Below are positions 1 through 64,000 of a DNA stretch of 64,000 nt, in pieces. The position numbers and the translations under genes were made by a program. The stretch comes from Stentor roeselii (Eukaryota; Ciliophora; Heterotrichea; Heterotrichida; Stentoridae), in NCBI GenBank assembly GCA_006503475.1, contig RSEH01000034.1, forward strand, positions 62,001 to 126,000, in the 5' to 3' direction. Within the stretch, counting starts at the first letter, position 1. Each line of letters starts with the position of its first letter. A model generated the notes under the pieces. It worked only from the letters and a program-made list of their open reading frames with translations. It made no database searches and was not told the DNA's origin.

Positions 1-276
1 CAGCTTTGAAGGAGAGCCTCTGAGTGGCGGAAGGAGTCTTAAAGAAGATTTGCTTCGAGTTGTTTGCTTCGATGAACAGTTTTTTGCATCGATTTCACTG
101 TTTTGCATGATTATTCGAGGTTTTGACTGGACTGAAATTAGGACTGACCTGTGTATTTTGCTTTCAGGGATTTCAATTTTTTCTATTGGATTCAGGATGT
201 TTAATGAATTTAGACCTGATTTTCCGATCTTCTCAATTTTGTCCTTGAACCTGTTGGCGAAATCAGAAGAAGCCAT
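1..276 (-). CDS. Hypothetical protein, N-terminal part, runs off the left edge
   Basis: The minus strand is open for 92 codons from an ATG at 276 to the window edge. The protein starts MASSDFANRFKDKIEKIG and is rich in Ser, Lys and Arg, with no domain I recognise. The start follows an AT-rich stretch (TTACTATTAATC) like other starts in the window. A plus-strand frame over the same bases (50-304) is open too, but it reads as a Phe/Ile/Leu-rich shadow. The rest of the gene lies outside the window, so function cannot be judged. Confidence 0.55.
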   Translation of the reverse strand, partial: MASSDFANRFKDKIEKIGKSGLNSLNILNPIEKIEIPESKIHRSVLISVQSKPRIIMQNSEIDAKNCSSKQTTRSKSSLRLLPPLRGSPSKL

Positions 277-437
277 GATTAATAGTAAATCATTTTTGCA
301 ATAATTAACGAGGATAGAGCGGAAAATTAGCTAAGAATTGCTAAAGATTCATGATTGGGAAGTCTTTTTGGTTGTGATAGAAATAAGAATTATTTTATTA
401 TAAGATGATAAAATATTATTTAGTGTGATTCCAAAAC

Positions 438-845
438 TTATAAGTTTTTCGGTGATCGCTGAAAAATCAGTCCAAATTGGGAGAACCTTTCTCGAGACCT
501 GTTCATATTCGAAGGTGTGTGTGATCGTCTAAGTAAGGATTTCCTCCTTACCTTAAATTGTTTGTGGAAGGTTTCAGGATTTATTACCAGAGGATAATTC
601 GGCGAAATCAGAGATTCCGTTGTTCTTGGAATATTCTTTGAACCAGCAGGACTAAATGACTCAGGCCTGATCACTTTGATGAAAATTTTAAGTTCTTTGC
701 TGTCAGTTGTTTCTTTTGATAACTCCTGACTATTTAATGATTGCTTGATTTTCGATTTATTCAAACTAATTGTATCTCGAAATCTGATAATTTTCGATTC
801 TAGTCTCTTTAAAACTCTATGAAAATATCTATTGGGTTCAATCAT
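438..845 (-). CDS. Small basic hypothetical protein, 135 aa
   Basis: An ORF of 135 codons starts at the ATG at 845 (MIEPNRYFHRVLKRLES), directly after ATTATAATT, the AT-rich start context common here, and ends with TAA. The protein is strongly basic (many Arg/Lys) with no membrane segment, signal peptide or known motif. It is tail-to-head with the edge gene on the same strand. A TTG 12 nt upstream would extend the frame, but ATG is used elsewhere. I do not recognise a family; a short nucleic-acid-binding or cytoskeletal protein is possible but not shown. Confidence 0.5.
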   Translation of the reverse strand: MIEPNRYFHRVLKRLESKIIRFRDTISLNKSKIKQSLNSQELSKETTDSKELKIFIKVIRPESFSPAGSKNIPRTTESLISPNYPLVINPETFHKQFKVRRKSLLRRSHTPSNMNRSRERFSQFGLIFQRSPKNL

Positions 846-937
846 AATTATAATCAACCTCTCATTGAATTAAATGGACTCTTCGAGTTTTCAACAAGAC
901 AATACTTTAAGAGAAAGAATTAAATAAGCCCTAAAAA
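846..937. other. Short intergenic stretch before the minisatellite
   Basis: AT-rich DNA upstream of the minus-strand gene at 845. It would hold that gene's promoter. No ORF or structure seen apart from the start of the 51-bp repeat array. Confidence 0.4.
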
Positions 938-1293
938 AAATGTAAAAAGTTCAGTGAAAAAGCCTTGATTAACTAAAGAATAAAGAAAGAAATGTAAAAA
1001 TTTCAGTGAAAAGCCTTGATTAACTAAAGAATAAAGAAAGAAATGTAAAAATTTCAGTGAAAAGCCTTGATTAACTAAAGAATAAAGAAAGAAATGTAAA
1101 AATTTCAGTGAAAAGCCTTGATTAACTAAAGAATAAAGAAAGAAATGTAAAAATTTCAGTGAAAAGCCTTGATTAACTAAAGAATAAAGAAAGAAATGTA
1201 AAAACTTCAGTAAAAAAGCCTTGATTAACTAAAGAATAAAGAAATGTAAAAACTTCAGTAAAAAAGCCTTGATTAACTAAAGAATAAAGAAAG
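938..1293. repeat. 51-bp minisatellite, seven copies
   Basis: About seven head-to-tail copies of a 51-bp unit start near 938, 989, 1040, 1091, 1142, 1193 and 1241. Units two to five are nearly identical. The sixth lacks 3 bp (48 bp) and the last two share changes (aacttcagtaaaaaa in place of aatttcagtgaaaa), so they form a subfamily. The first copy is the most diverged. The array lies downstream of the 7TM-RGS gene (stop at 1352) and upstream of the 845 gene. Units contain stops and are not coding. Not a CRISPR: there are no unique spacers. Confidence 0.95.
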
Positions 1294-1351
1294 GATAATA
1301 TTTAAGTTAAAATTATTAAAGTCATTAGTTTCGACTACTCCAAATCAAGAG

Positions 1352-2620
1352 CTAGTCTTCAAATGACATGGAACTCTTTATTAAAGAAGAGTAAGTATCT
1401 GTGAGTCCAATTTTTATCAGCCTGCCCGTGTATATCTCTTGACAATGCACATATCTTTTCAACAATCCAAAGCGACTAGATTCTTTAAACCCAGGAAAGA
1501 ACTCTTTTTTCAGTATATTTAAAATGACCCCCTTTGCCCTGTTGATCTGAAATTCAAGAGTTTCTTTAGAATCCCGAACATAATTCAAAGGAACAACTTC
1601 CGTTTTAAGTAAATCTCGAATCATTTCATTCATATCCATATCTTTAGGTGAATTAAGATACATCTCGCATTTCATATAAAGTTCCAGAAGTTCACTTCCA
1701 GTGAGGTTAAACTTTGAGTCTTTTCCTTTGTTTTCAAAGCTACGCAAGTACTTATCAAACTGTTCAAGAGGTACCTTTGACTGTAAGACCGACTCAATAC
1801 TTTCAATCATTTCCGAAGTAACGACGTGATCATTGCTGTGGATGTAAAAAGAACAAATGACTGGATAAACTGAAGACACTACAAAAAGAAGCAAATTTCG
1901 AATAAGTATCGGAATTGCTTGCAAATGTTTCAAGTCAACCAATGGAAAAACCATAAAAGTAGGAGAAATAAACCAAGTGGCCATCACTACTGTCAGTTCA
2001 GTTGTCATCGCGTAGTCATCTGAAATGTCTTTTAACTTAAAAGTCACCCACATTAATAGCAGCTGCTCGAAAAAACTGATAAATAAACTTATTGACTCAG
2101 AAACTTCTTTATGTCTGATTGACTCAGCCCCTGGCATATACCAGGCAAAAGTGCAGTTGTTTAGAATAATAATGCACATCAGGATAATTGGTAAACTAAA
2201 AACAAGTAAGAAAGCGACCATCCATTTCTCTTTAGTCTTGTAAATATAAGTCTCTATGTTACTTTCATTCGTCTCCCACTCCTGATCAATCCTGAAAATG
2301 ACAGCAATTCGATAAGCCCGCAATAGATAAGGAGTAAACAACAAGTAATGACTAATCAAATTCCAACTTTGACGTACCCTGAAAAACATTTCACAGTCTT
2401 TACTCCTATCTTTATTCAAAGATTTTTCAACTTCACAAAGAATCGACAAGAGCATCATGCATTGAGCCCAGTTGCCAATAAGGCTGACAATAAGCATAGC
2501 AGGAGTTCTTCTCAAGATATAAGCCGACCCTCTTCTCTTCACAAGTAGTCCAAGGCAAATGATGTAGAAACTTGATAAGACTGTTCCTACTATTATAAAC
2601 CCTTGCATTATAATAATCAT
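1352..2620 (-). CDS. Seven-helix membrane protein with C-terminal RGS-like domain
   Basis: The 422-aa protein has seven hydrophobic segments in its first ~270 residues (for example GFIIVGTVLSSFYIICLGLL near the start and IPILIRNLLLFVVSSVYP as the seventh). The tail from about residue 285 resembles an RGS domain: an acidic/aromatic first helix, LLKTEVVPLNYV, and the closing EFFPGFKESSRFGLLKR block, matching the usual 'yPrFl.S..f..L' end of RGS folds. RGS domains speed GTP hydrolysis by G-alpha; 7TM-RGS chimeras are known from plants and protists. By analogy it would sit in the plasma or ciliary membrane. Two ATGs are possible (2620 and 2608); the second directly follows ATTATTATA. The topology is clear; the RGS call is from motif shape. 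Confidence 0.75.
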   Translation of the reverse strand: MIIIMQGFIIVGTVLSSFYIICLGLLVKRRGSAYILRRTPAMLIVSLIGNWAQCMMLLSILCEVEKSLNKDRSKDCEMFFRVRQSWNLISHYLLFTPYLLRAYRIAVIFRIDQEWETNESNIETYIYKTKEKWMVAFLLVFSLPIILMCIIILNNCTFAWYMPGAESIRHKEVSESISLFISFFEQLLLMWVTFKLKDISDDYAMTTELTVVMATWFISPTFMVFPLVDLKHLQAIPILIRNLLLFVVSSVYPVICSFYIHSNDHVVTSEMIESIESVLQSKVPLEQFDKYLRSFENKGKDSKFNLTGSELLELYMKCEMYLNSPKDMDMNEMIRDLLKTEVVPLNYVRDSKETLEFQINRAKGVILNILKKEFFPGFKESSRFGLLKRYVHCQEIYTGRLIKIGLTDTYSSLIKSSMSFED

Positions 2621-2631
2621 CGATAAGGCAA
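2621..2631. promoter_or_regulatory. Very short divergent start region
   Basis: Only 11 nt (23 if the inner ATG at 2608 is used) separate the divergent start codons of the 7TM-RGS gene and the 2632 gene. Both promoters must reach into the neighbouring coding region, or the leaders are near zero in length. Confidence 0.4.
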
Positions 2632-3024
2632 ATGAAGCATAAGAGAATCAACACCGCTATTTATCTTAAAGATCTCAGCAACTCCATCTCTTCCAGGTCT
2701 TCAAGTTCTAGCTCGCATGGCTCGCGAAGGGCTCAAAACAGAAGACTTTTATCGGGATCGGTTTATCTTCAGGCTTATCGCTGGGGAATGGATGAAAACT
2801 TTTCTACTGATTTTGATAGTTTTTTTAACAGTAGTGTTGAAGTCATTGTTAGTGAAATCGATCGGATTAGTGACTCTGAAGTCACTGAGGAAAAACAGGA
2901 ATTCAATAAAGTTATGCAGGATATTACTGATAAACGTATTCAATTTGAATACAGTCAAGAGGCTGCGAGAAGGAGGCTTAGAAACTCCTTGTTGTTTTTA
3001 GTTAATTTGAATGTTGATTGTTAG
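2632..3024 (+). CDS. Hypothetical protein, 130 aa, Ser-rich N-terminus
   Basis: The ORF from ATG 2632 to TAG gives a soluble protein with a Ser/Arg run near residues 17-35 and an acidic-then-basic helical tail (VTEEKQEFNKVMQDITDK, then EAARRRLRNSL). No known domain. It overlaps another frame (2717-3001) that reads as a hydrophobic shadow. It is divergent from the 7TM-RGS gene with almost no gap. Homologues in related ciliates would be needed to confirm it. Confidence 0.5.
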   Translation: MKHKRINTAIYLKDLSNSISSRSSSSSSHGSRRAQNRRLLSGSVYLQAYRWGMDENFSTDFDSFFNSSVEVIVSEIDRISDSEVTEEKQEFNKVMQDITDKRIQFEYSQEAARRRLRNSLLFLVNLNVDC

Positions 3025-3204
3025 GTTGGTTTAGGATTGTTGGGTTGAGGAGTGGATTGGTTCTGGGATTGATGAGATGGTTGATTTGAAAGTTGGGTTT
3101 TTAGGAATGGGATAAGTTGAATTAAATCTCACAAATGAAATTCAAATTTTTCATTTTTAACCTTAACCTAAATAAATCTCAAATCAAACTCTAATCCTAA
3201 AATC

Positions 3205-5493
3205 TTAACTAGAAACCTTCATGATCTTCTTCAGCAAAGACTCATCAAACTCTTTCAAAACATCAAAAAACTTTTTTTCCATTTTTTCAATCGACTTGAG
3301 CCAATCCCAGTCACTAAGATTTTTTTTATTCTGAACCAGCATCAAAAACGCTAGAAACTCAGAAATTTTCATGATAGCAGGTCCCCAGTTTTCTTCAACA
3401 ATTCCATTTTTTAACTGCTGAATCGACTGGGAATCATCTAAAAAGCTGCCAACGATTTCTTCATTTACAATTCCGAAAACGAAAGACCCTATAGCAAGTT
3501 CATTTTTGCTGAAGAGACTTTCAACATTAGTGACTGAATTTTCCCTTCCACGATTAGAGACTCCTTCAATAAAAGCTTTGAAAAATTGACTGAGAGTGAC
3601 TTTCGTTCTTAAATGTGGAGGTATTTTCTTTGGAATAAATCCGGATTTCCAGATATTCATTGTTTGAAAAACTGCTCCGAAAGCAGCGAAAAAGTTTTTT
3701 TTCTTAATTTGCATTTTTTCAGTTGAAATAAGCTGAAGCCAGTTATTTGCAAGGAAATCAAGACTTATAGGTTCGAATTGTTCCATCAAAGAAGCAGGAG
3801 CTTTGACATCCAAGAGTTCAGATTCCAGTTTAGATATTTTTTCAGTAATAGACTTCGTAAAATTAAGCTTATCTTCAATAGACTTAATTTGAGCTAAGTT
3901 CTGAATTTGCGCTGATCTCAATCCTTTAAAGTTTTTATGATTCGGAAATTTAAAAAACTGAGATGAATCCATCCTAGAAAATTTAGGAGTCATTAAAGCA
4001 GCCCCAACAAAACCATTTTTGGCTTGTCTCGTGACTTTATGAGAATAATCATCTTCTAGCTTATCAAAAAAAATTTCTATTCTCGGAGTTAAAGCCAGTC
4101 CTTCAGAAGTGATGATTTTGAAGGTACTAAGCGATGACTTAATTTCATCAAAAGATTTTTGTATCTGTTGAATTTTACTAGAAATTAATTTTAGTTCTTT
4201 CGGCATCGATTCTATATATCCTGCTTTTTTGATAGGGTCAAGTTTTAGATCTTTGAAAGAAATCGTTAAACTATTGATGATCGTTAAAGACGCGACCATA
4301 TCAAAGAGTTTTTTTAGGTTCAAGTGAAGAATTTCGATGTTGTCCTTGATGACTTCCTGGTACTTGTCAGTGATGAACTCTGATTTATAATTAGAAACTG
4401 TGACAGGTCTTAAGTTTGGAAGATAGTTTCCAATTAACTCGATCTTCAAGACCCCTGACTCAAAATCACGAGAAGTCTTGAGTTGAAGTCTATCAAAGTA
4501 ATCATAAAGATTTGATGTTTCATCATTAATCAAACAAATATTTTTTTGAAAATGTTTCAATAACCAGGTATTCGAGTATTCTTTCACCTGCTGGGAATAC
4601 AAAAGTTTTAAAGTCAGTAAATTTTCAAGGTCTTTAAAATAAACTTGTTCTAAAACTTTTTGAACTGCCAGGATTTTATGTTGACTGATGAGCTGCTCGT
4701 AAAGTTTTGGATGGTTTTCCAAATCTTTTAAACTCCATCGAAAGTAAACGTTTTTTCTTTGAATTCCGTTCAAAGTGTATTCAATGTTTTTTAATTGATA
4801 CAAATGATTCGCAAGATTATTTAGTAAAAACGGCTTCTCCATCTGATGCTCTACAGTTTTTATTGAATTTAGCTCAGTTTCGATATCTTTCAACAATTGG
4901 AAGAAATCGTTTATTTTCCGAATTTCTTCCAGCATCTCTCCCATGTTTTCAAAGGCTTCTGAGTAGAGCCTTGCTGATTTGGCTTCGAGAAGGACTTGAA
5001 ATTTTTTAAGATATTCGATGGTTTTTAAGGTTTCTGCTGCTTTTTCCTCGAATTTCAGACGATTTTCGATGTTTTCTTTGATGTCTCCTACTTCGGTTAT
5101 TGAATCGATTTTTACAAGGCCGAATGATTTCGGGTCTAGGTGAATCATTTGGCTGTAGATGGCTTCGAATTGTTCTAGGTCTGAATTGACTCGAATTATT
5201 TCACTTGTGACTTCGGATTGCTTCATTTGAAGAAAATTTTTTGAATCATCTAGATTTTGCTCGACTTTTTTTATTATGTCGCTCAGGAGATGTAGAGCTT
5301 GGGAAAGACAGTAGGAATTGTAAAAGTAATCAGCTTGAAGGATTATCAGTTTTGAGAGGGTTAATTTACTTTGCTCACTGACTTCGATTGAATTTTTACC
5401 TTTGGAAGATTTGACTGGGTAAAAGATTTTGCAGAGACTTTTGGGAGTTTGAGGTTCTTGTATTAATCCTAAATTTGGATAAAGGTCTGACAT
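3205..5493 (-). CDS. Heterotrich paralogue family, member 1 (762 aa, unknown function)
   Basis: I take the start at 5493 (MSDLYPNLG), directly behind TATAAAT, rather than the frame's outer limit at 5586; this makes the length 762 aa, equal to its two neighbours. It is largely alpha-helical with many Lys/Glu and no membrane segment. It shares ordered blocks with the genes at 5604 and 8012: TWLLKHFQKN, RPVTVSNYKSEF, GFVGAALMTPKFSRM, KFPNHKNFKGLR, VTLSQFF and EIVGSFLDD. The family is not one I recognise. The blocks are spread along the whole length, so the paralogy is end to end. A scaffold or structural role is only a guess. Confidence 0.85.
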   Translation of the reverse strand: MSDLYPNLGLIQEPQTPKSLCKIFYPVKSSKGKNSIEVSEQSKLTLSKLIILQADYFYNSYCLSQALHLLSDIIKKVEQNLDDSKNFLQMKQSEVTSEIIRVNSDLEQFEAIYSQMIHLDPKSFGLVKIDSITEVGDIKENIENRLKFEEKAAETLKTIEYLKKFQVLLEAKSARLYSEAFENMGEMLEEIRKINDFFQLLKDIETELNSIKTVEHQMEKPFLLNNLANHLYQLKNIEYTLNGIQRKNVYFRWSLKDLENHPKLYEQLISQHKILAVQKVLEQVYFKDLENLLTLKLLYSQQVKEYSNTWLLKHFQKNICLINDETSNLYDYFDRLQLKTSRDFESGVLKIELIGNYLPNLRPVTVSNYKSEFITDKYQEVIKDNIEILHLNLKKLFDMVASLTIINSLTISFKDLKLDPIKKAGYIESMPKELKLISSKIQQIQKSFDEIKSSLSTFKIITSEGLALTPRIEIFFDKLEDDYSHKVTRQAKNGFVGAALMTPKFSRMDSSQFFKFPNHKNFKGLRSAQIQNLAQIKSIEDKLNFTKSITEKISKLESELLDVKAPASLMEQFEPISLDFLANNWLQLISTEKMQIKKKNFFAAFGAVFQTMNIWKSGFIPKKIPPHLRTKVTLSQFFKAFIEGVSNRGRENSVTNVESLFSKNELAIGSFVFGIVNEEIVGSFLDDSQSIQQLKNGIVEENWGPAIMKISEFLAFLMLVQNKKNLSDWDWLKSIEKMEKKFFDVLKEFDESLLKKIMKVSS

Positions 5494-5603
5494 ATTTATA
5501 GATTTTTTAGAATTTGATGAAAGATATAAGTTAAAATGAGTTAATCTATATTGAAGACAAACATCAATTTTTCTATTATAAAACAAATTCCAGAATTATA
5601 ACT

Positions 5604-7865
5604 CTAATTTATTCTAAATTTTGAAAGGAATTCATATAGCTTCGGCTCAAGCTCTTGTAGAATCTTTAAGAGATTACTTCTATATTCCTCTAGCATTCTC
5701 GAGGGCTCTTTCTGACTTCTATTATAATAGAACATGATATTTCCTATTTCGACACATAATTGATTTAAAGTTTGGTAACAGTTTTCAGCAACCTTTCTTT
5801 CGATAATTTTTTGAGGTTGTTGAAAATCATCTAAATAGCTCCCAAAAATTTTTTCTGAGACTAAAAATTTTGAGAATTTTTCAAGATCAATTGGAACCAT
5901 CTGTGTAATCCACTCTTTAAGAACTTTACTACTTTGCACTTTATCTATATTCGTGTTAAATGCTATTTCAAAAAATCCTTGAAGTAGTTCTTTCAAAGTT
6001 AATGAGTTTTTTTCATGCACCTTTTTGCTTTTCTTCAATAATTTTTTTTTAGTTAATGACATCTTTTTAGTCAAAGAGCCAAGTATAAATATAAAAGTTT
6101 CTTTATCAATACTTACCCTATTAATGGAAAAGTATTGAAAAAGTTTTAAATTTTCGAACTTGCTTTTTGTTTCATTTTTTAGATTGTCAAGTATTATCAT
6201 AAGAACTTCATTAGATTTATCATAAAGCTGCAATTCCAGTTTTTCAATATCTTTTTTTATGTTTTCTTTTATTTCATTTCTGTTTTCAAGAGATTTTATT
6301 TGATTAATACTTTTATTCAAAGTTTCTCTAGTATTTTTGAATTTTTCATGATTGAGGAAGAATAACTGGTTTGTAAAATTATAAAATCTGGAATCTGGCT
6401 TGAGCAAGACTGACTCAAGAATGCCGTGAGTTGCTTCTGATTGCTGAACTAACCACCCATATTGCCTATATTCAAACCCTTCGATACTCGCGACTTTTTT
6501 GTATCTGGCTGGTACAGTTATTCCATCAACAACGTGGATCTCCATATTTCTAAAGATTTTATAGACCTCGATTATTGAATCATTTAGATATTGAATTTTG
6601 TCCAATATTATTTTATACTTTTCATCTAAATCTATGTCAATTGAAAATATTATTGGAAGGAATGCAACGATTTTTGAATTCACACTCAAATGATAGACAT
6701 TTAATGATTCTAACGATTGATTTAGTAATTCCAAGTTTAATCTTGAAATTTTTATGAATGAGTATATCATATTCTGCGTTTCATCTTTCATATAGGACTT
6801 TTTATAATTATCAATAGTTAATTCTTTTAAATGAACGATATTAAAATTGTTCAGTGTGAATTTACTGACAGTAACCTTTTGAAAATTCTTTATAATCAAA
6901 TTCAAATCAGACAGCAAAATATTCAAATTTTTTTCATACTGTTTCATAAGCCACTCTGGAGAATAAAGCTGAATTTCATATTCCAAGGATCTTTTTTTAG
7001 TTATCAAATTTTCAAGATCAGCTAAATACAAAGGTTCAATAAGCTTCTCGATTTCAAGTTGAGAATGTTTATTCATTAACTCTTGGATTATATTGTTATA
7101 ATTTATTTCTTTTGATAGTACCAACTCATGAGATATTTTCTGAGATTTTAGAATAGCAACTTGATCTATGCATTCTTGTAACTCTTTTATCTGATTTTCT
7201 ATTTGAAATCCTGAATTTGTTTCATTTATCAAGAAATCAAAAACACTTATTTCCATCATTTTGTTAAGAATTAGTCTTTTTTCTTCAATTTTCAACTTTA
7301 ATGATAAAAACTGATGGATAATCCCTTCAATTATATTTTTAAACTCATTTTTTACATATTCCTTCTTTTCCAGCATTTGTTTCAACACAGACTCTAAATA
7401 AAAACATTGACTCGAGTATTTAGTTTTCCATTCAAGAAGACTAGCCTGTTTTTCGACAGGAATCCGAATTTGATCAGAAACAAAAGTAAAAGTTTCAAAT
7501 TTATTCTCAGAAATTTCACAAAAACTCTCATTTTCTTCAATATTTTTTTGAAGATTTCTAGCGATAAGAATCTCGTCTTGAACTTGACTGATGACTGACT
7601 CTAACTTCAAATTAAACTCAGCAACTTCTTTAAATGGGTATGAAAATGACGAGTTTTCTTCCGAAGTCAAGAAATTCATCAATTCAGACAACGCATAAGA
7701 AAAGACATTTCTATTAAAGGAAAACTCAATCATTCTAGTCACACTACTGCTTAAGTCGAACTGGTAGTGCTTATTGATTAAAATTTTCTCTTTTTTATTC
7801 TCACCTAAAGCGATAAAAAGCTTTTTACCTGCAGACGAGCCGGTAGAGATAATTTTTCCTTCCAT
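5604..7865 (-). CDS. Heterotrich paralogue family, member 2 (753 aa, unknown function)
   Basis: This is the most diverged of the three paralogues and the most AT-rich, with many Ile/Asn/Lys. Shared blocks in order: PEWLMKQYEKNLN, KELTIDNYKKSYM, THGILESVLLKP, LNHEKFKNTRETL, LTLKELLQGFF and KIFGSYLDD. It lies head-to-tail upstream of member 1 on the same strand with a ~110-nt gap, as expected of a tandem duplicate. ATG 7865 follows CATTAAA. No catalytic motif or membrane segment is visible; helices with weak coiled-coil character dominate. Confidence 0.85.
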   Translation of the reverse strand: MEGKIISTGSSAGKKLFIALGENKKEKILINKHYQFDLSSSVTRMIEFSFNRNVFSYALSELMNFLTSEENSSFSYPFKEVAEFNLKLESVISQVQDEILIARNLQKNIEENESFCEISENKFETFTFVSDQIRIPVEKQASLLEWKTKYSSQCFYLESVLKQMLEKKEYVKNEFKNIIEGIIHQFLSLKLKIEEKRLILNKMMEISVFDFLINETNSGFQIENQIKELQECIDQVAILKSQKISHELVLSKEINYNNIIQELMNKHSQLEIEKLIEPLYLADLENLITKKRSLEYEIQLYSPEWLMKQYEKNLNILLSDLNLIIKNFQKVTVSKFTLNNFNIVHLKELTIDNYKKSYMKDETQNMIYSFIKISRLNLELLNQSLESLNVYHLSVNSKIVAFLPIIFSIDIDLDEKYKIILDKIQYLNDSIIEVYKIFRNMEIHVVDGITVPARYKKVASIEGFEYRQYGWLVQQSEATHGILESVLLKPDSRFYNFTNQLFFLNHEKFKNTRETLNKSINQIKSLENRNEIKENIKKDIEKLELQLYDKSNEVLMIILDNLKNETKSKFENLKLFQYFSINRVSIDKETFIFILGSLTKKMSLTKKKLLKKSKKVHEKNSLTLKELLQGFFEIAFNTNIDKVQSSKVLKEWITQMVPIDLEKFSKFLVSEKIFGSYLDDFQQPQKIIERKVAENCYQTLNQLCVEIGNIMFYYNRSQKEPSRMLEEYRSNLLKILQELEPKLYEFLSKFRIN

Positions 7866-8011
7866 TTTAATGATGTAATCAAAGACGCTTCAGAAAAGCA
7901 GTTATTTGATCTTTTGACTGAATCGATGTTGAAGTCGAGATAATAAATCCTGATCAAGAATATTAAAGTTTATGGTCTTTAAGTAGCCATTTATAAACCA
8001 GAGAATAAATT

Positions 8012-10324
8012 ATGGTCGAACTTTACCAAATGCAGGGACTTGACCCAGTAACCAAGTACCCAGATTTACATTCCGATGACACGCTTAAAGATATCTGGGA
8101 AGAAAACTATCGAGTCTTTTCCTCAGAAATCCAAAAAAACGGCAAGGTCCTCATCCAGGTGAATCAAAAAAACAAAGCGTCTCTCTTGAAATTATGTGAA
8201 AATCTCCTCAAGTTTTTCTATAACTCTAAATGTTTCGACCTGGGAGTCAACAAGTATGCTGAGCAAGTTGATATTTTAATGAACAAAATGAATGAATGTC
8301 TAAATTTATTTCAGGTCTGGACTTACAACATCCAAGACACGATTCAAAAGATGAAATTGAAAATGTTTGAAAATGAGGAAAAACTTGAAAAACTCTTAAA
8401 TGAGGAAAAAGAGTTCAATGAACCTGTCTTGATTGAAACATTTACAGATCTTGGAGATTTCGCTAGTTCATTAGCGTTAAAAGCAGGATTTAATAAAAAA
8501 AAAGCTGGATTTGAAAAAAATCTTGAATTTGCTAAAGTTTACCTTGAAAAGCTAGAAATATGTAAAGTTCAGCTTCAACGAGACTACGACATTATTCTTC
8601 AATCCGCTCTTCAAAAAACGAGTTTTATTCGAAGCCAGATGAACATCGCTCGAGAAATTCAACAAGAGCTTAGTTCAATCAGTTCAATCAAAGACTTCAT
8701 GTCTTCTCCTTACCTTCAAACAAAAGTCATTAATTTCATTTCAAAAGTTCCTTCCTTGAGTGCACTTATTTTAGAAGTTCAGTTTAAATTATCCGAGTTC
8801 CGATTCAACTACCTGTCAAAAACCGATGCAAAAGACGACCTTTACTCAAACTTAATTAACTTATACGAAAATCAGGCAGTTTATGAAACAGTTCTTCCAA
8901 TTTTTGAAGCTGATAAAGAAGCTCTTAAAGAAAAAGAAGCAATTCTTCGAGAAAAGGTTTTGGAATATTCAAGCACTTGGATTTTAAAACACTTTCAAAA
9001 GAATCTCTGTAAAATCATTGAAAATATCAGTCATGTGATAAACTTTTTCGATTCGATTCAGCTGATTAAAAAAAGAGAGTATTGCAAAGGAGTGAGTGAA
9101 ATAAAACTCTCAGCATTTATTCCGAATATCAAGCCTTTGACCCTAGAAAATTATAAGACTCAGTTTATTTTCACCAATGACCAGAAAATCATTTTAAACA
9201 GTATCTTGAAGCTTTTTTCAAATCTTTCTAAAGTTTTTTATAGCTGCCAGTCGTTGAGGATTGATGACCCTTTGCTGATTAAATGGAATCGAAATGTTTT
9301 GGAGTCAGTTGATGCCAAGGTTTCAGATTTTGAGTTAAAAAATCACTCAGCTGAGTATTTAAAACTTTTTGAAAAAGTGAAAATGATTGAAAAAACCATT
9401 GAAAACTTAAATGAATCTCTGAAACAAGTTCAACTTGTGACAGTTAAAGGCATGACTTCCTCTCCTATTGTAAAATCAGTCCTTGAGAACAGTTTCTTAA
9501 ACGTTAAAAATGATTATTACTGCTCAAGACAAGGATCACATGGCTTGGTTGACATTTCTCTAGTATCTCCGAAGTTTTTAAGAATGAGAAACGAAAAATC
9601 TTTAAAGTTTCCTCGTCATCAAGACTTCAAAGTGCTGAGAAAACAACAGCTGGACTTACTGGAAAACATAAAAAATGTTCAGAAAAAAATCGATGAAAAA
9701 GAGGTTATTTTGCAAGAAATCGACATGGAATATACCAGGATTGAATATCGACTTTCTCAGAGATTTGACTTAAATGATATTAATGCAGGACAACTGGAAT
9801 TGATTTATAGTACTTTGATTTCACAGACTGAATTAAACTCATTAGCTATTTCGAAGGAACACCTTGATTGTTTGATTGGAGGAATCTTTGCTAGACTTTC
9901 ATTTAGAAAATCGAAAATGCTGAAAAAGGCGAAAAAATCTAATGAGAGAAATATGATTACTTTGGCACAGTTCTATGAAAATCTTGAAAATTGTATCAAA
10001 GGACTAGAATGTGCTAAAGGTATGAAATTTCAGCAGTTTTCTCAGGATTTTTTTGGGTTTCAGAGAATTGATTGCAGAATTATGTTGAATTCTATTGTTT
10101 CTGAAGAACTTCTTGGAAGTTTTCTTAATGATTTTGATACTCCTCAGAGTATCGTATTTGAAAGAGTCGATGAAAATATTCAAAAGAGTTTATTTGAAGT
10201 TTGTAGGAATATTGCAACGGTTTTATTAATGGAGAAAAAAGAGTTTTACTCAAATAAGGAAATTGAAAGGAATGTTAATGAATTTCGAAGGATATTTAAT
10301 CAGGTTACTCAAGAATTTAAATAG
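8012..10324 (+). CDS. Heterotrich paralogue family, member 3 (770 aa, unknown function)
   Basis: The inverted third member starts at ATG 8012, behind GAGAATAAATT, 146 nt from the divergent start of member 2. It is closer to member 1 than to member 2: STWILKHFQKNLCKI, IKPLTLENYKTQFI, GLVDISLVSPKFLRM, KFPRHQDFKVLR, ITLAQFYENL and ELLGSFLNDF. The N-terminus (MVELYQMQGLDP) resembles the MSDLYPNLGL of member 1, which supports both chosen starts. Function unknown. Confidence 0.87.
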   Translation: MVELYQMQGLDPVTKYPDLHSDDTLKDIWEENYRVFSSEIQKNGKVLIQVNQKNKASLLKLCENLLKFFYNSKCFDLGVNKYAEQVDILMNKMNECLNLFQVWTYNIQDTIQKMKLKMFENEEKLEKLLNEEKEFNEPVLIETFTDLGDFASSLALKAGFNKKKAGFEKNLEFAKVYLEKLEICKVQLQRDYDIILQSALQKTSFIRSQMNIAREIQQELSSISSIKDFMSSPYLQTKVINFISKVPSLSALILEVQFKLSEFRFNYLSKTDAKDDLYSNLINLYENQAVYETVLPIFEADKEALKEKEAILREKVLEYSSTWILKHFQKNLCKIIENISHVINFFDSIQLIKKREYCKGVSEIKLSAFIPNIKPLTLENYKTQFIFTNDQKIILNSILKLFSNLSKVFYSCQSLRIDDPLLIKWNRNVLESVDAKVSDFELKNHSAEYLKLFEKVKMIEKTIENLNESLKQVQLVTVKGMTSSPIVKSVLENSFLNVKNDYYCSRQGSHGLVDISLVSPKFLRMRNEKSLKFPRHQDFKVLRKQQLDLLENIKNVQKKIDEKEVILQEIDMEYTRIEYRLSQRFDLNDINAGQLELIYSTLISQTELNSLAISKEHLDCLIGGIFARLSFRKSKMLKKAKKSNERNMITLAQFYENLENCIKGLECAKGMKFQQFSQDFFGFQRIDCRIMLNSIVSEELLGSFLNDFDTPQSIVFERVDENIQKSLFEVCRNIATVLLMEKKEFYSNKEIERNVNEFRRIFNQVTQEFK

Positions 10325-10616
10325 AATTAAAAGTTAGGAGAATTTTTTGTTTAGTTTTGATTTATATTTAGCTATTTATAGTAATAATCTAATCATTTTA
10401 AACTCACATATCACTTTGGAATTAACACAATTATCATAATTTATCTTTTTTGTTTCAATTTTTATATTATTATTTGCATGACATAGGAAATATATAAGCC
10501 TAGTCTGATAAGAAAAAAAAGCATTTTTTATTAAAACTTCAAAAATATATAAAAAAAAATCTAAATATCCTATATTCAGCTTTGATATTCACCAATTTAT
10601 TATCATGATTGTATAA

Positions 10617-12038
10617 ATGGAATTTTTTGATTCTACCATCGACTGGAAATCAATAAATCTTCTCAACCTCGAAATTTTCCAGTCAAATTCCTTTGAATAC
10701 AAAGAAAAATTCTTCAAATCCTTCATCCCTGATCATCTCGTAAAATCCGATTTCGACAAAGTCCCATGGCAGTTAATCAAAAAATACCTGACTATCTGTC
10801 ACCTCGGAAGAGAAGTCTTCAAAACAAAAATCTTAAAACTAACCAGTGAGCTGAACTTACTCACCCACAACAAGAGTTTCAACTATGTAAAAAAGACTTT
10901 TCTCGAAAACCAATTAAAAAACTGCAAATTTAGCTTAAGTCTTTTAAACAAAGCAATAACAGGCTCGAAATCTCATTTTATCTGTAAAAAACACGAACTT
11001 TCAAATCAAATTCCTCAAAAAAGTGAATCTCCTCAAGGTCTTAACAAGAAATTTTGTAGGATAATTCGTCAAAATGGGACATCTTCGCTTCAATCACGAA
11101 AAATGTCTGAAAGTCCATCAGAGTCTTTTCAAGTAAAAATTGACCTTGAATTAGAAAATGAGAGAAAAACTTTAAATCAAAGACTTTCAGTTCAAAGCCT
11201 TGAATTTTTAGAGATCAAGAAAAAAATTGAAGACTCTCAAAAGTTTTTATTGATTGAGTCAAATTTTCAGTCGGAGATTCCAAAACTTGACTTGAAAGAA
11301 AGGAAAAGTGATTTGAATTATGTGAAAAATTATGAAAAAATCATTGAAAATTTGACTTTAGAGATTGAAGTCAAAAATCAAGAACTCAAAAATATCAGAC
11401 TGAAGACTCGGTCAAAAGAACTGGAAAAATTGATTTCTGATAAAACATTCTCTAAAGATAGACATTTCTTTAGAGTATTTGAGGAAAAAAGCAGGAATGA
11501 TTCTTCGGATAGTCCTGAAGTCTCAAGAATCTTGTTAGAAAATGAAAAAAGTTTATTAGGTGAGTTAAATCAGCAAAAAGATCATTTGAGTAGTCATCTT
11601 AACACTACTTCATTGATGAAAAAAGAAATTCAACCACAGGTAGAGCCATCAGGTTTTGTTTCAACAAATAACTCGTCAACCTTTTTAAAACCTGAAGTAT
11701 TTTTCAAGCAAGAAGTAATTTTAAAGCAAGAAAGAAAAGTTTTAGATAATAAAGTTCTCATCAAGATTTTAGACTTTTTCAAGAAATGCACAAAAAAATT
11801 CAGATTGAAAGATTCATTAGAGCAGAGTTTTGAAATAGAAGAATTCTCAAAAACCAGAAAAAAATACCAAAACAATCTGATAATTTTTTCAAATTGGTCA
11901 AAATACACACCAGATAACTTTGACTGGATAATCCAAGAAAAACTAAAAAAACTAAAAGTCCCTCAATACTCTGAAACATTTTCAGAAGTTTCACAAGCCC
12001 TAGACTCAGAGTTCACAAAAAGAAAAAGCTGTAAATAG
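10617..12038 (+). CDS. Coiled-coil-rich hypothetical protein, 473 aa
   Basis: ATG 10617 follows GATTGTATAA. The N-terminal ~130 residues look globular (MEFFDSTIDWKSINLL...); the middle (~170-270 and ~300-345) is Lys/Glu/Leu-rich with heptad character; the tail (~365-470) is helical and basic with aromatic residues. It opens a run of coiled-coil genes up to 24 kb. No known domain. A cytoskeletal or basal-body role is typical for such proteins in ciliates, but this is inference. Confidence 0.8.
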   Translation: MEFFDSTIDWKSINLLNLEIFQSNSFEYKEKFFKSFIPDHLVKSDFDKVPWQLIKKYLTICHLGREVFKTKILKLTSELNLLTHNKSFNYVKKTFLENQLKNCKFSLSLLNKAITGSKSHFICKKHELSNQIPQKSESPQGLNKKFCRIIRQNGTSSLQSRKMSESPSESFQVKIDLELENERKTLNQRLSVQSLEFLEIKKKIEDSQKFLLIESNFQSEIPKLDLKERKSDLNYVKNYEKIIENLTLEIEVKNQELKNIRLKTRSKELEKLISDKTFSKDRHFFRVFEEKSRNDSSDSPEVSRILLENEKSLLGELNQQKDHLSSHLNTTSLMKKEIQPQVEPSGFVSTNNSSTFLKPEVFFKQEVILKQERKVLDNKVLIKILDFFKKCTKKFRLKDSLEQSFEIEEFSKTRKKYQNNLIIFSNWSKYTPDNFDWIIQEKLKKLKVPQYSETFSEVSQALDSEFTKRKSCK

Positions 12039-12142
12039 CAAATATCTTAAAAATCCTACATAATAAAAAAATCCTAAACTAAAAACATTAAAAATTCTTA
12101 TCCACCTTCCTTAAAAAGCCATCATTCCATCCCTTTCTCTAA

Positions 12143-12217
12143 CCTTTCAAATAAACTAATAATGAAACCTTTCAAATAAACTAATAATGAAACCCTTCAA
12201 ATAAACTATAAATGAAA
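12143..12217 (+). repeat. 25-bp tandem repeat carrying the start codon, three copies
   Basis: Three exact-period 25-bp units start at 12143, 12168 and 12193. Each carries an AT-rich lead and an ATG (12162, 12187, 12212). Only the third ATG opens the long frame; the first two open M-K-P-F-K-stop reading frames. The true start context has therefore been copied twice upstream of itself. Confidence 0.9.
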
Positions 12218-15200
12218 CAATATTCATCCAAAAAAAGCGACAACTTCGAAGAACTAATCCAATCCCTCCACCAAAGAATCAACACCCTGCAATCCCAGTA
12301 CATCGGTTTCGTGACATTCTGTACAAACCTGCTAAACACTCACACATCATCAATCCAAAAAGACTTATCAAATCTCTCCATCAAGTCAATTCAAACCGGA
12401 GTGTTAAAGTCTCTCGACTCTCTTAAAAACTCCTTCGAAAAAGCAACAAATGACCTCGGCTTTTCGATTTCAAGCAAAAATGTTCAAATAGCCCTTGATT
12501 CAGCCCAAAAACAGATAACTTCTCTTTGCAGACTCAACCAAAACGACTACGAAAAAAAAGTCTCGTCAATGTTTGTGAGTCTTTCAGAGATCATCAATCG
12601 AAAAATCCTGAAGACAAGGTCGAAATCTCGAACACAAGTAAATCAACCTTTTCCAGAAAACTCGAGAAATAAAATGCTTTCTCTTCAAATGTCGCAAAAA
12701 GAGACTCAGGACTATAAAGAAAAAATTGAAAAACTTGAAAAGAAAATATTGAGTCTTAATCAGGAACTTGAAAACAAGGATAGAGAATTGGAAAGGAAAA
12801 AAATTGAAATTGAAAATAAAAATCAGGAGATTTTTGGATTTCATTATAATAATGATGTCAGTCGACTTACTCAAAAACCTGCTTCTGAACCTAGGTTTAA
12901 ACTTGGAACTTATGATGGAATTCAAATTAACTCGGTTTATGCATCACCTGTTGCTTCTCCGGTTCTTGGAGATTCACGAAGGAGGGGTAATTATGGAAAT
13001 TCGAAAAATTCACCTGAAAAAGGGTTTGATTTAGAGAAGTTTAAATTGAAAGTTGAAGGTCTTGCTGGACTTTTAGGAAAGTTTAATAGGTTTACTGCAC
13101 TTATTGATGAAGCTATTTCGGCTAATCCTGAGTTGGGGGAATTGTTTTTGAATTTTAAGAGTGTTAAAAGTGAACTGTCCTTCGCCCTAATGGATATGTT
13201 TGACAGTCGCAGCCCAAACAAGAAAAAAATTGAAGAACGTGGGCAAGACTCAATCATAAATAACGAAATATACTCCTTAAAATCCGAAAATTGCAAATTA
13301 AAAGCAGAGATCAACCACAAAAACACTGAAATCATCGAAATCACCGATCAGGCCAAAAGACTAGAAGGAGAGGTAAAAGAAATCCGAAGATCCTCAATGA
13401 TCTCCAAGCAAGACATGATGAAAGTCGAAAAAGAAAAAGAAGAAATGCAGTTAGAAGCGATTTACCTCAAGTCACAAATAGAAAAACTTCAAAAAACAAA
13501 CAAAATATTGACTGATAACTTGTTAATCAACGAGAAGAAAACAACAGATTTCATGTTACTTCAAAGCAAATACGACGAAATAATCAAAGACATGAAACTA
13601 AAGCCCAGAGTCAAATTAGAAATCATAAAAATCTCTACAATTCTCATCAAATCAAGAAAACCTGCTCTTTCAATTGAATTTGTAGATCAAATCAAGGTGA
13701 TCATAAAAAAACCTTCAATGTTTTCATCTGAAATTTTAAGAGAATCACGAGAAAATGAGAACTCTTTTATGCTTAATAGAAAAATCACTCAAATTATCTC
13801 AGAAAAAAATAAAGTTGAAGAAGAATTGCTTCTAGCTAAGAGTAAAATTACTTCAAGTAACGAAGAAAACAGAATGTTAAACCAGAAATTGTCTGAAGCA
13901 CTTGAAATGTGTAAAGTCTTCGAAGAATTTTTAATTAAAAGCGAAAATCAAAGCAAAAAAGACAATTTTTCTAATCTCAAGGTGGTCAGTTCTTCAGTCA
14001 TCAGTTTACCTCCAAATCTAAAAAATATTAAAAAACCTCCAAAAAGTGAAAAAAGTTTAGAATCCCGGAAAAATGAAGAAAAAATCTCTGAACTAGAACA
14101 AATTTTAAGATTAAGCAAGGAAAACCAAGAAAATCTTCAAAAAGAAAATAAAAACCTTAAAAAGATTCAAGACAAGACACAAGAAGAATTAAGACAATCT
14201 GAAGTAATCAAGTCAAGTCTGCTCTCCAGCAACTCATTCTTAGAAGAAAAGGTTCACAACTTAACAAAACTCTTAGATTCCAAGCAAGAAACCTCATTTT
14301 CAACTCAATCAACCCGCAAATCTTTATCATTTTCTGAAATTTCCCAGAATTTTTCATCATTTTCTCAAGAAATTTCTGAAGTTTTCGAGAAATTCTCTGA
14401 AATTTTAGAATCTTTTAACTTAAAACTATTATCTTCCAATTCTCAGGTCTTCGAAGTAAAAGAAAATTTATTAAAAAAGTCAAAAATGGCTGAAAGTCTC
14501 CAAAATGAATTGAAAATAGTAATAAAAGAAAAAACAAAACTTTTAGAAACTCGAGATAAGCTAATAACTCAGTGCAATGCCCAGTCAGAAGAAATAATTT
14601 CATTAAAACTCGAGCAAGAAGAAAGTTTCAGCCAAAAAAAAGAAGACCAAGACTACGAAGTCCATTTTTTAAAGTCTCAAGTCTCATCTCTTCAATCAAC
14701 CGAAAGCAGTTTGCTCCAAGCATTAAAAGAAACAACAGACAAATACACTTTATTGCTTCAGACAGCGAGTGAAAAGGACTCAAAACTAGAATCATTAACT
14801 TCTGAGTTATCCCAGTTAAAATTCAAGCAAAGTGTAAAATCCTTAGACTCGAATGATAAATACAAAGAAGAAGTCTACAGCTTGAAAATGAAAAACATAA
14901 AACTCGAGCAAACCATTGAAGACCTTCGATCATCTCAACTAAGCCAAGAAGAATTTTCCAAAGTAAAATCCGCTTATCTCTGTCAAATCTCTAAAATGGA
15001 CGAGGACCGACTGATGATAGAAAAAAAACTAAAAGACAGTGAAAACTCCTGGACTAAAGAAAAAGAAGCTCTTCAAAAAAGTCTTGATAGTTTCACTAAA
15101 CAACTGGCGGGATCGACACTTGAAACTCACAACTTAAAGCAAAAAGTGAAAGAATTGTCTTTGGCACTTCGCCCGTCTTTCTCTTCAAGTGACGAGTACA

Positions 15201-15880
15201 AAATAATAAGAGTTGTTGACCATGAAGACTCGACGTGGTTCTTACTTGAAGTGCAAGCAACCCGGCAGTGTCTCTGGACCTCTTCACTTCCTTTTGAAAA
15301 CACAGAAGAACTAAAAGACCCTCTGCCTAACTTGTTAAAAGAACGAGTTTCTCTACAGAAGTTAAACTCTGAGCTTTGCATTCAAAATAACAAACTAAGA
15401 ACCATTGTTAGTCGAGTTGAAAACTTGGCAAAAAAGGAAAATTTCAAAAATATTTTAAATATTTTGAATGAAGGAAAAGTTGAAAAAAATGAGATTTTTG
15501 AAGGAAGAAGAGAAGATGTAAAAAGAAACAGACCTTCTCGAATTGCTCGGCCTGGTGATGTCAAAACGGTCTCTGAAATGTCGGACCGGGCAAGTATTGA
15601 AAGCAGAAAAAGTAACCAAAGTAATAAAACTTCTGCTTTTCGCATCATGTTGCAGGACCGTGATGATGAACTTCTAAAAAAAAATGATTTTATTAGGAGA
15701 CAAGAAATAGGACTTATTGGTCTGAAAGAGGAAAATCATCGACTTAGGGAAGCACTTGAAAGGTTTAGTCATTTGAAGATACTTGTTGGAAAGTTGCAGT
15801 CTTTGAACCCGAAACTGAATGGTGAAGGGGCAATGGTCTTAAGGACTATGACTGCACTTGCTGATCAGCCTGCCAGGTAG
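12212..15880 (+). CDS. Large coiled-coil protein, 1222 aa
   Basis: The protein is dominated by long heptad-rich stretches (about residues 165-210, 345-440, 520-590, 630-720, 750-1010 and 1150-1200) broken by Ser/Pro-rich linkers. A short globular-looking segment with Trp residues lies near 1000-1040 (HEDSTWFLLEVQ, RQCLWTSSLP) and may be a small beta-rich fold. No motor, membrane or zinc motif is seen. ATG 12212 follows ACTATAA and is the third of three repeated candidates. The shape is that of a centrosomal, basal-body or cortical-fibre scaffold; that is inference. The next gene starts 13 nt after its stop. Confidence 0.85.
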   Translation: MKQYSSKKSDNFEELIQSLHQRINTLQSQYIGFVTFCTNLLNTHTSSIQKDLSNLSIKSIQTGVLKSLDSLKNSFEKATNDLGFSISSKNVQIALDSAQKQITSLCRLNQNDYEKKVSSMFVSLSEIINRKILKTRSKSRTQVNQPFPENSRNKMLSLQMSQKETQDYKEKIEKLEKKILSLNQELENKDRELERKKIEIENKNQEIFGFHYNNDVSRLTQKPASEPRFKLGTYDGIQINSVYASPVASPVLGDSRRRGNYGNSKNSPEKGFDLEKFKLKVEGLAGLLGKFNRFTALIDEAISANPELGELFLNFKSVKSELSFALMDMFDSRSPNKKKIEERGQDSIINNEIYSLKSENCKLKAEINHKNTEIIEITDQAKRLEGEVKEIRRSSMISKQDMMKVEKEKEEMQLEAIYLKSQIEKLQKTNKILTDNLLINEKKTTDFMLLQSKYDEIIKDMKLKPRVKLEIIKISTILIKSRKPALSIEFVDQIKVIIKKPSMFSSEILRESRENENSFMLNRKITQIISEKNKVEEELLLAKSKITSSNEENRMLNQKLSEALEMCKVFEEFLIKSENQSKKDNFSNLKVVSSSVISLPPNLKNIKKPPKSEKSLESRKNEEKISELEQILRLSKENQENLQKENKNLKKIQDKTQEELRQSEVIKSSLLSSNSFLEEKVHNLTKLLDSKQETSFSTQSTRKSLSFSEISQNFSSFSQEISEVFEKFSEILESFNLKLLSSNSQVFEVKENLLKKSKMAESLQNELKIVIKEKTKLLETRDKLITQCNAQSEEIISLKLEQEESFSQKKEDQDYEVHFLKSQVSSLQSTESSLLQALKETTDKYTLLLQTASEKDSKLESLTSELSQLKFKQSVKSLDSNDKYKEEVYSLKMKNIKLEQTIEDLRSSQLSQEEFSKVKSAYLCQISKMDEDRLMIEKKLKDSENSWTKEKEALQKSLDSFTKQLAGSTLETHNLKQKVKELSLALRPSFSSSDEYKIIRVVDHEDSTWFLLEVQATRQCLWTSSLPFENTEELKDPLPNLLKERVSLQKLNSELCIQNNKLRTIVSRVENLAKKENFKNILNILNEGKVEKNEIFEGRREDVKRNRPSRIARPGDVKTVSEMSDRASIESRKSNQSNKTSAFRIMLQDRDDELLKKNDFIRRQEIGLIGLKEENHRLREALERFSHLKILVGKLQSLNPKLNGEGAMVLRTMTALADQPAR

Positions 15881-15893
15881 TATTTAATAATTA

Positions 15894-17651
15894 ATGGTAA
15901 GGCCTAATTAGAAGTCACATCCCAGTCTTGCCCTCTCACAGTCAGCAATGTCACACAAAAAGTTGAAAGATCCATCTTCATCCAGCTTTTTTCATAAAGA
16001 ACTCATTCAACAACCTTTGAGTCATTTTGATCTTTTACTCCAATCAAAGCAAAAACACTTAGAAACATTAAAAACTCCAGAAGAGTCGATTTTTTTCATA
16101 CAACAAGAGTTTTCTCATAAGATCAATGAATTAAATAAAAGAATTCTCAGCTTTAAATTCAAAATCACTGAAAAGTTCAGAAACTTGAAAGGAAATAATT
16201 GGAAAAGAAAAATCAAAACACTTCAATCAAAAATTTCTTTTCTTTTCAAAGGAAACTTGGAACTTTCAAGTCAATCAAAAAAACTTGAAATGGAAGAATC
16301 TTCAAAGCATCAAGAACTAAAAAACCAAGAAGAAAACTTTTCAGAAACAATGAAAAACTTAAAACAATCATCACTTGACTTAGAAGAAGAACTTTTAAGA
16401 AAAGAAGAAGAATTAATTGAAACTCGTAAAGATCTAAACGATATTCAAAAAATTCTCACGGGAATGAATGAGATCTTTCTGAGTGTCCAACAGAAAATGG
16501 ATGAAAAAAGAAAGGAAATAAATGAACTTAATTTGAATTATTTTGAACTCGCTTTTCATTCTCAAGATTTTGATGTCCTTGATGAAGGCTTTCGAGAAGT
16601 TTTTGCTGAGGCTAGCAAAGCCAAGTTGTTGAAGGAAAAAATGAAAAAAAAATTCGGGAAGGTTAAGGAAATTTATAAAAATATTCATGAGTTGCCTGTG
16701 AAAACTGAAATTGTTGTTGGAAGACTTTCTGCACTTGATCAGTTTATTGAATCGATTTTAGATGAAAAGGAAGTGGAGAGTATTTTGGTTGATTGTAAAA
16801 ATGATTTGGCTGGGATGATAAAGGCTTTTGAAATCTCACTTGAAAAACCTTTTAAGATTTTACAGGAAAATGAAAGACAGTCAAAAAATCAGCGTTTGAA
16901 TGATGGGAATCTGAAATCTTCTTTATTGGCTATTAACTCGGAAATAGAAGTGATTGATTCACAGAAAGTTAATGTTATGCTAGATTCTGTTCTTTCTGAA
17001 TTGAAAAATCAGGAGTTTGTTTTTAGAGAATCACAAGAGTTACTTAATCAGAATCTTGAGTCTCTTCAGGATTCGCTTAAGTCAGAACTTTCGAATATAA
17101 AATCGTTAACTGCTTCAAACCATTCCCAAGATACAAAATTAAAATCTCTAGTTTCACAATTAAACCAATCAGAAAACCGTATTCTCAAAACCCAGCAACA
17201 AAAGAAATCAGACATGATTCAAATCGAAGAGCTAAAAACCGAGTTATCCTCCTTAGAGCGCAAGCTCTCTCGTCACAACCTAAACCTAGAACTCCACGGA
17301 ACTCCAGGAGCCTCCCGAAAACTGCGAAACATCCAAAACCAAGTCCTGATGCTTCACGAAGAAATATTCGAAAAAGACTCCCTTCTACTAAAAAAGTACT
17401 TCGAAATTCTAAAATCCTTAAAATCCTGCAAAACTTTAGAAAAAACCATAAAAAACCTTGAAGAAAACACAGAAAAGGTAAAAGAAAACATCCTCTCCAA
17501 GGTCCATGGGGAAGTCGAAAACAAAGACAAAGAAATCGAGATGTTAAAAGAAATCCTTCGAGAAAACGCGAGCGAGATCAAGTCGAGAGATCAAAAACTC
17601 TTCCAAATGCGAAAACAAATCGATTCTCTTTTAAAGCCCATCCCAAAATAA
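15894..17651 (+). CDS. Coiled-coil protein, 580 aa; intron directly after the start codon
   Basis: The frame is open from an internal ATG at 15948, whose context is not AT-rich. Twelve codons upstream the frame meets TAG, and this TAG ends a 15-nt sequence GTAAGGCCTAATTAG (15897-15911) with the intron shape seen elsewhere. Removing it joins ATG 15894, which sits behind TTTAATAATTA, in frame to KSHPSLALSQSAMSHKK. I therefore take 15894 as the start. The 580-aa product is almost all coiled coil (about 120-180, 340-420, 450-570). Function unknown; it belongs to the local coiled-coil cluster. If the intron is not real the protein starts at 15948. Confidence 0.75.
15897..15911 (+). other. 15-nt intron, phase 0, after codon 1
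   Basis: GTAAGGCCTAATTAG lies between ATG and AAG. Its last three bases are an in-frame TAG if it is retained. It restores an AT-rich start context to the downstream frame. Confidence 0.65.
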
Positions 17652-17718
17652 TCCTAATAAAATTTCCCATAAACGAAACTATTCAAACACCCTCGAAGCA
17701 AGCGACTCTCAAGACCCG

Positions 17719-18312
17719 ATGCACCGAAGAACAAAGTCGGCATCAAAAACATCTCTTTTAATCTACAGTCCTCAGAAGCACGACATGATTCCTTTGGACT
17801 CTTTGAACTCTCCTGACAAGTCTCCTTTTAAACCTCAGAAAAAGTCTTTCAGTAGTTTTCTAGAGGCTTCTTTTTGTTACTATTCTCAAGATTTTTGGGA
17901 CTTTTCAAGTCTTTGCTATGATGATGTCGAGTCTCTTCGACTACAAGAAGAAGAACTGGAAAAAATCAAGACAGGTCTTGAAAAAAATAATAAGGACCTG
18001 GTAATTGAATGTGAAATGTTTGAAAGTTCTTTGAAAAGTCAGACAAGTAGTCGAAAAGAATTTGAAGTTAGTTTAAATGCTTTGAACTCTTATGTGGAAG
18101 GACTGGAAAAAGCTCTGGCTAAGGCTAATAATGAGATAAGGTTCATTCGTAGTCAGACTGAACAGGAAGAAACTGCAAAGGCTTGTAATTCGAAGAGAAA
18201 AAATGTGAAAGAATTGGAAAAACCGACTCCGAAACCGATTAATTATAAACCTCTTACTAGAAGAAGCTTGAGGAACTCAAGGGAGGTTTCTTTTAATAAT
18301 TTGAAGAATTAG
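17719..18312 (+). CDS. Short coiled-coil protein, 197 aa
   Basis: ATG 17719 gives a basic, Ser-rich N-terminus with S/T-P sites (YSPQKHD, NSPDKSP), an aromatic patch near residue 55 (CYYSQDFWDF), a coiled coil from about 70 to 150, and a basic tail. The start context is not AT-rich and no in-frame upstream ATG exists, so an undetected 5' mini-intron is possible. The 3' end lies in a ~51-bp tandem repeat shared with the convergent gene's end. Function unknown. Confidence 0.65.
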   Translation: MHRRTKSASKTSLLIYSPQKHDMIPLDSLNSPDKSPFKPQKKSFSSFLEASFCYYSQDFWDFSSLCYDDVESLRLQEEELEKIKTGLEKNNKDLVIECEMFESSLKSQTSSRKEFEVSLNALNSYVEGLEKALAKANNEIRFIRSQTEQEETAKACNSKRKNVKELEKPTPKPINYKPLTRRSLRNSREVSFNNLKN

Positions 18313-18428
18313 GCTATTTGAAGTTGAGGGACTCAATGTTTCTTTTAATTATTTGAAGAATTAAGCTATTTGAAATTAGGGACTCAATGTTTCTTTTAAT
18401 TATTTGAAGAATTAAGCTATTTGAAGAG
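18286..18428. repeat. ~51-bp tandem repeat across two convergent gene ends
   Basis: Units start near 18286, 18338 and 18389 and share the string TTTCTTTTAAT(A/T)ATTTGAAGAATTA followed by GCTATTTGAA. The first unit holds the stop of the plus-strand gene (18312) and the third the stop of the minus-strand gene (18417). The array probably arose by duplication of the shared 3' region. Confidence 0.85.
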
Positions 18429-20447
18429 ATGGTCGCGGTTTCGCTTTTGTTTTGGATTTGGTAAAGCAATTGATGAGAATGGGTTAGTACTTGATAATGG
18501 AAGGGGTGAGGGGTTTGAAGGAAGGGAAGAAAATTGAAGCTCTTTTGTGGATTTTAAGGACTTTTCATCACTTTCGGCATCTAGGGAATCTTTTAAGTGT
18601 TTTGGAGAAAAATTTTCAGGGCTTGGGATGAGTGGATTGAGTTTTGGTCCAGGGGGTTCTTCTAGGTTCATCAGGAATTCACTTTTTTTTATACTTTTTT
18701 CGAGTTCTTCGAAAAATCCTCCTTTGGGTTTTGGTTGGTCTTCTAGTTGGTAAAGAAACCCCTTCGGACTTTCTTTTTTCATGTCAAGCTCTTTAAGATC
18801 TTTGAGACTTTTATCAAGTTCAGATTCAATAAATTCAAGTTCCCTCTCAATATCCACTTTCCTTTCCTTGATATCCTTCTTTATTTCCTTATCAACTCGA
18901 TGATTTTTCTTAATAATATCGTTGTTTTCGCTAAAAACTTCAAAATTTTCCTTGATATCCTCTTTCTTCCCACCAAAAGTTTCATTTTTTTCCGTTTCTA
19001 TTCCTTTATTTGAATAAATTTCTTTATCTTTATCAAAAGTCTCAACCATTCCTTTCTCAATCCTATTTCTTCCTCTTTCCCCTTTTTTTTCTGCAAAAAC
19101 AAGTACTCCCTGCTCATCATTCTGTTTTCCCTGATTTTTCTCTAAACCCTCTTTTCCCATATCAACTTTTTCATCTTGACTTTCATTTTTTTCATTTTTT
19201 TCAGAATTTTTGAAATTGCAAGAATTCATCAAATTTTTATTATTCAAGTCTTTCAAACTCGAGTCGCTCTTCACCCCGACCATTGTTCCAGCTCTTGGCG
19301 AAGCACTTCGAAAAGTAGAGATCGACCTCGAGTTGCTCTTTAAAAGGGTAGCCAAATGTTCAAGTTTAGATGAAGACGCAAGATGAACGGCATCGTCCAG
19401 TTCCATTCGAACCTGATTCAAAAGGTCATCTTTTTCCTTTAAAAGCATTTGAAACTTTTTCAGTTCATGGTCAAGTCTTTTTTCTTCATTTTTCAAATCA
19501 TGTTCTTTAATTCTGAGCTGAGTTAAGGAAACTTGAGAGACTTTTAAAAGATTTTCAAGAGTTTTTTTAGAGGATTGAAAAAGGTCCTGACTTTTCACGT
19601 CGCCAAGTTCGACGATGTAGTTGCTGGCAACGGTTGAGAGCTTTTCGTATTTTTCTTGAAGGTCTTCTTCGACTTTTGAGGCTTTTACTTTCTTTTCTTG
19701 GAGATTTGAGATGTTTTGTTCGAGGGACTGGAGCTGGTCGATTAGTTTTATGTTTTCGTTCATTAACTGCTGGTGGTTTAGTTTTTCTTCTGGCAATTGG
19801 AAATCGTCGAAGTTGTTTAGGTCTTTTTGTTTATTTTCGATGGAAATTTTTAAGGTTTTTAAGTCTTTTTCAAGGGTTTCTATGCCTTGTTTCTTGTCTT
19901 TCACCTCGGTTTTTAACATGATCAGGCATTCTACATCGTTGAACTTCTGGTATATCTGCTTCAGACGAAGATATTCAAGCTCGTAGTTTAAAAGCTTCTT
20001 TTGGATTGTACCGGAGGATGATTTGTCTTCTTTTAATGGCTTTTTAGAGATTTTTAAAGGCTTGTCTAGGTTTCCTTCGAGGATTGAAGAGATTCTGTCG
20101 TTTAGGAATTTTAAATCTGATCTGAGTTGCTGGTTTTCTTTTTCGAGATTTTTTAAAGATTTCTTTCCTGGTTGGATTTCTTTTTCAAAGATTTCATTGG
20201 GACGGTAGCCTACTTTACCAACTTCTGACAGTTTCGGAGAAATTTCTTTTCTAGGTGCCTTTGCAGGAGGCTTATTAGATTTCGGAGAAGTGAGAGTTTC
20301 AGGATTTTTTGTGTATTTTGGAGACAGGTTTTCACTAGGTGTTGATTTTGGAGAAGTCACAATATTAACAGGTTTTAGTCCCTTTTTTTCTTCTTTGACT
20401 GAGTTTTCAAAGTCATCTTCATAGCTTTGTTCAGAGCTACTGGACAT
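18417..20447 (-). CDS. Coiled-coil protein with Ser-Pro-rich N-terminus, 676 aa
   Basis: The N-terminal ~90 residues are disordered and rich in S/T-P sites (TSPKSTPSENLSPKY, TLTSPKSNKPP), a typical target for proline-directed kinases. Residues ~95-370 form a long coiled coil. The middle (~420-560) is a highly charged Glu/Lys/Asn segment, and the tail again has SP sites. ATG 20447 follows TTCATTTACT. No enzyme motif. It is convergent with the 17719 gene. A microtubule or basal-body protein is plausible but not shown. Confidence 0.8.
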   Translation of the reverse strand: MSSSSEQSYEDDFENSVKEEKKGLKPVNIVTSPKSTPSENLSPKYTKNPETLTSPKSNKPPAKAPRKEISPKLSEVGKVGYRPNEIFEKEIQPGKKSLKNLEKENQQLRSDLKFLNDRISSILEGNLDKPLKISKKPLKEDKSSSGTIQKKLLNYELEYLRLKQIYQKFNDVECLIMLKTEVKDKKQGIETLEKDLKTLKISIENKQKDLNNFDDFQLPEEKLNHQQLMNENIKLIDQLQSLEQNISNLQEKKVKASKVEEDLQEKYEKLSTVASNYIVELGDVKSQDLFQSSKKTLENLLKVSQVSLTQLRIKEHDLKNEEKRLDHELKKFQMLLKEKDDLLNQVRMELDDAVHLASSSKLEHLATLLKSNSRSISTFRSASPRAGTMVGVKSDSSLKDLNNKNLMNSCNFKNSEKNEKNESQDEKVDMGKEGLEKNQGKQNDEQGVLVFAEKKGERGRNRIEKGMVETFDKDKEIYSNKGIETEKNETFGGKKEDIKENFEVFSENNDIIKKNHRVDKEIKKDIKERKVDIERELEFIESELDKSLKDLKELDMKKESPKGFLYQLEDQPKPKGGFFEELEKSIKKSEFLMNLEEPPGPKLNPLIPSPENFSPKHLKDSLDAESDEKSLKSTKELQFSSLPSNPSPLPLSSTNPFSSIALPNPKQKRNRDHLFK

Positions 20448-20616
20448 AGTAAATGAATTTATTTAAATCAAAATAAATGCTGTTTACTTTAAGTGTTTTT
20501 TAGTCTTTAACTGATTATTCAAATAAATTCTTCCTAAATATAATAAAAATTTTAGATAGTTTTCATTCAAAGTTGTAAAAAATACTGAAAATTAAACATC
20601 TTTAAACCTTTACCTA

Positions 20617-20922
20617 TTAAAATAGCGGAAATATCATTCCTTCCCCGTATTGAGTCGAAACTTCAGACCTTTCATTTACTCTTTGACGGTATTCACAAGT
20701 CACTAGAGGGATGTAAAGCTCGAATTTCGACTGGTTTACTGTGGCTTCTCGAATGAAGTGCTTTTGGGCATGGCTTCTTACTTGAGTGCTCGTTCTTGTT
20801 TTGATTATCTCTGAAATTTTCTTCCAGTTGCGGCCATAGAGCTTGAGACCTTCTATAAACTTCCTGTGTTCGGCTCTTGACCACCTGCCTGATTTCTCGT
20901 CGAGTTCGATGATTTGTTTCAT
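20617..20922 (-). CDS. SHAQKYF-type MYB/SANT DNA-binding protein, 101 aa
   Basis: A single MYB repeat lies at about residues 12-60: GRWSRAEHRKFIEGLKLYG, then NWKKISEIIKTRTSTQVRSHAQKHF. The spaced tryptophans and the SHAQKHF end identify the SHAQKYF class, known in plants (CCA1/LHY-like) and many protists. The protein would bind DNA as a transcription factor in the nucleus. It is very short: the MYB repeat plus ~40 residues. ATG 20922 follows TCCTTATA. Target unknown. Confidence 0.88.
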   Translation of the reverse strand: MKQIIELDEKSGRWSRAEHRKFIEGLKLYGRNWKKISEIIKTRTSTQVRSHAQKHFIREATVNQSKFELYIPLVTCEYRQRVNERSEVSTQYGEGMIFPLF

Positions 20923-21375
20923 TATAAGGATACTAAAGATACGTATAAATGGCAGGTTTGAAAAATTAAATGGAAGTAGATGGTATGAGGAAATTGTATA
21001 ACCCTAATATTTTCCAAAAATTTATAAAACCTCTTATCACCTAAAATAAAAAATTTCGGTTTTGAACAAGACAAATCTTGAATGTTTAACAAATCCTAAT
21101 TTTTGCATGTAAAATCAGTATATAACCTGCAATAAACTATTATAAATAATATTTCAATCCAAAAACTATAAGCTTCTTGCAAACTCACCTTGAGGTTTAA
21201 AAAAACTTAAAAAATATACCCAATTAATGAATATCTATTATTATCTTCTCTCTAATAATCTAAAAACACCATCTAAATTTAGACTTTCTGCTACTAATCG
21301 AATTAATTCTACAATTAAGAAAATTTACTCAAAAATTTGACAAGACTGATAAACTAAGTAAATTTCCTGCACTGC
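20923..21375. other. Intergenic, no gene seen
   Basis: 453 nt of AT-rich DNA between two minus-strand genes. It holds the MYB gene's promoter and the 3' flank of the small CaaX gene. No ORF, RNA fold or repeat stands out. Confidence 0.4.
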
Positions 21376-21633
21376 TTAAATAATTAAGCATTTACAAGAT
21401 TTTTTTTCAATAGGCTCTACGGGATCCATCCTATTTTTAGTAGGTTGGTCTTCTGCTTGAAACAAGGTGTAAACTGATACTTTTGTCATTTTTGAGTCAG
21501 AAAACTCTGAAGAAGATGTAAAAGACTCGACCATGGAATTTTCATTGCTCAGGTTTTTCATCGACAATATGCTTCCACCAAATGAGGTAAGGGTTTGGAA
21601 TACATTTGGGGTCAGACTACCCTCTGAGAGCAT
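21376..21633 (-). CDS. Small protein ending in a CaaX box, 85 aa
   Basis: The 85-aa product is Ser/Thr-rich and ends IEKKSCKCLII. The last four residues C-L-I-I fit the CaaX rule for prenylation, with a second Cys two residues earlier and two Lys before it that could help membrane binding. ATG 21633 follows CTTATAATTACA. No other domain is seen. It is probably a lipid-anchored membrane protein; the partner is unknown. Confidence 0.65.
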   Translation of the reverse strand: MLSEGSLTPNVFQTLTSFGGSILSMKNLSNENSMVESFTSSSEFSDSKMTKVSVYTLFQAEDQPTKNRMDPVEPIEKKSCKCLII

Positions 21634-21934
21634 TGTAATTATAAGTTAGTTCAGATAATTTAAATATTCAAAGAAATTGACGAAAGTGAGTAAATTGAAT
21701 GGATTTAAAGATTTTTCTTGAATTTCTTTTCACAGCATTCTAATAAAAACATTAAATTTCTGAGTAGAAAAGGGTCTTAAGTGTCTTAAACTCGTCTATT
21801 TGCTTAAGACTCGAGATTTGCTTTTCTTATTCATAATTAAACTTTCAAAAAGGCTTTCATTGTCTAAACTCACATTAGGTTCTCTTAATAAAAACTTTAG
21901 ATCAATAATTTTATTCATTTCAATTGGAACCACC
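21634..21934. other. Divergent intergenic region
   Basis: About 300 nt between the small CaaX gene (minus) and the coiled-coil gene (plus). The second gene's frame is open back to 21800 without an ATG; a reverse-strand frame here is a shadow. No clear element. Confidence 0.35.
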
Positions 21935-24061
21935 ATGAAAACCTCTGAATCAAAAAATCGAATTTCTTCATTGTTCACTTCTCAGACCTCATCTACTCCG
22001 ATAATCGACCAGTATAAAATAGAACTCAATCAAGAAATGATGAAAGTAGAGCAAGAATTAACTCAAGAATTCACGCAAAAATATCAAAAGTCATTATCAG
22101 ATACACAAAGCCTAGAAAATGACACAAAAAGGCTGAAAAAAAGTTTAAACCTTTTAAAAAACAAAAACAAAACAAAACAAGATCAAATCTTTAAACTAAA
22201 ACAATTGGTGGACATGCTAAGACCAGGAAAATCCATAGAAAATTCATCCTCTCCACAAGACCTGCACGCCAGAAAACTCCATCTCAAAAATGAACTATCA
22301 GACATTGAGACCATTTTAATGACCCAGTATAAAGAGCAAGAAACCTTAAACGAAATGAAGACCCAAGAATACGAAAACTTGAAGTGCATGAAAGAAAAAC
22401 TAAACAAATTTATCACCCTTCAAAAAATCCAAGACTGTCAAAACGAAAAAGGCCAGCTTCAAAAATTATTTTTTGAGTTCAGCAAGTTCAAAGTTCAAAA
22501 AGAAATAAAAGACCAGAAGAAAAAAAACTCAAAACAAGCCGAAAAACACATCGACTCACTAAACTCCCTGAAAAAAACCAAAAGTCTTCAAAGTCAAGCA
22601 ATTTCTAAAAGTATTAAAAACATAAGCCAGGCAAATTTGACTGAAAAGGTAAAAAAAATTTAGAAAACCATTGAAAAAGTCAAGGTTTTTAAAGAAATAC
22701 TAGAAAATAACATCGTTGATTCAAAGATTCACGTGAAAAATGTGTCTTCTTGTGAATCGAAACTAAGTCTTATACGAGAAAGTTTATCTCTGATATCAAA
22801 AAGTATAAACAGCAGTCATTCATTTGAAGAGCCTCTATCATCAGGAAACATAAACTTGATCACATCCGCTTATTCAAGACAAAAATTTCAAGAAATTTCA
22901 TTAGGCTCCAGATTTCAAACCCTAACCGAGGACCAGCTCGACAAGCAGAAAAAATGCGATTTGATGAAAGAAGAACTTCAACTTCTGAAATCAAGTGAAT
23001 CCAAGTCACCACCCGAGCACCTTCAAAAGCTGACCTTCAACCAGCTGAAATCTCTTCTTTCTTCTAAAGAATCCACAACTTTCCATTTAAAATTTTCAGA
23101 AACACAACAAACAATTCTTTCAGTCTACACAAAAATCCTGAACATCACAAATCATTTAAAAAAATCAGTCGAAAGTGTATTGATACAAATGAAAGTCTTT
23201 GAAAAAGACGAAGAAATTCTTCGGTCTATTGAAAAACTTGAGTCCTTGCATCATGTTTCCCATTCTCAACACATCAAAAGCATCTACGGTAAACGAAAAT
23301 GTCTTACAATAGTCGACCAACGTCGAGGTTTAAAACTTGAAGAAAGTCGCAGATTTGCTTATAAATCAACAATTTCTTTAGAAAAAATTAAAAATTTACT
23401 GCATCGTAATTTAGATCAGTCTAAACATAAAGCCTCTGCTCTTGAACTGCTGGGAATTGATGAAATCGCTGAGTTGATCAAAGCTGATGTTCTTGCTTGT
23501 GTTTTCGTTGAAAGTTCTGATATTGACGCGAAAATGATCGGCTTTCTTAGCTCGCCAAAGGCCATGATGATTGAGTTGAATAAATTAGCTGCTGTGAACT
23601 TTACAGCTTTTCTTGAAGTACTTTTAAATGTTCTGCTTGACCTTGTTGCGAAGGTAAAACTTCGCATTTCTTCGGGAAAACGAGAAATTTTAACGTTTTT
23701 TGAGGAAAATTTACCGGAAAATTGCTTTAAAACGGAAAGTTTGAAATTTTCTGATTTTTTTGAACAGCTGAAAATGTTTTATTTGAGGAAGAGATGTGAG
23801 GATATAAAAATTGAAGAAAACTCTTTGAGGGTGAATACTGAGAATTCGTATCATGATAAGATGAATAGGTCTAGTGGACATCATATGCATGGAAGTCGAT
23901 TCTCGAAGAGCACGAAAGCTAGTTCTAAGGCTGGAAGTTTAGATTTCAAATTTCCTGCAACTTCCAGTAGATTTTTAAAGGTTCTCGAAAGTGAGAGATT
24001 TAGTTTGAGATATTCTCCGTCATTTCAATCAGGAAGTTACTCTTCTTTCAGTTTCAAATGA
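21935..24061 (+). CDS. Coiled-coil protein, 703 aa, one 15-nt intron
   Basis: Two long frames join when GTAAAAAAAATTTAG (22649-22663) is removed: ...LTEK then KTIEKVKVFKEILENN, with the frame open through to TGA at 24061. I take ATG 21935 (MKTSESKNR) as the start, the first ATG in the open frame; its context (ACCACC) is not AT-rich, so an unseen upstream exon is possible. Residues ~25-240 are strongly coiled-coil. The C-terminal half (~380-570) is more globular (SALELLGIDEIAELIKADV), and the tail is Ser/Phe-rich. Function unknown. It ends with TGA, so TGA is a stop here. Confidence 0.8.
22649..22663 (+). other. 15-nt intron, phase 0
   Basis: GTAAAAAAAATTTAG interrupts an otherwise continuous coiled-coil frame. 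Both flanks stay in frame after removal, and the terminal TAG is an in-frame stop if it is retained. Confidence 0.9.
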
Positions 24062-24131
24062 AATAAAAGCGAGAAATAGTAATCATAGCTAAACCTTTCC
24101 ATGATTAATCATAATAAAGAATTATTCTAAT

Positions 24132-25481
24132 TCAATTATCCCACATCTCATCCATTTCTTCAGGATCAATTCCACTTTCCCTTTGATCATACTCATAAAA
24201 CGCCCTGGCATCAATCAACATTCCAACAATAATATCCCCCTGTCCACAAGCCAGTAAATCCTCATAAGTAATAGCATAAGGAACTTTCGGTTTCGCCATA
24301 TCCCAGATCTCATCTTTAACATCATCCACTTTAAACCCAAACCTTTCTTTACTTTCCAACTTTTTAATAATCGCTCTCAAAAACATATTAATAACAAAAG
24401 TATCAACAGCATTCTGCTTATAAACATCAATAATCCTCCAAAAGTACTGAAGACTAGCAGTTGACTTCTTATTCTCCATGGCAAGAACAAAGTCAAGAAA
24501 AGTCTTGTAATCCATTTCCCCTTCAAAAGTCTGATACTCCTCAAACACCCTATCAACGAAAATACTCGTCAAGCCCCCCGGGTACCTTAAAAGTTCCATT
24601 TTTCGAAGCATTCCGTTTCGGTCCAGGTCGAGTTTCAAGTACTGGTCGTAAACTTTCAAAGAACTTTGCATTGAAAACCAGTTTTGAGCTGCTTCTTCAG
24701 GAGACCAGGACTCTTGTCGAAGTTCGTAAAATTCGGCGAGGATTGGAGAAGTTAAAATGTCTTTTATTAAAATTTTACCTGTTCGCTTCGGGTCGAGGAA
24801 GAAGAAAAATTTTCTGACTGCTGTGATTACGTAAAAAGGGTAAAAGTTTTCTTGAAGGTTTGCTAGTTGGGGGAATGAGGGAATTAACTCGAATATGAAG
24901 TTTTCGAGGTCTTTTTCTTTTAGGTAACCGTAACCTGCACTGTCGTATAGACTTATTTGGATACGGGTTTGGTGAAGGTTTACTTTTCGTACGATGTAGT
25001 GAAAAAATGGAACGATCTCGATTCGGCCGTACTCGTCCCGGTCACATTTTAAAAAAACTGAGGGTTGGAAGAATTGACGGTATTTTGGAGGTAATTTGCT
25101 GGCAACCACACAGAACTGATCATAGTTCATCCTTTCTGACCCATCATCAGGGAAACTAGTATTCGACTTAAGCAAGTACCAAAGCTTCTCCAGATCCTCC
25201 TTATCAAGAATCTCTGCCGATTTGTTATGTAAAAATCTAGTCCTCGCCTCTTGCCTTACGCCTAAATAAATCTGATTCTTATTATCAGGTTTTTTGTAAT
25301 AAAACCGGGGAATTTTTGAATAGGTCTGATTTTCTTTCATCTCTTTTTTCTGTTCGTCTTCCAAGAGTTTTAAAAAGCAAACATCAGCTTCTTTGTCTGA
25401 ATAAAACTTACCACTTTCACTTACTGACTTCTTTGGCGCCTTGTTTACGAAATTCTCCAAATGAGCGGCCCAGTTTTTCAT
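24132..25481 (-). CDS. PPP2R3C: PP2A regulatory subunit B''-gamma (PPP2R3C/G5PR-like)
   Basis: At 449 aa it is nearly the length of human PPP2R3C (453 aa), and it matches from end to end by recall: IPRFYYKKPDN, LDKEDLEKLWYLL, KVNLHQTRIQISLYD, LENFIFELIPSFPQL, TAVRKFFFFLDPKRTGKI, GEMDYKTFLDFVLAMENKK and VKDEIWDMAKPK. EF-hand-like loops lie near ~230 (DPKRTGKILIKDI) and ~290 (DLDRNGMLRKMEL). B'' subunits direct PP2A to targets; in plants the orthologue TON2/FASS organises cortical microtubules, and in animals it acts at centrosomes and cilia. ATG 25481 lies 4 nt after the stop of the carrier gene on the same strand. Confidence 0.95.
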   Translation of the reverse strand: MKNWAAHLENFVNKAPKKSVSESGKFYSDKEADVCFLKLLEDEQKKEMKENQTYSKIPRFYYKKPDNKNQIYLGVRQEARTRFLHNKSAEILDKEDLEKLWYLLKSNTSFPDDGSERMNYDQFCVVASKLPPKYRQFFQPSVFLKCDRDEYGRIEIVPFFHYIVRKVNLHQTRIQISLYDSAGYGYLKEKDLENFIFELIPSFPQLANLQENFYPFYVITAVRKFFFFLDPKRTGKILIKDILTSPILAEFYELRQESWSPEEAAQNWFSMQSSLKVYDQYLKLDLDRNGMLRKMELLRYPGGLTSIFVDRVFEEYQTFEGEMDYKTFLDFVLAMENKKSTASLQYFWRIIDVYKQNAVDTFVINMFLRAIIKKLESKERFGFKVDDVKDEIWDMAKPKVPYAITYEDLLACGQGDIIVGMLIDARAFYEYDQRESGIDPEEMDEMWDN

Positions 25482-25485
25482 TTTA

Positions 25486-26439
25486 TTATCTAAGTTTTAA
25501 AAACTTTTTAAGTTCTTCGTTTACTGCAAAGGCTACTGCTATTGCGGGGATCACTTTTGCGAAGCATGGGACTAGACCTTTGTAGAAACCTGGGAAGCCT
25601 TCGTTTTGGTGGATGTGACGGATACAGCCCCAGATATTAGTATAAGGTACTTTAGAATCTGAAGAATAAGTCTATTTAAACTTTACAATCAGCTGCATTT
25701 TCCTTCTAAGCAAGTCAGTCGGATAAGTGATAGCAGTCGCAATCGCCCCAGCGAGTCCCCCACAAACAAAATTCTTAGTCGAGAAGTTTTTATCATTAGA
25801 ATCCTTCAAAAAGTGAAACTTCAAAGAATCAAACACACTCATCTTGATACCAATAAACGGAGCAATTCCCTTCATATCTCTTACAACTAAAGTCATATTC
25901 AACCCTCGATAAAGTCCAAAAACTCCATCTTTTGCTAAAATAACTTTCGTTTCCTTCACAATTCCCGTCTTCGAGCTATCAACTTTGATACTCAAAATCG
26001 TTCTCACCAAGTCCAACGGGTAAGTAAAAAAACTTGCAACAATTCCTGAAATCGACCCACAAAACAAAAGCCATCCCTGATGCCTTGGGTTGTCTTTAGG
26101 CAAAAAGATTTTCTTCATTTTTTCAAAGGTGTAAAATTCTAAAGCTGAAAAAGGGACAATTCTAATGATATTCGAGCCATTTCCTTTGAAAAAGCCTTTC
26201 ATTCCTTCTAAACTGTAGAACTTTTTCATTGACTGCCAGAAGTTGAGTCCTGAGTATTCTTGAGTAGAACATTGGCGAAGGATTTTCAGTCGTTCTAAAG
26301 GTGAGGTGACGGTTCTTGATATGCCCCCGGAGATGCCCTATGTTGAGTTTACACCTGTTATCAAGTGCCAGTACATGTCGTTGTTTAGAGGGATCGGCTG
26401 TGGCAAGGGCACAGTGTAAACGTTCTGAGGCTCTTTCAT
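25486..26439 (-). CDS. Mitochondrial carrier family protein (SLC25), 307 aa, two 15-nt introns
   Basis: Three exons join across GTAAACTCAACATAG (26338-26352) and GTAAAGTTTAAATAG (25672-25686). The result is a standard carrier of 307 aa with three repeats: GGISGGISRTVTSPLERLKI, then YPLDLVRTILSI, then YPTDLLRRKMQLI, each with the PxD/E-x-x-K/R signature. The C-terminus (KGLVPCFAKVIPAIAVAFAV) is also typical. Such proteins exchange small metabolites across the inner mitochondrial membrane. The second and third signatures recall the CoA/adenine-nucleotide group (SLC25A42/A16/A24), but the substrate cannot be fixed by eye. ATG 26439 is the first in the open frame. Its 5' two-thirds is duplicated upstream as a pseudogene. 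Confidence 0.93.
25672..25686 (-). other. 15-nt intron, phase 0 (carrier gene, second)
   Basis: On the minus strand GTAAAGTTTAAATAG separates ...MQLI from TYSSDSKVPYTNIWG. Removal restores the expected carrier C-terminus; retention gives an in-frame TAG. Confidence 0.93.
26338..26352 (-). other. 15-nt intron, phase 0 (carrier gene, first)
   Basis: On the minus strand GTAAACTCAACATAG separates HLITG from GISGGISRTV. Removal restores the first helix of the carrier. The same intron is preserved in the upstream pseudogene copy. Confidence 0.93.
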
Positions 26440-26574
26440 CTTTAGTGTTAATGGATGGCTTTTTATGGATTTTTTAATAGCATAGTCTTTTGGGTTCACA
26501 CGCACAATTTGGATGCTTAATGGAGGAGTTTAGAGAGATGGATAATAAGGGAAATTTTGAATTTGATATTATCT

Positions 26575-26955
26575 TTATCTAGGATTAGGGGCAGGTCTTG
26601 AACAGTTCTTACATATTGAGGCATTTGCTTCGTTTATGGTAAAACTATGAGTGCATCTCCAGGGTTTTGCTATTATTTTATTCTGAGTGTCTTTTAGTCT
26701 TGAATCTGAACATTCGATATAGTAACACAGACCGTTCGTCATTTCGAGGAAGTCATTGTAAGAATTCTGATCAAGGGTAACTAGATTACCGAAGTCATCC
26801 ATGAAATCAAGTTTTATAAATTTAGGAATATTGACCCCTACGTTTTTTTCAAGAGCGTCTCTTAATTTTTCATAAGTTTCTGGGATTTGAATCTCCATGA
26901 ATTCATTTTCCAGATAAAAAATCTTAGCTTTTAAGCTAGGCAGACGATTTTCCAT
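26575..26955 (-). CDS. PB1-like/RanBP2-type zinc-finger protein, copy A (one zinc ligand lost), 126 aa
   Basis: Residues ~8-82 look like a PB1 or ubiquitin-like fold (KLDFMDDFGNLVTLDQNSYN resembles the acidic OPCA motif). Residues 97-121 are a RanBP2-type zinc finger, W-x-C-x2-C-x10-C-x2-C, as read in copy B. In copy A the second Cys (104) is Ser (PWRCTHSFTINEANASICKN), so only Cys 101, 115 and 118 remain and zinc binding should be weak or absent. The rest is nearly identical to copy B. Such fingers bind ubiquitin or single-stranded RNA. The duplicate still has an intact frame. Confidence 0.8.
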   Translation of the reverse strand: MENRLPSLKAKIFYLENEFMEIQIPETYEKLRDALEKNVGVNIPKFIKLDFMDDFGNLVTLDQNSYNDFLEMTNGLCYYIECSDSRLKDTQNKIIAKPWRCTHSFTINEANASICKNCSRPAPNPR

Positions 26956-27020
26956 TGTTCTAATTAAATATATAAATTATATATAATAAATTATAATCAA
27001 AACTTTTTTATAGTGATCAC

Positions 27021-27578
27021 TTACAACTAAAGTCATATTCAATCCTTGATAAAGTCCAAAAACTCCATCTTTTGCTAAAATAACTTTCGTTTCCTTCACA
27101 ATTCCCGTCTTCGAGCTATCAACTTTGATACTCAAAATCGTTCTCACCAAGTCCAACGGTAAGTAAAAAAACTTGCAACAATTCCTGAAATTGACCCGCA
27201 AAACAAAAGCCATCCCTGATGCCTTGGGTTATCTTAAGGCAAAAAAATTTTCTTCATTTTTTCAAAGGTGTAAAATTCTAAAGCTGAAAAAGGGACAATT
27301 CTAATGATATTCGAGCCATTTCCTTTGAAAAAGCCTTTCATTCCTTCTACACTATAGAACTTTTTCATTGACTGCCAGAAGTTCAGTCCTGAGTATTCTT
27401 GAGTAGAGCATTGGCGAAGGATTTTCAGTCGTTCTAAAGGCGAGGTGACGGTTCTTGATATGCCCCCGGAGATGCCCTATGTTGAGTTTACACCTGTTAT
27501 CAAGTGCCAGTACATGTCGTTGTTTAGAGGGATCGGCTGTGGCAAGGGCACAGTGTAAACGTTCTGAGGCTCTTTCAT
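27021..27578 (-). pseudogene. Truncated mitochondrial carrier copy
   Basis: This is the duplicated 5' part of the carrier gene at 25486-26439. It keeps the start ATG (27578) and the first 15-nt intron, but has a TAA where the parent has Lys (CCT TAA versus CCT AAA, near 27235), a 1-nt deletion near 27160, and no third carrier repeat because the duplication ends inside repeat 2. It cannot make a carrier. High identity to the parent suggests a recent event. An open stretch of 78 codons (26977-27213) is a relic of repeat 2 and not a gene. Confidence 0.92.
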
Positions 27579-27713
27579 CTTTAGTGTTAATGGATGGCTT
27601 TTTATGGATTTTTTAATAGCATAGTCTTTTGGGTTCACACGCACAATTTGGATGCTTAATGGAGGAGTTTAGAGAGATGGATAATAAGGGAAATATTGAA
27701 TTTGATATTATCT

Positions 27714-28094
27714 TTATCTAGGATTAGGGGCAGGTCTTGAACAGTTCTTACATGTTGAGGCATTTGCTTCGTTTTGGGTAAAACAATTATTGCATCTCCA
27801 GGGTTTTGCTATTATTTTATTCTGAGAGTCTTTTAGTCTTGAATCTGAACATTCGATATAGTAACACAGACCGTTCGTCATTTCGAGGAAGTCATTGTAA
27901 GAATTTTGATCAAGGGTAACTAGATTACCGAAGTCATCCATGAAATCAAGTTTTATAAATTTAGGAATATTGACCCCTACGTTTTTTTCAAGAGCGTCTC
28001 TTAATTTTTCATAAGTTTCTGGGATTTGAATCTCCATGAATTCATTTTCTAGATAAAAAATCTTAGCTTTTAAGCTAGGCAGACGATTTTCCAT
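27714..28094 (-). CDS. PB1-like/RanBP2-type zinc-finger protein, copy B (complete finger), 126 aa
   Basis: The same layout as copy A, with all four zinc ligands present: Cys101, Cys104, Cys115 and Cys118, preceded by Trp99 (PWRCNNCFTQNEANASTCKN). The PB1-like N-terminus is identical or nearly so. The start at 28094 follows TTAATTAGAACA. The intact finger suggests that this copy keeps the ancestral function, perhaps binding ubiquitin or RNA through the finger and a partner through the N-terminal domain; that is inference from domain type. Confidence 0.82.
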   Translation of the reverse strand: MENRLPSLKAKIFYLENEFMEIQIPETYEKLRDALEKNVGVNIPKFIKLDFMDDFGNLVTLDQNSYNDFLEMTNGLCYYIECSDSRLKDSQNKIIAKPWRCNNCFTQNEANASTCKNCSRPAPNPR

Positions 28095-28302
28095 TGTTCT
28101 AATTAAATATTAATTATTTGGAATAAATTATATTATCAAATGTTTTTATAGTGATTATCGAATAAGCTACGTTTATAAATAAAACCAAAAAATAATGATA
28201 AATCATTTTATATGAAATATTTTTTCAAGACTTGATTAAGGTCACTAATTTTGAAATAAAAAATTATTTTCATGAACGAATAGTTACTCTAGTTATAATT
28301 CT

Positions 28303-28806
28303 TTAAAATATGTTGCAACTTGCACACTTGCAGCACCCTTTTTTTTTTCTTGAACTTGATTCAGATTTCACTACCGGCTGGGTCTTTGGCTGATTTTCTT
28401 TTTTTAGGGGTGCTTCAGTATTTGACAATATAATTTCATTAGCATCACTGTTTTCGGACTCAGACCTTCTTAAGGCCTTGATTTTTGTGGTTTCGACTTC
28501 CACATTTTGATTCATTTCCTTCGAGATCCTAACAGGTTCTTTGATACTAAGTGATTCCGAGTTTTCTTCAAAAAACGCATGATTGAGTCCATTACTAACA
28601 TTAACTGGCTCAGCACTCTGACTATCCTCCTGCGGTGTCTCCGCGATTTCCCTATCAGACTCAGAAAAAAACGAATTAGCTTTAGGAGCATTTCCCTGCA
28701 AGTCCAGCTCACTAAAGCTAAAAGAAAGTTCTTTATCGCCACAGTTTTCAAAGCCTATTTTCGGTTCAAACGTTTCTTTGCTGTGGTTTTTTCTTCCTTT
28801 TGACAT
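28303..28806 (-). CDS. Low-complexity protein with Cys-rich, possibly lipidated C-terminus, 167 aa
   Basis: The 167-aa protein is hydrophilic and likely disordered (Ser, Glu, Asn), with a basic tail ending SSRKKKGCCKCASCNIF. Four to five cysteines after a Lys cluster suggest palmitoylation, and the final C-N-I-F could act as a CaaX-like prenylation site, though Asn at position a1 is not ideal. ATG 28806 lies 39 nt from the divergent calpain start. It is probably a membrane-tethered protein of unknown role, comparable in design to the CaaX protein at 21376. Confidence 0.6.
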   Translation of the reverse strand: MSKGRKNHSKETFEPKIGFENCGDKELSFSFSELDLQGNAPKANSFFSESDREIAETPQEDSQSAEPVNVSNGLNHAFFEENSESLSIKEPVRISKEMNQNVEVETTKIKALRRSESENSDANEIILSNTEAPLKKENQPKTQPVVKSESSSRKKKGCCKCASCNIF

Positions 28807-28845
28807 AACTCACTATTATAACTCATTCTTTCCAATATAAACAAA

Positions 28846-31215
28846 ATGTCGACCAAAGAACAGCGCATTCACGAAGGAATCATGCTTTACACCCAGACCC
28901 TCAGTCCAAGAGAGATCCAAATGTCAGTTTTAAACGAAATGCTTAAAATCCTGACTTTCACCATCGACTTGACAGGTTCGACCGGAATCATAATAAAAGA
29001 GTCTCAAAGCCTGACGAACACTGTCGACATTGACCCCAGGTCTCGAGTGGTAGTCGCGACGTTGATCCTTGAAGAAAAATGGAAACTTTCCACAAAGTTT
29101 CGCTTCACCTCCAAGCCGGTTGACCCCCAAGTCGCTCGTGACGCGATTAAGCGAGAAGACAAGAAAATAACAAGAAAGATAAAAAAAGCTCAGGAAATTC
29201 TTAGAAAAGTTGATTTTAACACCTTTGACCCTCGGTCAATAGTTGATACTTTAGGAAGTTTCATTGATCCGTACTTTCCCCCTGTTGACAGTTCGATTAA
29301 TTTAGGGACAGATAGACGAATTGACGCAATTATTCAATGGCGAAGACCGGAAGAGTTCTTTAAAGGTGATTATAAAGTTTTTGACGTGATTGAACCGAAT
29401 GATATAAAGCAAGGGAAACTTGGAGACTGTTGGTTCATGTGCGCTTTGGCTTCTCTTGCGGAAAGACCTGAGTTAGTTCAGCGACTTTTTATCACGAAAG
29501 AAAAAAACGAGGAAGGCTTTTATCAGGTAAAGTTCTGCAAAAGTGGCGAGTGGGTCAGGGTCACTGTTGATGATTATTTTCCTTGCTTTCCTCAGGATAC
29601 ACCTATTTTTTCTAGGTCTCATGGAAAGGAACTCTGGGTGCTTCTACTTGAAAAAGCTTATGCGAAGTTGCATGGGTCTTATGCATTGCTTAGAGGAGGA
29701 TGGGCAGCAGAGGGAATGATGGACTTAACTGGATGTCCTACTCTTAATATTGACTTTACTACTGCTGAGGGAAAAGCCATGATTGAGTCTGGGGAGTTGT
29801 GGGATAAAATCAAAAAATATGATGAAATTGGAGCTTTGATCTCTGCTAGTACTGCTGGAGAAGATCGATTCACGGAAAGTGCTGCGCCTTTGAAGAAGGG
29901 AGGACTTGTACCGGGACATGCTTATACTGTTATTGTTGCTAGGGAAGCTCAGGGGAATAGATTGCTTAATATCAGGAATCCTTGGGGACAGTTTGAATGG
30001 GATGGTGATTGGAGTGATAAGTCACCTCTTTGGACTGAGGAAATGAAGTCTGAGATTCGCCCGGTTCTCGATGAAAATGACGGCACTTTCTGGATATCTT
30101 ATGAAGACTTCACAAAACAATTCTCCGGAATCAATATTTGTCGTGTTGACTGCTACCAAGAAGCTAGAATAAAAGGAACTTTCGAAAGAACTGAGATCGC
30201 TGGAGAGAGCTGGGTCGTTTCAAAGAGCTATTTCGTTGTACAGAGCAAAAGAAATACAAGTATCACTGTTGGACTGCACCAGGAAGATGCCAGGAACTAC
30301 GGAGTTGATGAAAGAAGACCGTATTTAGACTTGGGACTTGTGGTACTTGATATGACTGATGGAGGGTTTAAACTCTGCAAGGCAAAAGAAGCTGTCAGTG
30401 AAAGACAAGTTGAACTCGATATTGACTTGGAACCTGACAAGATGTACTTGATTTGGCCAAGAACTTCAGGATGTTGCCTAGCACGTCCAGAAGGAGCTCG
30501 TCCAGAAGTTTTCAAATGGTTCGAAAACGAAGAGCTTCACCCTCTATTCGAGTCAACAATAATAGATCTCTTCCGTAAAGCCAACAAGAGTCTAGGTGAA
30601 GATCTAACCTACATCGAGTTTTCTTCAATAATGCAAAAAGTAGGTGAAACTTACTCTGAAGAAGAATTCGCCGACTTAGTTCACCGTCTTCCAAGTCACG
30701 AAGACGGTTTGACACAAGAAGGTCTAATCGAGTTCTTCCGCGAGAAGTGCTCAGCAGTGGGCGAAGAGACAATAAAAAGATGGTTCCACACCTGGGGGTA
30801 CGACAGAGACTTATACTCAATCCAATCAAGGTACTACGTGATGACTTTCCATTCACAACAACGACTGAAAATCCAGATGAAAAGTTCAGCAGGTCTTAAC
30901 ATGAACGAGCGAATTCATGAAATGCTTCTTCAAAAATCAGGTGAAAAAAAAGGCGTGACTGACAATGTTCAACTTTATTGTCTCATGGAACGTGCAGCGA
31001 ATGCTTTCATGTATGGAGCTTTCAATGACAATAACTATAAAGTCAGGGTGACTTTCGACTGCTCTCAAAGTGAAGGGCTGTGCTTTAGCAGTGGGAAGAA
31101 TTTGATGGTTTTTGAGATTGAAGCGAAACAATGGAGACTTATTACTCATTGTCAGATTTCTAGAAATGCACAGGGATGCAAGTTGAGACCGGTTTTAAGG
31201 GTGGCCAGAGCTTAG
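28846..31215 (+). CDS. Calpain-type cysteine protease, 789 aa
   Basis: The calpain catalytic core (peptidase family C2) is complete: Cys at ~195 in QGKLGDCWFMCALASLAE, His at ~358 in GHAYTVIVA, and Asn at ~378 in NIRNPWGQFEWDGDW. A C2-like domain III follows (INICRVDCYQEARIKG onward, ~430-560), and the tail resembles a second beta-sandwich or EF-like helical region. Calpains are Ca2+-dependent, cytosolic, limited-cleavage proteases. There is an extra ~150-residue N-terminal region before the catalytic domain. ATG 28846 follows AATATAAACAAA. The next gene is convergent and starts 4 nt beyond the stop. Confidence 0.95.
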   Translation: MSTKEQRIHEGIMLYTQTLSPREIQMSVLNEMLKILTFTIDLTGSTGIIIKESQSLTNTVDIDPRSRVVVATLILEEKWKLSTKFRFTSKPVDPQVARDAIKREDKKITRKIKKAQEILRKVDFNTFDPRSIVDTLGSFIDPYFPPVDSSINLGTDRRIDAIIQWRRPEEFFKGDYKVFDVIEPNDIKQGKLGDCWFMCALASLAERPELVQRLFITKEKNEEGFYQVKFCKSGEWVRVTVDDYFPCFPQDTPIFSRSHGKELWVLLLEKAYAKLHGSYALLRGGWAAEGMMDLTGCPTLNIDFTTAEGKAMIESGELWDKIKKYDEIGALISASTAGEDRFTESAAPLKKGGLVPGHAYTVIVAREAQGNRLLNIRNPWGQFEWDGDWSDKSPLWTEEMKSEIRPVLDENDGTFWISYEDFTKQFSGINICRVDCYQEARIKGTFERTEIAGESWVVSKSYFVVQSKRNTSITVGLHQEDARNYGVDERRPYLDLGLVVLDMTDGGFKLCKAKEAVSERQVELDIDLEPDKMYLIWPRTSGCCLARPEGARPEVFKWFENEELHPLFESTIIDLFRKANKSLGEDLTYIEFSSIMQKVGETYSEEEFADLVHRLPSHEDGLTQEGLIEFFREKCSAVGEETIKRWFHTWGYDRDLYSIQSRYYVMTFHSQQRLKIQMKSSAGLNMNERIHEMLLQKSGEKKGVTDNVQLYCLMERAANAFMYGAFNDNNYKVRVTFDCSQSEGLCFSSGKNLMVFEIEAKQWRLITHCQISRNAQGCKLRPVLRVARA

Positions 31216-31219
31216 TTAG

Positions 31220-31501
31220 TTAGGATAAGTCCATATCATCAGGGAGTTCTGGCTCTTTCTTTTGTTTTCGGTTCTTTTTCTTCATCGCCACTTGATGGGC
31301 TCGCTTTGTGATGATTTTTTTTGGGCCGTCCATATCAATCTCAATGTCTTCGTCAAGACGTAGCTTAGAACAGATGCCTTTTAAAGCTTCTTTGTACTCT
31401 GTCTTCTGCTTTTTCTTATCCATCTTGGCCAATCTATCCTTTTCCTGACGAATTAAGAACTTATGGTAGTTCTGACTTCGCTTAGGGTCGTTTTTTTTCA
31501 T
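31220..31501 (-). CDS. Small Lys-rich protein, 93 aa
   Basis: I use ATG 31501 (MKKNDPKRSQNYHKF), behind CTGATAAAC, not the outer TTG. The protein is rich in Lys/Arg at both ends (AMKKKNRKQKKEPELP) with an acidic middle (LDEDIEIDMDGPKK). The basic segments look like nuclear or nucleolar targeting. No family recognised. Its stop lies 4 nt from the calpain stop, and its start is 12 nt from the divergent coiled-coil gene. Confidence 0.7.
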   Translation of the reverse strand: MKKNDPKRSQNYHKFLIRQEKDRLAKMDKKKQKTEYKEALKGICSKLRLDEDIEIDMDGPKKIITKRAHQVAMKKKNRKQKKEPELPDDMDLS

Positions 31502-31513
31502 GTTTATCAGATA
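31502..31513. promoter_or_regulatory. 12-nt divergent start region
   Basis: The sequence between the two start codons is GTTTATCAGATA. It must contain, or lie inside, the start regions of both genes; any longer promoter overlaps coding DNA. Confidence 0.45.
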
Positions 31514-32449
31514 ATGATTCGAAATCAAAATGATGGAGTCTCTTCAAGAAAACTTTCTAAGAAAAGTAAATCGTTTTTTCTGAAGACTGAGGAAAAACCG
31601 GTTAAAGTTGCTTTAAATTCAATCCGTTCTCATAGCATCAGACATTCAATGATTTCTTCTAAAGAAAAAAACTTTTTCTCTGGTAATGCTGATAAAAAAA
31701 ATCTGAAAGAGTATAAAAAAGAGGTGAAAAATTTGAAGAACTCTTTAGGTGAGAAGTCAAAACTGAAAACTGGAAGGAATAAGGATGATATAGCACAAAT
31801 CATCGAGGAAAAAAACTCTAGAATAGAAAAACTTGAAATTATGGTCAAGTACTTCAAAACATTGGTTTCAGATAAACCTGAAACTCTCAAATTAATGGAC
31901 ATCATTCATCAACAGAATGAAAAAATCGCTCAACTTCAAGGTTTTGTTGATGTCTTGCAAAGTGATCAATGTGGAAAGCATGAAATCATCATTGATCAAT
32001 TAAAAAAAAAAAATCTTCAAATGGCGAATGACTTGAAAAGGTTTCGAAAGTTACCTTCTGGAGATGACTGGGAGTTTTTATTGGAAAAAATTAAGGGATT
32101 GAAGGAAAAATGTCAGGGTTTAACAGAGAATTATGAAAAAATTAAGGAGGACTTAGGGAAATATGAAGGTTTTGGAAATCTTGAGACTTTAGGGATTGGA
32201 AGACAGGAAGCTTTTCACATCTCATCGCTTGTTTGCAAGCTAAACATGACCTTAGATGAAGTGATTGAGAAGAAATCTTTTGAGCTGACTCCTCAGTTCT
32301 TTGAAATTGATTCACAAAAAACAAGACCCAATAGCGAAAAACTCTTAGATGTCCTGTTGCGGGTCAAGCAAGATCTAAAGAAAATCTTCGAAAAGATCTT
32401 CGAAATTCACGCTGATTTATTCATTAAAGAGAACTGTTCTCTTCAATAG
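31514..32449 (+). CDS. Coiled-coil protein, 311 aa
   Basis: The start is ATG 31514 (MIRNQNDGVSSRK), behind TATCAGATA; the frame is open further upstream but lies over the divergent gene. Residues ~65-200 are a Lys/Glu-rich coiled coil (NLKEYKKEVKNLKNSLGE, EKNSRIEKLEIMVKYFK). The C-terminus (~225-311) is helical with an amphipathic end. No known domain. Confidence 0.78.
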   Translation: MIRNQNDGVSSRKLSKKSKSFFLKTEEKPVKVALNSIRSHSIRHSMISSKEKNFFSGNADKKNLKEYKKEVKNLKNSLGEKSKLKTGRNKDDIAQIIEEKNSRIEKLEIMVKYFKTLVSDKPETLKLMDIIHQQNEKIAQLQGFVDVLQSDQCGKHEIIIDQLKKKNLQMANDLKRFRKLPSGDDWEFLLEKIKGLKEKCQGLTENYEKIKEDLGKYEGFGNLETLGIGRQEAFHISSLVCKLNMTLDEVIEKKSFELTPQFFEIDSQKTRPNSEKLLDVLLRVKQDLKKIFEKIFEIHADLFIKENCSLQ

Positions 32450-32695
32450 GCTATTAATAATCAAATATCAAACCTCTAAATTCTTCAAATTCAAATAACC
32501 AAGAAAAAACCAAAATAATTTCCCTATTTTCAAAAAATTACAAAATTTTCAACAATACTAAACTTACCCTCCAAAATCAACAATCATTAATTTTCCAATA
32601 CCAAGAAAACCTAATCCAATCTTTTCTTCTCCAAAAAATCTCGACCCTCAACATTTTCTCAGTCTTCAACCTCTTCATTCAAAGTAATTCCAAAA

Positions 32696-35269
32696 ATGTC
32701 CCATCACCCAGACAGCACAGTTAAAAATGATATACAATCAAACCAAGAAAACTTTCCCCAGACCCCAAACTGCAACCGGTCAATGTTTTTCCGGTACGAA
32801 TACGAAGGTGTATTAGTTTACGACTTCAACTCTCGACGATCGACATCGTCATCAGGCCTAAGCGAGTTGACATCAGAAGAGCCAAACACGAAGCCAAGGT
32901 TAAAAGTTTCATCAGACTACGGTAAGTCTTACTCAGACCGTCTACAATTCGAAACAATGAAAAATTACCCCCCTTTCCCAGTTTATACCCCTCAATACAC
33001 TTTAGTAGTCCCTGAAGAAGAAGTTTTGTATTTTGACTCTCGTTTTGAAAGCGGGAATCTTTCGAAAGCGATAAAAATTTCTGATAATGAGTATAACTTA
33101 CTGTTAAACTTTGATACTGAAACTCAAGGACATACCCAGTGGTACTTTTTTTCCGTTAAACCTTTCAAAAAAGCGCATACTGTTAGGTTCAACATCATCA
33201 ATTTGATGAAATTTGAAAGTCTTTATAATGAAGGAATGAAGCCTGCGGTTTACTCAACTGCGAAAAGGAAACATCTTGGATTGGACTGGCATCGGGATGG
33301 GTTCAATGTGGGTTACTTTCAAAATACCTTCAAAAGAAAGAGTTTTCTTCCTGACTGTCCTGAAAGACTCAGATATTTTTATACTCTTTCGTTTTGCTAT
33401 ACTTTTGAATATGAAGAAGATGAGGTTTTTTTCGCTTATTCTAATCCTTACACTTACAGTGATTTGAAAGATTATCTTTTGGATTTAGAAAGGAATGAAA
33501 AGTATAAAAAATTTCTTAGAATTGACTCGTTTTGCAAGACTTTAGCTGGAAATAACTGCTTTTTGTTGACTATTACAAATAAAATCAAGTCTTACACTGG
33601 GTGGAAGGAAGAAAGTGAAAAATTGCAGAAGTCTTCAGCTGCCAGAAGATATATTAAAATTAAGGAATTGAAAGAGGAGACAAAACTTAAAACTTTAGAA
33701 ACAAAGAGTAGTGAAGGGAAAGATGGTGCTAAGGAATCGATACATTCGATTAAAAAAGGAGTTTTTTTTACTGCTAGAGTACATCCTGGTGAACCTAACT
33801 CGTCTTTTATGATTCGAGGTGCTATTGAATTTTTGTTGAGTGACTGTAAAGAAGCGAAAAGTCTTAGGAAAAATTTTGTTTTTAAAATTGTGCCGATGCT
33901 TAATCCTGATGGAGTAGTTTACGGCAACTATCGTTGCTCACTTCTAGGAGTTGATTTAAACAGAAGATGGAAACACCCAAACGCTGTGATGCACCCAACG
34001 ATTTTTTTCACTAAAAAGCTAATCCAAATCTTTTCAGAAGAACGAGAAGTAGTACTTTTCACAGATTTCCACGGTCATTCCATAAAAAGAGATGTATTCG
34101 CATACGCCTGCTGCTACAAAAGATGTGATGTTTATAAAGTAAAAGAAAACCTTCTAATCCGATTAATTCCTTTTGTCCTTGCACAGATGAACCCGTTCTT
34201 TTCATACGAAAATTCTCATTTTCGAGTAGAAAGGTCAAAAATGGGTACAAGTCGTGTCGTGAACTTCAAAGAAAACAAAATCTTAACAAGCTACACAATA
34301 GAAGCCTCATTCTTCGGAAACAGTTCTTCAAATGACCACTTCTCCAGCAAAGATTTAGAAAAAATCGGCCAAGACCTGTGCCTTCTCTGTTCAGTTTTTT
34401 GCTCGAAACGTGAATTCACTTCAAAAATGACTGAACTCACACAGCACTTAAAAAAGCAGACAAGGGCGAAACTTGAAGAAAGACAAGATGAAGTTAACAA
34501 TTTAAACGAAAATCAAAGATTTTCAGAGGTTTTTCGTTATTCAAACGAAATTTCAGATCCAGTAAATCCATCATTTTCTGATCATTTCGAGCCTTTTCGC
34601 TCTGCTGACCTTTCTGAGAATCACTCGCTGAAACCATTTAAAACACTTAAAACCTTCAAACACTTCAAACCTTCGAAGATTTCAACGGTTTCCAAGTTGA
34701 ACTCTGTTGAAAATAACAGAAATGAAGACGTTTTCTGCATTAAAGACGAACTTAAACATTTTGACTCACTCGACTCAAGAGCTCTTTGTATTCTTGAAGA
34801 AGACGACGACAGTGGAGGGTCGGACTCACAAGCATCTTTCAACGACGAGAAAAAAATCAGGTTTTATTTAAAATCTCAAAAAAAACACAGGAAAAAAAAA
34901 CTGAAAAACAGTGAAAGTCCTGCAAGAAGTGAGCAAATCTTACAAAATTCATCACTTCCACAGGTAAAAAATTCAATAACACCTGAAACTCTTCTCAGAT
35001 ATCGACCTAAGTCTAGAGGCTGTTTAAAACGACGAGTTGAAGCCACCATCAAGCAAATCATTCCAACGAAAATCATGTTGAAGTCTCCTTTTCTTGATGA
35101 AAATCCTGATCTCGGCTCACAAAACTCACTCAGTCCGAAACCGACTGTCAAAGTAACAAAACATCTAAGTCCACTTAAACCAATGCGAAAATTAGATGAA
35201 ATATTGAGAGACTTGGGACTTGCTGAAACTCCTCTTTCTTATAAAAGTAGTTTAATGAGGAAGTTTTAA
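32696..35269 (+). CDS. Cytosolic carboxypeptidase (CCP/AGBL, peptidase M14), 857 aa
   Basis: The N-terminal CCP domain is seen at ~110-260 (FESGNLSKAIKISDNEYNLL, GHTQWYFFSVKPF). The M14 zinc site is HPGE (His ~363, Glu ~366), with NPDGVVYGNYRC...GVDLNRRW and the third ligand His in FTDFHGH (~457); the catalytic Glu lies in SYTIEASFFG (~535). CCPs remove glutamates from tubulin tails, shortening polyglutamate side chains or cutting the C-terminal residues, and act on cilia and cortical microtubules. A ~280-residue disordered basic tail is unusual and may give localisation. ATG 32696 follows ATTCCAAAA. Subfamily (CCP2/3 or CCP5) is not resolved. Confidence 0.94.
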   Translation: MSHHPDSTVKNDIQSNQENFPQTPNCNRSMFFRYEYEGVLVYDFNSRRSTSSSGLSELTSEEPNTKPRLKVSSDYGKSYSDRLQFETMKNYPPFPVYTPQYTLVVPEEEVLYFDSRFESGNLSKAIKISDNEYNLLLNFDTETQGHTQWYFFSVKPFKKAHTVRFNIINLMKFESLYNEGMKPAVYSTAKRKHLGLDWHRDGFNVGYFQNTFKRKSFLPDCPERLRYFYTLSFCYTFEYEEDEVFFAYSNPYTYSDLKDYLLDLERNEKYKKFLRIDSFCKTLAGNNCFLLTITNKIKSYTGWKEESEKLQKSSAARRYIKIKELKEETKLKTLETKSSEGKDGAKESIHSIKKGVFFTARVHPGEPNSSFMIRGAIEFLLSDCKEAKSLRKNFVFKIVPMLNPDGVVYGNYRCSLLGVDLNRRWKHPNAVMHPTIFFTKKLIQIFSEEREVVLFTDFHGHSIKRDVFAYACCYKRCDVYKVKENLLIRLIPFVLAQMNPFFSYENSHFRVERSKMGTSRVVNFKENKILTSYTIEASFFGNSSSNDHFSSKDLEKIGQDLCLLCSVFCSKREFTSKMTELTQHLKKQTRAKLEERQDEVNNLNENQRFSEVFRYSNEISDPVNPSFSDHFEPFRSADLSENHSLKPFKTLKTFKHFKPSKISTVSKLNSVENNRNEDVFCIKDELKHFDSLDSRALCILEEDDDSGGSDSQASFNDEKKIRFYLKSQKKHRKKKLKNSESPARSEQILQNSSLPQVKNSITPETLLRYRPKSRGCLKRRVEATIKQIIPTKIMLKSPFLDENPDLGSQNSLSPKPTVKVTKHLSPLKPMRKLDEILRDLGLAETPLSYKSSLMRKF

Positions 35270-35414
35270 GCGGTTTTAATTCTAGCTTGAAAGATTTAGA
35301 ATAATGGAAAATTTGTTGGTTTTTAGTTTTATTATAATCGGCAGGTTTTTGAAACTGGAAAGTTTCATTGTTTGAAGAATTTCATTGAATGTGGTAGGAT
35401 TGAAAGTAAATAAC

Positions 35415-35927
35415 TTAATAAATACTTGTCTGCTTCATAATACTTAAGAATTCTTCTTGGCTTATCTGACCGTCGTTATCTTTATCAAACTCGTCGATCA
35501 TTGCTTTTAACTCTTCGTCTGAAAGCTGCTCGCCAAGTTCTCTCGAAATTCTTCTTAAATTCTTTAAGGTGATGTAACCTGTTCCGTCATCGTCGAATAA
35601 TCTAAATGCTTTTTTTATCTCGTCAGTCGGGTCTCGTTCAGCTATTTTCTGGGTCATGATCTCTAAAAAATCATGAAAATCGATTTTGCCGGACCCTTCT
35701 TTATCGTACTGTCTCATCAATTCGGTAACTTCTGGCTTCTTGACTTCGAATCCGAGAGCCCGCATCGCGACCTTCAACTCATGATAATCAATGCTAGAAG
35801 TCTTATCAGTATCAAACAAGTCAAAAGCTTCTTTTATTTCCTGCCTCTGTTCATCAGTAAGTTCAAACCGTCCCCTTCTTTTAGGTCTAGGTTTCGATGA
35901 GAGTGCAAATTCAGGTTTTTTGAACAT
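35415..35927 (-). CDS. Centrin, 170 aa
   Basis: Four EF-hands in the usual centrin order: [48 protein letters not shown] and [16 protein letters not shown]. The hallmark strings KKPEVTELM and [16 protein letters not shown] are present, and the basic N-terminus ([16 protein letters not shown]) is typical. Centrins are Ca2+-binding proteins of basal bodies and contractile fibres; in Stentor and relatives centrin-like proteins also build the contractile myonemes. ATG 35927 follows AAATATAA. It lies 72 nt from the divergent ribosomal protein gene. Confidence 0.97.
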
Positions 35928-35999
35928 TTATATTTAAATTTAGAATAATTCGATGCTAGACGAATTTTGCAAGAGTCTGAGTGAATATTTCTAATAAAT
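35928..35999. promoter_or_regulatory. 72-nt divergent promoter (centrin / uL13)
   Basis: This region separates the ATGs of two presumably well-expressed genes. Both ends are AT-rich (AAATATAA before centrin, TCTAATAAAT before uL13), with a more GC-rich centre. Confidence 0.5.
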
Positions 36000-36602
36000 A
36001 TGTCCAAGAAAGAAGTGGTTGTGGATGGGCGTGGACACCTCCTTGGGCGACTAGCATCTATCATAGCAAAGCAGCTTCTAGAAGGACAACACGTGACTGT
36101 GGTGCGATGTGACGAGATAAACTTATCAGGTCACCTTGCCAACAACAGGATAAAGTATATGAAGTACCTGAGAAAGAGGATGAATACCAACCCCAGGAAA
36201 GGACCCTATCATCACAGAGCTCCAAGCATGATCTTCTTCAAGGCCGTCAGAGGAATGGTCCCCAGGAAGACTGCTCATGGACAGGCTGCCCTGGCTCGGC
36301 TCAGAGTGTTTGACGGAGTCCCTCATCCTTATGATACCAAGAAGAAAATGGTTGTGCCTCAAGCTTTGAGAGTTGTCAAATTCACTCAAGGAAACCAGTT
36401 TTGTGTTCTGGGAGACTTGGCCAATACCATTGGATGGAAACATCAGCAACTTGTCAAGAGACTTGAGGAGAAGAGAAAGACTAAGGCTAAGGTTTGGTAT
36501 CAGCACAAACTTGACCTGAACAAAGCTAAGGAACAGGCGTTGAATAAGGTCAAGGGAACTTTAGGAGCTGAGTTGAAGACTATTCAAGAACTTGGTCATT
36601 AA
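36000..36602 (+). CDS. RPL13A: 60S ribosomal protein uL13 (L13a), 200 aa
   Basis: Clear match to eukaryotic L13a in length and sequence: VDGRGHLLGRLASIIAKQLL, HRAPSMIFFKAVRGMVPRKT, GVPHPYDTKKKMVVPQALR and LANTIGWKHQQLVKRLEEKRK. It is part of the large ribosomal subunit. No intron. Codon choice is more C/G-rich in this gene than in the coiled-coil genes nearby, as expected of a highly expressed gene. ATG 36000 follows TAATAAAT. Confidence 0.98.
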   Translation: MSKKEVVVDGRGHLLGRLASIIAKQLLEGQHVTVVRCDEINLSGHLANNRIKYMKYLRKRMNTNPRKGPYHHRAPSMIFFKAVRGMVPRKTAHGQAALARLRVFDGVPHPYDTKKKMVVPQALRVVKFTQGNQFCVLGDLANTIGWKHQQLVKRLEEKRKTKAKVWYQHKLDLNKAKEQALNKVKGTLGAELKTIQELGH

Positions 36603-36647
36603 GTAGTTTACTCTAATATAATGATCACACTTCAGGGATAAAAAGCT

Positions 36648-36749
36648 GGGTGTTAGGGTGTTAGGGTGTTAAGGTGTTAGGGTGTTATTAACTGAATTCA
36701 AATGAATGTAGTACATTTCAGGGATAAAAAGCTGGGTGTTAGGGTGTTA
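36648..36749 (+). repeat. Interstitial telomere-type repeats within an 86-bp direct repeat
   Basis: The run 36648-36687 reads GGG(TGTTAGGG)2 TGTTAAGG TGTTAGGG TGTTA: four full units, one with a single change. A second block at 36734-36749 has GGG TGTTAGGG TGTTA. TGTTAGGG is the complement of CCCTAACA, the heterotrich telomere unit. Each block sits inside a longer repeat (starts near 36631 and 36717) with shared flanks TTCAGGGATAAAAAGCT and ATTCAAATGAATGTA. The block lies between uL13 and the LRR gene start. Confidence 0.9.
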
Positions 36750-36767
36750 ATAACTGTATTCAAATGA

Positions 36768-38969
36768 ATGTATTTCTTACTAATGGCGAGTTCACAGATT
36801 TCTCAAGCTAACTCAAAAGAGCTGGATTTGTCCAATCGAAACTTACAGAATATGGTTCAGGTCGCTGAAAACTTAAAAAGTCTTAACTTGTCTCATAACA
36901 AAATTGCATTACTTGAAGGACTTTCTGACAAAAATACCTTAAATGAAGTCAATTTGAGTTACAATCGATTGATTTCTATTGAAGGAATAGTAAGTTTGGG
37001 TAATTTGAGAGTACTTGATATTAGCTACAACTTTTTAAGTCCATCTCAGCTTCGACATTTAAAACAATTGAAAAGACTTAAAGTTTTGAATGCTTGTCAC
37101 AACCATTTTTCAGGTGATGAAGCTTTGGCTTGTATTAACCAGCTTAATCAAGTTAAAGAACTAATTTTGAGCTTCAATGACTTTTATTCATGGAATCTTG
37201 ATGGCCAGATGGAAAACCTCGGGAAATTGATTTTAGATAACAATAAACTTACAAGAATCAACTTACAGAATACGCCTAATTTGCAGGTTTTGTCATGTAT
37301 TGAAAATAGGATCAGTGAAATTTATGGACTTGCTGGTCTAACTAGCTTGATTCAGCTATTTGTTGATTCAAATGAACTTAATGAGTTACCACCCCTACCC
37401 TCTGTTCAAACACTAAGCGCATCTCACAACAAATTAAGTTCTCTTCCCATTTTCCCATCCCTCCAGCTACTAAACGTGAGTTTCAACCTTCTAAACCACC
37501 TTCCTAAAATTTCAAGCCAGATAACTCAACTAATAGTAGCAAGTAACTGCCTAACAACCCTTCCCTTTGGAATGAAGCACTTAGAAGTATTAGAAGCAAG
37601 TAACAATAAACTATCAAATCTTGATTTCCTATCCTCAAGTTCAAACCTTTCAATCCTTAAAGTCGCTTTCAACGAGTTTCCAAGTCTAGACCAGGTGATT
37701 TGGAAGGTTTGTCACTGTCCTTTGTCTGATGCTGACTTTTCAGGCCTTGCTGTATCCGATTCTCTTTATTTAAAAGTACTGAGTCGTTTTCCTTACTTAG
37801 AAGCCTTTAACGACCGTGCGGTGACTGAAGAGGACCGAGTAATGTTGAGGGTTAGGAAAGAAAGTTCGTCAAGTGAGGAGAAATTTCAGGAAATTCTTGA
37901 GAATTTAAAACCGAGTAGTAAACTGGAGATACCTGAACTTTCTCAAGGTGTTAGTTTGAAGATTGATCCTAACTCGAGTTCTGAGATGGAAAAACCTAAA
38001 TCTTCTCTATGTGAGTTTAACTCACCTCGCTCTGTTTGTTTAACACCTTCTCATACTGAGACTTTATCGGTTATTCCTTCTGTTCTTAGTCCTCGCCCCA
38101 CTGCTGAAAGTGACAAGGGATACATGTCTTATAAAATGAGAGAGATGTATCGATCAATAGTATCTTCTATGAAAAAAAACATCTCCAAACAATTTTTTGA
38201 TTTCGCTCAAGAGCACGACATTCCAAACAAGCCCAGACATCACCACCACCACTGCAAACATCACACTTGCAGGAAGAACAGGAATAGAACATCAATTGAC
38301 AGAAATCAAAATAATATCGAAACAGATGACGTTAGCCTAATCAGCAAGAAAAGTGTTGCAAGTCAAATAAATCGGATCAGATTCAATGAAAAAACCGAAG
38401 AATGGACCAAAGACCATCCAAAAGACTCTCAAAATATCAGTCTAGATGCAAAGTTCGAAACAGGCAATGATGATGAGTTCAGAGTTTCCTTTTCTCCTAT
38501 TCCAACTGTCCAAAGAAATAAAATTGAAGAATATTTTATCAAAGGAATTTTAAAATACTGCAAAAATCCTCCACGACCTGTCCTAAAACATGAAAAAACT
38601 AAAACTTTGATACAGGAATTAAGAGAAGAATGTCAGGAATTCTTGATTGTCACTAGTTTTTTTGCACAGTTTTCAGTGAAAGTAATGAAAGTTTTGAAGT
38701 GCTTCATGTTTGATGCGGTTTCTAATAAATCGTTTGATTGGGTTGGATTTTTTTATGCTAGTCAAGATGATCTTGTTCAAATCGCTAAAGATGTGGGAAT
38801 TTTTTTGGGAATGAAGGTTAGACTTAATGAAAATGTGAAGGTTAATGGGAGTTGCTGTATTTTATGTGCTGCTGTAGGGGAACAACTCACTCGGATTGGC
38901 CCAGGCTTTGTTGAGACCTCTGGTAATGGAATGGTAGTTCCTTCCTATGTTGTATGGTACGGAAGTTGA
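36768..38969 (+). CDS. Leucine-rich repeat protein, ~733 aa
   Basis: The N-terminal ~330 residues carry about 12-14 short LRRs of the SDS22-like type (LKSLNLSHNKIALLEGL, LNEVNLSYNRLISIEGI, LRVLDISYNFLSPSQL). The middle is Ser-rich with an unusual His/Cys run at ~488-500 (RHHHHHCKHHTC). The C-terminal ~130 residues (FLIVTSFFAQFSVKVMKVL...) look folded but match nothing I know. SDS22-type LRRs bind protein partners and are common in axonemal and phosphatase-regulatory proteins. Starts at 36768 or 36783 (MASSQISQ, behind CTTACTA) are possible; the first lies in the telomere-bearing repeat. It ends with TGA. Confidence 0.85.
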   Translation: MYFLLMASSQISQANSKELDLSNRNLQNMVQVAENLKSLNLSHNKIALLEGLSDKNTLNEVNLSYNRLISIEGIVSLGNLRVLDISYNFLSPSQLRHLKQLKRLKVLNACHNHFSGDEALACINQLNQVKELILSFNDFYSWNLDGQMENLGKLILDNNKLTRINLQNTPNLQVLSCIENRISEIYGLAGLTSLIQLFVDSNELNELPPLPSVQTLSASHNKLSSLPIFPSLQLLNVSFNLLNHLPKISSQITQLIVASNCLTTLPFGMKHLEVLEASNNKLSNLDFLSSSSNLSILKVAFNEFPSLDQVIWKVCHCPLSDADFSGLAVSDSLYLKVLSRFPYLEAFNDRAVTEEDRVMLRVRKESSSSEEKFQEILENLKPSSKLEIPELSQGVSLKIDPNSSSEMEKPKSSLCEFNSPRSVCLTPSHTETLSVIPSVLSPRPTAESDKGYMSYKMREMYRSIVSSMKKNISKQFFDFAQEHDIPNKPRHHHHHCKHHTCRKNRNRTSIDRNQNNIETDDVSLISKKSVASQINRIRFNEKTEEWTKDHPKDSQNISLDAKFETGNDDEFRVSFSPIPTVQRNKIEEYFIKGILKYCKNPPRPVLKHEKTKTLIQELREECQEFLIVTSFFAQFSVKVMKVLKCFMFDAVSNKSFDWVGFFYASQDDLVQIAKDVGIFLGMKVRLNENVKVNGSCCILCAAVGEQLTRIGPGFVETSGNGMVVPSYVVWYGS

Positions 38970-39369
38970 GTAATTTAATTCATAATGAATTAGTGATTAA
39001 TCCCTGCCCTCGAACTCTATTTAATCCAAAATCTCTAAAACAATCTAAATTTCAACAGTGAAAACAAACATCTGAATAACCCATAAGAAAAATTTAAACT
39101 CTGAACCAATCAATTCCAAAAACCAAGAAATTCCATCCTTTTCAATGACATTCAACCATCCTCTCAATTCTCATCCAGTCCAACCCTCAGGGCGCCGATG
39201 CTTTAATCCACCTCCCAGCCACTACTTTCCAAATCAAAGAATCCAATCATAATCCAATACTTAATCACTATAAAATCAGATAGGAGCGAAAGTTTGTAAT
39301 CATCTATAAGAGACTAAACATCATCATTCCATATTTATTACCCTTTCTCGATTCTAGAAATAATTATCT
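38970..39369. other. Intergenic, 400 nt, with one doubtful 35-codon frame
   Basis: AT-rich and purine/pyrimidine-biased DNA. A plus-strand frame 39145-39252 encodes 35 residues (MTFNHPLNSHPVQPSG...) in a locally GC-richer patch (CAGGGCGCCGATGC). It is too short to call. The rest would be the promoter of the 39370 gene. Confidence 0.3.
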
Positions 39370-40080
39370 ATGGGTGGTCTTTGTTCATTTTGCCAAGAAT
39401 CCAATCCTCACTTCACCGCAAAGGCCGGTTCCTTAGAATCCGATTCTGAAAAAGCGATTTCGATGAGTGAAAAAAAATTTACAATCAGCAAAGTCTCTTC
39501 AACAAACATTCGAAAGTCGATTTCTTCTCAGTCAGCGAATGGTTCTCTCACATTCAAAGGCATCCAAAGAACCAGCAACGAACTTGGCTTCGATTCAAAC
39601 GAACTAAAAAAGCCAGATTCGTCATTATCTCACTTTTTCAACAGTTTCATCAACCAAAGCCAGGACTACGACGAGAGACAATTTTTATTGGCAGGAATTC
39701 TGATATCTTCTAGTTCTGTCAAGGAAAAATCGACGAATTTATTTGAAATCTATGATTTGAACAAGAATGGTCTTCTGAAAAAAAGTGAAATTTCGAGGTT
39801 GTTAGAAGAAAGTTTCTTTGTAAGTGTTGAGTGTCTTCCGAAACTTGCTCAAAGTCATGGAGGTAACATTGATGAAGGCATTCGACGCTACCTCGACCAG
39901 ATTAGACCTCATCAGGACCAGTTCGTCAGTGAGGCCTTGGAGGTAATCATGAAGAAACAACCGGAAATCGGCAAAGAAAGGTTTTGTGAAGTTTATTTGA
40001 ATGAAGCTGAACATTTGTCGAACAGCTCTGGGATCAGGACTTATGTTTTTAGTAAGTTCGGTAATAAAACTAGTCAGTAG
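39370..40080 (+). CDS. N-terminally acylated EF-hand protein, 236 aa
   Basis: The protein starts MGGLCSFCQES: Gly2 fits N-myristoylation and Cys5/Cys8 palmitoylation. One clear EF-hand lies at ~125-140 (EIYDLNKNGLLKKSEISRLL: ligands D-N-N-L-E spacing fits), with degenerate helices after it. The first ~100 residues are Ser-rich and likely disordered. It is expected to be a membrane-bound Ca2+ sensor, by analogy to neuronal calcium sensors, but the overall fold is not canonical. ATG 39370 follows AATTATCT. Confidence 0.75.
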   Translation: MGGLCSFCQESNPHFTAKAGSLESDSEKAISMSEKKFTISKVSSTNIRKSISSQSANGSLTFKGIQRTSNELGFDSNELKKPDSSLSHFFNSFINQSQDYDERQFLLAGILISSSSVKEKSTNLFEIYDLNKNGLLKKSEISRLLEESFFVSVECLPKLAQSHGGNIDEGIRRYLDQIRPHQDQFVSEALEVIMKKQPEIGKERFCEVYLNEAEHLSNSSGIRTYVFSKFGNKTSQ

Positions 40081-40740
40081 TTAATTATTGCATTATGTGG
40101 AAAAGGTCTTGGGTTAAGAGAGTCGATGACGTTAGAGATGAGGAGACTAGAATAGGCTTCAGGAAATGAGGATTTTTTGATGTTGAGGAAAGATCGATTA
40201 GGGATCAATGGGCTTTTCTTGTTGTTTTGAATTTGGCTTTAAGGATTCTTGCATTTGCCGGGTTAGTGATAGGGTATGGAATATGGACATTACTTCAAAT
40301 ATTATGAGAATGGATTTTTTTGGGTGAATAGATTTGGAATGGGCTTTTTTGGAAGTTTGTGGAAATATTGCAAGGGAAGGGAGTTGGAAGTGGGTTTTTT
40401 TGATGGCTTTAGTTGGATTTTCATATTTTTTTTTTTGTTGTTTTACAGGAATTTTATCTACTTAGGAGATGGGAGAGAATAATTAGAGGATTGTCCAGGG
40501 GGTTATTGAGTAGAGTTATTTTTTTAGAGATTTGGATGACTGGTAATTACTGTAATAACAAAAGTTCATGCAAAGCACAACACTCATTAATATTCCATCT
40601 AAATCACAGCAAATACATATCGGGTATTTTTCTGTTCAAACCATTAAAAATTCCATTATCTCTAAAAAGTTAGCAGCATATATTGCCTAAACTTTAAAAC
40701 CCTAAAAAGATCATTAATTCTAAAAAAACTGTTAAATTTA
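40081..40740. other. Intergenic, 660 nt, no gene seen
   Basis: The first ~450 nt are G/T-rich on the plus strand, with T-runs; the rest is AT-rich. Small open frames (40276-40482, 40413-40673) read as Phe/Trp/Gly-rich low-quality peptides without a start context and are rejected. No repeat or RNA fold seen. Confidence 0.4.
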
Positions 40741-40938
40741 TCAGTTTTCTCTTGATTCAAGAGTAACCAGACGATTAATCATCGGCTTGAAGACGAACTT
40801 AGGGTCTTCAGTAAGTTGCTTAGGAGAGTAAAATTTTATATGAGAAGTGACTTCTGCAGCTTTTTTCTCACTGATGGTAGTTGGTGTTAGACTACTTTTG
40901 ACATCCTTTATGAGCTTAAGCGAACAAAATAGTGACAT
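40741..40938 (-). CDS. Small hypothetical protein, 65 aa
   Basis: ATG 40938 follows CATTATAATAATAA, a strong example of the local start context, and the frame ends in TGA. The product (MSLFCSLKLIKDVKSSLTP...) is soluble and slightly basic, with no known motif. The start context and clean isolation in a gap support it as real. Confidence 0.55.
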   Translation of the reverse strand: MSLFCSLKLIKDVKSSLTPTTISEKKAAEVTSHIKFYSPKQLTEDPKFVFKPMINRLVTLESREN

Positions 40939-41026
40939 TTATTATTATAATGGAAAGCCCGTAAACCTTTAATCCATTGATTAAGATAGTATCAACCTTT
41001 TTATTATTTTCTTAAAAACCTAAAAA

Positions 41027-44000
41027 TTACTGACTATTTTGCTTTTCAGCGATTTTTTGAAGAATTTCATTTTTCGCTTCATCCACTTCGATCATCAAAT
41101 CTTCTTTAAACTTGTCAATCATCTCATCAAGAGCTCCGACATCATTCCCCAAGTCATCCGCGATTTCAAAATCACTTTTTTCATTAAACTTCAAATAACT
41201 CTCTTCACAAAGTACCTTAAAGAAATTTTTTTCCTTTTTCATTCGATTCCAGTTCATAAGTGTCTCAACTTCAAAGATCATTCCAGCAAGTTCTCTTGCA
41301 TCAGCGATGACTTTTCCAGCTTTTACCCTTCCATAAGTATCACCCATGATGGAAATAAGTAAATTAAGCATAATGACAGGATTGACGATGCTGATAATGA
41401 TAAAAATGACCCAAGTCAAGGCATTTGTCGGTGATTCTGAAAACTCTCCGAGATTTTGAATGTAAGAAGTAAGGAAATAATTTTCAAGAGGCTGATACTC
41501 GATGGTGCCTTCAAGAGGAGCTTTGCTGTGATCGACACTTTGCATGATGAAGGCGAACGCGAGGGTGGAATAGAAAAGCAACACGAAGAAAGACAAGATG
41601 TCGACACTGGCTTCCATGATCAGTTTAATCAGGTACCTGGTCCTTTCGAAGAGTCTGAAGAAAGTGATTCCTCTTAACCAAGAGAAAAGCACTAGAAGAG
41701 TGAAAATTTCCATTTTAGTGACTTGTGAATCGTTTTCACTTTTTGATTCAAAATTGACGCTTGAGTCGAATAAAGTTGTACTGTTGACTGAACTGCCTTC
41801 TGAGGCAGTTGACTGTGGTTCCTGCACTGTGAACGACATGATGAAAAAAGTGTAAAACAATAAAGCCCTACCCATATCAATGTAATTCCACATGTCAGTG
41901 AAGTAATCAAGTCCAGCATTGAACATCTGCACGATCTCATAAATGAAAAGAATAGAACTCAGAACACAAGGAACAATTAAATCACCCGGTCCTCCATAAA
42001 CCCACTGTGAATAAGCACCGAGCCACAACAAGTAAACAATATAAATAATCGCTTGTACCCCAATGAAAAGTCTCACTTTAGTCCATTTGCTATCAAGTAT
42101 CAAGTGAACTAATTTAGTATAATAAATTTTTTCATTCTGACATTCTAAAATACTTTGAACCAGATCTAAACTGCCCTGACTTCCCATCAACAAGTCAAGT
42201 CGAAAAGAAGACTGACCAAAAGCAATGGCCTTTCCTTCATCAACAAAGACGCTTTGATCAGGGAAGTCATTTTTGCTCATCAGAGGATGTTCAGAAGAGA
42301 CCATCACAGGCAAAGAGGCTTTTTCGTTCACGAACTTCGGCAAGTTTGAGTCTTTGCTTTTAAACAAGCCGAATTCGTAGATCTTGTGAAGATTTGCGAA
42401 ACCCAGACGGTTAAGTCCAATAAGACTTTCCCCAATATGATAAAAAGCCCAAGTGTCTCCTGCTTCCAGACGTTTTTTTAGTCCTTGGAAAATAGCTTCG
42501 ATGATGTCGACGAATTTTTTCTCAGTCGCGATTGAGAGAGGTGAATGATTTGTTCTTGAAGGGTAAAAAGGAGAATGCCCTGCAACTGCAAGTTCCATAA
42601 GTTTTGGCTGGTTGTAGTTGGAATAAAGATGAACTGTGTTCATGTGGTAAGGCTCGATTATAAAGGAATCGAATTCTTTTTGATGGGCTGGGGTTTCGGT
42701 CATGATTGAATTGCAGTATTTGATGTATTCGTAGATTCTGGTACTGTCGCCGAAGATGCTTAATGACTTGCATTTTAAAGGGTTTGATTGCATTCTAGTC
42801 TCTTTTCCGGATGTTGTTAAGATCAGGCTTTCGTCAGGTGATATTGCCAAGTCAACAATAGAATCTTCTGTTGTTATTGAGCAGATCTTTTCGAAGTTGT
42901 CAAGATCTCTGATGTAAATTACTTTTTCATCTGAGTAGATTAAATAATCGTTATCTTTCGTGAAGTACATTTTTTTTGAATTGAATCCTGAAATGGTTTT
43001 GATTTGGTTCATTGTTTGAAGACTGTAAACGAATAACTGGCTATTATTGTTCACATAAAAGAAGTACTGGTCGTCTCTTGAAGGGATCATCATTCTCACC
43101 CCTGCATATTCGGTGATAGTGTGAAGATGTTCCCATTTATTCGCATCGTAAACATTGATCAAGTTCTCATCAGCACTGAAAAGACGAGAAGAGTCATGAC
43201 TCGACATCAACTTCAAAACTCTTCCTTTATGGTTTCGGAAGGTTTTTATCAAGGTTTTACTCTGCAGGTCCCAAACGTTCACTCGGACCTGGTCTCCAGT
43301 CACTGCGAAATGCGAGTTTTTCATCACGATGCCTGAGTAAAACATTTCCTGTTCAATGTTCATATCTAAAATTCTTTCTTCTGTGTCGATTTTCCAAGAA
43401 AGTATTTTTTTTATATTCCCAATTGTAGCAAAAACGTAAATTTGACTTCCGTCATTGTTTAACTCATAGTCAATAAGTTCCAGTTGAGAGATATCGAATG
43501 TCTTTACTTTTTGACCTCGGTAGTCATATCCCAAAATCATTCCAGGAATACTTGAAAATAACAAAGTTGATGACGCGTCAAGTCTTGTGAACTCTTCATC
43601 TGGATGAGAGAATTTTACTGTATCACTAAATGTCGGGATTCTCCATGAGGCGACTTTTTTATCATCTCCAACTGAAAAGATAGTTGTTTGGTCCTGACTC
43701 ACTAAAGCGAACTTCACCCAATGAGTATGACCTTTAAGAGTAATTGCAGGTCTATCTAGTTTTATATCCCAAACCTTGATATCATGATCAAGTCCAGCAG
43801 TGACCAGAAAAGATTCATCTAAAGACCCGCTCATAAACCTGACTCTGGCAGTGTGCCCAGTGAGAACTTTCCATACTTCATCTGATCCGAATTTCCACAA
43901 ATAGACGAAACCGCCTTGATCCCCAGCAGCGACGTAGGTATTTCGAGTAGAGATCTTAATACACCAATAGTAACCATTTTTTGTTTCTTGATTCATGAGG

Positions 44001-44677
44001 ACTGTGCCGTCGGTTAAGTTTAAAAGCACTGCAGCTCTCTGACTAGCAGAGGCGATATATTTATTATCAACACTGAGATCAATAGCGTATATTCCAGCTC
44101 TATCTTTATGCACAACAGTTCCTTCAGCAGTTCCTTTCGGAGCATCAAGTTGCCATCTCCTAACAGTTCTATCATCTGAAGCAGTGTACATGATTTTTTC
44201 GTCATAAGATATCTGAATAAAGTTAATCTCATCTGTATGTCCTTTAAACTCATCAACTTCGACAAGGTCCTCTAAGCGAAGTTTCTTGACAGTGCCCGTA
44301 GCTCCAGCGACAAGAAGAAATTCATCATTTTGAATCAAAGTCAGGGTCCATATCGATCCTAAAGGTAAAGCTTTGTCTAAAACAACTTGTCTACTGTCTC
44401 GGTCAACTATTCCTAGTTTTCCTTCTCGACTTCCAAAGACAAATCTTTTCTCATCTCTGGTCATCGCAAGAGCTGAACCTTGAAAGGGCGTGTCGATCAT
44501 GACTGGGGCTAATTCTTTCAAAGCTTGAGAGACTTTCGTTAGGTCGTCTTTAACACCAGTTGTTTGGTAGAATTCAGGGACTGTGTTAAAGATGTCTTCA
44601 CTTACTGATTTGCGCATATTCATCAACTCAACGTCTTGACCTTCGAGCAGAGGGCGAGATAGTCGATTTTCGGCCAT
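41027..44677 (-). CDS. WD40-TRP-like ion channel fusion, 1216 aa
   Basis: Residues ~50-640 contain many WD40 repeats (for example DEINFIQISYDEKIMYTASD, TARVRFMSGSLDESFLVTAG ending IKVWDI, and INVYDANKWE). A short ankyrin-like element follows at ~705-735 (SPLSIATEKKFVDIIEAIF). Residues ~860-1130 form a six-helix channel: IYIVYLLWLG, PCVLSSILFIYEIVQMF, WNYIDMGRALLFYTFFIM, LVLFSWLRGITFFRLFERTR, ILSFFVLLFYSTLAFAFIM, a pore loop around YIQNLGEF, and WVIFIIISIVNPVIMLNLLI with the TRP-type ending MGDTYGRVKAG. It is probably a Ca2+-permeable channel in plasma or ciliary membrane. WD40-channel fusions are known in ciliates; gating ligand unknown. Confidence 0.88.
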   Translation of the reverse strand: MAENRLSRPLLEGQDVELMNMRKSVSEDIFNTVPEFYQTTGVKDDLTKVSQALKELAPVMIDTPFQGSALAMTRDEKRFVFGSREGKLGIVDRDSRQVVLDKALPLGSIWTLTLIQNDEFLLVAGATGTVKKLRLEDLVEVDEFKGHTDEINFIQISYDEKIMYTASDDRTVRRWQLDAPKGTAEGTVVHKDRAGIYAIDLSVDNKYIASASQRAAVLLNLTDGTVLMNQETKNGYYWCIKISTRNTYVAAGDQGGFVYLWKFGSDEVWKVLTGHTARVRFMSGSLDESFLVTAGLDHDIKVWDIKLDRPAITLKGHTHWVKFALVSQDQTTIFSVGDDKKVASWRIPTFSDTVKFSHPDEEFTRLDASSTLLFSSIPGMILGYDYRGQKVKTFDISQLELIDYELNNDGSQIYVFATIGNIKKILSWKIDTEERILDMNIEQEMFYSGIVMKNSHFAVTGDQVRVNVWDLQSKTLIKTFRNHKGRVLKLMSSHDSSRLFSADENLINVYDANKWEHLHTITEYAGVRMMIPSRDDQYFFYVNNNSQLFVYSLQTMNQIKTISGFNSKKMYFTKDNDYLIYSDEKVIYIRDLDNFEKICSITTEDSIVDLAISPDESLILTTSGKETRMQSNPLKCKSLSIFGDSTRIYEYIKYCNSIMTETPAHQKEFDSFIIEPYHMNTVHLYSNYNQPKLMELAVAGHSPFYPSRTNHSPLSIATEKKFVDIIEAIFQGLKKRLEAGDTWAFYHIGESLIGLNRLGFANLHKIYEFGLFKSKDSNLPKFVNEKASLPVMVSSEHPLMSKNDFPDQSVFVDEGKAIAFGQSSFRLDLLMGSQGSLDLVQSILECQNEKIYYTKLVHLILDSKWTKVRLFIGVQAIIYIVYLLWLGAYSQWVYGGPGDLIVPCVLSSILFIYEIVQMFNAGLDYFTDMWNYIDMGRALLFYTFFIMSFTVQEPQSTASEGSSVNSTTLFDSSVNFESKSENDSQVTKMEIFTLLVLFSWLRGITFFRLFERTRYLIKLIMEASVDILSFFVLLFYSTLAFAFIMQSVDHSKAPLEGTIEYQPLENYFLTSYIQNLGEFSESPTNALTWVIFIIISIVNPVIMLNLLISIMGDTYGRVKAGKVIADARELAGMIFEVETLMNWNRMKKEKNFFKVLCEESYLKFNEKSDFEIADDLGNDVGALDEMIDKFKEDLMIEVDEAKNEILQKIAEKQNSQ

Positions 44678-44973
44678 TTATTTCAAGAGGACTCAGATAG
44701 GAACAGAAAGAATATTTGGGTGGAAGAATGTTTGAAGAGGTTGGAGAAGGGATTTTACTTTGTGAGTTAAATTTTTGATGAATTTTTTATGGTGAAAATG
44801 TTGAATTGAGGATTTTTTGAAGTGGTTTGATGAAAAAGTTAGAAAAATCTTAATTTTTTAGTTAATTCTTGTGGATCTTTCTCTATCAAATCTAATATTA
44901 TCTTGTTTGGTATTGATCTTTATCACTGAAAATACTATTTATTATCATAAAATTTTAGAACTTTAGACTATTA

Positions 44974-46002
44974 TCACAGTGAAAACAATGAAGGAGAACT
45001 TAGAAATTTTAGAACTTCTTCAGATATCAAGTTAAAACTGCAGAGATTCCTCGATTTCACAAAAGCTAGAAAAAACTCAAATTTTTTGCAAAGAGCAGAA
45101 AAACGTTTTTTTGAATTCAAAACGAAAAATTTCTTAACATCAGGCCTTTGTAAAAATTTGAGAAGATCTAAAAAAAACTTAGCAGTTTTCCACTTACTGC
45201 TTAAAATCAAGTGAGAATCATGAGTAACAGCAACGACCAAGCCCGTTGCAAGGTCTTGTTGTGAGTTTAAAGCGGATTCAGCAGAAGTCCGAATCACTGA
45301 AATAGCATCTTCAAATTCTTGTCCTAAGTTATCACCTCTAATGACTTTAGAATTATTCATCATGACTCTCAAGATGTCTTCTTGGTGTTCATCGATTTCG
45401 CCATTAAACATCCGAAATGCGAAGACTGAATGCCAGATGACTTCAAGACAATGATTTAAAAGGAACTGAGAAGGGTTCTTACAAAGAGACTCGATTTTCG
45501 GCAGTTGGATGTAAAAAGGATCGGATGAAATTTCTATGCAAAAGTCTTTGTTCTGGTCGATCCACCAAGGGACCCACTCTTGAATATGCTTTAAAACTTT
45601 TCCACTGTTGATAAAACTTAAAAAATCTTGTTTTTCTGAATCAGTAAGACCATCTATGAAGTTTTCATGCTCAGCAAGTGAAAGGATTTGTTGAAGTCTT
45701 TTCAATTCTAAGTCTTCTTGAATATCTTTCATTATAAGGTCTGGAGTCTGATCAGCTTTTTGGATCATTTCTGAGATTTTTCTTTTTTCTTCTTTTGTTG
45801 ATTTACGTGATTTCAAGGATTGAATTACTTGCTCTTTGTAAAAATCTTCAAGACATTCTGGGTTGTGGGACTTGTAGCAGATGAGTGAGCAGTAAGGGAT
45901 TGAACATTTAGGGCAAATATATTTGTTGGCTTTTTTCTTGCAGATGTAGCAGAGACTCACGGATTTGAAGAAGTTGTTTGGCTCTTGCAGCTTGATATTC
46001 AT
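44974..46002 (-). CDS. ZNHIT2: Zinc-finger HIT protein, ZNHIT2-like, 342 aa
   Basis: The zf-HIT domain is at residues ~17-55: CYICKKKANKYICPKCSIPYC, then SLICYKSHNPEC, with the Cys/His spacing of the family, followed by EDFYKEQVIQSL as in ZNHIT2. The conserved VPWW box is at ~143 (WVPWWID). ZNHIT2 works with the R2TP/HSP90 chaperone system in assembling U5 snRNP and other RNA-protein machines. At 342 aa it is a little shorter than human (403). The C-terminal helical part is diverged. Confidence 0.85.
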   Translation of the reverse strand: MNIKLQEPNNFFKSVSLCYICKKKANKYICPKCSIPYCSLICYKSHNPECLEDFYKEQVIQSLKSRKSTKEEKRKISEMIQKADQTPDLIMKDIQEDLELKRLQQILSLAEHENFIDGLTDSEKQDFLSFINSGKVLKHIQEWVPWWIDQNKDFCIEISSDPFYIQLPKIESLCKNPSQFLLNHCLEVIWHSVFAFRMFNGEIDEHQEDILRVMMNNSKVIRGDNLGQEFEDAISVIRTSAESALNSQQDLATGLVVAVTHDSHLILSSKWKTAKFFLDLLKFLQRPDVKKFFVLNSKKRFSALCKKFEFFLAFVKSRNLCSFNLISEEVLKFLSSPSLFSL

Positions 46003-46161
46003 TTTTACAAGGTTGATTAAAGTGAACTTTTTTTGTGAAATATTTTAGTTGGTTAGTGAATTTTTTTATTGAGTTTTGGGGTTTTTATATTGAAATTTTG
46101 ATGTTATTGGTAAGGGTTTTTTGTTTTGAGGCTTGGGTTATAGGTAAATTTCTTACTATAA

Positions 46162-47478
46162 ATGAATCCAGGATTTAATAGGAACTTTAAATCTTTGAAA
46201 ATCAAAGAAACTTTGCAAACAAAATCATATTGTTCATCTCCTCAGCAGACCACAAAGCAACTGCGTAGTTTTACTCCACTAAGCAAACACAAATGTCATC
46301 TAAAAGATACAAAACTTCAAATTCAAGTAAAAGGTCCCAGTTTCGAATTCGGTCTAACTCCAAGATTCGAAAAATTCTTCATCCCAGTGACAAACCACAA
46401 GCCAAGTGATCTTCAAATCCACGAAATAAACAAAAGAATAAAACAAAACAAGATATCCAGCCGACTCTCTCCAACCGAAAGATCTTTACTATCCAGACAA
46501 AAAGCCCAAAAGCATAAAATCCGATCAGAAGTAACAAAACTAGCAAAGGAATGTCTAATGACCTTAAAAAAAGAGAAGTTTCAAGGAATCATCCAATTAA
46601 AAACCCACAAATATTCATTAAGACTAAAACAAGGAGAGTTCAAAAGACTTGCGAAAGTTTGGAGTCAGTTTCTTTCCCTATGTGGCTTTTGTTTCTGTAT
46701 TACAAAAGTCATTGAAAATCGAAAACGTCTTAAAAATCGAAACCGACAGCGATTGAAATGGATTCGAAGTATCTGCAGGGCAATTGGGAAGTTTCGAATT
46801 GTTCTGAGGAAGGTTAGGGCCCGGAAGAGCTTGAAGGTAAGTTTTATTTAGAAACTTAAAGTCACGTTCTTACCTGTCATCAAGTTGTGGGTACGAGCAA
46901 AGCACACCAAATATAGAAATGAACTGGCTAATTACCTTGAAAGCGCGGTTTCAGAGGCTGGGTTGTATCGTTTAATTGTTAAAATGAATGACAACTGTAA
47001 ATTCATCCAGAAATCTCTTAGGTCCTGCCTGGCTTACAAGAGAATAGTTTATAAAAAACTGATCCAAGGCTGGGAAACTGTCGAAGCTGAACTCTCATCA
47101 AAAACCCGCAAAACCCTGAAATTTTCCATAACTCCGGAGCAGTCCCCTGATAAAAAAACCCGTTTTTCAGTTCCTCTAGAAGTAAGACTCGTTTTTATCC
47201 GAAAGTTCCTAAAAGAAAAATTCAAAAATTTCTTGAAAGTATTAAACGTCCATCTTTCAGAATGTCGAGAAATCGATAAAACAAATGAAGAAAACAAGTG
47301 GGACATATTAAATCACGATATTGTCCTTCCATACCCAACCCGGCCAGTATTTCCTTTATTTATAAACATCTTCCCTTCAAGTATTTTCCAAGAACTAAGA
47401 AAATCCGCATTAAAAAACCGTACAAGCTGGGAATTTCTTTTAGATCAAGACCGATTGAAGCTAGAAAAAAGTTATTAA
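46162..47478 (+). CDS. Basic hypothetical protein, 433 aa, one 15-nt intron
   Basis: Two frames join across GTAAGTTTTATTTAG (46837-46851), giving ...RARKSLK then KLKVTFLPVIKLWVRAK. The start is ATG 46162, behind ACTATAA. The protein is strongly basic (Lys/Arg), with repeated helical segments rich in Arg, Phe and Trp in the middle (KRLAKVWSQFLSLC, RQRLKWIRSICRAIGKF), which recall IQ-like or calmodulin-binding helices, but no exact IQ motif is clear. The tail repeats similar helices. The next gene starts 10 nt after the stop. Function unknown. Confidence 0.8.
46837..46851 (+). other. 15-nt intron, phase 0
   Basis: GTAAGTTTTATTTAG; the terminal TAG would stop translation in frame if retained. 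Both flanking frames are long and share the same basic composition. Confidence 0.9.
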
Positions 47479-47488
47479 AGTAATAAAC

Positions 47489-47872
47489 ATGGTGAGATTA
47501 CGGCCAGACCCACGTGGAGTCGATTTTCACGAACTCTTCAAGTCCCAGACAACAGGAATGCCTTTTTCTAAAGTATCGATAAAATATTATTATTACAGGT
47601 GGATGGATCATGCTTTGAAGGCGCCTTTCGTTGCTATGCCTGCGACTTTTGCTACTTTTTTTGCGGGATGGTTTTTCTATAGTTATTTCAGAGATTATAT
47701 GAGACTTGGAGCGAAAACAAACAAGAATTACATGGTGAATGAAAGACTATTTGAATATCCTGCCAATGCCGCTGATAGAAGACATATTAGAGGAGAATGG
47801 AATAACAACTTTTACTGCTGGACTGATAGTCCTGACTGTGGAAAGGACTTCAAACAGAGGTACTTTAGTTAA
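47489..47872 (+). CDS. Small single-helix membrane protein, 127 aa, possibly ATP synthase subunit f-like
   Basis: One membrane helix lies at ~47-70 (KAPFVAMPATFATFFAGWFFYSYF), preceded by a tyrosine-rich basic element (KYYYYRWMDHA) and followed by a Tyr/Arg/Asn-rich tail. The Tyr-rich element before a single helix resembles mitochondrial ATP synthase subunit f (…YYRYYNKY… then one helix), and length is near that family, so this is a possible identity. It could equally be another respiratory accessory subunit. ATG 47489 follows AGTAATAAAC, 10 nt after the upstream stop. Confidence 0.7.
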   Translation: MVRLRPDPRGVDFHELFKSQTTGMPFSKVSIKYYYYRWMDHALKAPFVAMPATFATFFAGWFFYSYFRDYMRLGAKTNKNYMVNERLFEYPANAADRRHIRGEWNNNFYCWTDSPDCGKDFKQRYFS

Positions 47873-47879
47873 GTTTAGA

Positions 47880-48869
47880 TTAGGAGCCTGAATTTTGAAG
47901 AGCTTTTAATAACTCTTCTTCTGAGACTAAGTCGCTTTTTTTGAATGATGGCTTTTTAGTCACTTTTTTCACTTCACTTTTAACGTTTTTACGTTTTGGT
48001 GTGTAAGTTTCACTCGGCATGTCGTTGTCACTGTCTTTTTCGATGAAGCTGTCGTTTGAGTCAGACCCGTTTTTTTTTTTCTTACGATTTTTCGCTTTAG
48101 GAACATTTTTTTTTATTTCTTTTTTTTCTTTTTTTTCCTCGATTTTATTCTCTTCTTTTTTCACCTTCACTTCACTTGTCTTTGCCCATGGAAGAGTCCT
48201 TCCAGTTTTAATTTCATTTGATTTACTTTTATTCGGTTTTTCCAAAACCAAGCTACAAAGCAAGTCATCTTCTTCAGGGTTGAAGTTTCCTTCTTTCAAC
48301 TTATTTGACCTAGTAAGAACGATTTGTTCAATTTTTTCCTCAGGTTTTTTTGAAGGCGTCGCATCGATGGCAAGGGTTGAATCCAGTTGAATCGAAGGAG
48401 GTTCTTCAATAAGTTGAGTAGGTTCGATTTTCGGACTGGGGATCAGAATGGTCGGTTCAAATAAAGTCTGAACGAGAAGTGTAGGTTCAAAATTGTCAGG
48501 AATGACTAAAGTCGGTTCGTCGTAGTCATTGTTTTTCGCCTGGTCTATTCGAATATCTGCCTCTTTTAAAGGATTTGGATTCAAATGGTCTTCAGCGACT
48601 TGCCAGAATCTCAACTCGGCTTGGAGCTGCTCTGATAGAAGATTCGCTGGGAGGAATAGTTTTCCAATCCTCATGAAATCGAGAACTACTGAGAAATAAG
48701 AAGGGTTCCTGTCGAAGAAATAAGCACCATCAAAGATTATCATGTGATCCACGTCTCTTCCTGTGATCACCTTGGCTAGAAGAGAATTCGGGTACTTCAT
48801 GACTGTCGCTCTTAGCACTCTAAAGCGTTTTCCTCCAATATCTAAGGTGAGAACTGGGGAAAGCTCCAT
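47880..48869 (-). CDS. BTB/K+-channel T1-type (KCTD-like) protein, 329 aa
   Basis: Residues ~6-95 form a T1/BTB domain: LTLDIGGKRFRVLRATVMKY, FFDRNPSYFSVVLDFMRIGK, LRFWQVAEDHL. No membrane segment follows, so it is KCTD-like rather than a channel; KCTDs are often cullin-3 adaptors. Residues ~118-165 contain five or six spaced E-P-T-x-L-I/V units (DEPTLVIP, FEPTLLVQ, FEPTILIP, IEPTQLIE), an unusual short-motif array. The tail is Lys/Glu-rich with nuclear-signal-like runs (KAKNRKKKKNG). ATG 48869 follows TTAGAATAA. Convergent with the 47489 gene, stops 7 nt apart. Confidence 0.85.
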   Translation of the reverse strand: MELSPVLTLDIGGKRFRVLRATVMKYPNSLLAKVITGRDVDHMIIFDGAYFFDRNPSYFSVVLDFMRIGKLFLPANLLSEQLQAELRFWQVAEDHLNPNPLKEADIRIDQAKNNDYDEPTLVIPDNFEPTLLVQTLFEPTILIPSPKIEPTQLIEEPPSIQLDSTLAIDATPSKKPEEKIEQIVLTRSNKLKEGNFNPEEDDLLCSLVLEKPNKSKSNEIKTGRTLPWAKTSEVKVKKEENKIEEKKEKKEIKKNVPKAKNRKKKKNGSDSNDSFIEKDSDNDMPSETYTPKRKNVKSEVKKVTKKPSFKKSDLVSEEELLKALQNSGS

Positions 48870-48972
48870 TTATTCTAAATCTTGTCAATGAAAAACCCGC
48901 GGATTCACTGTTCTTGAGAAGGATCTTTAGAGTTCGTTTTTAGAGGCTTTAAAAGTTATGTTATCGATTAAT

Positions 48973-49245
48973 TTAATTCTTGAATTTTAGTTCTATATTG
49001 GAAAGAAAACTTGAGATCTCTGAAAAGTCCAGGAATGTCTTTCGAAGCTTTCCTACACCCAGAGGCTCTTTTTCAGACACTGACCAAAAAATAGTGTTTT
49101 CGGTTTTTGGACCTGGACTGCTTGTTTCGAAGTCAAAATTGTAAAGTTTTGATTGACTTTGCTGTCTTTCAAGACAGTCTAACTTGATTTCTGAAAGCCA
49201 TTCGTCGTTTAGTGCTTGGAATTCTTGAGATAACTCACGAAACAT
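48973..49245 (-). CDS. Small hypothetical protein, 90 aa
   Basis: ATG 49245 follows CTTTTATAAACTA. The product (MFRELSQEFQALNDEWLSEI...) has an amphipathic N-terminal helix, a Ser/Pro-rich middle (TSSPGPKTENT) and a helical tail. No domain recognised. It sits next to the largest gene-poor stretch. Confidence 0.55.
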   Translation of the reverse strand: MFRELSQEFQALNDEWLSEIKLDCLERQQSQSKLYNFDFETSSPGPKTENTIFWSVSEKEPLGVGKLRKTFLDFSEISSFLSNIELKFKN

Positions 49246-51221
49246 TAGTTTATAAAAGTCGATATTTGCGCAGTTTACCCTTGACGCTTACACCATTTCC
49301 GTGGTTCATAATGGACTTGATATTTAAGTTTTGGAGGGATTTTTTTGAAGAGTATTATTTGAATTTTTAGAAATAAAATTTTTCATATTGGATTTTTTGA
49401 TCGGCAGAAGTTTTGGGAATGGAGTTTATTGGGAATTTTCTTGTTTTAGGGATTGATTTTTTTTTTTTGGGATAGGGTTAGGTAATTTGAGAATAGTATT
49501 TGAATATGGTTTTCCTTTTATTTCTGGGTTTGTATGCTGATTTTTTAACTAATTTCATTAAATATTTAAGAGGGATGTTTTATGGTTTTGTGAGATTCTG
49601 ATAGGATGAAGGATCAGCTGTAGGAAATTCTATTGAATTACAACTTCAAAATACCAAAATTATTTACCCTACTAATATATTATCAACACATATTATATAT
49701 CAGTTTATAAATTTTTATAAGTCTTATTTCTTAGTTCTCCAAAATTTCATTTGTTAACACCAATTTACCTTGAATATCAGAAATTCAAAATGTTTTTCAG
49801 TATTTATTTCTTGATGTGCTCAAAATTTCATGTACTCACAAGTACTAACCCTTTATATCAGAAATTCGATAAGATACTCTTTAATATCCTAAAAATTGAG
49901 ATCTATAATACTAACCCTCAATATCAGAAATTCAATAAGATACACTTTAATATCCTAAAAATTGAGAGCTATAAATTCTTGCACACATTAAAACATATAT
50001 TTATGAGTTCAGAATACATGTAATTCTTCTGAACGTTTGCATAAGTCATCTTTAATGATAAAATTGTAAATAGAAATTAAGTCAGCTATAATGCTATCTG
50101 TTATTGACAATTCTACATCTATATCCATAAACTACTTATAAAAGGATGATTATTTGGCTATTATTCAGTGCGAAATTAGCTTTTGATGGAGTAAGTTCAG
50201 AAAATCTGGGATCTACTATTAAGAACTTTTAGTTTTGTTTATATTAATCAGGTAGTTAAATAATTGATTAATTATTAGTATTTATTTAAATTTCTTCATT
50301 CTAAACTATATGAATTAGGTCTTTGTATTAACTTCTTTGATGTTTATTTCGGATAAAGCTTCAGACATTTTGCATCTAACTTAAGAAAAGCCCAAGATTT
50401 ACAAAAAGAATGGTTAAAAGTTTAAAGGCTTCTGATGAGCAAGCCATATTTACAGTTTTCAATATTAATTTCACATATTTACTTACAATTTCAAAGATTT
50501 AACCGACTGGTCAGATTTTCAATTCTTATCGTTTCTAAGAAAAGGAATTAGAATAAGAAAAATTACAGACTGATAAAGACAGTGAGAAGTTAATAAAATC
50601 GATAAAAGTAAGCAATAGGGAAAAGCTAAATACTTTGACTTCGATAAAGTTTTCAAGATTACGGTATAATACAATTAGAAAAAAAAACATATTATAAATA
50701 AAGTATAAATAAGCTTAGAAAAATCACTACGGATATCACCATAATTAGATTAAAATTTCAAGACACAGATTTATTTCGACTGAGATTATAGAATTCGAAG
50801 CAGTTTGAGAAGAAATTAATTAAATAGGCCTAATTTCGAGCACTTAACACAAAAAACAAGATTTAACTATTTTCTAGAGGAAATTCAATATCTCAATCAA
50901 TCAAACCGAAAGGCAAAATTTTTTAATGGGTTCATTTCGCCAACCGTTTTTTATATCATGCCTCATGCCTATGCGTATTCGAAATAAACCTATACTTGAT
51001 TATCTATATAGACACTCTGTATTCTTAAATTAAAAAAAAGATAATAATACTAAATGAACTGTACTAGCCTAAAGTTACGAGCTACGCTCCCAATCTTTTA
51101 TTTTTATCACTGAAATCCATGTTATTCCTGTTAATCATGTTATCCCTTATTCCTTATAATTCTTCAATTTTTGCAGTATCTTCCACATCATTTCTTCATC
51201 ATCATTTTACCCATAATAAAA
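49246..51221. other. Gene-poor region, ~2 kb
   Basis: This is the longest stretch without a convincing gene. It is very AT-rich, with a 66-bp tandem duplication at 49844-49975 and scattered T-runs. The one frame longer than 80 codons (49751-50023) is driven by that repeat and is not believed. A plus-strand frame 51119-51436 overlaps the next gene in another phase. Near 50.93-51.1 kb the DNA is less AT-rich (for example CGAGCTACGCTCCCA); a non-coding RNA could lie here, but I cannot show one. Confidence 0.4.
49844..49975. repeat. 66-bp tandem duplication
   Basis: Two copies start at 49844 and 49910 (ACTAACCCT... ATATCAGAAATTC... TTAATATCCTAAAAATTGAGA). A partial, more diverged copy of the ATATCAGAAATTC part lies near 49777. 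Non-coding. Confidence 0.85.
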
Positions 51222-52316
51222 ATGGTGTTCTTAACCAAAGAGGCTCTGGAGAATCTAAAGGTTTACAAATACCATGGAACGCCTTTAACTCCTTTATGTC
51301 GTCTTTTGAACTGGCTACTCTGGGAACCGATAGCGAAATGGCTTCCAAGCTGGTTAGCACCAAACACAATCACTATAATTTCCTCTCTTTCCATGATCAT
51401 AAGTATCGGTCTTCTCTGCTACCAAGCAGACGTTGATCTAAAGTCGCAGCCAAGCACGGGTTATTTGGCTCTGGCTCTTTTCGGGTACTGGTTTTACGAC
51501 TTGCTGGACTGTTTAGACGGTAAACAAGCCAGAAATCTTAAAGTCTCCAGTCCTCTAGGCCAGCTGTTAGACCACGGTTTGGATGGAAGTGTGAATGTCT
51601 TCACAACTGCGATGATCAACATCATCTTCTCAGGGAATTTCCACACCTGGGAGCCTTTCTTCGTCACATTTGCGATAATGACTCTGCACTTTTACGCTGC
51701 CTGGACTGAGAAGAAATGTGGAATAATGAGAACGTCTTTTGGAGGGTTCGGAGTGCATGAGTTCACCCATTTTAACTACCTGCACATTGTTCTTACTATG
51801 GTTTATGGGTATGAGTTTTGGGATTATGAGTTGTTTGGGTTTAAGTTGAGGTTTTTGCATTGTGTTTATTTGAGTATCACGTATGTCACACTGTTGCCGA
51901 TGTATCTTTATGAAAATTTGGTCATCGTTGGTATTTCGAGCTTTGCTACCATCTTTCCTATGCTTCAGATGTACCTCGCTGGGTGGCTTTTGTACTCGAG
52001 TGAAGTTTATAAGGGATGCTTGATTTTTGTACTTCTTTCCATTGGGTCTATCATTGGAGTCATGAATGTTGATCATACTGTTAGGAATACTACTAAAGAG
52101 GATTTTAATTACTTGAGGGCTGACTCGACTTTGTTTTTAATGGCCTCGATTGGGATTTATTATTTTAGAAGTCATGTTTTGGCTGTTGATGCTGTATATG
52201 GTTTGTTTGTGGTTTCTTTTGTTTATTTCTGGGTTTTTACTATTGGAGTCACTTTAACGATTTCGAGATTTTTAGATATTCCCCTATTTAGTGTCAAAAA
52301 ACCTAAAACTAGTTAA
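51222..52316 (+). CDS. CDP-alcohol phosphotransferase (choline/ethanolamine phosphotransferase), 364 aa
   Basis: The catalytic motif D-G-x2-A-R-x8-G-x3-D-x3-D is complete at ~101-123 (DGKQARNLKVSSPLGQLLDH ... D). The start segment YKYHGTPLTPLCRLLNWLLW and WLAPNTITIISSL are typical of CEPT1/EPT1. Eight to ten membrane helices follow. The enzyme moves phosphocholine or phosphoethanolamine from CDP to diacylglycerol, making PC/PE in ER/Golgi membranes; the headgroup cannot be decided by eye. I choose ATG 51222 (MVFLTKEALENLK), behind CCATAATAAAA, over the outer frame limit. Its 3' end is partly duplicated downstream. Confidence 0.94.
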   Translation: MVFLTKEALENLKVYKYHGTPLTPLCRLLNWLLWEPIAKWLPSWLAPNTITIISSLSMIISIGLLCYQADVDLKSQPSTGYLALALFGYWFYDLLDCLDGKQARNLKVSSPLGQLLDHGLDGSVNVFTTAMINIIFSGNFHTWEPFFVTFAIMTLHFYAAWTEKKCGIMRTSFGGFGVHEFTHFNYLHIVLTMVYGYEFWDYELFGFKLRFLHCVYLSITYVTLLPMYLYENLVIVGISSFATIFPMLQMYLAGWLLYSSEVYKGCLIFVLLSIGSIIGVMNVDHTVRNTTKEDFNYLRADSTLFLMASIGIYYFRSHVLAVDAVYGLFVVSFVYFWVFTIGVTLTISRFLDIPLFSVKKPKTS

Positions 52317-52405
52317 GTTAGATTTAATATTAAGGATATCTTAGGTGTTGATTTAAATAATTGGAAAAAGTGTTTATGTAAGACTTAGTTAAATCTTTGA
52401 TTAAA

Positions 52406-52479
52406 ATAACATCACTGATACTTGATTTATACCCCTGCTTAAATTGTTTAGCAGTACTCTAACATTGAGTTTTGAAATC
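52406..52479 (-). other. Second, more diverged tRNA-like copy
   Basis: This is the partner of 52667-52739 in the tandem duplication. The anticodon-type stem is fully paired here (CTGCT/AGCAG) although three of its pairs differ from the other copy (CCGTT/GACGG), two by changes on both sides; the D-stem ACTC/GAGT is identical. The T-arm is degraded. Confidence 0.35.
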
Positions 52480-52666
52480 TTAGATGAATTCAGATTTTTA
52501 CTATTGGAATCACTTTAATGATTTTCGGTGCTTTAGGTACCCCTAATTAGTGTTGAAAACTAAAAGTAACTAAGCTAGAAATATCATTAAGGATATGGTA
52601 AGGTTTATTTCAAGTCCTTTTAAAGAGATAGGACCTTAAATAAGAATTTTTTATTTTAGCTAAAAA

Positions 52667-52739
52667 TGACCCCACTGAGACTTGAACTCAGACCCCCGTC
52701 TAATTGGTTAACGGTACTCTAGCATTGAGTTATGAGATC
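52667..52739 (-). tRNA. tRNA-like sequence (probable tRNA relic or tRNA-derived RNA)
   Basis: Read on the minus strand, it folds as a cloverleaf: acceptor GATCTCA with TGGGGTC (7 pairs, two G-T wobbles), D-arm ACTC/GAGT, anticodon stem CCGTT/GACGG, and T-arm CTGAG-TTCAAGT-CTCAG with a good B-box. Two defects: the anticodon loop has 9 nt (AACCAATTA), so no anticodon can be read, and the D-loop lacks GG. Wobble pairs favour the minus strand. I therefore do not assign an amino acid. Confidence 0.4.
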
Positions 52740-52930
52740 TGAGATTTATTAGCAATGAAAAATTTTGAAGCATGATATATTTGACTGAAAGAATAAAAAC
52801 CTATAAATTTTTAGGTCCACTCCTTAACCCAAAATTAATTTCTCATCAACTTTTACTCCAAAACAACAATTAAAAATTTCCTAAATCAAATTCCATATTC
52901 TTCTAAATCAATCAAACCATTATAAAGATA

Positions 52931-53068
52931 ATGTTTTTCCTGCATCCCAAGGCAGAGATTGAAAAAGAATCAAACGAGCTGATGAACAAATTCTTGAAAT
53001 ATCTGAGCTTCGGTGCAGTAGCAGTGATCCTGATGAGACTCTCTCCAAAGTTCCTTGCCCGTGATTAG
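52931..53068 (+). CDS. 45-aa single-helix membrane protein
   Basis: A short frame (MFFLHPKAEIEKESNELMNK...) runs from ATG 52931, behind TTATAAAGATA, to TAG, 13 nt before the MON2 gene. It has an amphipathic helix followed by a membrane helix (YLSFGAVAVILMRLSPKF) and a short positive end. The design recalls tiny tail-anchored mitochondrial proteins such as TOM5/TOM6-type import subunits or small respiratory subunits; this is inference only. The start context, codon use and tight fit between neighbours support a real gene. Confidence 0.6.
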   Translation: MFFLHPKAEIEKESNELMNKFLKYLSFGAVAVILMRLSPKFLARD

Positions 53069-53081
53069 TTAGTAATAAATA

Positions 53082-56000
53082 ATGAGTTTGCACGATAGCC
53101 TCGAATCAGACCTGCGAATCATTTCAACAGAAGGCAAGAAGAAAAGTTCTCAAATAAAAGACTTAGCAGACAAAGCCCTAGTCGACTTACGAAAATCTCC
53201 AATGATTCCATCAGACTCTATCCTTCAGGTAGTTGAATCAGTTAAAGGTGTGGGTGTGGTAAAGATTTACACTCATATCATCAACATCCTTCAAAAGCTC
53301 CTGACTCATCATCTGATTGACAGCATTTCTATCATCTCAGTCCTGGAGTTCTTAAGTTCCATCATCTTAGAGGTTAACGAAGAATCACTTCAGCTGAAAA
53401 GTCTTCAAACAATCATGCTCGTACTCAACCCTCAAGTAGTCATTCTCACTGAAGACCTCGTCGGCATTGTCTGGAAACTCAGTCTTTCCTTACAAAATTT
53501 TAAATCAGCGCTAGTCCGAAACACCGCATCAGCCAGTCTTCGTCAACTGGTCGACATCACCTTTGAAAAGCTCTACGATTGCAAAGACCGTCCTGATTCC
53601 TGTGAAGCGAAAAGTATTGGAGAAAGTTCAGTGGTTCTTTTCAGGTATATCAATGAATTAGTTGCTGGAAATCATATCATGTGGACTGGTGAAAAATGTA
53701 AAATGAAAGCGGAAGGTGTTGGACTTTTGATAAGTATTATATCAAGGAAGAACTTTGCATCGTGCTTGAGCTTGGAATGGAAAAAGGAACTGGAAAGGAC
53801 GATGATGGTGCTGAAGGATAATTTAAGTGAGAGTATTGAAGAGGGTTATACGAATCTTTGCATTTCTGCCTGTGTTCATATTGTTAACCTCACACAGACC
53901 GGCCATGAACACCTTACTCGACTCAAGCCGTATATTGAAGGCCGCACTTTTCCGGACTGGATCAAAATTTCAGCATTAGAAGCTGTGACTCTTATTCTAA
54001 GGAAACCTAATCAACTGGAAAGTCTTCTTGTTGATGAAATTCTTGTCAAACTATTTGAAAGTTGTGGAAAAGCTGCTGTTGAACTTGTTGATAATGATGA
54101 TGGAAAAAATTCGAAGGCTAAGGTTAGGATTGTTATTGAAATTCTTAGTCATCTGGTTGAATGCTTTACTGATTATTGTATGAGAAATCGATTGGTGCTT
54201 AATGAAGGGGTTTTAAGTGATAAGAATGCTGAAAGTTTATTGTTTCAGATCTGGAAACCTTGCTTGGCTTTGATTTCTGCTTTGTTGAATATCAATTTAT
54301 CTGAAAATCAGCTGCAGTCTGTTCTTACGATTTATCAGAGTCTTATCAACTTTTTAGGAACTTTCGCTTTGGTGCAAGGCCGAGAAGCAACAATCTCCTC
54401 TCTAGCAATCCACTCAAAGCCAACAGGTACAGCCTTAACCTACAAGCAGCTCCTCTGTTTCAAAACCCTTCTAAACGTAGCCCACGGTCTTCACTGCGTG
54501 CTAGACATGAAATCCTGGCATCGAATCCTAAACAACTTCCAAGTCCTAGACACATTTCTAAAGAGTTGCAAAAGTGAAGACGAAACAACAATTTTAAAAA
54601 CAGCTTTAGACAACTTATTCACAAGTACATCATCATGGAGCCTTGCAGCTCTGACAGAGTTTATCGGTGCTCTCGGTCAACTCGCTTTAGAATACATGGA
54701 AGCTTTGAGTTCCAACGACAAAAAAGTCTCAGTAACAAGAATCTTCGGGCTCGACAAGCTAATAACCGTGACTCTGAGCAACCTTGACCGTGTTCACCTC
54801 TTCTGGGACAACATCGCCGTTTACCTCGACTGTACCTGCAACTCAAAGTCTTCAGAGATAAAGCACATCGGAATCTCCGGCCTTTCTAAACTCATCGTCA
54901 AGCTTTTCAAGCACTTCGTCGATTACCCTCCACAAGTGAATGAAACCAGCAAGTGGAGTAACTGGCAAAAAACTTTATTCGCTTCTTTGCATGAGTTGGC
55001 AAGTAAACAAGAAGCTGAAGTCTATAAATCGATTTACTCTATTCTTCAGTCATGTGGAGCTCAACTTGATAAATCGGGCTGGGCTGTTATTTTAGCGATT
55101 TTGTTTGAACAGGACCTGGGAAGCAACTCTTCGCTGGCTTTTAAATGTTTGCATTTGATTGTTAATGATTTCTTGGAAAGTGAAGAACTTTTGAGTTGTC
55201 TTGGAAAATTAGTGAGTTTTATATCGAAGTTCGCTTGTTCGAAAGATATCAATCAAAGTATCGGCGCTGTCGGGATGTATTGGAACTTGGCTGATTATTT
55301 AGGAAGAGTGGGAAAAGATGAGGAGGACAGTTGGTGGCTTATTTTGGGAAAACTTAAAGAACTCGGGCAAGACTCTCGGCTCGAAGTCAGACACTCTGCT
55401 CTTCATTCTTTGCATGTCGCACTTACTACTCATGGGTCTTGCCTCTCACAGGGACTATGGAAGAGAATCATGGAAAATATCATCCTTGACCTTCTTCGAC
55501 ATATTTCAAGCACCTACTTCAATAATGCGACTCTTACACAAGAAGTTCCCATCCTCGAGCCACAAGGCTTTATGCAAGCAGAGCCTTCAGAAAGTCCTCC
55601 AAAAAGAGGTAAAAAAAATCTCCAAATTTCTATTCCTACTGACCTGGCACATCCTCTTGTTAGTGAAACTCCGAAATTCGCTGGAAAAATCGAGATGCCG
55701 AAAGAGGATAAAATCATTATTCATCATTCTCGTGATACTTTAGAGAAGCAATGGGAAGAAACTTTTCATATTTTTACTCAAAACCTTGGGAAATTGTTTC
55801 GGACTTATTTGTCAAATCTGGAAAAAAGTGATGAAGATGTGTTTAAAACACCGACTTTAAAGAAGAACTGGGATTTGTTGATTTTGAGACTAAAAGAAGG
55901 TCTAGATCACGGAACGACTAACATAATCACAGCAGTTCTAAAGGCAGTGAAAGAATTACTGAGTTGTCCAAAGGTCAGCACCTTGTTTTTCAATAAATGG

Positions 56001-57275
56001 AACTCGAGTTGGGAGATATTTTTAACTTTATGCAACAGACTACAAGTTTCAAATGTAAACATTCCACACAAGCTAGTCCTCATCATCTTAGAAGACCTGA
56101 CATTGATTTACTCGACTGACTACAAAGAACCCTACCAAGAAAAGTGCCTTCACACACTTTACCTTCTGCTAAACGGACTTCTTGAAGCCAGTAAACTCGA
56201 AGCCACTTTGACCCAATGCAAAATTCTGCAAGAACAAAAAGAAGTCTTCGATTTCCTCGAAAAATTTTCAGGTTTTTTAATAAAAAACAAAATCAGTCTC
56301 ACTACTCATCTTCGGTTTCTTCTCAAGTTCTGCAAATACGACGGGCAAGACTCGCATTCAGACGGTCTTTGCAGAAGAGCTTTAAAAGGCTTAGAAGCGA
56401 TCATCGGGAAAGAGCCGACATGCATCGTTCCAGTAGTGACAGACCTACTCGCGACCTTTGAAGACCTGCTAATTGCGCGTTACAACCCAGAGACCCTGCT
56501 ACTGATGAACGTGACCTGCAAAGGCGCTCTTCCCTTGTTTTACGTGGCAGGGGAGAGCTTTTTGAACTTGCTTCCTCTGATCATGAAGTACAACTGCTGG
56601 GACAAGCTTCTTGGCCTGTTGTCAAACCTGCTGCTTCCTGAAGAGTCACTCTTGGAAACCCTTAGCAAGACCGCCCTGGAAGACATGATGAAAACAAGTG
56701 AAAAACTCGATATTCAAATCGCGAAGGCCATCACAGAACAACTCATTCCTGCTTCTATGAACATGCAAAACGCTGTTCAAAAACAACTTATCGACCTTTT
56801 GGATAAAGGATGTGAAAATTATTACCAGGTCTATAGAAGCTATGAGTTTAGTGTTGATGAGTCTTTTAGCTTCGCTTGCTTGACTGGACTTTTTGAACTC
56901 TCTCGTGTCAGGGAACCTACTCAAGAGGAAGAAGATAAAAAACCTGTCGCTGAAGACCCGCTTTATTTGAAGGTTGCGAAAAAAACTACTCCGGTTCTTG
57001 TTAGGAGATGTCAGGAATTACTTGAAAAATTTGTGAATGAAGAAAAGGGAATGGGAATCATGCCGCTGCCTAAACATCGCGAAATGGAACTTGTTAAACT
57101 TTTGGAACTTATTAAAAAACTTGAGGTTCCTGAAGGCGTTTTGAAGAAACCTGGAAAAAAAGCTCATTTGTTTGAATTGTATTTAGTTTTGTGTGATTTG
57201 GTCATTGCTAAGGAAGTTGAGGTTAAGGATGCACTGAGGGATGTTTTGATTGAGTTTTTTAGTCAAGTAGATTAA
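53082..57275 (+). CDS. MON2: MON2-like protein (Sec7-family scaffold), 1397 aa
   Basis: The N-terminus matches the DCB domain of MON2/Sec7-type Arf-GEFs: LESDLRIISTEGKKKSSQIKD, VKGVGVVKIYTHIINILQKL, NTASASLRQLVDITFEKLYD. HEAT-like helices continue along the whole chain, and no catalytic Sec7 domain is seen, as in MON2. Conserved-looking C-terminal blocks include SRLEVRHSALHSLHVAL and WEETFHIFTQNLGKLF. MON2 acts at the trans-Golgi/endosome with Dopey and flippases; a P4-ATPase lies 5 kb away, although proximity means little in this genome. Human MON2 is about 1700 aa, so this is somewhat short. ATG 53082 follows AGTAATAAATA. Confidence 0.85.
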   Translation: MSLHDSLESDLRIISTEGKKKSSQIKDLADKALVDLRKSPMIPSDSILQVVESVKGVGVVKIYTHIINILQKLLTHHLIDSISIISVLEFLSSIILEVNEESLQLKSLQTIMLVLNPQVVILTEDLVGIVWKLSLSLQNFKSALVRNTASASLRQLVDITFEKLYDCKDRPDSCEAKSIGESSVVLFRYINELVAGNHIMWTGEKCKMKAEGVGLLISIISRKNFASCLSLEWKKELERTMMVLKDNLSESIEEGYTNLCISACVHIVNLTQTGHEHLTRLKPYIEGRTFPDWIKISALEAVTLILRKPNQLESLLVDEILVKLFESCGKAAVELVDNDDGKNSKAKVRIVIEILSHLVECFTDYCMRNRLVLNEGVLSDKNAESLLFQIWKPCLALISALLNINLSENQLQSVLTIYQSLINFLGTFALVQGREATISSLAIHSKPTGTALTYKQLLCFKTLLNVAHGLHCVLDMKSWHRILNNFQVLDTFLKSCKSEDETTILKTALDNLFTSTSSWSLAALTEFIGALGQLALEYMEALSSNDKKVSVTRIFGLDKLITVTLSNLDRVHLFWDNIAVYLDCTCNSKSSEIKHIGISGLSKLIVKLFKHFVDYPPQVNETSKWSNWQKTLFASLHELASKQEAEVYKSIYSILQSCGAQLDKSGWAVILAILFEQDLGSNSSLAFKCLHLIVNDFLESEELLSCLGKLVSFISKFACSKDINQSIGAVGMYWNLADYLGRVGKDEEDSWWLILGKLKELGQDSRLEVRHSALHSLHVALTTHGSCLSQGLWKRIMENIILDLLRHISSTYFNNATLTQEVPILEPQGFMQAEPSESPPKRGKKNLQISIPTDLAHPLVSETPKFAGKIEMPKEDKIIIHHSRDTLEKQWEETFHIFTQNLGKLFRTYLSNLEKSDEDVFKTPTLKKNWDLLILRLKEGLDHGTTNIITAVLKAVKELLSCPKVSTLFFNKWNSSWEIFLTLCNRLQVSNVNIPHKLVLIILEDLTLIYSTDYKEPYQEKCLHTLYLLLNGLLEASKLEATLTQCKILQEQKEVFDFLEKFSGFLIKNKISLTTHLRFLLKFCKYDGQDSHSDGLCRRALKGLEAIIGKEPTCIVPVVTDLLATFEDLLIARYNPETLLLMNVTCKGALPLFYVAGESFLNLLPLIMKYNCWDKLLGLLSNLLLPEESLLETLSKTALEDMMKTSEKLDIQIAKAITEQLIPASMNMQNAVQKQLIDLLDKGCENYYQVYRSYEFSVDESFSFACLTGLFELSRVREPTQEEEDKKPVAEDPLYLKVAKKTTPVLVRRCQELLEKFVNEEKGMGIMPLPKHREMELVKLLELIKKLEVPEGVLKKPGKKAHLFELYLVLCDLVIAKEVEVKDALRDVLIEFFSQVD

Positions 57276-57504
57276 ATGTATTGGTTATTTTTCTGTGGAT
57301 TGAAGTAGTTTTATTTAATATTTAAGGAATGGAATTAGTTCTGAAAGCATGATCACCTTTTTGTTGAAAATTTCTTCAATTATCTTCAATAAAATATCAA
57401 AGCACTTATAATAAACCTCATAAAAAATGCTAATATTATCCCTTCCCATTTAATCCAAATAATCTCATCAGAATATCCCTTAATTCAAACTAATCTCTAG
57501 TTAC

Positions 57505-58542
57505 TTAACTATCTTGCTCAATAACACTAGAAATCCTGTTGATATCCAGTAATCCGAGCGAGTCAGCAAACCACAAAGTCAAGAAGACACTAGGTCCATT
57601 CCTAAGCATATACTTGCCAAGTCCAACATAAGCTCCATAGATATTATAGTATTCTCCAATAGTTTTCATGCCCCCTTCAGCAAAACTAGCGAAATACGGT
57701 TCACCCTTCGAGTTCCTAGGTGCAAGTTCGACCATCTTCCTAACACTATCAAAAGAGTATCCATAAAGCAATCCCACAAAAGTCCCAAAGCTCAAATACA
57801 ATAGTCTCATCGAGAAATCACTGAAAGATCCTAAAGTTCCTCCAAAATACTTAAAATGCGCACATTTGTCCTTAGCAAAGTCAGTCCAAAACAAAATCCC
57901 TGCAGTTTCTAAACTGTATCTCATCATAACAGGAATACTACTTCGGGTGAAAGGAAGGAGTCCATCATTCTTCGCGATTGAATAAGCAGCGTGGAGATAC
58001 CCTCTGTACCCTCTCGAGTGCTCCTTCGGCAAGATAGTGTCTTGATGGTACCTTCTGGCGACATTAAAAAATGGCACCGGGATCCAAGACGTGACTGCTC
58101 CGATCCAAGCTGAAGTAATCAACTTTTTAAACCAGGCAACGTCGATCACTGCTTCGTCGACAGGGTAGCCTCCGTTGAAGTCTCTCCATAAGTAAAAACG
58201 AGCAGAGTTGAAAGTTAGCCCGAATGCTGAGTAAAAGGCGAGACGTGAACCGAAACCTTGTTGGAATGTATCTGATTTGAAGGCTTCTCGAAGAAAGATA
58301 CGCAACTGCGCGAAGGAACCTGGGAACATGTAAAAACGATGGATCTCGGATAGAGGAGTGTGGATTTGCAGGTATGATGCTGTGATCAGACCTGATGCCG
58401 CTCCTGTCATTATTGACATTTGGAAATTCCACACTGGGCTCCAGTCCTTTGGAGCCACCCAACGGTAACTCTTGGGCCGGACACGGTCCATATGATTCCT
58501 TGATATGACGATCGGCCTTTGTCCTTCAAATTCTTGGAACAT
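57505..58542 (-). CDS. Divergent mitochondrial carrier-like protein, 345 aa
   Basis: About six membrane segments in three pairs (for example QMSIMTGAASGLITASYLQI; ITSAWIGAVTSWIPVPFFNV; RLLYLSFGTFVGLLYGYSFD) with carrier-like features: G-x3-G helices and degenerate signature sites (TPLSEIHR, VPFFNVARR, YSFDSVRKM) in place of P-x-D/E-x2-K/R. It is longer than normal carriers and has lost most charged signature residues, so it may not transport. Divergent carrier-fold proteins are known as structural parts of ciliate respiratory complexes; that is a possible role. ATG 58542 follows CATAATAT. Confidence 0.65.
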   Translation of the reverse strand: MFQEFEGQRPIVISRNHMDRVRPKSYRWVAPKDWSPVWNFQMSIMTGAASGLITASYLQIHTPLSEIHRFYMFPGSFAQLRIFLREAFKSDTFQQGFGSRLAFYSAFGLTFNSARFYLWRDFNGGYPVDEAVIDVAWFKKLITSAWIGAVTSWIPVPFFNVARRYHQDTILPKEHSRGYRGYLHAAYSIAKNDGLLPFTRSSIPVMMRYSLETAGILFWTDFAKDKCAHFKYFGGTLGSFSDFSMRLLYLSFGTFVGLLYGYSFDSVRKMVELAPRNSKGEPYFASFAEGGMKTIGEYYNIYGAYVGLGKYMLRNGPSVFLTLWFADSLGLLDINRISSVIEQDS

Positions 58543-58646
58543 ATATTATGGCTAGCATTTTATGTTTGAAGTAATAGATTTTTATGACTAAGAAGGAAGG
58601 TTTTTCTCGTTTCCCCTTTAAATTTTTCAGTGGTTTGAGAATATAA

Positions 58647-58880
58647 ATGGAAAGTGATACGGAGAAGTTCAATTATATTGAATGTCGCATCGCTGATAGG
58701 ATCAAGCCACTCGAAGATCAACTCTTGGTGCAGGAAGAAATGATTCAAGGACTGAAAACGACCTTAAACGACTTAATCCAAGCCCTCAAAGTGGACCATA
58801 AAAAACTAGACCTGTCTAAACTTTCCTCGAAGACTCCTGGAGAACCTAAATCAGAAAGAAGATCATCTCAGGTAAATTGA
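58647..58880 (+). CDS. Small coiled-coil protein, 77 aa
   Basis: ATG 58647 follows AGAATATAA. Residues ~5-50 are a heptad-rich helix (RIADRIKPLEDQLLVQEEM, IQGLKTTLNDLIQALK); the tail is basic and Ser/Pro-rich. It ends with TGA. The helix with Gln/Glu-rich heptads and a following Pro resembles SlyX-like or small adaptor coiled coils, but no family is assigned. Confidence 0.6.
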   Translation: MESDTEKFNYIECRIADRIKPLEDQLLVQEEMIQGLKTTLNDLIQALKVDHKKLDLSKLSSKTPGEPKSERRSSQVN

Positions 58881-58973
58881 TAATCGAATACTTATAAATA
58901 ACTCTTAATGCAGAAAGTCTTTGAAAGCTCTTTTTCAGAGCCTTGATTTAAATCTTGGCCTTGGATCATAAAA

Positions 58974-59366
58974 ATGTCTGAAGAAGAAAAAGCTCAGACT
59001 CCTGCCATTCCTCGAGATGATGAGGATTCGATATTTGACTTGATAGTCAAGAGAAAAATTCCTTCGAATGTTGTTTATGAAGATGATCTTGTTATGGCTT
59101 TTAGAGATATTTCTCCTCAGGCACCTGTGCATATTGTTCTGGTCCCTAAACATCGAGATGGACTTACGAGGCTTTTTAATGCTGAGGAGAGACATAAGGG
59201 GATTTTAGGTCATTTGATGTGGGCTGCGTCTCACATAGCAAGACAAGAGCATCTGGAAGAAGGATGGAGACTTGTAGTGAACGATGGAGTGAACGGTTCT
59301 CAATCAGTCTACCACTTACATCTGCACATTCTAGGCGGAAGAAAACTGGGATGGCCTCCAGGTTAA
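58974..59366 (+). CDS. HINT1: HIT-family nucleotide hydrolase (HINT), 130 aa
   Basis: The histidine triad HLHLHILGG is at ~112-120, with upstream VVNDGVNGSQSVYHLH and the C-terminal WPPG typical of HINT1. The N-terminal part IFDLIVKRKIPSNVVYEDD and PQAPVHIVLVPKHR complete the fold. HINT enzymes cleave the P-N bond of AMP-amines such as AMP-lysine. The chain has a ~10-residue acidic N-terminal extension. ATG 58974 follows CATAAAA. Confidence 0.97.
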   Translation: MSEEEKAQTPAIPRDDEDSIFDLIVKRKIPSNVVYEDDLVMAFRDISPQAPVHIVLVPKHRDGLTRLFNAEERHKGILGHLMWAASHIARQEHLEEGWRLVVNDGVNGSQSVYHLHLHILGGRKLGWPPG

Positions 59367-59380
59367 TAAACTTACCACTA

Positions 59381-61330
59381 TTAATTACTCTCCTTCTTCA
59401 ACTCAATCAATTCATTCAACTTCTCATCAAGTTCAGCAGCGAGATTTCCAAACTTTCTCTTCGAGTTATTCAAAATCTTCGATAAATCCGCCAAAGCACT
59501 TGAGTCATTTTGCGCAGGTTTAAAAATCGAAGGACGACCTTTAGTGATTCGAGTGTTCAACTTGCTAGGTTTAGGGTAAGTGGTTTGATTATCATTGTAA
59601 TTTCCGTTTTTATCATCATCAGTTCCTATTTGATCATGAATAGTTCTTTTAATAATCGAGGCTTTCTTCTCAGCAAGATTTTTAATGATCGTGAACTGAC
59701 CAGGAAAAGCTTTTCCAACCTTTTTGATGACTTTTCCGGGCAAGGCGAAACCAGTGGAGCGCTTGTAAACGACGTACCTGGCGAAACTTGGTTCATCGAA
59801 ATAAACGAAGTAATCTCCAAGTACTGACTTTTTTTTATACTCGTATAAAGAGCTGAATTCTCCGTTTATCTTCAGACCTACCCTGACCTCCCCTTCTTCC
59901 AAGAACATGACTTCAGTGGGAATCGTGTTTTCTTTTATCACATAAGCGCCTTTTCTATATATCCTTGGCTGAATGTGAAGACATACGAAGTACCTGAAAT
60001 CGTCTTTATCACCGAAAAAGACTTTGAACTTGTAAAAGATGTCTTTGAATAAATGGTCTAATATCTTGCATCGTAGGTTTTCAGGAATACTGTTTAAAAA
60101 ACTGTTGTGAAAACTTAGGTATGAATCGCTTTCCTGGTAATTCCAGTGCTTCTCTGCTAACACCCTAGCCCGGTCGTTGTTGAAGTAAAAGTTGAAATGT
60201 TCTAAGATTTTTTGCTTTAGTTTTGGGCGAAGTTTTCCGTAGTTTAATTCTATTGAACTGACCCAGATCTCCGAGTCCCCTACTCGCTCATCATTTTTTC
60301 CTGAGTTCTTTAGCCGATTGATGGTATCCGTGGCTTTTCCCATCGAATAAGCATACATAGTAGGACCAATGATAAGTAAAAGAATACAAAACCCCATTTC
60401 ATATTTATTCCGAGCACTTAAGTCTCCATATCCAACAGTCATCAAAGTGGTATAAATAAAATACCAAGTTTTAATAAGTTGCTCTCCATTCGTCAGTAGT
60501 TCATATCCGTAATCATCCTCAAAGTTCGGTTTTTCATTTTTATACTCTTTCACAATCCGAATGTAGTACATCCATATGCAAGCCAACGAATAAGACGTGA
60601 AAAGCATTCCAAGTATCTGATAAATAAGACTCCAAAAGAAGTTCAAAACAATCACAAGTCTCTTGCTAGTCCTATGATCAATAAACTTTAATCTTTCCAC
60701 AAAACTTCTAATCAAATTGTTCATCGGAATCATCACAATAAGCTTCGGCATTTTAAAAACTCTAAACAACCTCAGCCAATACTCAGCATTAGGATGACCT
60801 GAAAAATGCAAAGGCAATAAAGAAGCGATATCTAAAATCATCCAAGCTCTGAAGTACTTGAAAACAATTCCCTGAAAAGAGTTGACGGGTCGACCTTTCA
60901 AGGTGGTCTTGGTGATGAACTTCAAGAGAAAGTCGAGGATGAAGCAAGCCCAGACGAAATAATCGAAATTTAACAAGTCGCCAGTTGGATGCTCGTATCC
61001 CAAGAAGTAAAGACTGGTGATCACTGAGTATTGAACTAGGATCAGCATGTAAATGTCGAAGATTTTCTTCACTGGGTTGTCTTTTGAAATTAGAGGGAAT
61101 CCGTGACGCTCTTCTGGGTTGTTTTCAACTAGAGTCGACTTCAAAGAGGTTAAAAACCTGAGAGTCCTTGCGGCCATTGAAGGTCTTCTGACCTCAGTTT
61201 TATGCTTTTCTAGATTAAAATCTTGCCCATCATCTTGAATTGTATTGATTCCGTCACTTATCTTCCCATATAAGAACTGATTTGAAGTTGAGACAGTTTC
61301 ATGGGGTAATTCAGCTTCTTTCGTTTCCAT
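59381..61330 (-). CDS. Voltage-gated K+ channel with cyclic-nucleotide-binding domain, 649 aa
   Basis: Six membrane helices and a pore lie at ~90-330. The filter is at ~297-303 (TLMTVGYGD); S4 is weakly charged (WLRLFRVFKMPKLIVM). A C-linker leads to a cyclic-nucleotide-binding domain at ~445-555 (KGAYVIKENTIPTEVMFLEE, VLGDYFVYFDE). This is the EAG/HCN-like layout. The usual phosphate-binding R-T/S-A of the domain is changed to A-R-Y, so nucleotide binding may be lost. The channel would set membrane potential or ciliary excitability. The Lys/Glu-rich C-terminal helix could form a coiled coil. Many related channels exist in ciliates. ATG 61330 follows AATTTTTAAATAA. Confidence 0.93.
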   Translation of the reverse strand: METKEAELPHETVSTSNQFLYGKISDGINTIQDDGQDFNLEKHKTEVRRPSMAARTLRFLTSLKSTLVENNPEERHGFPLISKDNPVKKIFDIYMLILVQYSVITSLYFLGYEHPTGDLLNFDYFVWACFILDFLLKFITKTTLKGRPVNSFQGIVFKYFRAWMILDIASLLPLHFSGHPNAEYWLRLFRVFKMPKLIVMIPMNNLIRSFVERLKFIDHRTSKRLVIVLNFFWSLIYQILGMLFTSYSLACIWMYYIRIVKEYKNEKPNFEDDYGYELLTNGEQLIKTWYFIYTTLMTVGYGDLSARNKYEMGFCILLLIIGPTMYAYSMGKATDTINRLKNSGKNDERVGDSEIWVSSIELNYGKLRPKLKQKILEHFNFYFNNDRARVLAEKHWNYQESDSYLSFHNSFLNSIPENLRCKILDHLFKDIFYKFKVFFGDKDDFRYFVCLHIQPRIYRKGAYVIKENTIPTEVMFLEEGEVRVGLKINGEFSSLYEYKKKSVLGDYFVYFDEPSFARYVVYKRSTGFALPGKVIKKVGKAFPGQFTIIKNLAEKKASIIKRTIHDQIGTDDDKNGNYNDNQTTYPKPSKLNTRITKGRPSIFKPAQNDSSALADLSKILNNSKRKFGNLAAELDEKLNELIELKKESN

Positions 61331-61377
61331 TTATTTAAAAATTAAAATAGGATATTTATAAGAATTTCTGAATTAGA

Positions 61378-62316
61378 CTAGCTACAAAGATGCTGACATG
61401 AATAACAATACCTCGGGTCTTGAATCACGAATTTTTCAAGGTCACACAAGGGAAAGTCTTTCGGACCTAAACAAAGCTCGCATTTTTCAGTCATTTTCAC
61501 TGGAACCAGCTTAGAAGCTGTTCTTAACAAAGTGTGAGTCGTTGACGGGAATTTACTTTGAAGGGTACTCAAAAAACCCTCGATCAAAAAATCAATACTC
61601 GGCTTTTCGAAGTCTTCTGAGAACTTTTGGTGAAGGACTGGAAGACGATGAAGAAAATGGTAAATTCCAACTTCTTTATCTAGTAACTCACGCATTGGTT
61701 TCGCTAGTTTTGTGCCTTCAAATTCAAGAAGTTCTCCAGAAAAAGTATTAACTGAGACCCCTGCACCTTTGCACATGCCTGAAAGTACCAGACTTGCGAT
61801 TCTAGAAGCGTTTTCACCAGTGACAACCTTTTTTATGTTGAGATGATCTGCGAATTTTAAGATAAGTTTGTGGGTTTCAATGAAAAGAACCCCTTTTCGC
61901 TTTTCTGGGTCTTGGGGTAAAGCAAGGTTTTCTTGGAAGTCTTCAAGTCGGACTCTGTGAAGAGGGTATTTATAAGTTTCTTGCACCCAGTTTAAGTATT
62001 CGTTGATGTCCTCAGAGCGCATTGGTAAAAAGCTCGAAGTGTCAACAAACAAAATCTCAGGTAAAAACTTCATCATTTTACTTGTTTTTTCAGGGTTATT
62101 GCAAGAGTCCATCAAGTGCAGCAAGCAAGTAGACTTCATGCCTCCAGAAACACAAATAAGTATCTTCTCTCCATTTCTAGGTAAAATGCTAGTTTTCAAA
62201 GTACAACGAAAAGAATGTTCAGTATTCTTCACAAAGCAATCTTTGCAAACAAGTTGAAGTCTTATCTTATAAACAGCCTTTTGAGAATGGCACTTATAAC
62301 ATAAAACTTCTGACAT
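61378..62316 (-). CDS. CTU2: Cytoplasmic tRNA 2-thiolation protein 2 (CTU2/NCS2), 312 aa
   Basis: An N-terminal Cys pair set (CYKCHSQKAVYKIR, VCKDCFVKN) followed by HSFRCTLKT is as in CTU2. The PP-loop-like ICVSGGMKSTCLLHLM is at ~53-68. A HKLILKFADHLNIKKVVTGEN block and C-terminal CELC / CYSC zinc-type pairs follow. CTU1-CTU2 put sulfur on U34 of Lys, Glu and Gln tRNAs using Urm1. At 312 aa it is shorter than human CTU2 (515), mainly in the linkers. ATG 62316 sits 4 nt from the divergent P4-ATPase start. Confidence 0.88.
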   Translation of the reverse strand: MSEVLCYKCHSQKAVYKIRLQLVCKDCFVKNTEHSFRCTLKTSILPRNGEKILICVSGGMKSTCLLHLMDSCNNPEKTSKMMKFLPEILFVDTSSFLPMRSEDINEYLNWVQETYKYPLHRVRLEDFQENLALPQDPEKRKGVLFIETHKLILKFADHLNIKKVVTGENASRIASLVLSGMCKGAGVSVNTFSGELLEFEGTKLAKPMRELLDKEVGIYHFLHRLPVLHQKFSEDFEKPSIDFLIEGFLSTLQSKFPSTTHTLLRTASKLVPVKMTEKCELCLGPKDFPLCDLEKFVIQDPRYCYSCQHLCS

Positions 62317-62320
62317 TATA
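62317..62320. promoter_or_regulatory. Four-base divergent start region (CAT-TATA-ATG)
   Basis: The start codons of CTU2 (minus) and the P4-ATPase (plus) are separated only by TATA, giving CATTATAATG. Neither gene has another in-frame ATG close by that would widen the gap without removing conserved protein. Confidence 0.55.
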
Positions 62321-64000
62321 ATGAATATCGTGGCAAATCGAAGTATTTCAATTCTGGGACAGAACCAAGACCTGAACCTGGTCTACCCAAACAACTTCAT
62401 CTCGAACTGCAAGTACTCAACACTGAACTTTTTACCGATAAACCTTTTAGAGCAGTTTTCTAGATTAGAAATTTTATGGTTTTTCTTTATTTCACTTCTT
62501 CAGTTACTGCCTTTCGACCTGTCCCCTTTCGGTTCGACTTCTTTGACTAACTACGGAACAATCTTGCCTCTTTGCTTTATCGTTTTAGTCTCCACTGCAA
62601 AAGACTGGTACAATGCGAGAAAAATCATTAAAAGTGACCGAATCATCAATAGTCAGAAAGTTCAAGTCGTTGAAGACGTGAATGGAAAAGTTAATGAATT
62701 AAAATGGGAAGATATTAAAGTTGGCTCAGTTGTTATCCTTCAACAAGACCAGTTCTGCCCTGCTGACTTACTTTTAATCGCTTCTAGTATAAAAGATGGA
62801 CTTGCTTTTGTTGAAACTTCGAATTTGGATGGAGAGATTCGACTTCAACAAAAGGAAACTTTAAGAGATTTTCAAGGAATTTATGAAAATTCAAGGAATA
62901 GTCTTGAAGCTGTCATTCGCAAGTTAAAGGATGCGACTCTTGATGTGGAACAGCCGAATAGTCGCCTTTATGAGTTTGAAGGAACTTTGAACACTGAGGA
63001 AAACACTGCACATTCTTTTAATATTCAGAATTTTTTGTTGAGAGGGTCGAGGATTAAAAATGTTGAACAGGTTGTGGGGATTGTTGTTTTTACTGGACCT
63101 GATACTAAATTAATGCAAAATACTCAGATTTTAATGAGGAAAAAATGCTCAAAAGCTCAGAAAAAATTATCAGAGTTTTCTTTTTTTATTATTATTGAAA
63201 TTTGGGTTTTTGCTTCGATTTCTGCTGTTTTGGCTGCTGTTAGTTTTAAATATGGGAAACAGGTGTTTTATGGGGAAACTTTAAGTGATAATAGGAAAAG
63301 TATCTTAACATTTTTGATACTTTATAATAATTTGATACCTGTTTCACTGTTCGTTACTTTAGATATTGTTAAACTGGTGCAGGCTCGATTCATTGAAAAT
63401 GATGAAGAACTAAAATCAGACTGTTTTGAATCAAAACAAATTTCTGTTAAAAACAGTGATATCAATGATGAACTCGGACAAATCGATTACATTTTAACTG
63501 ATAAAACTGGAACTTTAACTGAAAATCAGCTGAAATTCAGTAAATGCTGGGTTAACGGAAGATATTTCACAGAAGAAGAATTATCAATTAAAAACTTCAA
63601 TACAAACAGAACAAACATAAATAACTTTGAAGATGCACTCGACTTATTCTGGACCTGCGTCGGTACCTGCCACGCAACAAACTGTGACTCGATATCCTAC
63701 AAATCACTAAGTCCAGACGAAATCGCCTTAGTAACAGCAGCTTCCAATATCGGGTACAAATTCTGTTCAAACGGTCACGACATGACAAAGCTTGAAAAAT
63801 CATCAGAAGTGCTTCACTACAATGTTATCGGGATAAACAAGTTTACCCCAGAACGCAAAAGAATGTCAGTAGTGATCAAGTTTTACCCTTGCCATAATCT
63901 TGAACCAATGCTCATCTGTAAAGGAGCTGACAGCGCAGTAGTCCCTCTTCTCAACGACCTCTCCAGTCATGAAGATATTCTTACAGCAACTAGTGAAATG
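62321..64000 (+). CDS. P4-type ATPase (phospholipid flippase), N-terminal 560 residues, cut by the right edge
   Basis: The frame is open for 560 codons to the window edge. The P4 hallmarks are in order: YSTLNFLPINLLEQF before helix 1; the actuator site NLDGEI at ~167-173 (the usual DGET has Ile for Thr); PVSLFVTLD in helix 4; the phosphorylation site D394 in DKTGTLTEN; LSPDEIALVTAAS; RKRMSVVIK; and LICKGADSAV. These enzymes move phospholipids from the outer to the inner leaflet of plasma or endosomal membranes. Missing Thr in DGET, if real, would slow dephosphorylation. The C-terminal half lies beyond the window. Confidence 0.95.
   Translation, partial: MNIVANRSISILGQNQDLNLVYPNNFISNCKYSTLNFLPINLLEQFSRLEILWFFFISLLQLLPFDLSPFGSTSLTNYGTILPLCFIVLVSTAKDWYNARKIIKSDRIINSQKVQVVEDVNGKVNELKWEDIKVGSVVILQQDQFCPADLLLIASSIKDGLAFVETSNLDGEIRLQQKETLRDFQGIYENSRNSLEAVIRKLKDATLDVEQPNSRLYEFEGTLNTEENTAHSFNIQNFLLRGSRIKNVEQVVGIVVFTGPDTKLMQNTQILMRKKCSKAQKKLSEFSFFIIIEIWVFASISAVLAAVSFKYGKQVFYGETLSDNRKSILTFLILYNNLIPVSLFVTLDIVKLVQARFIENDEELKSDCFESKQISVKNSDINDELGQIDYILTDKTGTLTENQLKFSKCWVNGRYFTEEELSIKNFNTNRTNINNFEDALDLFWTCVGTCHATNCDSISYKSLSPDEIALVTAASNIGYKFCSNGHDMTKLEKSSEVLHYNVIGINKFTPERKRMSVVIKFYPCHNLEPMLICKGADSAVVPLLNDLSSHEDILTATSEM

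Follow-up and report, generated by a model that had tools for sequence, protein, structure and literature searches.

Short interstitial arrays of the telomere unit in Stentor roeselii: a putative promoter-proximal element

Introduction

Why should a run of telomere-type repeats lie inside a chromosome, between the end of one gene and the beginning of another? The question is raised by a site in a 64,000-nucleotide stretch of the genome of the heterotrich ciliate Stentor roeselii (hereafter the window; C247:62001-126000 of a 208,948-bp contig), for which a preliminary description had proposed the healing of a break, an old chromosome end fused inward, or a point at which the macronuclear genome can fragment and gain telomeres. 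Here the site is compared with similar arrays in the whole assembly (44.4 Mb, 522 contigs) and with the telomeres at its contig ends.

The site between uL13 and the LRR gene

The telomere-type repeats described at 36.6 kb are real, as judged from the tandem-repeat call, the unit positions and the repeat alignment, and both of the neighbouring genes that had been named were confirmed by Pfam. The features of the site are as follows.

36000..36602, + strand: uL13 ribosomal protein gene (Pfam Ribosomal_L13 PF00572, 4.4e-24); its stop codon ends 45 bp before the array
36628..36713, + strand: direct repeat copy 1, aligned as ~62 bp plus 24 bp (three extra units)
36648..36687, + strand (G-rich strand): five-unit array, GGGTGTTA x5, with units starting at 36648, 36656, 36664, 36672 (= AGGTGTTA) and 36680
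36714..36780, + strand: direct repeat copy 2, which holds ATGs at 36764 and 36768
36734..36749, + strand: two-unit array of repeat copy 2, GGGTGTTA x2, with units at 36734 and 36742
36783..38969, + strand: LRR protein ORF (Pfam LRR_4 PF12799, 3.1e-19), with an in-frame alternative start at 36768 in repeat copy 2

The 8-bp array at 36648-36687 is reported by TRF as 5.0 copies with a score of 73. Units are present in both copies of the direct repeat, as had been described, in numbers of five and two when counted as GGGTGTTA rather than the four and one given earlier, and the repeat itself, first put at 86 bp, aligns as ~62 bp with an indel of 24 bp in copy 1. Copy 2 does contain the ATG at 36768, which is in frame; that the start codon belongs to the repeat is not established, because translation may equally well begin at a second in-frame ATG (36783) that falls just beyond it. 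Exact TGTTAGGG occurs four times in the window, always at this site, against a mean of 0.94 in 100 shuffles, two of which also reach four. The tandem form, rather than the count of single TGTTAGGG, is what exceeds chance, because TGTTAGGGTGTTAH is found at 109 places genome-wide and its reversed control at none, although reversed-pattern controls, that for the two-unit pattern included, are not codon-neutral and 7 of the 70 arrays considered below may be coding chance matches. Tandem repeats are common in the window (17 TRF rows), including repeats of 51- and 66-bp units at 934-1293, 18286-18425 and 49843-49974.

The telomere unit at contig ends

Long TGTTAGGG arrays were found at 75 starts, two of which were left out (an interstitial one in C196 and one in C244, where a break falls within an array); the 73 arrays kept all lie no more than about 170 bp from a contig end, with the G-rich strand leading outward. 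TGTTAGGG is the telomere unit of this genome, so the repeats inside the window consist of the species' own unit and not of a different one, in agreement with the preliminary description. The unit is the same as that published for another heterotrich, Blepharisma stoltei, CCCTAACA (PMC9942806).

Interstitial arrays across the genome

The window site is one of many. Its tract was found by BLAST inside at least six other contigs, and 70 loci with interstitial arrays were analysed, 57 of them from TGTTAGGGTGTTAH places (100 of the 109 places were listed, and L123 and L124, which are at contig ends, were not included) and 13 from a search with TGTTAAGGTGTTAGGG, whose fetched loci carry 1.5 kb on either side. 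The total is about 70 loci plus a few unread: C79:70069, C153:128277, C495:34387, C502:104491 and the unlisted TGTTAGGGTGTTAH places lie outside the set. The 70 loci hold 91 arrays of two to seven units, most of which are whole-number multiples of GGGTGTTA with fixed edges; the typical form on the C-rich strand is T-TAACACCC(TAACACC[C/T])n-[T/A]. The variant unit TGTTAAGG, searched as TGTTAAGGTGTTAGGG, is internal at 15 of 15 places, none of them near a contig end, and occurs in many of the longer arrays; the two-unit arrays (68/91) carry none. Since 68 of 91 arrays have just two units, a G-quadruplex was set aside as a general function.

Twelve of the 70 loci, among them the window site, have two or more separate arrays, spaced 40-41, 50, 57, 58, 62 (window), 63-65, 81, 85, 103, 107-110 and 127 bp apart, with some about twice these values and a single pair separated by 401 bp. 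At 21 of the 70 loci there are further single units alongside the arrays, on the same strand in 133 cases and on the opposite strand in 8, and at none of the 70 loci were two-unit matches found on both strands.

On the C-rich strand, the left edge has T before TAACA in 71 of 91 arrays, in a search whose pattern barred C at that edge and left the right edge free. At the right edge, CCC is complete in 78 of 91 arrays, the other 13 being without it; the next base is T or A in all 78 and TG follows in 34/78. Patterns of the same length that end in two other phases were rarer, with 17 and 15 places, of which 8 in each case lie no farther than about 160 bp from a contig end.

The junctions of the interstitial arrays differ from those at contig ends. 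Under one definition for both classes, TA precedes the first GGG in 33/91 interstitial and 58/73 contig-end arrays (p 2.4e-8), and the difference persists when one array per noncoding locus is taken (23/63 vs 58/73, p 5.9e-7). At least TTA in register is found in 21/91 against 54/73 (p 5e-11), and the start nGGTGTTAGGG in 5/91 against 28/73 (p 2.6e-7). CA, CT, TT or AT precedes the first GGG in 8 of the 73 contig-end junctions, as in many interstitial arrays, a likeness that speaks neither for nor against a fragmentation site. The edge is thus unlike the telomere junctions of the same genome and the units are not all of the chromosome-end type, neither of which is what a telomere scar should leave; head-to-head arrays or a long telomeric tract, as expected of a fused end, were likewise not found.

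Position relative to genes

The arrays are mostly intergenic: 7/70 lie in a coding-like frame, against 736/1000 random positions, for which the fair figure is nearer half of that, the unit having stops in three of six frames by hand derivation. Gene starts were called under the standard code by a 60-codon rule. Downstream of the array, on the side toward which the C-rich strand reads, 35 of the 70 loci have a start no more than 250 bp away (p 6e-8), against 20.9% per side in a control sample made up of the window and twelve 10-kb stretches (L054-L065; 184 kb in total), which were hand-chosen rather than random and have overlapping positions. On the other, G-rich side there is no excess (17/70 against 20.9%, p 0.46), and starts found only downstream outnumber those found only upstream (26 loci vs 8, p 0.003). 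Rules of 50 and 80 codons gave 40/70 and 27/70 against control values of 24.5% and 13.4%, and the result was 27/70 against 15.8% when starts were called by codon score; with a looser strand call the downstream figure was only 48 vs 22 loci, and upstream there was no bias. Start distances did not differ significantly from the control (p 0.059). With respect to the code, reading TGA as tryptophan left 0 of 54 in-frame TGA codons in the 184-kb sample flanked on both sides by clearly coding sequence; TGA looks like a stop in this genome, unlike the code of B. stoltei.

The preferential 5′-flank position that marks a plant telo box was therefore found (35/70 vs 20.9%), but under the 60-codon rule no start lies on either side at 27 of the 70 loci, and the window site is in the minority orientation among interstitial arrays: its C-rich strand reads leftward (-), toward uL13 at its 3′ end, with the LRR gene on the G-rich side. 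A Pfam scan of eight neighbour proteins and the two window proteins confirmed a uS15 ribosomal protein, a CCT subunit, an eIF4E-family protein and a proteasome subunit on the C-rich side, and TBP and an aquaporin-type protein on the G-rich side. Of these, the uS15, eIF4E-family and CCT proteins are the ones that bear on a telo-box-like association with translation or ribosome genes; the neighbouring genes share no clear common function. At the locus L039 (near 63462 of G000:C77), an array of six units separates two divergent genes, with a methyltransferase gene on its C-rich side and the TBP gene on its G-rich side.

Searches for other kinds of element

Promoters of noncoding RNAs were rejected as an explanation: for 60 of the 70 loci (L040, L043, L048 and L066-L122), Rfam at E up to 0.5 returned one tRNA, at L070, and a weak match antisense to it; ARAGORN on 60 loci (L066-L124 plus L040) returned the same tRNA only, and Rfam on the window gave no match at gathering score. 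The ends of miniature transposons were also rejected, the terminal repeat of Blepharisma Bogo/BogoMITE starting with CTCCCCCC at TAA/TTA target sites, as given in the available text, with no match to TAACACCC (PMC9942856). The single 11-mer TTAACACCCTG has 545 places against 4 for its reverse, an excess of more than 100-fold, but all five sites fetched are coding (by eye, AAC-ACC-CTG codons); the single unit was accordingly dropped as a promoter motif, and reversed-pattern controls are unsafe in coding DNA. Noncoding DNA of the 184-kb sample shows no enrichment of the 9-mer TTAACACCC (one occurrence, against three in coding sequence), and a de novo search for enriched 9-mers did not return the element.

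A putative promoter-proximal element

The array is, we consider with moderate confidence, a promoter-proximal element resembling the plant telo box, a putative protein-binding site that would tune the adjacent gene. A protein-binding promoter element would explain the units, the edges, the strand preference and the position alike. A sequence-specific double-strand DNA-binding protein would bind the array and tune transcription of the adjacent gene, in a mode of action modelled on plant telo boxes and on yeast Rap1/Tbf1 sites. The binder is most likely a protein that also binds telomeres, or else a Myb factor reading TAAC every 8 bp; a telomere-repeat-binding protein is suggested because the array unit is identical to the telomere unit, the chief alternative being a Myb factor that has nothing to do with telomeres. 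Copy number would shift by slippage of 8-bp units, as the 24-bp difference in the window suggests, and by duplication of longer blocks. Candidate binders are plentiful, with at least 150 Myb-domain matches in the genome. One Myb-domain match lies in the window itself (20758-20889, - strand; C247:82758-82889).

The short interstitial telomere motif of plants, the telo box AAACCCTA, provides the closest precedent: it too places a telomere unit in the 5′ region of genes, and both a telomerase origin and a promoter function have been proposed for it (PMC3022908, available text). The arrays in S. roeselii differ from the plant motif, which occurs at about 10% of genes, in having two to seven tandem units, mostly with fixed edges, at about 70 loci of a ciliate; any association with ribosome genes or with partner motifs is here only putative. 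A second likeness is to the Rap1 rpg boxes and clustered TTAGGG of yeast, where telomere-binding proteins use telomere-type promoter sequence; Saccharomyces cerevisiae Tbf1 uses the clusters with no required orientation or spacing, according to the text available (PMC2834713). In S. roeselii, by contrast, the spacing is fixed at 8 bp, one strand is preferred and the binder is putative.

Alternative explanations

The arrays may instead be short interstitial telomeric sequences laid down by telomerase at breaks in open promoters and kept or duplicated without function, a reading that we regard as unlikely. Animal short interstitial telomeric sequences consist of a few telomere units inside chromosomes; the edges seen here mismatch the genome's own telomere junctions, and the arrays are biased on one strand toward gene starts. 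Identity with the telomere unit and a location mostly between genes, near gene starts, speak for telomerase, the fixed 3′ end phase could reflect a telomerase pause, and an origin at breaks has been proposed for the plant telo boxes (PMC3022908, available text). The 5′ edge, however, is unlike the 73 contig-end junctions, although telomeres were added at these in the somatic nucleus, and telomerase may act differently at germline breaks; in addition, a T lies beyond the repeat at the other edge in 71/91 arrays, the TGTTAAGG units are internal only, and a strand bias relative to the gene is not expected. Telomere scars are disfavoured because they predict junction-like edges, end-type units and no gene strand bias, and the data lean the other way on each. 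A telomerase origin at promoter breaks with function acquired later is compatible with a telomere-binding protein and with a Myb factor alike.

Equally unlikely, in our judgement, is a transcription-factor site unrelated to telomeres, in which TAACACCC would be recognized by a tandem factor, of Myb type or other, and would match the telomere unit by coincidence. TAAC is a Myb-like core, Myb-domain proteins abound in the genome, and the fixed edges come with flank preferences outside the repeat (T in 71/91; TG after CCC in 34/78); on the other side, identity to the telomere unit over 8 bp is a steep coincidence, and such a factor is itself only putative.

Ordinary microsatellite slippage of a chance octamer is improbable. 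Period-8 near-dimers of at least 13 bp are common in noncoding DNA (89 in 42.7 kb), and the window copies differ by exactly three units; these 89 span many octamers, however, with 19 having units of 3-5 G/C, three of which come from the window site itself, and slippage alone would not account for the return of one and the same octamer, mostly with fixed edges, at 70 loci.

The origins first proposed for this locus, namely break healing, an inward-fused chromosome end or programmed fragmentation, are the least probable: the telomere unit is confirmed and B. stoltei has 46,705 potential internal telomere addition sites, most counted from single reads (PMC9942806, available text), but healing is not supported given 70 similar loci with mostly whole-unit, fixed-edge arrays, junction contexts unlike those of contig ends and the internal-only TGTTAAGG, fusion is not supported given tracts of at most seven units and no two-unit arrays facing each other at any of the 70 loci, and the mostly intergenic placement with its strand bias toward gene starts disfavours both further. 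The alternative telomere addition sites of B. stoltei are read ends with added telomeres, a different object from arrays assembled inside contigs (PMC9942806, available text).

Significance

A search of the main text of mostly open-access papers turned up no description of an element of this kind in a ciliate. A paper on heterotrich promoter motifs concerns, in its available text, E2F and Pumilio motifs (PMC9371601), and the AT-rich elements described for the 5′ subtelomeric regions of spirotrich nanochromosomes are a different motif (PMC8899921, available text).

A more speculative extension, to which we give a low probability, is that a telomere-binding protein doubles as a promoter factor for a small set of genes. 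Chromosome ends would then act as a sink competing with promoters, because the somatic nucleus holds very many of them, and the output of these genes would report the number of ends.

The findings warn against taking arrays of this kind for scars of fusion or fragmentation. If the arrays are promoter elements of the proposed type, they would constitute a third case after plants and yeasts and would point to a general way for telomere proteins to turn into regulators of genes; they would also provide a ciliate system in which chromosome ends and promoters may compete for one protein.
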